DNA from: a virus
DNA: 26,478 nt
Strand: one strand, 5' to 3'
Virus record (IMG/VR): IMGVR_UViG_3300020056_001159
Location: 1 to 26,478 of that record
Positions 1-26,478 of this stretch are shown in pieces (position 1 is the stretch's first letter; the number at the start of each line of letters is the position of its first letter). The notes beneath the pieces were generated by a model that was given only the letters and a program-made list of their open reading frames with translations, had not been told where the DNA came from and searched no databases. Position numbers and translations under genes: made by a program.

Positions 1-204
1 AATATCAAGTGGATTAATATCAAGCTCGTTAAACAGCAATTTAGCAAGTGTAGTTTTACCAATACCTGCACTGCCGCTAAACAGCAAATGCGGAATGCTT
101 TGCTCTTTAATCCAAGTGTTTACTTGACTACGTTGTGCTTCGTCACGAAACACATAACCGTCTACAGTTTTCGGCCTGTACTTCTCTACCCAAAGTTCTT
201 TCAT
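1..204 (-). CDS. Sliding-clamp loader large subunit, gp44-like (5' part only)
   Basis: The first 68 residues of an AAA+ clamp-loader ATPase; the rest runs off the left edge. The protein opens with MKELWVEKYRPKTVDGYV, the usual start of gp44/RFC-type loaders, and carries a Walker A loop GSAGIGKT at residues 44-51. In T4-like phages gp44 with gp62 loads the gp45 clamp onto primer-template DNA using ATP. The ATG at 202-204 follows an AAAAAGGTG Shine-Dalgarno and lies 3 nt after the stop of the upstream 82-aa gene, so the two are probably co-transcribed. Walker B and the SRC motif are outside the window. Identification is strong despite truncation. Confidence 0.92.
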   Translation of the reverse strand, partial: MKELWVEKYRPKTVDGYVFRDEAQRSQVNTWIKEQSIPHLLFSGSAGIGKTTLAKLLFNELDINPLDI

Positions 205-207
205 TAT

Positions 208-456
208 TCACACCTTTTTGATATCAACTTTATAAGTGTTGCAGTTGTTTGCGTTTCCTGTGTAATCGTCAATAAACGATTCAGAAATGTTTGGATTATA
301 ATGCTTGAGCTCATTGGCTGTATAAGTGCTAGGATCTTTTACTCCATACTTATCAAGTAGGTCAAGAGCCCATTCAGTGTATTCTTTTCTGTTTTTGAAC
401 ATATGATTCTTTATATTTTCCATCAAGTGTGTAATACGCAGAGTTATACCACGCAT
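208..456 (-). CDS. Small protein of unknown function (82 aa)
   Basis: A charged 82-residue protein that I do not recognise; it has no membrane segment or signal peptide. The middle (about residues 20-60) is rich in K, E, Y and N. It ends 3 nt before the clamp-loader start, so translation is probably coupled. The start is uncertain: ATG at 454-456 has no Shine-Dalgarno, and an internal ATG at 421-423 (M12) gives a 71-aa product, also without a clear ribosome site. An extended -10 (GCTATAACT) lies just upstream of 456, so the first ATG would be nearly leaderless. The frame is believable from its position in a tight gene series. Confidence 0.6.
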   Translation of the reverse strand: MRGITLRITHLMENIKNHMFKNRKEYTEWALDLLDKYGVKDPSTYTANELKHYNPNISESFIDDYTGNANNCNTYKVDIKKV

Positions 457-502
457 CTTGTATACTAGTTATAGCATGATATTTCTTAGAAAGCAAGAAT
501 TT
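457..502 (-). promoter_or_regulatory. Weak putative sigma70-type promoter before the 82-aa gene
   Basis: On the minus strand an extended -10 element GCTATAACT lies about 10 nt upstream of the ATG at 456, with a poor -35 (TTGCTT) 17 nt further up. The -35 matches consensus in only three positions, so this is weaker than the other promoters in the window. The gap 457-531 otherwise contains only AT-rich sequence with a T-run. Confidence 0.3.
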
Positions 503-531
503 ATACCAAGCAAAAAAAAGTTTAATACGTT

Positions 532-741
532 CTACCAAAAGCCTAATACTCTTCCATTACCTGCTATAATAGCAAAACACGTTACAATATGTAAAACAAT
601 CCAAAATGTTCTAAATGCTAAAGCTCTTATAACATCAGTTTGAGGAATTGGTAAGAATTCAGGTTTGTCGTCGTCGGTTATGCCAATTGGCATTCCTACA
701 GTTCGAGCCCATAACTTTAAAAATCTACGTTGGCCACTCAC
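532..741 (-). CDS. Small single-pass membrane protein, unknown function (69 aa)
   Basis: A 69-residue protein with a basic N-terminus (MSGQRRFLKLWART), an acidic/proline stretch (ITDDDKPEFLPIP) at about 21-33 and one hydrophobic segment at about 43-61 (FRTFWIVLHIVTCFAIIAG), followed by a short tail. This suggests a single membrane span. The GTG at 739-741 lies 3 nt after the TAG of the MazG-like gene, implying the same transcript; an ATG at codon 17 is the alternative start. From memory, similar small proteins occur in T4-like cyanophages, but I cannot name a function. Its job could involve the host inner membrane, which is inference only. Confidence 0.65.
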   Translation of the reverse strand: MSGQRRFLKLWARTVGMPIGITDDDKPEFLPIPQTDVIRALAFRTFWIVLHIVTCFAIIAGNGRVLGFW

Positions 742-744
742 TTA

Positions 745-1167
745 CTATAGATCACCGTCTTTGCGATTTTCACTGTAGAAAGCATCAAACTCACCACCAG
801 GATAACGTGCTTCCAGTTTGCGGACGTTTTCAGCAATTACTTCGTTGGGATCTTCGCCAATTGCGTTTACAGCATTGACCCAATACCACATAATATCACC
901 AAGTTCACGCTTCATATGGAATATAGTTTCTTCGTCACAAGGCTTACCTTGAAAAATCATTTTCTTTACGATCTCAGCAAACTCACCCGCTTCGCTTGCT
1001 AAGCCAATAGCACCAGTAACAAGACGTGCACTGTTTACTTCAGCACCATCTACACCTGTATCCATGTCAACCATGCGATTATACATTTGTACAGTGGATT
1101 TAGATTCGTTGCTGGTTACAGCATCTACAAATTCTTTGTATTTGTTTAGATCTACTATATTAGTCAT
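745..1167 (-). CDS. mazG: MazG-like nucleotide pyrophosphohydrolase
   Basis: 140-aa all-alpha NTP pyrophosphohydrolase of the MazG type. The metal-binding signature is visible as E59-xx-E62 in LASEAGEFAE and E88-xx-D91 in KRELGDIMWY. The C-terminal KLEARYPGGEFDAFYSENRKDGD resembles the ending of phage MazG-like proteins. The family hydrolyses (d)NTPs to (d)NMP plus pyrophosphate; phage versions are thought to recycle nucleotides or alter host stress signalling, though substrate preference varies. It is the first gene after a near-perfect sigma70-type promoter at 1203-1231 and is followed by the 69-aa membrane protein. The ATG at 1165-1167 has AAAGGA about 8 nt upstream. Confidence 0.9.
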   Translation of the reverse strand: MTNIVDLNKYKEFVDAVTSNESKSTVQMYNRMVDMDTGVDGAEVNSARLVTGAIGLASEAGEFAEIVKKMIFQGKPCDEETIFHMKRELGDIMWYWVNAVNAIGEDPNEVIAENVRKLEARYPGGEFDAFYSENRKDGDL

Positions 1168-1202
1168 TTTAGTCCTTTGTGTAATTACTTTTAACTCTAA
1201 TG

Positions 1203-1231
1203 ATTATAGCAAAAGTATTACACAAAGTCAA
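1203..1231 (-). promoter_or_regulatory. Sigma70-type promoter for the MazG-like gene
   Basis: On the minus strand TTGACT (1226-1231), a 17-nt spacer and a perfect TATAAT (1203-1208). The -35 begins immediately after the TAA of the 58-aa gene (1232-1234). The match is nearly perfect and has the spacing of host housekeeping promoters, so early transcription by unmodified host RNA polymerase is likely. Confidence 0.85.
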
Positions 1232-1408
1232 TTAAAAATCAATATCAAGTCCGTTGATAGAATAAGTTGATCCGTTAAATCCCTTATCCATTTTTTCTAC
1301 TTCGGACATACTATCACTATTTTTGCGTTCGTAAGGATTAAACTTTTTGTCTTCAAGCCTAACCCTTACACCGGGGGATTTTAATTTTTTCTTGTTGAAA
1401 ATTCTCAT
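1232..1408 (-). CDS. Small charged protein of unknown function (58 aa)
   Basis: A short gene between the co-chaperonin and the mazG promoter. It starts at ATG 1406-1408, overlapping the TGA of the co-chaperonin gene in an ATGA arrangement that indicates translational coupling, and ends with TAA at 1232-1234. The protein begins MRIFNKKKLKSPGVRVRLED, is basic at the N-terminus, acidic around residues 30-42 and ends GLDIDF. No family is recognised and no membrane segment is seen. The tight overlap and the promoter starting right after its stop support it as real. It may be cleared from longer ORF lists only because of its size. Confidence 0.7.
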   Translation of the reverse strand: MRIFNKKKLKSPGVRVRLEDKKFNPYERKNSDSMSEVEKMDKGFNGSTYSINGLDIDF

Positions 1409-1794
1409 GACGAAGTTACAAACTCACTAGGTGTGTAGCTGTCACCGTGATTAAATTCTTCACCAAAAATATAATCATGAGGTTTAGTTTCACTGTATCC
1501 CAAAATAGCAGAATTTTCCACCATTCGAATAGTCCCTGTAAACTCGTTATTTTCAAAGTCGACACCCCGTGTCCAACGGCCGTGTTCGATTAACACCCAA
1601 TGACCAATTTCATAATCATCTTTGTTGCGTGGACCTTTGTCAAATACACGACCCCAGCGTGCGTGTACTCCGCGACTCTTGCCATCGTCGCTTGAAATAA
1701 TTAAACCACCTTTGGTTTTCTGTTCACCAAAGTCCATATCTGAAACAAGTACCTTGTCACCGATAGCTTTTACTTTTGATTTAAATTTTTTCAT
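1405..1794 (-). CDS. GroES-like co-chaperonin (gp31-type)
   Basis: 129-aa protein with a GroES fold signature: AIGDKVLVSDMD near the N-terminus, a mobile-loop-like segment EQKTKGGLII at about residues 24-33 ending in the GG-plus-hydrophobic pattern that contacts GroEL, then GRVFDKGP and YEIGHWVLIEHGRW, equivalent to the GroES dome and core strands. T4 gp31 replaces GroES to enlarge the folding cage for the major capsid protein; this protein may do the same with host GroEL. It is longer than GroES (about 97 aa), with an unrecognised C-terminal tail from about residue 100. It starts 6 nt after the preceding gene, whose end supplies a GGAGAAG ribosome site, and its stop overlaps the next ATG. 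Confidence 0.85.
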   Translation of the reverse strand: MKKFKSKVKAIGDKVLVSDMDFGEQKTKGGLIISSDDGKSRGVHARWGRVFDKGPRNKDDYEIGHWVLIEHGRWTRGVDFENNEFTGTIRMVENSAILGYSETKPHDYIFGEEFNHGDSYTPSEFVTSS

Positions 1795-1800
1795 AATTTA

Positions 1801-2061
1801 TTATTCTTCTCCGTCGTCGGGCGTATTTAAAGTTGATTTCTTTTCGGCAATAACTGCATCGTTATTTTTATAATAGTCAGCCATAACCTCTTCTCGAGTA
1901 CGAATAATTTTGCCGCCTTTGCCTAATTCATCACCTCTAGCGTTTACTTTCATATTGCCTACAGCAGGGGTTAAGCCGTGTTTTTCTCTTAATTGATCCA
2001 TGTTAATGACTTTACCACGCATGGTTCTATGTTCAATTCTTTTTGGATTTTTTGCTACCAT
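1801..2061 (-). CDS. Conserved-looking small phage protein (86 aa), unknown function
   Basis: An 86-residue soluble protein with a basic N-terminal segment (NPKRIEHRTMRGKVINMDQL), a central GNMKVNARGDELGKGGKII stretch and an acidic C-terminus ending DDGEE. I believe similar proteins with a PAVGNMKVNARGDELG core occur in T4-like marine phages, but I know no assigned function. It sits between the QueD-like gene (9-nt gap) and the co-chaperonin (6-nt gap). The ATG at 2059-2061 has AGGAGAG 5-6 nt upstream. The glycine-rich, charged composition is compatible with a flexible nucleic-acid or virion-associated protein, which is speculation. Confidence 0.75.
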   Translation of the reverse strand: MVAKNPKRIEHRTMRGKVINMDQLREKHGLTPAVGNMKVNARGDELGKGGKIIRTREEVMADYYKNNDAVIAEKKSTLNTPDDGEE

Positions 2062-2070
2062 TTAACTCTC

Positions 2071-2544
2071 CTAGTCAAACTCGTTGTCTTCTCTATGACC
2101 AACACGCATACTCATGTTAGCATCAGTTTCACGGACTTCTACTTTAGAACACCAAACACGCTCGCCTGGTTCCCAGCTTGGTAAGAAAATAGTATTAATG
2201 TATTCGTATAGGAATTCAGCAATACCTTCGCAACCAGTCTTTTCTACTTCTGTAATCTTTGCAAGACCTAGCTCGCCCAGTTTAAGCAAATGTTCACGCT
2301 GCGGATCATCCTGTGCAACTAGCAGTGTATGATCAAACCATTCTTCAAGTTTGTCTTTGAGTGGGCGCAATCCGCCAAAGTCTACAACCCAGTTACGAGC
2401 ATCTAAATCATCAGTTTCAAATTCAAAATGAAACGAAAATGCATAGCCGTGTACTAGATTGCAGTGACTGTCTGCTCGCCATTGACGATATGCACAAGGT
2501 GCAATCTGTCTGTAGGTTTTTGTACTAATATATTTCTTACCCAT
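2071..2544 (-). CDS. QueD/6-pyruvoyl-tetrahydropterin synthase-like protein
   Basis: 157-aa protein of the T-fold QueD/PTPS family. The catalytic-Cys and His region appears as SHCNLVHGYAF (C28, H32), followed by VVDFGGLRPLKDKLEEWFDHTLL (residues 53-75), matching the family's DF..L...V....DH block with D71-H72, and a substrate-binding Glu in KVEVRET (E139). QueD converts 7,8-dihydroneopterin triphosphate to 6-carboxytetrahydropterin in the queuosine/7-deazaguanine pathway; phages use this pathway for tRNA or DNA base modification. The family's usual zinc ligands are altered: HGH reads HGY, and the position expected for the first His appears to be Tyr19. No queC, queE or folE lies in this window. 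ATG follows a GGAG site. Confidence 0.8.
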   Translation of the reverse strand: MGKKYISTKTYRQIAPCAYRQWRADSHCNLVHGYAFSFHFEFETDDLDARNWVVDFGGLRPLKDKLEEWFDHTLLVAQDDPQREHLLKLGELGLAKITEVEKTGCEGIAEFLYEYINTIFLPSWEPGERVWCSKVEVRETDANMSMRVGHREDNEFD

Positions 2545-2565
2545 TTTATACTCCGTGTATATTAC

Positions 2566-3117
2566 TTATCTTAGAAATTCTTTGTAGTCTAAATTATGTT
2601 TAAAACTGTCTACTTTATGTATACCTATTAAATATAGCACATAACTAGCTACGGAGCTACCTCTTCCTACGCCCCATACAATTTTGTTTTCTCGCATAAA
2701 ATCTACAAGATAAATCATGTAGCGTAGCAGATCAGTCATTCCATGCTTTCTAAACTCCTCAAGTTCTTCGTGTGCTCGATATGCTTCAGGAGGCCAAATT
2801 TCAAACCGCTCAGCTAAGCCCATCTCTACTAATCGGTCATCTATAAACGCACATACGTTAATATCCTTATATTCATCAGGCATTAACCATTCATTTTGAC
2901 ATGCTTTGTCAAACGTGTTTTTGTCTATGTCTAATGGAATATACATGTTAAGAGGCGGTTCGCCTTGCTCTTCTAGCGCAGCGCTAAATTTATCTAGATC
3001 GTCACTTGGATCACATAATACAATATGACATTTAGCAGCATTGCCACTATAAATCATATCGATAAGATTTTGATTGGTGAAACGAGGCACACCAAGATTG
3101 TCAGTTTTCATAAGCAT
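2566..3117 (-). CDS. Short protein resembling a segment of bacterial DNA polymerase III alpha (DnaE)
   Basis: 183 aa. The C-terminal third (about residues 128-183) resembles the start of the polymerase core of DnaE: DLLRYMIYLVDFMRENKI, then VGRGSSVASYVLYLIGI, then a VDSFKHNLDYKEFL ending, comparable to the DnaE pattern GPGRGSAAGSLVAYxLGITxVDPLxYxLLFERFL. The protein stops there, before the PDIDxDF catalytic aspartates, so it cannot be a polymerase on its own. The N-terminal 127 residues are not recognised. It might be a remnant, an inhibitor or decoy for the host replisome, or a nucleotide-binding domain put to another use. It starts 8 nt after the 76-aa gene; ATG codons at positions 1 and 3 are both possible. 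Confidence 0.7.
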   Translation of the reverse strand: MLMKTDNLGVPRFTNQNLIDMIYSGNAAKCHIVLCDPSDDLDKFSAALEEQGEPPLNMYIPLDIDKNTFDKACQNEWLMPDEYKDINVCAFIDDRLVEMGLAERFEIWPPEAYRAHEELEEFRKHGMTDLLRYMIYLVDFMRENKIVWGVGRGSSVASYVLYLIGIHKVDSFKHNLDYKEFLR

Positions 3118-3125
3118 ATTTTATT

Positions 3126-3356
3126 TTAATCTATATTGATTAAATTGTCAAGTCCATTATCGTCGCCTGCTTGACGATTTTGTGATTGTCTTACATGTAA
3201 TTCAGATCTATAAATTTCTAAATTTTCTAGTAGCAACCCCTGGACTTGTGGATTGCTACTAGCTATAAAATATTTTTTAGATAAATCGTTTACAATATCT
3301 AACAGTTGTTCTTCCGATAATTCACTTAAATTATCAAGCAAAGGATTTATTGCCAT
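3126..3356 (-). CDS. Small helical protein of unknown function (76 aa)
   Basis: A 76-residue protein with a leucine- and glutamate-rich helical N-terminal half (LLDNLSELSEEQLLDIVNDL) and a polar, Q/N/D-rich tail. It probably forms a coiled coil or helical bundle; no catalytic motif is seen. Its ATG overlaps the TAA of the structural gene upstream by one base (TAATG), so translation is almost certainly coupled to virion protein synthesis. A role in virion assembly or as a chaperone for the fibre proteins is possible but only inferred from context. Confidence 0.7.
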   Translation of the reverse strand: MAINPLLDNLSELSEEQLLDIVNDLSKKYFIASSNPQVQGLLLENLEIYRSELHVRQSQNRQAGDDNGLDNLINID

Positions 3357-3916
3357 TAATCGTAAGTTCCGTGATAATCACCAAATACTAACACGCCATT
3401 ATCCTTTGTCCAAAAATCAACAATAATAGGATCTGTTGTACTATTAATTGTAAATGGATCTGGCCACGAGCTGTTTGTTTTAAGCACTCCGCCATTGCCT
3501 GCTACGAAATTAATTGTATATGGACCACCTGAATTGCTTAGTATCTGCAATCTAAGTTTACCTAATTGAGGCGAAGCAGGCCATCTAGAAAGCGTTAGAG
3601 TAATACTATCAGTTAATGTAATAATTTGATAAGGAGCATCGTCCCAGTTTATTGTTGTATCAACTCCTATAGTACCCTTATCTATTATAGTTTCGGTCCA
3701 GGTATCAAGTTGTAGATTTGTTTGTAGTAAATTATTATAATCGTTAGATTGGTTACTTTTTATAGTGTTGTTCTGTAAATCTTCAATTTCACTTTTTGCA
3801 GATAGTAAACTATTTTTTATTAGAGAAAAATTATCTCTAAATCCTTGACTATCGTTGTCTTGCCCTGCAACTGGATAATCTGCATCTATTGTTGTAGCGG
3901 TAATATTACTTGCCAT
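3356..3916 (-). CDS. Virion structural protein, short fibre/baseplate-associated type
   Basis: 186 aa. It opens with a YPVAGQDNDSQGFRDNFSLIK module (residues 14-34) followed by a short helical stretch with LLSAKSEIEDLQ, the same general plan as the NDGTGDS..FRKTNENF openings of two neighbouring genes. The remainder is beta-rich and T/N/D-rich (INWDDAPYQIITLTDSITLTL, GPYTINFVAGNGGVL), ending in VFGDYHGTYD. Such proteins are annotated as virion structural proteins in T4-like marine phages; attachment to the baseplate or fibre is likely but not proven. A late-type promoter box lies 15 nt upstream and a GGAG ribosome site precedes the ATG. Confidence 0.75.
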   Translation of the reverse strand: MASNITATTIDADYPVAGQDNDSQGFRDNFSLIKNSLLSAKSEIEDLQNNTIKSNQSNDYNNLLQTNLQLDTWTETIIDKGTIGVDTTINWDDAPYQIITLTDSITLTLSRWPASPQLGKLRLQILSNSGGPYTINFVAGNGGVLKTNSSWPDPFTINSTTDPIIVDFWTKDNGVLVFGDYHGTYD

Positions 3917-3931
3917 TATAAATCTCCATAA

Positions 3932-3939
3932 TATTTATC
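3932..3939 (-). promoter_or_regulatory. T4-late-like promoter box GATAAATA
   Basis: The minus strand reads GATAAATA, one mismatch from the T4 late consensus TATAAATA, 15 nt upstream of the ATG at 3916 and overlapping the end of the 930-aa gene (TGA at 3938-3940). The GGAGATTTATA that follows supplies the ribosome site. Confidence 0.6.
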
Positions 3940-6730
3940 ATACTACGTATTCTTTGTTTTGGAATACGATGTACTGATCTTCATCATATGCTTCTGTATT
4001 GTCAATTAAAACACGATCGATGTCTAAATTTAAATCTTTTAAATCTATTTTGTTTTTGTTAATCTTTGCTAGTATACTTGCACTAGTACCAGGTTTGCAA
4101 TAACATAATACTATTGCAGGTACATAACCTAATTCTGCGACTGTATCTTGTGGTGTTTGCATCCACAACGGTAAAAAGTCTTTTTCAGTTTCGCCCAAAG
4201 CAAGTATGCCGTCACGCATGTTTTTTATACTGCTGATAGTTTTTTTATTTTTTATAGTACTATCAGCTGAATATAAATCAAAATCAACAGTAATAACATT
4301 TTCAAATCTAGGACGTATTTTATAATTTGTGTTAGCTCCGACCTCAATTTCTATTAGTACAGTATTATTTAATGCAGTAGTAACTGGAATTCTATCTGTA
4401 AGGTAATATATAAAGTCTTCTTGATCTCTTAAGCCTATAGTGAAAAATCCTCTAAACTCAAAACTATAAGTAGGATTATCTTCATCTCTAGTAATAATTT
4501 TAATTTTATAGGGATCACTGTCATAAAATTCATCTTCATTATCATAATGTGCATCATTAATAATCAAAGGTGTGTGATCTAAATGAGTGTAAATCTTTCG
4601 TGTTTTGCCTTTTTTTGGCATATTAGAATCAATTACTTCTGCGTATACTACTTCATAAAGAATATTTTGCGTGCCTAACTCTTTTGCTATAGCAGTCTTT
4701 ATTTGACCAATTTTATATTGTTTTCTTTTTCCATAAAGATTGAATACACTGATATATTCTTGTACATTTCTAGTTTCAATGCCACTATATAATAAAACTT
4801 TGACATCATTTGGAATGCCAAAATTAGGATCGTTTGGTCTAAAAATACTATTGTAATCAAAAATTTCATTATTGTTTTTTAAGTTTTGATAAAAGTCTTT
4901 ATCAGATTTATTAAACAACGGTGTTAACCAAATGTTACTAAACTCTTTATCATTAGGATCATCTATAGTTATTGTAAATTCTCTAGTATTAATATTATAA
5001 CCATAGAGATCTTTAACAGCAACAGTAAATTTAAATATTCTATCTAATCTAGTAGTATTGTTATCAAAAGTTGTCGTGCCACCGTCAATTACACTTAGTC
5101 CTTGCTGATCAACTGGGCCAAAACTAGCAACCTTGCCGAAAATTTCTCCAGTGTAATTTAATTTCATGCCCGGTGGCAGACTTCCAGACTGTAACGAATA
5201 AATCAAACTAGAAGACTTATTTAGTGTATTTGCTTCTACCTTAAGTAAACTTGTATAGTTAGCGCCGTATGAACCAAGATTGCTATCAGTAATCCAGTTG
5301 ATTTCACTATTGACTTCGCCTATTAGAGTCACAGTAAATGTTTTTGTAGATGTTGCCTCTTCAGGTTCTGTAAGGTCAAAAATACCTAAATTAACCTGCG
5401 TGCCTTTTACAATATTAGTTTGCGTAGGACCAGTTAATGTAAGCAATTCATATTCAGAATTAGAAAAATCAGCTGCAAATATTTTGTAAGTAAACCCTTG
5501 TATAGTGAAAGTTCTGCCAACTAAATTTTGTTCATTTACTTTTTCTGTCTTGTTGATTTTTAGAAAGGCAGCACCTTTAGCGGTGTTTTCAAATGCAGTT
5601 TGCTGAAGTTCTACACGCTCAGAATCAAACTTGACTCTAGTTGCTGTTACAGTAAATTTATACTCTTGTGTAGTTTTTGGTTGGTAAGGTGTTCTACCTA
5701 TAATAAAACCATTTCTAAAATCAAGTCCTAAGCCAGGCGGCAATACACTAGGAGTATTATCATCGTTAACATCTTCTAATCTAAACCAAACTAACCCATC
5801 AAACGTTTCATTGTTAATAACTTGTAATGGCAAATGTATATAATTGTTTGCTCGCCTATATCCAAAATTACTCGGAGTGAGCCAATAAGGTTTTCTTAAA
5901 TTTGTTACATCAGCAGTAAATGTACCAGTACCTGCTTGCATAGTTGTAACATCAGCAGTAAAGAAATCGTCTCCTACAACAAATATTCTAAATAGTCTAG
6001 TGACAACATGTTCGCCATCAGACACGTTTACTTCAAATGAAAAGTATCTGTTTAGTTTTTTTGGCGCTCTTCCTGGAAAACTTAAATCGTATTCAAATAA
6101 ATCATAAAAATAACTATCAAAGCCGCTACCTGAAGTAGCATATTGTACAAACCAATCATATACAGTGTTTACACCGTAATCAAAAGGACCAATATCGTAA
6201 CCGCCTGTCATAGATTTCTCTATTGCAAGTATAGGATCTACAATACCAGTTATTCTACCATCTTTAGTTAATGTTAATCCTGGCGGCAATTGACCACCTT
6301 TTGCAGGTATAAAATACTCTAGTTGTTGGCCGGCTTTAATATCAGGATCGTCAACTTCTAATTGAAAGTCAACAAAAGCGTTGTCTAGTACATAATAGGT
6401 ATCATTTTCACCAACAGGTAGTAAGTCAGGCGGCGTTACCCAAACTGGTACATCAGAACCTTGTACAATAATATTAAATGTTCTATCGTATATCTTGTTA
6501 TTGTATTCAGCTCTTAACACAAATCTACTTTTTGTTTCAAAAGCAACTTCTGCAGGTGTGCCTTTAATTTGCTGATTTTCTAATCTGAGCCCTTTAGGAA
6601 GTTTTCCACTTATAACAGAAATAGTAGCTGTTGACTCAGATATAGGCAAATCAATAGCAGTTGTAACATTTTCATTAAGGGTTGCTAAAGTATTACCAGA
6701 CTTAATAGTCCATATTTGATCTATATGCAT
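3938..6730 (-). CDS. Large virion structural protein with Ig-like (He_PIG-type) repeats
   Basis: 930 aa. At least four copies of a putative-Ig signature LPxGLxLxxxxxIxGxP are visible: LPKGLRLENQQIKGTP near residue 45, LPPGLTLTKDGRITGIV near 148, LPPGLGLDFRNGFIIGRTP near 332 and LPPGMKLNYTGEIFGKV near 517. Between them are beta-strand-rich segments of cadherin/Ig type such as YKFTVTATRV and FKFTVAVKDLYGYN. The C-terminal third is different, D/N/Y-rich and unrecognised. Ig-like repeats on phage tails and capsids usually bind cell-surface carbohydrate weakly. The gene follows a late-like box in a hairpin, and AGGAG sits 6 nt before ATG. It is probably a tail or baseplate component; exact placement is unknown. 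Confidence 0.8.
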   Translation of the reverse strand: MHIDQIWTIKSGNTLATLNENVTTAIDLPISESTATISVISGKLPKGLRLENQQIKGTPAEVAFETKSRFVLRAEYNNKIYDRTFNIIVQGSDVPVWVTPPDLLPVGENDTYYVLDNAFVDFQLEVDDPDIKAGQQLEYFIPAKGGQLPPGLTLTKDGRITGIVDPILAIEKSMTGGYDIGPFDYGVNTVYDWFVQYATSGSGFDSYFYDLFEYDLSFPGRAPKKLNRYFSFEVNVSDGEHVVTRLFRIFVVGDDFFTADVTTMQAGTGTFTADVTNLRKPYWLTPSNFGYRRANNYIHLPLQVINNETFDGLVWFRLEDVNDDNTPSVLPPGLGLDFRNGFIIGRTPYQPKTTQEYKFTVTATRVKFDSERVELQQTAFENTAKGAAFLKINKTEKVNEQNLVGRTFTIQGFTYKIFAADFSNSEYELLTLTGPTQTNIVKGTQVNLGIFDLTEPEEATSTKTFTVTLIGEVNSEINWITDSNLGSYGANYTSLLKVEANTLNKSSSLIYSLQSGSLPPGMKLNYTGEIFGKVASFGPVDQQGLSVIDGGTTTFDNNTTRLDRIFKFTVAVKDLYGYNINTREFTITIDDPNDKEFSNIWLTPLFNKSDKDFYQNLKNNNEIFDYNSIFRPNDPNFGIPNDVKVLLYSGIETRNVQEYISVFNLYGKRKQYKIGQIKTAIAKELGTQNILYEVVYAEVIDSNMPKKGKTRKIYTHLDHTPLIINDAHYDNEDEFYDSDPYKIKIITRDEDNPTYSFEFRGFFTIGLRDQEDFIYYLTDRIPVTTALNNTVLIEIEVGANTNYKIRPRFENVITVDFDLYSADSTIKNKKTISSIKNMRDGILALGETEKDFLPLWMQTPQDTVAELGYVPAIVLCYCKPGTSASILAKINKNKIDLKDLNLDIDRVLIDNTEAYDEDQYIVFQNKEYVV

Positions 6731-6737
6731 TTTCCGC

Positions 6738-6757
6738 TCCTAATGTATTTATTAGGA
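6738..6757. promoter_or_regulatory. Hairpin carrying a late-like promoter box and the ribosome site
   Basis: A perfect 7-bp inverted repeat TCCTAAT (6738-6744) / ATTAGGA (6751-6757) encloses a 6-nt loop. On the minus strand the sequence AATAAATA (6746-6753), close to the T4 late box, spans the loop, and the AGGAG ribosome site of the 930-aa gene lies at the hairpin's 3' arm. It could serve as a promoter and a translation-modulating hairpin, or be a weak transcript end after the 225-aa gene. Confidence 0.45.
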
Positions 6758-6758
6758 T

Positions 6759-7436
6759 TTAGAACGAGCCAAAGTCACTATTTATATTAGCAGGTGTAAT
6801 AATAGAACCATAATCTATGTTAGTAAAAGCAATAACGTATTCAGTGCCAGTTGTTACACTTGGAATAGTAGTACCAAAGTCTAAATTAAATAGCGTTTCG
6901 TTAAAGTTTACACCGTTAACAGTTCCAACTAAGTTGCCTGTAAAATTGTTGGATATAATATTATTAGCATTTGTAATATCATTATTATTTGCATCTAAGT
7001 TACCGCTTAGTTGTGGTGCTGGATCTAGTGCTACTAGATTTGTACCGTCAACAGTTATTGTCATATCTTGACCAACAAGTGTTGTATTGATATTGCTAGA
7101 TCCCTTTACGCCAAAAAACTTTCCCGTTCCTGAAATATTTACTGCATTATTATCAGATTGTATTGTAAAATTTTCTGCACTATTAATTACGATTTCTGTT
7201 GGAGATTGCGTTAATGTGATGTTATTTCCTGCTACTAAAGATTTGAAATATAAAACACCATTTTCTTTGTTATAGAATACACCAGACCCGTTTCCCAAAT
7301 TTTCAGCTTCGACTTGAATTGTAGATCTTGCTTCTATATCTAGGAAATTTTTATTGACTTTATCAAAAGCTATACGTAGACTGTCGCCAGTACCGTCGTT
7401 AGCAATATTTCCTATATTAATATTTTGTAAAGCCAT
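6759..7436 (-). CDS. Tail-fibre-like virion protein (225 aa)
   Basis: The N-terminus MALQNINIGNIANDGTGDSL continues RIAFDKVNKNFLDIEA, the module also seen at the start of the 2342-aa protein. The rest is low-complexity and beta-rich, full of N, T, G and I (e.g. NNDITNANNIISNNFTGNLVGTVNG, with the FTGNLVG pattern found in trimeric beta-helical fibres). This suggests a short trimeric fibre or adaptor that docks through the shared N-terminal module. It begins 11 nt after the 413-aa gene stop with an AGGGAG ribosome site and is followed by the 930-aa gene, so it belongs to the fibre operon. Function beyond structural is not visible. Confidence 0.75.
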   Translation of the reverse strand: MALQNINIGNIANDGTGDSLRIAFDKVNKNFLDIEARSTIQVEAENLGNGSGVFYNKENGVLYFKSLVAGNNITLTQSPTEIVINSAENFTIQSDNNAVNISGTGKFFGVKGSSNINTTLVGQDMTITVDGTNLVALDPAPQLSGNLDANNNDITNANNIISNNFTGNLVGTVNGVNFNETLFNLDFGTTIPSVTTGTEYVIAFTNIDYGSIITPANINSDFGSF

Positions 7437-7447
7437 TTACTTCTCCC

Positions 7448-8689
7448 TTAAGCTCCTGTGCCGCCATTTAATGTTTTGACTAAAGTAGCTAGTCTATCTA
7501 ATGCTGCACCTACAGTTGTTGGAGCAGTACCGTTCCAGTCACTTGGCGTTGTTGGAGCATAATATAATGATCCATCAGTAGCATCTATAATAGGAGAACT
7601 ATCTTCAGCAAAAACACTTCCTATTAAATCACCTTTAAATATATCAGCTTTTGCATTACCTACAACTTCTAACGCTTCGATCGGAGCAGACAGGTTATTT
7701 ATATCGGTTGGATCTATTTTAAAACCCAAACCAGACGATACTATCCGATCAGGAAATAATTTTAAACCAACATTCGCAACCACATCGGGAATCAATGTTA
7801 ATGCATCTTGACCAAAAAAGATTCCATGTGTAAGCGTAGGACCTTCAAATACCTTAATCGCTGCTTGAAGTGTATCAGTATCAGGTACCGAGCCATCATA
7901 TACTAAATCTAGTATAGCTGCACTGTTTGGTAAAGTTATTGTAACATTACTTGCAGTTACTATTCCATTAAAAGCGTCAATAATTTGTGTAGTGCTATCG
8001 TCACTAAACACACTTCCTTGTAAATTTCCAGTAAAGTTTGCAGCATATACATTAGCAAATTCATTTACAGGTGTACCTATTGAGTAAGCAACGTCGACAT
8101 ACGGCACTATGTTTCCTCTTATAGTGCCATCTAAATTAATACTAGATAATACCCCGTCAACAAGAATTGTACTATCGTCGCCAAATACTGAACCTTTTAC
8201 ATCTCCTGTTGAATTAACTGATATTATACCAGATTCTAATTCACTAGCTGTTACATAGCCTGCATCATTTGGCAAAAAGCTTACTGGCGTACTTGTTGAT
8301 ACTCCGTCTACTAATCCTAATTCAGCTACAGTTACTGGTTTATTTGTAAGTGTTAACCATGAAGCACTTGTTAAATAATTTGCATCATTTGTTAATAAAC
8401 TGATATTAGCACCACTTGACACAAAGTTACTATCGTTTGTAAATTGGCTTAGGTTTAAAGGTTTATTTAATAAGTCGTCATAATCACCTGACGTAGCTAC
8501 TTCTGCTAGTGGATTATTATTGATGTTTATATTTGCCGCATTAATGGTTGCTGCGGTTAGTGTTCCTTGTGCTGTTACATCTAATACACCTACAATACTG
8601 TTACCGGTAAGATTTAAGTTATCACCGTTAGGAAGCTCTTTAATTTGTCCATCTGATGTATCTAGTGTTAGCGGATATCTATTTGCCAT
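7448..8689 (-). CDS. Tail-fibre-like virion protein with GSVFxDDS repeats (413 aa)
   Basis: 413 aa. It opens with ANRYPLTLDTSDGQIKELP then GDNLNLTGNSIVGVLDV, a start I associate with cyanophage/pelagiphage fibre proteins. Several fibre-type repeats follow: GDYDDLLNKPLNLSQFTNDSNF near residue 70, TNDANYLTSASWLTLTNKP near 105, and a GSVFGDDS / GSVFSDDS / GSVFAEDSS unit occurring three times around residues 167, 228 and 363, each following a G-[DN]-[VL]-x-G pattern. The end ALDRLATLVKTLNGGTGA looks like a short C-terminal helix, perhaps for trimerisation. A clear TATAAATA late box is 19 nt upstream and an AAGGA ribosome site precedes ATG. It is probably part of a side or tail fibre. Confidence 0.78.
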   Translation of the reverse strand: MANRYPLTLDTSDGQIKELPNGDNLNLTGNSIVGVLDVTAQGTLTAATINAANININNNPLAEVATSGDYDDLLNKPLNLSQFTNDSNFVSSGANISLLTNDANYLTSASWLTLTNKPVTVAELGLVDGVSTSTPVSFLPNDAGYVTASELESGIISVNSTGDVKGSVFGDDSTILVDGVLSSINLDGTIRGNIVPYVDVAYSIGTPVNEFANVYAANFTGNLQGSVFSDDSTTQIIDAFNGIVTASNVTITLPNSAAILDLVYDGSVPDTDTLQAAIKVFEGPTLTHGIFFGQDALTLIPDVVANVGLKLFPDRIVSSGLGFKIDPTDINNLSAPIEALEVVGNAKADIFKGDLIGSVFAEDSSPIIDATDGSLYYAPTTPSDWNGTAPTTVGAALDRLATLVKTLNGGTGA

Positions 8690-8708
8690 TATTTTTCCTT
8701 ATTATATA

Positions 8709-8716
8709 TATTTATA
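8709..8716 (-). promoter_or_regulatory. T4-late promoter box TATAAATA
   Basis: An exact TATAAATA on the minus strand overlaps the stop codon of the 2342-aa gene (TAA at 8712-8714) and is followed by AT-rich sequence and AAGGA before the ATG at 8689. This is the best late-promoter match in the window. Confidence 0.75.
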
Positions 8717-11700
8717 GTTTTCCCACTAAGACTTCGATTAAACCTTTGCTGTCGTCTTTCTTATCTTCTATGGCTTTGCCTATTACTGTACCTATTTTAG
8801 GATCTTTTTCAACAATAGCATAACCAGAAATAGCACTAGCTACCAGCATGTCACCTTTGCTAACTTTGCCAATTACCTTTACAGGAATTCTACCAACTAA
8901 GGCTATACACGCTGCAATTCCCGGACAATCTTGATTCATTGTAAATGCTGCTGTATTTGAAATTACGCCAGCAATTTTATTTGTATTATGTTCAGTTGAT
9001 TGTGTAACTTCCTTTTCGCCACCAAGTATCATAACAGTACCTACTTCGTATTCAGCATCAGCTTCGTAGTATTCAGCTAAGTCAGCATAAGTTGCTTCGA
9101 ATCTTGAACTGCCGGTTAATGACCAATTACCAGTTATTAAGCCAGTGACAGCATCCCCACTAGTTGATATACTACGTGTGTAAAGAGTGTCAGTGGTTGC
9201 ACTTGTGTCCATGGTTATGTCGCCGTCTGTAACAGTTAAACCTGTTGCAGCCGTAATAGTGGATCCTACGTTAAGTGCACCCCCTATACCTGCGCCGCCG
9301 GTAACTATCACAGCTCCGGTAGTTGTGTTTGTAGACGCCGTACTGTTAGTCACAGACAGTTTATTAGAAGTTTCAATGTCTGTATTATTAACCTTTAATT
9401 TTGTTGCACCATTAGCAACTAAAACAATAGTATCGGCAGCAGAGTCAGTTACAGTCCCAGCACCTATTGCAATACCTGTAGACGAAGCATCTTTTTCGTC
9501 TGGCGCTTCAATAAAGCTTGAATATATCCAACGAGCAGCTAAAGCACTTGTTTCTTCGCTTGCTTGCCCTGTGCCAAAGCTACTAGCAGCATGGAATACA
9601 CTTTCTGAGTAAGCACCTATATCACCAACACGTATTACGCCGCCCGTGTTTATTGTTGGTTTTGAACTGCCTTGAGCAGTGAATATTACACCTTGATCTG
9701 GTGTTTTGAAATTAAGTGTAGTACCACTTAAAGATAATATTTCGTAAGTTTGGTTACCGCCTATTACATAAGATGATGCTCTAATGGTACCACTTGCATT
9801 TCTTCTTACAAGGCTATTTGCATCAGTACCTTCATCTATTGCTTTTTCAATGCCATATGTAGCTGCTGCGGTTCTAGTAAGAACTTCAAGACCTGAGTTA
9901 TATGCCCCAAAGTCTCCATCAACAATTGCATTGCCCGCCGTTAGTAAATCTGTAATAGTTACAGCTTCGACATCTCCAGTTCCGGCAGTTGTTCTACCTA
10001 ATACAGAGTTAGTTGCTATTTGTTCTAGATCTGTTTTAGCTATGCTGTTAGCAGAAATATCAACAGCACCTGCTGTTACGGTAAAGTGTGCAGCATTAAA
10101 ACTTGCAATACCTTTTGTGGTGGTAGTAGCATCATCTAAATTTAATTTAGACTGATCAATAGCTGCTGATGCGTTTACATCTGCATTTACAATTGCACCT
10201 GCGGCTATTTGTCCTTCTAGTTTATTTGAAGTGCCGTTGAACGTTACAACAAAATCACTATTAGCTACATCTGTATCATACGGTGCATTGACCCAAGCAC
10301 TTAATGTAGAGTCGTATATCATATGATGGTTGTCTGCTATAGCTACTGTGTTGTTGATATCAGTGTCTGCTAATTTAAAGAAGCTGTCTCTAGTACCAAC
10401 TGTTGTGTCTACATAATCTTTGTTTGCTGCATTATTGCCAGCTGCTGGAGAACCTAGATCTTCTATTCTAAAACCACCCATGTCTAGATTTGCAGTTAAA
10501 GGAACACCACCAGCTAGTGGTAGGAAACCACCGGTAGTAGCAGGAAGTCTTTCGCTAGGTGTAACACTTGCACCGGTTTGATCTAGTCCTAGTCTACGAT
10601 CTATGTACCTACGTATCGCTTTTTCAGTAGGTACAGCATCATCTGAGTTATCAACAAAACCATCGTCTACGCTAAATTCTGTAATAGTAGTACCTGTAGT
10701 AAAGCCAAGTGCTGTAGCGTTTGTCAAACCAATGCCACTGGAAATCGTAGTTGTACCAGTTGCTTGATCGATGTTAAAGAATTGACCAACTCTAAATACA
10801 CCAAATTGGTCAGTGCTAGTCCAGAATACTCTTCCTTGGGTACGTTCCCACACTTCGCCTTTTGTAGCAGCAGGTGAATCTGTAAATGTAGTAGGATCGG
10901 AATTGTCTATTGGTTCGCCTAATATCAAATTAGGGAAGTTAGAATCATTAAATGATCCTGTTCCGACCTTGCTAAATTTTGTTCCAACAGAATTTAGAAT
11001 TGCTGTTTTTTCTGTTACACTTGCAGGTGCAGCTGCCTTCAAACCTGCATACAATATATTAGGTTGATTTTCGTTTACAGATTCTGCTAATCCTGCGCCT
11101 GGAGCAGGATTAGGTGCATGAAGATCAGTACCAATATCAGTAAAATCTATAGTAGCATATGTAGTAAAGTCTGTATAACTGTTACTAGTAATTTCATGAG
11201 TTTTACCAGCCCAAACAAAAATTACACCACCTGTTGCTATTCTTGCTTGATCGTCAGCGGTTAAGACTTCAATAGCAAGTGTAGTGTCACCGACAGCATC
11301 ACCTCTACCACTATTAGTGTTTGCAACGCTTGGGACTAATTCAATATATTCAAAGCCTTTATCTAAACGTGTTCTAGTTTGAGTTGCAGTTAGATTATTT
11401 GTATAGTTGTCAGTGGTTGCAAATAATTCACTATTGTATGCGGTATTGGTGCTTTCTGTGAATGTAATTGTTGTGTTAGGTTTAGTGTTCAACGTAGACG
11501 GCGACGCTACATTATCAAATATAAACTGCCTACTGTCACGAATTTCTACAAGCTGATCTGTAGCTAGTGCAGTTTGAAGTGCACCGTAAAAATCACTACT
11601 CGATATGTCATCAGCTTCTAAAAATAGCTCGTATACTGTAGCACTTATATCTGGGTTGCCGCCGGTATCGCCAGTTTGAGTTACAGTGTCTATTTTATAA

Positions 11701-14700
11701 TTGTAAGCTGTGTCTGAGCTGTCACCGTTTTGTGTTGCTATAGTAAGGATACTACCTTCTTTCGGTGCTGACACAACATCATAAATCTTTACACTTGTTT
11801 CTGTATTGTTACCTAAATAAGTTGTGTAAACCTTAGCAGGTTGTATCATGTTGTCTAACAAAGTGACAGCATCTGGAATGATATTTGGATCAGCACCTTC
11901 TGCAACAAGACCAAATTTACCAAATGTAGCAGTTGAGTTTCCTACATTTACTATACTACCGTCTTTAGAGTAAAATGCTGCTTGGTTATAAGTAGCTTCA
12001 GTGTCGGATACATTTATTTGTGCGCCATTGTTTGCAACAATTCCATAGCCAAGATCATTTATTTGTGCAAAGTTGTTTATTACAACAGTCCTTGTGCCAC
12101 CTGCTTGTATTGCAGTGTCTACGTCAACTGCTCCTGCATAAGGAGTACTGCTGTCTAGATAAACAACACATCTACCTAAACCTTGATCATAATTGCTAAA
12201 TGCGTTTACTTGATATCTTACACCGTTTACATAAAATACACTAGGTAGTTGAGGTTCTCTAAGTTTTAAACCTTGAGCAGTTGTAATAGTGCTATCACCT
12301 AATACATCATAATCTGAACTTTCTACCCATAGCACTGTACTTGAAAGTGATACAGATCCAGTTTCGTCAGTAAACACGCCAGAGTTGCCTCTGATTGTAA
12401 TCGGAATATTTCCAGCAAACGAGTCAATATAAGCGCCGCCTGCAAAACTCTTTGTATTTGTACTTTGAATTATGTTAGAGCAGTTTGCTATGTATGGGCT
12501 TCTAGTTAATATTTGTCCGTCTGGATCAAGAACTACACCAAAGCTTTCGTGCTCTTGTATAGTAATGTTTTCCATAGTACAGCCGTCATTAAGTAAAAAT
12601 GCATCGATGTATTTGTTTAATTTTGGCGGATTGAAGTTGGTTGCACCAAATGCGCCGCCGCCTTCGGGTGTAACACCGTCGAATACAAAATTAATTTTTG
12701 TAATCAAAGCTTGCATAGTAGCAGTGGCACCAGCTTCTGCAGTTTCACTTGTATTAGGTAAAACTATATTTGTAACCGCGGTGCTTCCTTGAGTATACGA
12801 AGTATATACGGCGTCTGTTGCACTTGATGCAGATCCTGCAAATAAGTTTGTAATTATAGTAGATAAGTTTTCTAAAGAAGCTTTTACTGCTCGTTCAGAA
12901 GACGAGTCTCCAAATTTTGTTAATGGATCATCAGTATCTAATGCTAAAAAGTAGTCACTTTGTATTTCTAAACTATTACTTTCGCCACCAAAGGTTAAGT
13001 CATTAATTAAGGCAGTAAGGAGTTTATCGTAGTCAGCTCTAAATACAGCTTCGTTAAATGTTACTCCGAAGTCTGTATTAGCTGCATTCATAAATGCAAT
13101 AGATTCTTCTATTAAATAATTTTTGTTGTGAGTTAGTATATGAGCTGCTTCAGTATAGCTACCTACATTTGTTACAACAGGTCCTAAGTTTAGTGCTCGA
13201 TCAGGATATTGAAGATAATGATTTCCAAGTCTACCTTTTTGATTACCATTTTGATCTGTGTAAATATTGCCGGTTGAATTTAAGGTAATACTATCAAAAG
13301 AAGAATCTCTATAGAAATAAACATCTGCATGTGGACTTTGACTTAATCTTGCTTTAGGCTTAACTAAAACTCTTCTAAATTCATCTCCGATTATACTTGT
13401 GTTTTGTGGAAGCTTAATTGGATAATCTTCTTCATAAGTACCGCTTTCGACAAGTATGCTTACTTCTTTTGCTCTAGATTGATATCCTAGTTCTATTTCT
13501 TCATCTACATAAAAATCAATAGGCAGTAGCATATTTAAGTAAAAGTCAGTTTCGTTATTAGGATCATCTGCTGCAAAGCTTGTAATTATGCCTAAAGCTC
13601 CACTTGATTTACCTCTAATAATTTTACTAGGTAATGCGTCAATATTAGCAGAATCTGTTTGATCTACTAAACCATTAATATCTGCTGTAACGCTAATTAT
13701 GTATTTTTCACCATATACAATATCTTGACCAGAATCTGGTCCATTAGCCCAAATGTCTTTTACTAAATCAATTAGACTTTGTATAGAAACAATCGCAGCA
13801 GGTTCTGTTGAATTTACATTAGCTCCGGATTTGTTCTGGCTATGATATTGTTGATAATGTAGTTCTAATTTACCTAAAGTACTGTCGACTTCGTAATCAC
13901 TGTAAGCACTAGAATCAACAATTGTATTTAGACCACTATCTGCATATAATTCAAAGGTTGTTGCAGAAACTACTTTTACATAAGCATATGTACCTTCTAG
14001 TTCATGCATACCGGGTATATCAAAAAACCTAACAATATTTCCATCAGCTAGATTATGATTAGTACTAGTAGTAACAACACCAGGTGTATTGCCTACACTT
14101 TTTGTTATACTATCAATAAATCTTTGTTTGTATCCTTGATTTTCAAAAATACTTTCGTTAATTATTTCGTATAATTTATCTACAATAGCAGTGTTTTCGG
14201 TTAAGAAAGAAGATATCTTAATTCTTCCTTCTTGAGAACTGTAATACTTTTGAGCAAATCTTTTTGTAAGAGCGTTTGCTGTGTTACCTTTATTAACATC
14301 AAATCTTATGCTGTCTATTAATGTAGTAAGGTCAGCAGTAAAAGTTAATTCGTCAAAAGAATAATTTGGATATGCAAACTCTGTAAATCCTTTTAATTCT
14401 GCTACTAAATATTTTTTATTTGTATCTATTACGCTGTTGGCATTTGTTGAGTTTTCACTTACAAGGCCGCGTGTGACAACTAAACTATTTGTTGTAAAAT
14501 CACTATGAGAAACAGTTTGCTTATAAGGCCCAGGCACTTCTTGCGAATATTTTACAAGTTCATCTGCATAATTAGCAGCAGCTTGAATTGTTTTAAATGC
14601 ATAACCTACGCTAGAACCATTCCTTCCATTAGGTACATTTGTTTGTAAATCATCACCAGTTGGGCTTGCATATAAAACGCTTGTACTGGGTGTAGCAATA

Positions 14701-15740
14701 TTGTCTACGTAAAACTTTGTAGCAGCTTGCAAATCATCAACTGAAGACGAACTTCCGGCTAAGTCACCGGGATGATCATGCAGATATAATGCACCAGTCA
14801 TTGTGTCGCCTTGACGAACTACAACACTCTTTCTTGGCAGAGACTGAGTGCTTAACCAATTACTAGCAAGTGTAGCATCGTACGCTGCATCTAGTAGCGT
14901 GTGAGTATCGTCAACTGCAACTGCCCCGTTGCCGATGAGTATTTTATTATCTAAAGCATTTGCGTCAAATGATTTAGCATCTGATTCTGTAGTGAAAAGT
15001 GCTATTTCATTTTCATTAACATATCTAATATAATATGTTGTACCATCTACAAGATTAGTAGGTGCTGTAAAGTCAGCTGCAAATACAAAAGGTAGACCAT
15101 TTTGTCTACGTTCAAATCCATGACTTGCAATATACACATTATTGTTTACATATTGCGTAATTGTTTTTGTATAAGCAGAAGTGTCAACAGGTTCGTCTGA
15201 GATTCTTATTGGTAAATCTGCAGGTGCATATCTTCGATCAGCATATTTTCGTGATTGCACAAGATCGTCAATATTGTAGTTAGTTGCATGTGCAGAATTA
15301 AGGTCAGTAACAGCTGAGTCAGATACATCTACACCTGCTATTGCAAAATTTTGTGCATCTAGTCCTCCGCCAAGCGCAGGACTTGTGTCATCCTGTATAT
15401 TTCCAAAACTACTACGAAGAATTATTTTTCCAGGCTCGGTTACAGTATCTACTACAATACTATCAACAGCGTTGTAATACTCATTACCTACATCAAGATC
15501 ACTGTTAGACCCAAACACAGTTGTAACATATGCTGTGCCAGTGCTATTGCCTAACAGTATAGCACTAGGAGTAATACTATTTGGAATATCGTCTAGATTG
15601 GTAATACTGATTTGACCGCCAAGACCAAATACTGCATATAGTTCCTGGAAGTTTTCATTAGTCTTACGAAAACTTTCTCTAATGCTATCGCCAGTACCGT
15701 CGTTGCCCTCAATACCTATGTCTATATCTTGTCTTGACAT
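8712..15740 (-). CDS. Giant tail-fibre-like protein with pectate-lyase-like and C-terminal G2-like domains (2342 aa)
   Basis: N-terminal docking module GIEGNDGTGDSIRESFRKTN (about 8-27). Tail-fibre repeats appear at about 313-345 (GDTMTGALYLHDHP with AATKFYVDN) and 1743-1780 (LTANLDMGGFRIEDL with NAANKDYVD). A segment from about 353 to 1250 looks like a right-handed beta-helix: ASPTGDDLQ...GYAFKTIQAAANYA, VESGTYEEDYPIKLPQNTSI near 760, and MENITIQEHESFGVVLD near 1055. Further units are DQFGVFRVGQFFNID near 1645 and GAVIVTGGAGIGGALNVG near 2140. The C-terminus from about 2217 (YADLAEYYEADAEYEVGTVM) resembles the intramolecular-chaperone/peptidase G2 type end. Such proteins recognise host surface sugars, and the beta-helix might depolymerise them. 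RBS GGAG precedes ATG, 12 nt after the Fe-S gene. Confidence 0.82.
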   Translation of the reverse strand: MSRQDIDIGIEGNDGTGDSIRESFRKTNENFQELYAVFGLGGQISITNLDDIPNSITPSAILLGNSTGTAYVTTVFGSNSDLDVGNEYYNAVDSIVVDTVTEPGKIILRSSFGNIQDDTSPALGGGLDAQNFAIAGVDVSDSAVTDLNSAHATNYNIDDLVQSRKYADRRYAPADLPIRISDEPVDTSAYTKTITQYVNNNVYIASHGFERRQNGLPFVFAADFTAPTNLVDGTTYYIRYVNENEIALFTTESDAKSFDANALDNKILIGNGAVAVDDTHTLLDAAYDATLASNWLSTQSLPRKSVVVRQGDTMTGALYLHDHPGDLAGSSSSVDDLQAATKFYVDNIATPSTSVLYASPTGDDLQTNVPNGRNGSSVGYAFKTIQAAANYADELVKYSQEVPGPYKQTVSHSDFTTNSLVVTRGLVSENSTNANSVIDTNKKYLVAELKGFTEFAYPNYSFDELTFTADLTTLIDSIRFDVNKGNTANALTKRFAQKYYSSQEGRIKISSFLTENTAIVDKLYEIINESIFENQGYKQRFIDSITKSVGNTPGVVTTSTNHNLADGNIVRFFDIPGMHELEGTYAYVKVVSATTFELYADSGLNTIVDSSAYSDYEVDSTLGKLELHYQQYHSQNKSGANVNSTEPAAIVSIQSLIDLVKDIWANGPDSGQDIVYGEKYIISVTADINGLVDQTDSANIDALPSKIIRGKSSGALGIITSFAADDPNNETDFYLNMLLPIDFYVDEEIELGYQSRAKEVSILVESGTYEEDYPIKLPQNTSIIGDEFRRVLVKPKARLSQSPHADVYFYRDSSFDSITLNSTGNIYTDQNGNQKGRLGNHYLQYPDRALNLGPVVTNVGSYTEAAHILTHNKNYLIEESIAFMNAANTDFGVTFNEAVFRADYDKLLTALINDLTFGGESNSLEIQSDYFLALDTDDPLTKFGDSSSERAVKASLENLSTIITNLFAGSASSATDAVYTSYTQGSTAVTNIVLPNTSETAEAGATATMQALITKINFVFDGVTPEGGGAFGATNFNPPKLNKYIDAFLLNDGCTMENITIQEHESFGVVLDPDGQILTRSPYIANCSNIIQSTNTKSFAGGAYIDSFAGNIPITIRGNSGVFTDETGSVSLSSTVLWVESSDYDVLGDSTITTAQGLKLREPQLPSVFYVNGVRYQVNAFSNYDQGLGRCVVYLDSSTPYAGAVDVDTAIQAGGTRTVVINNFAQINDLGYGIVANNGAQINVSDTEATYNQAAFYSKDGSIVNVGNSTATFGKFGLVAEGADPNIIPDAVTLLDNMIQPAKVYTTYLGNNTETSVKIYDVVSAPKEGSILTIATQNGDSSDTAYNYKIDTVTQTGDTGGNPDISATVYELFLEADDISSSDFYGALQTALATDQLVEIRDSRQFIFDNVASPSTLNTKPNTTITFTESTNTAYNSELFATTDNYTNNLTATQTRTRLDKGFEYIELVPSVANTNSGRGDAVGDTTLAIEVLTADDQARIATGGVIFVWAGKTHEITSNSYTDFTTYATIDFTDIGTDLHAPNPAPGAGLAESVNENQPNILYAGLKAAAPASVTEKTAILNSVGTKFSKVGTGSFNDSNFPNLILGEPIDNSDPTTFTDSPAATKGEVWERTQGRVFWTSTDQFGVFRVGQFFNIDQATGTTTISSGIGLTNATALGFTTGTTITEFSVDDGFVDNSDDAVPTEKAIRRYIDRRLGLDQTGASVTPSERLPATTGGFLPLAGGVPLTANLDMGGFRIEDLGSPAAGNNAANKDYVDTTVGTRDSFFKLADTDINNTVAIADNHHMIYDSTLSAWVNAPYDTDVANSDFVVTFNGTSNKLEGQIAAGAIVNADVNASAAIDQSKLNLDDATTTTKGIASFNAAHFTVTAGAVDISANSIAKTDLEQIATNSVLGRTTAGTGDVEAVTITDLLTAGNAIVDGDFGAYNSGLEVLTRTAAATYGIEKAIDEGTDANSLVRRNASGTIRASSYVIGGNQTYEILSLSGTTLNFKTPDQGVIFTAQGSSKPTINTGGVIRVGDIGAYSESVFHAASSFGTGQASEETSALAARWIYSSFIEAPDEKDASSTGIAIGAGTVTDSAADTIVLVANGATKLKVNNTDIETSNKLSVTNSTASTNTTTGAVIVTGGAGIGGALNVGSTITAATGLTVTDGDITMDTSATTDTLYTRSISTSGDAVTGLITGNWSLTGSSRFEATYADLAEYYEADAEYEVGTVMILGGEKEVTQSTEHNTNKIAGVISNTAAFTMNQDCPGIAACIALVGRIPVKVIGKVSKGDMLVASAISGYAIVEKDPKIGTVIGKAIEDKKDDSKGLIEVLVGKL

Positions 15741-15752
15741 GCTTGTCTCCGA

Positions 15753-16097
15753 TTAATCTTGCATTGCTTCTAAATCAAAATCTACACTTGTTCCGCATCC
15801 GCAGGCAGACACAGCATTTGGATTTGTAATTTTAAACATTTGTCCAAATATTGCAGTTTCGTAGTCTATTTCTGTTCCCATTAGAAACATTACGCTAGTT
15901 GGATCAACTACTAATTGTCCTTGATTAGCTTTTATTATTTCACTACCTTGCTCTATTTGTTCTTCTGTAATTACGTCCCACTTGTATTCAAAACCTGCGC
16001 AGCCCCCTCCTTTAATACTAAGACTTACTGATTTATTATCTGCTGATAATTCATCAATTTTTTTCTTAGCGTTGTCCGTTAGAGACAGAATAGTCAT
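15753..16097 (-). CDS. A-type Fe-S cluster carrier (IscA/ErpA/HesB family)
   Basis: 114 aa, the normal length for the family. The three conserved cysteines are present: C33 in IKGGGCAGFEYKWD, and C99 and C101 in SACGCGTSVDF. These bind and hand over an Fe-S cluster to target proteins. The N-terminal LTDNAKKKIDEL also fits the family. Homologues are known as auxiliary genes in marine T4-like phages. It lies between the giant fibre gene and the coiled-coil gene, overlapping the latter by 32 nt, with AAGGA about 9 nt before the ATG at 16095-16097. That places it on a late-type transcript, so it may mature a virion or late enzyme, or support host metabolism; the target is unknown. Confidence 0.9.
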   Translation of the reverse strand: MTILSLTDNAKKKIDELSADNKSVSLSIKGGGCAGFEYKWDVITEEQIEQGSEIIKANQGQLVVDPTSVMFLMGTEIDYETAIFGQMFKITNPNAVSACGCGTSVDFDLEAMQD

Positions 16098-16389
16098 ATG
16101 TAGAATTCCTTGTTACTGTATTTATTTGATTATTCAAATTGTTTAAGTTGCGGTTTACTCGTTGCAAATTTCTCTGCATTTCTTTAATTACGTTACTTTG
16201 TTCTGCAACTTTTTGTTCTAGCGTTTCTACGTATCTCTGAGATGGTACTGCTTGTTCGCTGCCATCTTCTGCTATAAGAGTATAGCTGTTCATACCATGA
16301 GCACGTAATCCTCCCATTACACGATTTGGATTTTTATTTTGTACAGGCTGCTGACTGCTATACATAGAGCGCAATAAGCTATTTTTCAT
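16066..16389 (-). CDS. Coiled-coil protein of unknown function (107 aa)
   Basis: 107 residues with a polar N-terminal half (MKNSLLRSMYSSQQPVQNKN, then GGLRAHGMNSYTLIAEDGSE) and a long heptad-type segment at about 51-92 (QRYVETLEQKVAEQSNVIKE through NRNLNNLNNQINTV), suggesting a coiled coil. No enzyme motif is visible. It is first in the transcript that continues through the Fe-S carrier and giant fibre genes, preceded by a late-type box at 16410-16417 and AAAGGA 7 nt before ATG. Its 3' end overlaps the Fe-S gene by 32 nt in another frame. A structural or assembly role fits the context but is inferred. Confidence 0.72.
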   Translation of the reverse strand: MKNSLLRSMYSSQQPVQNKNPNRVMGGLRAHGMNSYTLIAEDGSEQAVPSQRYVETLEQKVAEQSNVIKEMQRNLQRVNRNLNNLNNQINTVTRNSTYDYSVSNGQR

Positions 16390-16409
16390 ATTCAGTCCTT
16401 TCTATATAG

Positions 16410-16417
16410 TATTTATT
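16410..16417 (-). promoter_or_regulatory. Late-type promoter box AATAAATA for the fibre operon
   Basis: Minus-strand AATAAATA (one mismatch to TATAAATA) 20 nt upstream of the ATG at 16389, followed by CTATATAG and an AAAGGA ribosome site. It appears to drive the coiled-coil, Fe-S carrier and giant fibre genes. A plus-strand ACTAAATA (16421-16428) sits almost back to back with it ahead of the divergent protease gene. Confidence 0.5.
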
Positions 16418-16432
16418 TGCACTAAATACTGT

Positions 16433-16993
16433 ATGTTTAAAACTTTCTTATCGACTTTAGCTCTACTCATATTATCCTTTATTTCAGCAAAGCCGGCATA
16501 TGCTGAAAGCATAGAAGAAGCTAAAATGCTTGAACTTATCAATTGGATTATAGACGAATCTGCTATCTACGAATATAACGATGAGCCATTGCCGAAAATT
16601 GTTTATGCTACACAAGAGCAATTAGGTGCTTACTTTTATGGTCTAGATACTTACTTAGAAAATGAAGACAAGCTATTTCCTATAGAAGGCATTTTTAGAA
16701 GTGCTGAAGAAGGAACAATATTTTTATTAGACGATTTTGATTGGGAAAGTGGGTCTACAATGGATGTTGTAGTACATGAACTTGTACATTATCTGCAATA
16801 TATTAATGGTCGTACATTTTCGTGTAGCGTGGCAGGCGAAATAGATGCATATAAGTTTCAATCAATTTGGCTAATGAAAAACCCAATTCCTAATAGACAA
16901 GAACCTACTTTTTTAACTGCTGTCTACATAATAGAAACATGCATAGCAGAAACTTTGAGAAATTCTAATTTAGATGAAACTCCGCCTAAATAA
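16433..16993 (+). CDS. Predicted secreted zinc metalloprotease-like protein (HExxH)
   Basis: The only plus-strand gene. 186 aa with a clear signal peptide: MFKTF, hydrophobic core LSTLALLILSFIS, and a cleavage site AYA|ES after residue 24. A zincin motif HELVH lies at 115-119 within MDVVVHELVHYLQYING, and E136 in GEIDAYKFQ, 17 residues on, is a plausible third zinc ligand as in gluzincin-like families. Two cysteines (C131, C170) could form a disulphide in the periplasm. Family placement is uncertain; it may belong to a domain of unknown function. No Shine-Dalgarno is seen before ATG 16433. The gene is divergent from the fibre operon and its end overlaps the uvdE end by 8 nt, tail to tail. Confidence 0.75.
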   Translation: MFKTFLSTLALLILSFISAKPAYAESIEEAKMLELINWIIDESAIYEYNDEPLPKIVYATQEQLGAYFYGLDTYLENEDKLFPIEGIFRSAEEGTIFLLDDFDWESGSTMDVVVHELVHYLQYINGRTFSCSVAGEIDAYKFQSIWLMKNPIPNRQEPTFLTAVYIIETCIAETLRNSNLDETPPK

Positions 16994-18011
16994 GCGCAAC
17001 AAGATCCTCAACAGCTAGATTTTTCATCTTGCTCTCGCACATGATATCTGCGTGTTCTAAGAATGTTAATGCCCATTTATTGCACGCAGTATTTTTGTAG
17101 TAATCACTGTGTGCACGAAGCTTTTGCTTTTTGTAACCTTGCTCCATAAGCAGTTGCAAATTTGGCAGCGTATTTGTATCAATAGACTCTATGTATTCTT
17201 CGCGACTGACACTGTAGTGAATAGCAGGACGTTGACCACGCCAACTGTCGAACACACGTTTTACCCGGTCGTCGTTGACTTGAATGTATTCACCGTTACT
17301 GCGAATGTAATGATGGTGAATGTCAAGCACAAGCGCAACATGTTTCTCAAGTTCTAATGATGCATCAAGACCCCACGAGTTTTCGTCGTTCTCGATAGTG
17401 ATACAGTTTCTAGCTTCGGGTGACATACGTGACAGTGCTTTAATAATACCTGCAGGACCTTGCCGACCGGAAATGTGTACGTTGCACTTGAAGTCTTGCC
17501 ACTGTTGACCGTAGCCCATCCAACGTGCCATGTTGATGTGATACTCAAACTCGTCGACGCTGCGATCAACAATGTCAGGATTGTCACTAGCAAGTACAGT
17601 AAACTGACCAGGATGCATAGACAAACGCACATCAAGCTTGCGAGCAAGTTCGCCTACCTTAGCAAACTCACGCTCACAGTAGGCGATCACGTCGGGCTTC
17701 TGCCAGTAGTAACGCCAATCGTCTTGCGTGTACACAGGCAAGCAATCACTGCCAAGGCGTACCATACGATACACAGGATCACGATTACCTACGTACCAAA
17801 TCAAGTTGTGGTATGATTTTATGTTGTGGACCATGATGTCCCACAGACGCTGTTCGGCTACTTCGCGAGTCTGCCGATTAAGCCACGCAACAGTTGTGGA
17901 CTTGGTATTGAAGGGACGCTGAATTTCTTCAAGCTCTTTTTTCTTAAGCGATTGATCAGAATGCATGTACTTACATGCGAAACCTATACGTTGTTTGGTA
18001 TTGTCGAACAT
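16986..18011 (-). CDS. uvdE: UV damage endonuclease (UvdE/UVDE family)
   Basis: 341 aa from the ATG at 18009-18011. The TIM-barrel UVDE family is recognised by RIGFACKYM at the N-terminus, RLSMHPGQFTVLASDN (H133), CITIENDENSWG (E207), LVLDIHHHYI (D230, H232, H233), H265 and RAHSDYY (H301, D303), the metal-coordinating set. The enzyme nicks DNA immediately 5' of UV photoproducts and some other lesions, starting an alternative excision pathway, and takes the role played by DenV in T4. Longer frames from a TTG at 18047 or an ATG at 18038 are disfavoured because the promoter lies there. The ATG sits only 6 nt after TATAAT, so the mRNA may be leaderless. It converges on the protease gene. Confidence 0.92.
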   Translation of the reverse strand: MFDNTKQRIGFACKYMHSDQSLKKKELEEIQRPFNTKSTTVAWLNRQTREVAEQRLWDIMVHNIKSYHNLIWYVGNRDPVYRMVRLGSDCLPVYTQDDWRYYWQKPDVIAYCEREFAKVGELARKLDVRLSMHPGQFTVLASDNPDIVDRSVDEFEYHINMARWMGYGQQWQDFKCNVHISGRQGPAGIIKALSRMSPEARNCITIENDENSWGLDASLELEKHVALVLDIHHHYIRSNGEYIQVNDDRVKRVFDSWRGQRPAIHYSVSREEYIESIDTNTLPNLQLLMEQGYKKQKLRAHSDYYKNTACNKWALTFLEHADIMCESKMKNLAVEDLVALI

Positions 18012-18017
18012 TATGCT

Positions 18018-18047
18018 ATTATACAAGTGTATCCTCATAATGGTCAA
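18018..18047 (-). promoter_or_regulatory. Sigma70-type promoter for uvdE
   Basis: Minus-strand TTGACC (18042-18047), 18-nt spacer and perfect TATAAT (18018-18023). The -10 ends 6 nt before the uvdE ATG, so transcription would start at or next to the start codon. The element lies inside the 3' end of the 62-aa gene. Confidence 0.75.
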
Positions 18048-18207
18048 GTCTTTTGTTAGTTACTGTGTACCAAAAACTATCACCTTTTTTCTCAACAGCT
18101 TTTAAACCGGCTTCATCAGCTAACTCTTTTGAAGAGAAAACGCCCACTAGTTTTTGCCAATATCCAGCGGGCGGTTTTTTGTAAATTATAGTAACGTAAG
18201 TTTGAAT
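18019..18207 (-). CDS. Hidden 62-aa protein, apparent ATT start or stop-codon readthrough
   Basis: An open frame of 62 codons directly follows, in the same frame, the TAA of the 123-aa gene. It has no ATG, and its first codon is ATT at 18205-18207, preceded by a perfect GGAGG (18213-18217) with 5-nt spacing. The product starts IQTYVTIIYKKPPAGYWQKL and continues VGVFSSKELADEAGLKAVEK to end LDHYEDTLV, a natural-looking alpha/beta protein with no recognised family. Either it starts at AUU, as infC does, or it is a readthrough extension of the upstream protein; an in-frame GTG at codon 21 would give a shorter form. Its 3' end contains the uvdE promoter. Confidence 0.6.
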   Translation of the reverse strand: MQTYVTIIYKKPPAGYWQKLVGVFSSKELADEAGLKAVEKKGDSFWYTVTNKRLDHYEDTLV

Positions 18208-18579
18208 TTATGCCTCCATTGAAGCTGTGATCTTTTCGGGGAGCATTTCGAAGCCAAAGGTATCGACTACGAAAGCAAAGTCGTTTTCGTCGATGACAAT
18301 ATCACCTACAGAGACGGAGGAGAAGGTACCATGCACTTGGACTTTGTCAAGGTCACGATCATGCATAAAGTTGCCAATAGCATACACATCTTCGAGGCGG
18401 TTAGCATCAACGGTCATCACGTGATCGTAGTAATCAGCATCAAGAGCTTTCTTTGCGTTCTTGACTACGTGCTTACCGAACATCCAGGACTTAAGGACGT
18501 GCTTACGAAGCTCAACACCGCTGTTGACCATGTCGATTTCAGCCTTGGTGAGTTGAATCTGGAGAACCTTGAATTTCAT
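18208..18579 (-). CDS. Phage protein of unknown function (123 aa)
   Basis: 123 aa from ATG 18577-18579, chosen because the promoter at 18617-18645 lies within the longer frame, and an AGAAGAAG purine stretch precedes this ATG. The sequence starts MKFKVLQIQLTKAEIDMVNS, has a helical basic middle (MFGKHVVKNAKKALDADYYD) and a beta-rich end with VHGTFSSVSVGDIVIDENDF and FVVDTFGFEMLPEKI. The latter resembles a small barrel domain common in T4-like marine phage proteins of unknown function. It is the first gene after its own strong promoter and is followed immediately, in frame, by the 62-aa ORF. No catalytic residues are obvious. Confidence 0.75.
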   Translation of the reverse strand: MKFKVLQIQLTKAEIDMVNSGVELRKHVLKSWMFGKHVVKNAKKALDADYYDHVMTVDANRLEDVYAIGNFMHDRDLDKVQVHGTFSSVSVGDIVIDENDFAFVVDTFGFEMLPEKITASMEA

Positions 18580-18616
18580 AGCAGTAACTTCTTCTGTGCT
18601 GTTTAAGTTATGCTTT

Positions 18617-18645
18617 AATATACTACTATTATCGCCAGTTGTCAA
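18617..18645 (-). promoter_or_regulatory. Sigma70-type promoter for the 123-aa gene
   Basis: Minus-strand TTGACA (18640-18645), 17-nt spacer and TATATT (18617-18622). The -35 is inside the last codons of the glycosyltransferase gene, as with several other promoters here. Confidence 0.75.
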
Positions 18646-19411
18646 CCACAAAAGGATCTTTACAATTTGAAGGATTGGGATCACCGTGAAACACAGTAAT
18701 ACAACAGTCTTTAGGAGGCACTACATTTTCAATTGTTTTAAATGTCCTATTTCCAACTTTACCGCCGTCGGCCCATTGTCTAGAAGATCTTATTTCCCAC
18801 TTCCAACTTTTGATCCATTCGTCGGGAAACAATGTAGCTTTTTTGTTTTGTTGTGCCCAATAAAAAATGTAATCTTGATCACCTCTAAAGCGTCGTTGAA
18901 TGTCAGTTTGACCCATTGTAAAATCTTGCCATAATTTGTCTAAACTGCCAGCAGTGAATTTTATTACACTGCTGTTATACTTTTCCCAAGCCTTATTTTG
19001 ATTACGTAAAAAGTCTCTAATAATAGCCCAATTATCATCAGCATATAAAAACAATTTATCAATGTTATTCGCAATCACAACATCTAAATCCATGTAAAGT
19101 ATTTGACCTTGTATATCTAATTTGTTAGAAAACATATACATCTTTGCCCACCATCCAGCAACATTTTGAGGCAATGACTTTACTTGAATATTTTTGTCTA
19201 AACCAGCACTGTCATCAGTCAAGCAGTAAAAATTAAAATCTAGTGTACAGTGCCTTTTACACATGTTGTAAAGTATATTCACATATTCGGTTGAATATTT
19301 TTTACCATGCTTTACACAGACAATATTATAGTTTGTTTTTTCTGCTTTCACACTTCGCTTTAATAACCGATATTCTTCTTTTGTGTACTGTGGTCGGTTT
19401 ATTTTAGCCAT
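18629..19411 (-). CDS. Glycosyltransferase, GT-A fold (GT8-like)
   Basis: 260 aa. A GT-A type DxD motif is visible as D108-L-D110 in [20 protein letters not shown], preceded by FNFYCLTDD (about 59-67) and followed by [11 protein letters not shown] and a late [10 protein letters not shown] segment, the usual second metal-binding HG motif of retaining GT8-like enzymes. Such enzymes transfer sugar from a nucleotide sugar to an acceptor; in phages, acceptors can be DNA bases, virion proteins or host glycans, and nothing here picks one. Its ATG overlaps the end of clpP by 8 nt, so the two are co-translated from the clpP promoter. It could work with the sugar-nucleotide genes at 23967-25492. Confidence 0.82.
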
Positions 19412-19994
19412 GTCTTTTTTCAGCGATTTTATCTGCTAGACCATAATCAATTGCTTGCTGTGCAGTCATAAAATTATCACGATCCATGTCACGCTCAAAA
19501 TCTTCATAGGTTTTTCTTGCAGTATTATGCTTCACATACAATTCAGTTAGCATCTTTTTCATGTAGGTAATTTCTTTGTATTGGATTTCAATATCACTTT
19601 GCTGACCACGTGCTCCGCCGCTTGGCTGATGGATCATTGTACGACTGTGAGGCAACACAAAACGTTTATTAGGTGCACCGGCTTGTGCTAGAAAACTACC
19701 CATTGAGCATGCTTGACCTATAACAATCGTAGAAACATCTGGATTAATAAACTGCATAGTATCATAGATACTCATACCAGCAGTAATCACACCGCCAGGC
19801 GAGTTAATATATAAATGAATATCAGCTGTAGAATCTTCACTTTCGAGGAACAGCATTTGCGATACAATTAAATTTGCTGAATGATCTTCAACAGGACCAT
19901 TTAACATTATAATACGATCTTTAAGGAGTCTGCTGTAAATGTCGTATGCACGTTCACCGCGGCCGGATTGTTCAATTACTGTAGGTATTAGCAT
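19404..19994 (-). CDS. clpP: ATP-dependent Clp protease proteolytic subunit
   Basis: 196 aa, close to cellular ClpP length. The hallmark [19 protein letters not shown] (13-31) is followed by the catalytic triad S97 in [11 protein letters not shown]122 in MIHQPSGG and D171 in [11 protein letters not shown]; the oxyanion/substrate strand [16 protein letters not shown] is also intact. ClpP forms a double heptamer that degrades unfolded substrates delivered by ClpX or ClpA; no unfoldase is in this window, so it probably uses the host one, perhaps forming mixed rings. It has its own strong sigma70-type promoter (20022-20050), hence probably early expression. About 3 kb away lies a tmRNA with a YALAA-ending tag, the classic ClpXP signal. 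Confidence 0.95.
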
Positions 19995-20021
19995 TTAGTA
20001 TCTTTCTTTATAATATTCATA

Positions 20022-20050
20022 ATAATATTATAAATTTAGCAATATGTCAA
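20022..20050 (-). promoter_or_regulatory. Sigma70-type promoter for clpP and the glycosyltransferase
   Basis: Minus-strand TTGACA (20045-20050), 17-nt spacer and TATTAT (20022-20027). It fills the 59-nt gap between the structural gene stop (20054) and clpP. The leader before ATG carries an AAAGAAAG purine tract. Confidence 0.8.
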
Positions 20051-20053
20051 GAA

Positions 20054-21289
20054 TTAACTTACAACACCAAACGGTTTCCAGTCACCCGGTGATCCTGCTC
20101 TAGTGCAAACCCAGCCTATATAACCACGTGACTGAGGATATTCGTTCCACACAATGTCACCTAGTGAATACAAACCTCTTGTTGGAATTTCTTTAGCAAC
20201 CATAAACTTTTTAGTAGACAGCATCATATGATTTGCAACGTTTAGTTCAGGCGTGTCAATAGAAGTGTGTACCACTATTTTGCCAACTTTACTGATGCTA
20301 ATTCTGTCTGTATTGTTTGTTATAATTTTTAGATCAGCATTAGTATTAGAACCTATTTTCCAACTGCCGTCTTCGTTATCATCAATTAAGAATTCATGAT
20401 CCCAACTACCAATGCTAAGTGCACCGTTAGGCTGATCAATACCTAGTCCTAATCTATTAGAAGACGATTCGTAAAAGATATATTGATCAAAGGCTAAATC
20501 GCCTGACGTTTTTAAATTCTTTATAGTGCCTACAGTTTGTAGTTTACTGTTAATTACTGAACCACCTAGCTCAGTTGCTGATAAAACCATATTGCCGTTT
20601 ATTTTATAGTTTCGATCTTTGAATAGATTAAGGTCTTCGCTGCTGAAAAATGCATCTGGATTTTTGTGAAATACAAACTGTTTAGCAGAACCGTCGCCTA
20701 CAAAAAGCAGACCTTTTTGAGCTACAGTGCCGTCGGTAGCTTCAAATGTTAACGGCGTTGTTCTTCTAAGTCTTGTGTCACTTTCGATCTCTTCTACCTT
20801 TAGCTTTTTAGCTTTAATTATGCCGGTACTAGTTAAATTACCATGTAGGGTAATGTCGCCCTTTGCAGTGTTTGTTTGAATAGAATCTACAACAATGCCT
20901 TCATTTGTTATTTTTAAAACTGACTTATTTGCTTCGTCAGAAATACCAGTACTAGCAAATTTTGTAATCATGCCGCCGTGTATTTTATTACCACTAAGTT
21001 CCCGGTCAAGAAAAGTTGGCTTGTCCATGCTGTTAACTTGTTCTGATAGTTGAGCGTACTTTTTACTTACTTTAGCAATCTTACTGTCAACTTTATGGTC
21101 AACTTGTGCTTCGAGTGTTTTTGTTTTTTCATCTAATAGTAAATCAGCGTATTTTTTTATTTGCTCTGAAATAGAAGCAACTAATTCAACTCGTTCAGAA
21201 GAGTAATCTTGTTCAAGCGATGCTTGAACAAGATCATTTAAAGCAGTTAAGCCTTCGGTAAGTTTAGATAATTTTTTAGCATGTGACAT
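20054..21289 (-). CDS. Virion structural/tail-fibre-like protein (411 aa)
   Basis: 411 aa from ATG 21287-21289 (MSHAKKLSKLTEGLTALNDL). A long helical/coiled-coil region covers about residues 1-110. Then comes a fibre-like middle with repeated motifs such as GDITLHGNLTSTGIIKAKKL and NKIHGGMITKFASTGI, comparable to phage fibre shafts. The C-terminus GDIVWNEYPQSRGYIGWVCT, then RAGSPGDWKPFGVV, is a small domain found at the tips of many phage fibres. The frame continues upstream to 21352, but that part overlaps the DUF1810-like gene and the late box, so the shorter start is preferred. A GATAAATA late box lies just 5 nt upstream. Likely receptor-contacting or adhesive. Confidence 0.75.
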   Translation of the reverse strand: MSHAKKLSKLTEGLTALNDLVQASLEQDYSSERVELVASISEQIKKYADLLLDEKTKTLEAQVDHKVDSKIAKVSKKYAQLSEQVNSMDKPTFLDRELSGNKIHGGMITKFASTGISDEANKSVLKITNEGIVVDSIQTNTAKGDITLHGNLTSTGIIKAKKLKVEEIESDTRLRRTTPLTFEATDGTVAQKGLLFVGDGSAKQFVFHKNPDAFFSSEDLNLFKDRNYKINGNMVLSATELGGSVINSKLQTVGTIKNLKTSGDLAFDQYIFYESSSNRLGLGIDQPNGALSIGSWDHEFLIDDNEDGSWKIGSNTNADLKIITNNTDRISISKVGKIVVHTSIDTPELNVANHMMLSTKKFMVAKEIPTRGLYSLGDIVWNEYPQSRGYIGWVCTRAGSPGDWKPFGVVS

Positions 21290-21294
21290 GCATA

Positions 21295-21302
21295 TATTTA
21301 TC
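21295..21302 (-). promoter_or_regulatory. Late-type promoter box GATAAATA
   Basis: Minus-strand GATAAATA ends 5 nt before the preferred ATG of the 411-aa structural gene. If it is active, the mRNA would be nearly leaderless, which leaves some doubt about either the box or the start. Confidence 0.4.
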
Positions 21303-21318
21303 TGATGAGATAAAAGTG

Positions 21319-21735
21319 TTATGCCTCGAGTAATTGCTTTGTAGAAATACAATGATTGCCATTATAAAACGTCATTAAGCATTGTTCTACAATATCGTCG
21401 GCACCTGCTATTTGCATGAGGGTGAGGGATGATTGAAGCTTTTGGGCGTCTACCTCGCTGCCCATTATTGTTTCAGCCGACTTGTCAGCATGAGACATCA
21501 AAGCATGGCAACATTCATAATACCTACTTCCTAGGTAAGGATGATTTAGGTAATCAGTTGCGTCGGCTATGCCTCTTAGCCCAAAAAATTTAGCTGTTTC
21601 GCTATGTCCTAGATCTCTTAGCTGAGGAAAAATAAACCAAATCCAATGTGTTGTCTTTTGTCCATTTACGAGCTCGTAAAGAGCAGTTACATATTGTTGT
21701 TCTTGAGCTTGTAGGAATCTGTTAAGTTTGTCCAT
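21319..21735 (-). CDS. DUF1810 family protein
   Basis: 138 aa, matching the usual DUF1810 length and pattern: LNRFLQAQEQQYVTALYELV at the N-terminus, GQKTTHWIWFIFPQLRDLGH (25-44), FFGLRGIADATDYLNHPYLG (50-69) and a C-terminal QCLMTFYNGNHC. The family is widespread in bacteria and has no settled biochemical function. It begins immediately after the 425-aa protein stop and is probably on the transcript from 23043-23071. The conserved HWxWFIFPQL block is intact, so the protein is likely functional. A role in nucleotide or stress metabolism would be a guess. Confidence 0.85.
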   Translation of the reverse strand: MDKLNRFLQAQEQQYVTALYELVNGQKTTHWIWFIFPQLRDLGHSETAKFFGLRGIADATDYLNHPYLGSRYYECCHALMSHADKSAETIMGSEVDAQKLQSSLTLMQIAGADDIVEQCLMTFYNGNHCISTKQLLEA

Positions 21736-21736
21736 T

Positions 21737-23014
21737 TTAATTAACCTTAAGTAGAACAGTGTGTTCGTTTGTTCTTCCGTTAAGTTTAGTTTCCATAGTA
21801 GTAATGCTATCTAGGTACTTACGCAGCTTTACTTTACCTGCTGCTTTAAACTCTTTCAACTGTTCTTCTGGCTTACGCAGAGTCTTTTGAATACTAGCAG
21901 CTTCGTCATAGCCGACAATAGTTGTGCCTTTTACACTCAAGCCACTACCGTCACGCCCTTGCCCTGTTGGATCAATCTTAGCTGCTACGTACTTGCCGAT
22001 TTTACGTGTTTTAGTGTTAAACACCCAAAGCTCGCTTGCTCCTACAATACCGCTCGGCGCAACACTTGAGATTTTGTACTTGTCGTCGATCTTACAGAAC
22101 TTCAAATTTTGTACAACTTTATCAACACTCTTAGGACGTGGTGTGCGCTGCTTACGATTAGCTTTGCTGGCGTCAATAACGTGCGTACAAGCGTCTACAA
22201 TAGCTTCTAGCGCATCTAGGTATTTTGCTACATCTGTTTTCTTAAGATGCTTGTACGCTTGTTTAATTTGCTCGTAATTGTCACGGTCTGCATCGCTCAT
22301 CTTTTTCAGCTTACCTGGCGTAGGAATATTCTGAATAAGAATAAACTCATCTTTCAGTGGTTGATAGAACGCAAGAATTTTACGTGCATGAGCTTGTGTA
22401 ACAGCTTTGTTTTTAAAGTGCTTTACTACATCAAATGCCTTAACATCAAACTTTTTAGGTTGTGTAAGAAAACCTTCTAGCCAGTTGTCGATATCTTCTG
22501 TAGCAGCAATAGCCTGTTGGCGAATACGCTGCTGAATTGTAAGTGTAGGTTGACCTTCACGAATTGCACGTTGTTTGTCTTCTGCTGCTTTTTCTAGTTT
22601 GGCTTGCTTGCCTCTAGCAATACAGTTTTTTACTTCTTCGTGTACAAACTTATCAACAGGTTCTAATTCGCCCATTGTGCCTGGCAAACTCGTCCAGTAT
22701 TCATTTTCAGCAGGCGCAAATGCAGGCATACCTTTGAGCAGCATGTTAGCATAGATAGCAGGTGTTGTTTCGATATATGGTGCAGCTTTTGCATCGGATA
22801 CATCATCTTTTGTGTATCCGTTTTCTTTCATCCAGTTAAACAGCGCCGGCAGCAAATCAGCAGGCTTGAAGTTTTCATAGTAAAACTTGAAAGTGTCTTT
22901 TGAAAACTGATGATAAGTTTTACCATCCCAAGACTCCCAGCCAGACCACTCAGGGGCCTTGAGCTTGTTGCCTTTTCTAACCGTAACAGTTTTTGCTTTT
23001 TTACGTGCGGCCAT
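21737..23014 (-). CDS. Large soluble protein of unknown function (425 aa)
   Basis: 425 aa that I cannot assign. The N-terminus is strongly basic (MAARKKAKTVTVRKGNKLK), followed by an aromatic segment (WSGWESWDGKTYHQFSKDTF), a helical, K/E/Q-rich middle at about 120-290, with KKMSDADRDNYEQIKQAYKH at about 237-256, and a beta-rich C-terminal region with GIVGASELWVFNTKTRKIGK and GTTIVGYDEAASIQKTLRKP. No signal peptide or membrane span. The charge pattern suggests nucleic-acid binding. It has its own strong sigma70-type promoter and a GAGAGGA ribosome site, so it is likely an early or middle protein, and it sits next to the tmRNA gene. Its stop adjoins the DUF1810-like gene (1-nt gap). Confidence 0.75.
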   Translation of the reverse strand: MAARKKAKTVTVRKGNKLKAPEWSGWESWDGKTYHQFSKDTFKFYYENFKPADLLPALFNWMKENGYTKDDVSDAKAAPYIETTPAIYANMLLKGMPAFAPAENEYWTSLPGTMGELEPVDKFVHEEVKNCIARGKQAKLEKAAEDKQRAIREGQPTLTIQQRIRQQAIAATEDIDNWLEGFLTQPKKFDVKAFDVVKHFKNKAVTQAHARKILAFYQPLKDEFILIQNIPTPGKLKKMSDADRDNYEQIKQAYKHLKKTDVAKYLDALEAIVDACTHVIDASKANRKQRTPRPKSVDKVVQNLKFCKIDDKYKISSVAPSGIVGASELWVFNTKTRKIGKYVAAKIDPTGQGRDGSGLSVKGTTIVGYDEAASIQKTLRKPEEQLKEFKAAGKVKLRKYLDSITTMETKLNGRTNEHTVLLKVN

Positions 23015-23042
23015 TTTGCTGTCCTCTCTAAGTTATAATAGT

Positions 23043-23071
23043 AGTATATATATGATTGAGAAGTTTGTCAA
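23043..23071 (-). promoter_or_regulatory. Sigma70-type promoter for the 425-aa gene
   Basis: Minus-strand TTGACA (23066-23071), 17-nt spacer and TATACT (23043-23048), followed by a GAGAGGA ribosome site before ATG 23014. The -35 comes right after the 3' hairpin of the tmRNA gene. Confidence 0.8.
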
Positions 23072-23079
23072 ATGAAAAT

Positions 23080-23107
23080 GATGGGATTCTGTTCCAAGGT
23101 TCCCATC
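23080..23107 (-). terminator. 3' hairpin of the tmRNA coding piece, possible terminator
   Basis: A 7-bp stem GATGGGA / TCCCATC encloses a 14-nt loop and is followed by ATTTTCATTT. It ends the tmRNA coding piece and could act as a structural 3' end, a weak intrinsic terminator, or both. Confidence 0.55.
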
Positions 23108-23120
23108 GGACCCGTAAAAC

Positions 23121-23165
23121 TTATGCTGCGAGAGCGTAAGCCTTAGGAGCTACATAATTGTTAGC
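23121..23165 (-). other. tmRNA tag-peptide reading frame ANNYVAPKAYALAA
   Basis: From the resume codon GCT (23163-23165) to TAA (23121-23123) the frame encodes ANNYVAPKAYALAA, to which the alanine carried by tmRNA is added in front. The AN- start and the -YALAA end match cellular tags; the terminal ALAA is the degron recognised by ClpX and ClpA. The middle VAPKAY is unlike the tags I remember. The stop lies in a CTTA...TAAG helix, as is common in tmRNAs. Confidence 0.9.
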
Positions 23166-23237
23166 TTTTAGTTTAAGTGATACTTACGGTATCAATCGGT
23201 TTGTCTCCACTTGCTTTCCGCACCAGTCGATCCTAAT

Positions 23238-23375
23238 TCACCCCCTCATAAACACACGAATTAGCAATGGGCCAAAGCGATAACTTTTATAGGGGTCGCC
23301 ACTATTATATCTAAAATCGCCCCACTGAAAAGGTTGTCCCTTAAACCAACTAATCCAGTGCCAATCCCAAGTCAT
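23238..23375 (-). CDS. Possible 45-aa protein encoded inside the tmRNA intervening segment
   Basis: ATG at 23373-23375 with GAGG 6 nt upstream opens a 45-codon frame (MTWDWHWISWFKGQPFQWGD, then FRYNSGDPYKSYRFG, ending PLLIRVFMRG). The TGA at 23238-23240 overlaps the first acceptor strand of the tmRNA coding piece, so the frame fills the intervening segment almost exactly. It is rich in tryptophan (five residues) and ends in a hydrophobic, basic stretch. I do not recognise the family. It may be a real small gene nested in the excised spacer, or chance in a short GC-richer RNA segment. A TATAAT within it (Y-N codons) has only a weak -35. Confidence 0.5.
   Translation of the reverse strand: MTWDWHWISWFKGQPFQWGDFRYNSGDPYKSYRFGPLLIRVFMRG
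23248..23256. repeat. Inverted repeat arm closing the tmRNA intervening segment (coding-piece side)
   Basis: ATAAACACA on the plus strand here is a perfect 9-bp inverted match to 23386-23394. In the transcript it lies two nt before the GGGGGTG acceptor strand, so it would extend the acceptor stem across the intervening segment. Confidence 0.75.
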
Positions 23376-23385
23376 TCTACCCTCA

Positions 23386-23394
23386 TGTGTTTAT
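23386..23394. repeat. Inverted repeat arm closing the tmRNA intervening segment (acceptor side)
   Basis: TGTGTTTAT on the plus strand, starting at the A of CCA in the acceptor piece, pairs perfectly with 23248-23256. The paired arms would bring the two acceptor strands together in the precursor before the spacer is removed. Confidence 0.75.
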
Positions 23395-23463
23395 GGTGGA
23401 GGTGAGGGGATTTGCACCCCTGTCCTGTATACGTTCCGCTCGCTTCATCAACGAACAATGTTA

Positions 23464-23491
23464 TTTATAACATGTTACACAAAGTTGTCAA
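23464..23491 (-). promoter_or_regulatory. Sigma70-type promoter for the tmRNA
   Basis: Minus-strand TTGACA (23486-23491), 16-nt spacer and TATAAA (23464-23469). The expected start at about 23453-23458 coincides with the first paired bases of the acceptor piece. The -35 overlaps the last codons of the SWIM gene. Confidence 0.75.
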
Positions 23492-23687
23492 CCACTTTTT
23501 TGCTGTGCTTACATTTGCCGTGAAAGCCGAAGCCTGTACACTCGCAAGTAAAGCCTTTCTCAGTGAGTTTGACAGTGTAGTCAGTGCCAGCTTTGCTGCC
23601 AGGCACTGTCCATTCAAAACCCACGTACCAATTGTCCTTGATCTTAAAGCCTTCGGGCTTTAAGTAACGCTGTGAATATTTTGGCAT
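23475..23687 (-). CDS. Small SWIM-type zinc-finger protein (70 aa)
   Basis: 70 aa. The C-terminal half carries C49-x-C51 and C61-x-H63 in GFTCECTGFGFHGKCKHSKK, the CxCx(n)CxH arrangement of SWIM zinc fingers, which bind DNA or protein partners. The N-terminal half is beta-rich (FKIKDNWYVGFEWTVPGSKA). The spacing between the metal pairs (9 residues) is compatible with the family. It has its own sigma70-type promoter at 23713-23741 and an AGAGAGAAAG purine stretch before the ATG at 23687; the tmRNA promoter overlaps its 3' end. Early expression as a regulatory or DNA-associated protein is a reasonable inference. Confidence 0.8.
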   Translation of the reverse strand: MPKYSQRYLKPEGFKIKDNWYVGFEWTVPGSKAGTDYTVKLTEKGFTCECTGFGFHGKCKHSKKVVDNFV

Positions 23688-23712
23688 TGCTTTCTCTCTT
23701 TAGTGTACGTAT

Positions 23713-23741
23713 ATACTAACACCTTACTGCAACTTTGTCAA
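23713..23741 (-). promoter_or_regulatory. Sigma70-type promoter for the SWIM protein gene
   Basis: Minus-strand TTGACA (23736-23741), 17-nt spacer and TAGTAT (23713-23718). It lies in the 58-nt gap after the zinc-ribbon gene. Confidence 0.7.
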
Positions 23742-23745
23742 ATCT

Positions 23746-23967
23746 TTATAGCGCTGTTTTAGGCAGAGTTTTTGCTTCTGATAAAAATTCTTCTTTGAGT
23801 TTTTGATTGCTAAAGTTTTCGTGTAAATGAGAATAGTCGTGTTTTGTACCGCAGTGCGTACAGTACAACTCGTCTGGTTGCCAATACACAGGTGATGATA
23901 TAGACCACCAACCTTCACATTCCGAACATTGAAAATGATGTGTAAATTGTAAGTTCATTGTACTCAT
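23746..23967 (-). CDS. Small zinc-ribbon protein (73 aa)
   Basis: 73 aa from ATG 23965-23967, which overlaps the TAA of the epimerase gene in a TAATG junction; a longer frame from 23982 (78 aa) and an ATG three codons on are alternatives. Two CxxC knuckles, CSEC near residue 14 and CTHC near 36, form a zinc ribbon, with WWSISSPVYWQPDELY between them. The C-terminal tail is charged and helical (FSNQKLKEEFLSEAKTLPK). Such small ribbons often bind nucleic acids or act as adaptors; no specific function is visible. It is translationally coupled to the sugar-nucleotide genes upstream. Confidence 0.72.
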   Translation of the reverse strand: MSTMNLQFTHHFQCSECEGWWSISSPVYWQPDELYCTHCGTKHDYSHLHENFSNQKLKEEFLSEAKTLPKTAL

Positions 23968-24695
23968 TAAATAGTTTCCCATAATACTCTATGTTGCGGT
24001 TGCCATCCTTGATCAATTAGCCAACTAGGATCGCCTTCATTTGATTCAACTTCGTGTGCAGGAGCAGTCTCACGATATTCACCTGTAAAATAATATCTTT
24101 TAGCTACGTCTTTAACAGCAATCAATTCGCCTGTGCAAACATCTACAACTTTTGGACAAGTATCCCAATTGTTTAATATTACACGAATAGCAGCACACAA
24201 GTCATCCACATGTAAAAAATCACGCTTGTGATTACTATGAATATAATCAACACGTTTTGATTTAAGTTTTTGAATCAGCATGTCGTCACGTCCAGGCCAT
24301 ACGTTTCTAAAGCGCATACCTTTTACATTGTCATAAGGTGCTGCTACTAGTTCTGTCATTTTTTTAGTAGCACCGTATGGATTAACCCACCACTGCGCTG
24401 CATTACTACTTGAAGCATATAGTACTTTACTTGCAAGTTGAGATGCAAAATGAAATGTAACTGCACTGCCTGACACATTGTTTTCAAAAAATTCTTCAGG
24501 ATCGTCTATTGATTTTGTTACACTTGTAAGCGCTGCTAAATGAATAACAGCACTGTACATTCTGCTTGAATAATGTTTCCAAGCTTCTTCGTCTCGAACA
24601 TCTCCCTCAAACGTTTCTACAATTTCGTCATGTTCGTTTAGATAGTTGGTTAGATGAGAACCTATATAGCCCTCTGCTCCGGTTATTAATATCAT
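23967..24695 (-). CDS. NAD-dependent nucleotide-sugar epimerase/dehydratase (short SDR)
   Basis: 242 aa, shorter than typical GalE-like enzymes (about 310-340). The Rossmann motif GAEGYIGS is at 6-13 (GxxGxxG), with IHLAALTSV at about 51-59, the catalytic Y107-xxx-K111 in NPYGATKK and a Ser group at 95-97. RFRNVWPGRDD and KRDFLHVDDLCAAI, typical of extended SDR sugar enzymes, are also present. It likely converts an NDP-sugar by epimerisation or dehydration; the substrate cannot be read from sequence. It lies 8 nt after the nucleotidyltransferase-cupin gene, forming a small sugar-nucleotide operon, and the zinc-ribbon gene overlaps its stop. Confidence 0.88.
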   Translation of the reverse strand: MILITGAEGYIGSHLTNYLNEHDEIVETFEGDVRDEEAWKHYSSRMYSAVIHLAALTSVTKSIDDPEEFFENNVSGSAVTFHFASQLASKVLYASSSNAAQWWVNPYGATKKMTELVAAPYDNVKGMRFRNVWPGRDDMLIQKLKSKRVDYIHSNHKRDFLHVDDLCAAIRVILNNWDTCPKVVDVCTGELIAVKDVAKRYYFTGEYRETAPAHEVESNEGDPSWLIDQGWQPQHRVLWETI

Positions 24696-24703
24696 GATTT
24701 TTC

Positions 24704-25492
24704 CTAAGTGCGTCGCTCTATGTCTTCTTCAACGCACTTTTCTCCGTACTGTATTTCTATAATGTGCACGGGCTTGTCATCTTCATTATAGGGGCGATGC
24801 CATGTACCCTGTGTAATGACGTAGGTTGTATTTTCATTTAGCACTTGTAGTTGCTTATCCCCATTCGCAAATTCGAGTTCTATGTTTAGTCTTCCGCTTA
24901 GTACATACCAATGTTCATTACGATAAAAGTGTCTTTGGTCGCTTAGAGTCTTGCCAGGATCAATTACTAGTTCTTTAGTTTTCACTGTGCCTTTGTCGTC
25001 TAGTACACGCCAGTATCCCCAATCTCTCAGAGTCTTTTGTGTTTTCCACTCGTTAAGAATCCAGCTCGAACTGTTCTTTTTATTTGAACCACCTACACCA
25101 AAAATAAATGAAAGTGTATTACCGTTTGGTAACGATTCTATTTCTTGTTCTGGTACATTTGATTTTGTGCGATCGCCACCGTTCATAAACCAAATGTTAG
25201 AGTTTTGATGTTTAGCTGCTACTTTATGAATAATATCTTTAGCAGTATTATCGCTATCTAAGAAACCAATTGCATGGAATTCACAAGGCAAATTCAAGTT
25301 TGAAATAACATACTGACGCTCATCGAAAGACATAAAAGGTCTTCCTTTTTTGCGTGTGAGCCATTCGTCACTGTTCACACCGATATACAAAATATCAACC
25401 TTAGATGCTGCTTGTTTTATATAATCTATGTGTCCAGAATGTAACGGGTCAAATCCACCTGTTACTATGCCTATGTTAGTTGTGTTTTCCAT
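24704..25492 (-). CDS. Fusion of cytidylyltransferase-like domain and sugar-isomerase-type cupin
   Basis: 262 aa with two domains. Residues 1-150: a nucleotidyltransferase of the HxGH class, with GGFDPLHSGHIDYIKQA (H18, H21), NSDEWLTRKKGRPFM and an SSSWILNEW segment, as in glycerol-3-phosphate or sugar-phosphate cytidylyl/adenylyltransferases. Residues about 155-262: a cupin like the C-terminal domain of mannose-6-phosphate isomerase/GDP-mannose pyrophosphorylase, with WGYWRVLDDKGTVKTKELVI, HFYRNEHWYVLSGRLNIEL and ITQGTWHRPYN. The cupin histidines are mostly present. It could activate a sugar phosphate and isomerise it in one polypeptide. A GATAAATA late-like box precedes it by 7 nt, and the epimerase follows 8 nt after its stop. 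Confidence 0.85.
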   Translation of the reverse strand: MENTTNIGIVTGGFDPLHSGHIDYIKQAASKVDILYIGVNSDEWLTRKKGRPFMSFDERQYVISNLNLPCEFHAIGFLDSDNTAKDIIHKVAAKHQNSNIWFMNGGDRTKSNVPEQEIESLPNGNTLSFIFGVGGSNKKNSSSWILNEWKTQKTLRDWGYWRVLDDKGTVKTKELVIDPGKTLSDQRHFYRNEHWYVLSGRLNIELEFANGDKQLQVLNENTTYVITQGTWHRPYNEDDKPVHIIEIQYGEKCVEEDIERRT

Positions 25493-25499
25493 AGCGAAA

Positions 25500-25507
25500 T
25501 ATTTATC
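25500..25507 (-). promoter_or_regulatory. Late-type promoter box GATAAATA
   Basis: Minus-strand GATAAATA in the 20-nt gap between the ligase stop and the ATG at 25492, seven nt before the start codon. It may give late expression of the sugar-nucleotide genes. No Shine-Dalgarno follows it. Confidence 0.45.
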
Positions 25508-25512
25508 CTATT

Positions 25513-26478
25513 TTAGTCCTCACGCTCGCCAACTCCGTAGTCAATTACTACAGGGAAACGTGGAACACCGTCTGGAGTAAGTTCAAAGTAACGACAAGTT
25601 GCCCACGTAGGCTGTTCGTCTGCGTGTAGCAGCGCACGAAGTTGATCTTGTGATCCGCGAACGTTACTGCCGAACTGTGTGCCGTCTGCCATTTCAAGTA
25701 CAAAGCGCTTTGCGTAGCCAGCCCAGTTGCCCGAACCTTCTAGCACTTCTACAACACGAAACTCTTCGGTAATAAACTCTTTACGCTTGAGCAAATGCTT
25801 AGAACGTTTGAATTCGTATGGCTCGTTGTTGCGCACCATTTGACCTTCGTAGCCGTCTCGCAGGTATTCTCCGTAAAGCTCGTCCAGCTCTTGTTGCGTG
25901 GTAGTATATCGTGCTTGAACAATCTTTATAACGTTGCTATTAGTAAGTTCCTCGTCTAATACTAGTAGTCGAGTAGCAAACCCAGCATCAGGCATATTAT
26001 AGTCGTAACAATCATAAACGTGATATTGAACCAACTTAGCAGCTTCTTCTCGATCAGCTTCGGTGGTCTTTACTTTACGCACAAGACTTGCGATTTTGTT
26101 AAAGTCTTCTTTGAGTTCGTGATTGTAAAGCTCGCCGTCAAAAACCATGTTCGGATTCTCACGCAGGATTGGCTCAATAGCATCCCAGATGTGCGGACAG
26201 CTTGTAATCTCTTTGCCTGAACGAGTCCACAAGCCGTTCTTGTCAGCAATACAACGAATGCCGTCTAGCTTTGGCTGCGAGTAGCCTTGGCTTTGCGGAC
26301 GCTTGGTGTAGTCGTGTGCCAGCATTGGCTTGAACTTTGTGTACGAGTCAATGTCTGACACGTTTTCAAAGTATTCTTTTTCTACATTAATATCCCAAAG
26401 GCTCTGCGCTTCGCTAACGGCTTGTTCACGAGCGTTAGTAGCGTTAGACCTGCCAACATTCTTTGCTTCAGTAATGTT
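25513..26478 (-). CDS. ATP-dependent DNA ligase (5' end outside the window)
   Basis: The frame stays open to the right edge, giving 321 visible residues. The first 39 (NITEAKNVGRSNATNAREQA onwards) look like part of a WGR-like N-terminal domain seen in some phage ligases, so an internal GTG at 26361 is not the true start. Nucleotidyltransferase motif I is QPKLDGIR, with the adenylated Lys at codon 26269-26271; motif III is FDGELY, motif IV YEGQMVR and motif V HLLKRKEF, followed by an OB-fold region ending VVIDYGVGERED. The enzyme seals nicks in replication and repair, matching T4 gp30 in role. It ends 20 nt before the nucleotidyltransferase-cupin gene. Confidence 0.92.
   Translation of the reverse strand, partial: NITEAKNVGRSNATNAREQAVSEAQSLWDINVEKEYFENVSDIDSYTKFKPMLAHDYTKRPQSQGYSQPKLDGIRCIADKNGLWTRSGKEITSCPHIWDAIEPILRENPNMVFDGELYNHELKEDFNKIASLVRKVKTTEADREEAAKLVQYHVYDCYDYNMPDAGFATRLLVLDEELTNSNVIKIVQARYTTTQQELDELYGEYLRDGYEGQMVRNNEPYEFKRSKHLLKRKEFITEEFRVVEVLEGSGNWAGYAKRFVLEMADGTQFGSNVRGSQDQLRALLHADEQPTWATCRYFELTPDGVPRFPVVIDYGVGERED

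Follow-up and report, generated by a model that had tools for sequence, protein, structure and literature searches.

In the two-piece tmRNA of Alphaproteobacteria, both pieces are released by tRNA-type enzymes. To our knowledge, the intervening segment (IVS) of a tmRNA gene has hitherto been treated as waste, that is, as a spacer that is normally discarded. Genes of the permuted two-piece type (RF04321/RF01849) run in the order acceptor piece, IVS, coding piece, and resemble the locus described here in this order and in the 7-bp acceptor stem with G3-U70, the CCA end, the T arm, the TAGGATCGAC core, a bulged P2, a tag ending in ALAA and paired IVS ends. In bacteria the IVS has a median length of about 30 nt and no protein gene of the sort described here occurs in the IVSs sampled, whereas the IVS of our locus is 148 nt long and encodes a conserved protein. 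Two-piece tmRNAs are also known from phages and are common in marine ones: Buchholz et al. (PMC9004378) describe that of Melnitz and count 53 among isolate phages, 50 of which are marine or aquatic. Melnitz (MZ577097) and Mosig (MT647606) are, like the phage studied here, T4-like marine phages with a two-piece ssrA, which is annotated in both. The Mosig IVS is short and empty, unlike ours; the Melnitz IVS holds an ORF as ours does, but one of a different family (KIPKYLSGT) that is unannotated, and no mention of an IVS gene was found in the passages of PMC9004378 consulted. A protein gene inside a tmRNA gene is shared with a further system, the tmRNA_intron form, in which a group I intron lies in the T loop and sometimes carries a LAGLIDADG nuclease gene (PMC11915505). 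That form combines a self-splicing intron with a homing nuclease, whereas the IVS considered here would be freed by tRNA-type processing and encodes small proteins not recognisable as nucleases. The open-access literature searched yielded no account of an ORF within a tmRNA IVS, although earlier reports may exist; as judged from that literature, the tmRNA itself is of a known kind and the protein-coding, swappable IVS is new.

The whole stretch of viral DNA that was analysed (26,478 nucleotides; IMG/VR record IMGVR_UViG_3300020056_001159) is referred to below as the window. On its minus strand it carries what is, by sequence and model match, a phage-encoded circularly permuted two-piece tmRNA gene of the already known kind. 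The sequence-only reading had made this identification, and it is borne out by covariation and by the covariance-model and ARAGORN searches that it proposed: cmscan of the window gives a full-length match to RF04321 tmRNA_permuted (1-213/213; 97.1 bits, E 5.3e-18), which confirms the permuted order of acceptor piece, IVS and coding piece, and a match to RF01849 alpha_tmRNA (67.6 bits, E 1.1e-16), and ARAGORN calls a tmRNA* (permuted) with the tag ANNYVAPKAYALAA. The features are as follows.

23464..23491, minus strand: probable promoter of the tmRNA transcript, TTGACA-16-TATAAA (sequence)
23469-23462, minus strand: T4-type late motif TATAAATA, overlapping the TTGACA-16-TATAAA promoter
23456-~23077, minus strand: permuted two-piece tmRNA gene (cmscan, ARAGORN, covariation)
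23394..23456, minus strand: acceptor piece of the tmRNA (RF04321 and RF01849, ARAGORN, T stem and P2 covariation)
23433-23425, minus strand: P2 3' strand CGTATACAG, then GAC, within the acceptor piece
23421-23405, minus strand: T arm AGGGG-TGCAAAT-CCCCT (sequence)
23404-23398, minus strand: acceptor 3' strand CACCTCC (sequence)
23397-23394, minus strand: ACCA end of the acceptor piece (sequence), whose terminus is CACCTCCACCA with its last A at 23394
23393-23246, minus strand: IVS, 148 nt
23380..23384, minus strand: Shine-Dalgarno GAGGG, 4 nt upstream of the ATG of the IVS ORF (sequence)
23238..23375, minus strand: IVS ORF of 45 aa, MTWDWHWISWFKGQPFQWGDFRYNSGDPYKSYRFGPLLIRVFMRG (homologues in viral loci, pN/pS)
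23077..23245, minus strand: coding piece of the tmRNA (RF01849 to 23077, P2 covariation)
23245-23239, minus strand: acceptor 5' strand GGGGGTG, start of the coding piece (sequence)
23240-23238, minus strand: stop TGA of the IVS ORF, 8 nt within the mature coding piece
23226-23219, minus strand: P2 5' strand CTGGTGCG, pairing with CGTATACAG as 3 bp, a bulged A and 5 bp
23165-23121, minus strand: tag reading frame ANNYVAPKAYALAA with its stop, resume codon GCT (ARAGORN)
23107-23080, minus strand: 3' hairpin of the coding piece
19404..19994, minus strand: full-length ClpP protease subunit on the same contig (PF00574, 5e-79)

The acceptor stem, GGGGGUG/CACCUCC-A-CCA, has 7 bp and is of alanine type, with G3-U70 and an encoded CCA; the coding piece contains GGATCGAC, and its core TAGGATCGAC is followed by CTGGTGCG. 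All the parts that had been claimed on the minus strand, namely the CCA-ended acceptor, the T arm, GGGGGTG, the TAGGATCGAC signature, the tag frame and G3-U70, are thus present. One correction concerns the 3' hairpin of the coding piece, which reaches ~23077. The spacer between the pieces (23393-23246) had also been seen; the conserved protein-coding ORF inside it had been overlooked.

Conservation was assessed in 345 unique phage tmRNAs among the matches listed, drawn from core-motif scans and from loci with neighbouring or nested genes; families were sampled through a single tmRNA core motif, among the matches listed, and many contigs are fragments. The T stem is fully paired in 340 of these 345. 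The bulged helix that had been proposed as P2 covaries: its first three positions are paired in 278/345, against 115 when partners are shuffled, at least three of the next 4 positions are paired in 297/345, against 152, and the compensatory exchanges seen include U-A, A-U, G-C and C-G. A G-U at acceptor pair 3 is found in all 345 relatives, a set preselected for pairing and GGGG, and pairing statistics for the acceptor stem (P1) were not counted as evidence because the loci had been selected for P1 pairing. The ends of the IVS also pair, with a mean helix of 9.9 bp in 234 phage IVSs (5.7 bp with shuffled partners) and of 12 bp in the window, where TAAACACA... and ...TGTGTTTATGA would prolong the acceptor stem in the predicted precursor fold. 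Upstream, 46% of 347 phage tmRNA genes have TTGACN-N15-19-TATANN at a distance of 40-140 nt from the CCA end (controls 1%), and TATAAATA precedes 55% of them (1% of control regions) at a median distance of 76 nt from the CCA end. The viral tags found mostly end in ALAA, relatives carry tags of the same type, and the tag ANNYVAPKAYALAA, read to its stop, has a hydrophobic C-terminus.

It had been suggested that such a gene is unusual on a T4-like phage and points to the host lineage or to capture of a host gene. The first suggestion does not hold, given the 53 two-piece tmRNAs counted in the isolate-phage survey (PMC9004378), the genes of Mosig and Melnitz, and the hundreds of permuted tmRNAs returned by viral scans (among the matches listed). 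Recent capture from a host is likewise unsupported, because the tmRNAs closest to that of the window are viral, with 91% identity among the matches listed, against 64% for the best of the 113 alphaproteobacterial tmRNAs compared.

The 45-aa ORF within the IVS has homologues in at least 60 viral loci, as found in a search with five family members, and most of these sit in a permuted tmRNA gene, after its CCACCA and ahead of its coding piece. In L208, L226 and L243 the homologue lies outside any tmRNA, the ORF start in L226 and L243 sharing an ATGA with the stop of the gene before it, and in L260 it lies immediately upstream of a tmRNA. Among 30 unique DNA sequences, pN/pS (a figure that pools non-independent pairs) is 0.21 in the ORF frame, against 1.2-1.6 when either of the remaining forward frames is read, and variable columns number 7/13/26 at codon positions 1/2/3. 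Because pN/pS is this low in one forward frame only and the codon positions show this pattern, the ORF is, on comparative sequence evidence, a protein gene under purifying selection; an artefact of ORF-seeking was ruled out by dinucleotide shuffles and frame controls. The family has no match in the isolate phages, bacterial genomes, and Pfam and PHROG profiles searched, DUF6356 (PF19883) included, and is therefore taken to be viral and unnamed. An AlphaFold model of the protein has four strands at modest confidence (pLDDT 70), so that the protein is probably beta-rich, and Foldseek returned no match to this model in the PDB at E<=0.001. Our best guess is that this small protein serves in host takeover or anti-defence, its expression being coupled to the tmRNA transcript.

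The window is one instance of a wider pattern. Amongst 311 unique phage IVSs (of the matches listed), an unbiased set in that its members were picked for the tmRNA core motif regardless of any ORF, 69 reach at least 130 nt. An IVS was scored as ORF-filled when one ORF covered at least 70% of it, and the expectation was taken from dinucleotide shuffles. By this measure 50 of the 69 long IVSs are ORF-filled, against 3.4 expected; the figures are 25/38 against 2.7 for IVSs of 130-179 nt and 25/31 against 0.65 for those of at least 180 nt. In phage IVSs of less than 100 nt, ORFs are not enriched over the shuffles, and the claim is therefore restricted to long IVSs. About a quarter of the long phage IVSs have no obvious ORF, and some of them look like structured RNA. 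In the bacterial control, which consists of Alphaproteobacteria found with one core motif, none of 112 unique IVSs (among the matches listed) reaches 130 nt; an apparent bacterial IVS of 345 nt (L326) stemmed from a mis-called CCA end and was removed under a stricter rule.

Grouping the 82 ORF-bearing IVSs gives 33 families (among the matches listed); chance ORFs may be among the singletons of about 100 nt. Their ORFs range from 24 to 120 aa, and a Shine-Dalgarno-like motif precedes 76% of those with enough upstream sequence (19% when shuffled). In all 13 multi-member families pN/pS is below 0.55, a few of them having very few changes. DUF6356 (PF19883) is matched above the curated cut-off in two families, and the 114-aa IVS ORF of L409 has 43% identity to an ordinary gene near the peptidase M15 of pelagiphage HTVC010P. 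The ssrA IVS of Melnitz, a cultured phage, carries a conserved ORF (MFKWLSKTRLVVITRDYFRERNRKADAKIPKYLSGT...; L684:1069-1210) absent from the annotation of MZ577097, with the peptide sequence MFKWLSKTRLVVITRDYF... and, for its family KIPKYLSGT, a pN/pS of 0.33. Taken at the level of sequence, the IVS of marine phage tmRNAs thus appears to be a swappable slot occupied by many different small protein genes. By analogy with small phage accessory genes, these cargo families may be candidates for host-takeover or anti-defence proteins.

Near-identical IVSs occur in unrelated tmRNAs and different IVSs in near-identical tmRNAs, which shows, at the level of sequence, that IVSs swap between tmRNA genes. 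The IVSs of L003 and L210 are identical at 147/149 nt, and their tmRNA parts are 0.65 alike, at the baseline for unrelated phage tmRNAs (0.62 +/- 0.06); for L206 and L222 the IVS identity is 0.98 and the tmRNA identity 0.58. Conversely, the window and L459 share 69/70 nt of the acceptor piece and the first ~78 nt of the coding piece without a difference, and the L459 IVS differs from that of the window, being 90 nt long and ORF-less; L390 and L444, the tmRNAs of which are also close to that of the window, have a different IVS of 100 nt. Tandem IVS units are found in L239, L246 and L247. The simplest route would be for tmRNA genes to exchange IVSs at their conserved edges, CTCCACCA and GGGG..GAANTAGGATCGAC.

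The reading that we favour, with a probability of roughly 0.85, is that the locus yields a dual-purpose precursor, the source of both a two-piece tmRNA and, from a cargo slot in the IVS, a small protein. Of this, the tmRNA anatomy, the purifying selection on the ORF, the ORF enrichment in long phage IVSs and the swapping of IVSs were computed. Transcription from the upstream promoter would give a single RNA with two jobs. Host tRNA-processing enzymes would cut this precursor, the outer parts becoming the two-piece tmRNA. Together with SmpB of the host, this tmRNA would free ribosomes that have stalled and add ANNYVAPKAYALAA to their nascent peptides, marking them for proteolysis of the ClpXP type. 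The IVS, with its own ribosome-binding site, would give the 45-aa protein, either from the precursor or from the excised segment. Small-protein genes would occupy the loop of the helix that closes the IVS, whole IVSs would be exchanged by recombination through the conserved tmRNA edges, and cargo ORFs would often borrow their stop codon from these edges. SmpB was found in none of 50 related viral records, and SmpB of the host must therefore serve the tmRNA. ClpP is the protease that degrades ssrA-tagged proteins, and the ClpP encoded in the window could be a partner in this degradation; the two co-occur sporadically, with ClpP in 6 of the 50 related records, many of them fragments, and an obligate partnership with the tmRNA was rejected on this count.

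The position of the stop codons bears on how the two jobs might interact. In 37 of the 82 unique ORF-bearing IVSs the stop is the UAG of GAANUAG, 13 nt into the coding piece, and in one, the window, it lies 8 nt into it; the Melnitz ORF stops 42 nt into it. In 25/82 the stop is a UGA one nucleotide before the coding piece, and in the rest it is further inside the IVS. Whenever the RNase P site precedes the stop, as in 38/82 including 21/21 of the window's family, the processed message would be a non-stop one. This might mean that the IVS message loses its stop as the tmRNA matures and that its product is tagged by the same tmRNA, and that translation of the precursor in turn blocks both folding and cleavage, making the ORF a built-in timer or feedback. 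Besides these stops and that of Melnitz, the nucleotides shared by the ORF 3' end and the acceptor stem in the window speak for such a processing switch, but in 44/82 the stop falls within the IVS (in 25 of these a single nucleotide short of its end), so it is not general, and the stops may merely borrow the conserved UGA/UAG of the tmRNA edge. Because the stop precedes the RNase P site in the majority of ORFs, the switch was ranked as a rival and not as the main explanation, and is distinctly unlikely. A combined version, in which the IVS is a cargo exchange slot and, in the window's family, maturation cuts the cargo message before its stop, so that the same transcript gives either cargo protein (as precursor) or a tmRNA that tags and destroys the cargo (once processed), would amount to an RNA-processing switch during infection; we regard it as unlikely.

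The exchange of IVSs might alternatively reflect a selfish mobile element, an IVS module that homes like an intron and whose ORF merely promotes transfer. Near-identical IVSs in unrelated tmRNAs, the tandem units of L239, L246 and L247, and the short repeats that flank the stand-alone copies of L220 and L243 would fit this, but the scans of the ORFs (24-120 aa) revealed no similarity to homing nucleases or transposases (no nuclease by Pfam or PHROG), cmscan found no ribozyme core of an intron family in the window, the many unrelated ORFs in one slot look like passengers rather than a mover, and homologous recombination at the conserved edges suffices; such an element is very improbable. That the tmRNA itself is decaying or has become inactive, a relic around a nested protein that alone matters, is more doubtful still: the ORF persists without a tmRNA in L208, L226 and L243, but the acceptor stem, G3-U70, T arm, P2 and tag frame are intact in the window and covary in hundreds of relatives. 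It is scarcely credible that the ORF is an untranslated by-product of conserved RNA structure, for although the IVS ends form a conserved helix and some IVSs are ORF-less and structured-looking, the codon-position pattern and the pN/pS of 0.21 are confined to one forward frame, homologues stand alone outside any tmRNA, and many unrelated ORFs occur at the same place.

If the IVS does serve phages as a slot that houses protein genes, annotation would be missing many of their small proteins (one of them in the Melnitz isolate) and the tmRNA precursor would double as an mRNA. The dual-purpose precursor would also make two questions testable, namely why phages keep tmRNAs and how tRNA-type processing competes with translation on one RNA.

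Several arrangements were observed besides. In L246 (2890-3440) and L247 (2890-3367), the tandem IVS units consist of the 45-aa ORF followed by a shared, structured-looking segment of ~110 nt that has no Rfam match and terminates in the usual IVS end. L244 (1080-2130) has an acceptor piece and the 45-aa ORF with the coding piece absent; ~700 nt downstream lies another permuted tmRNA, this one complete and with a short IVS. The arrangement is possibly a duplication and decay series. In L220 (2980-3180) the IVS ORF and its leader lie in a different gene context, flanked by the short direct repeat ATGATGGAAACCTA. The ORF-less IVSs of L390, L444 and L459 (90-100 nt), in tmRNAs close to that of the window, look strongly structured and are possibly RNA elements of a new type. 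In Roseobacter phage DSS3P8 (L685:543-976), a GOLLD RNA (150.7 bits) lies directly upstream of a permuted tmRNA that is absent from the annotation. Finally, accessory genes not expected in a T4-like core lie near the tmRNA gene in the window, encoding a UvdE endonuclease, an IscA/HesB-type Fe-S protein and a DUF1810 protein (16986-18047, 15753-16097 and 21319-21735 (-), respectively).
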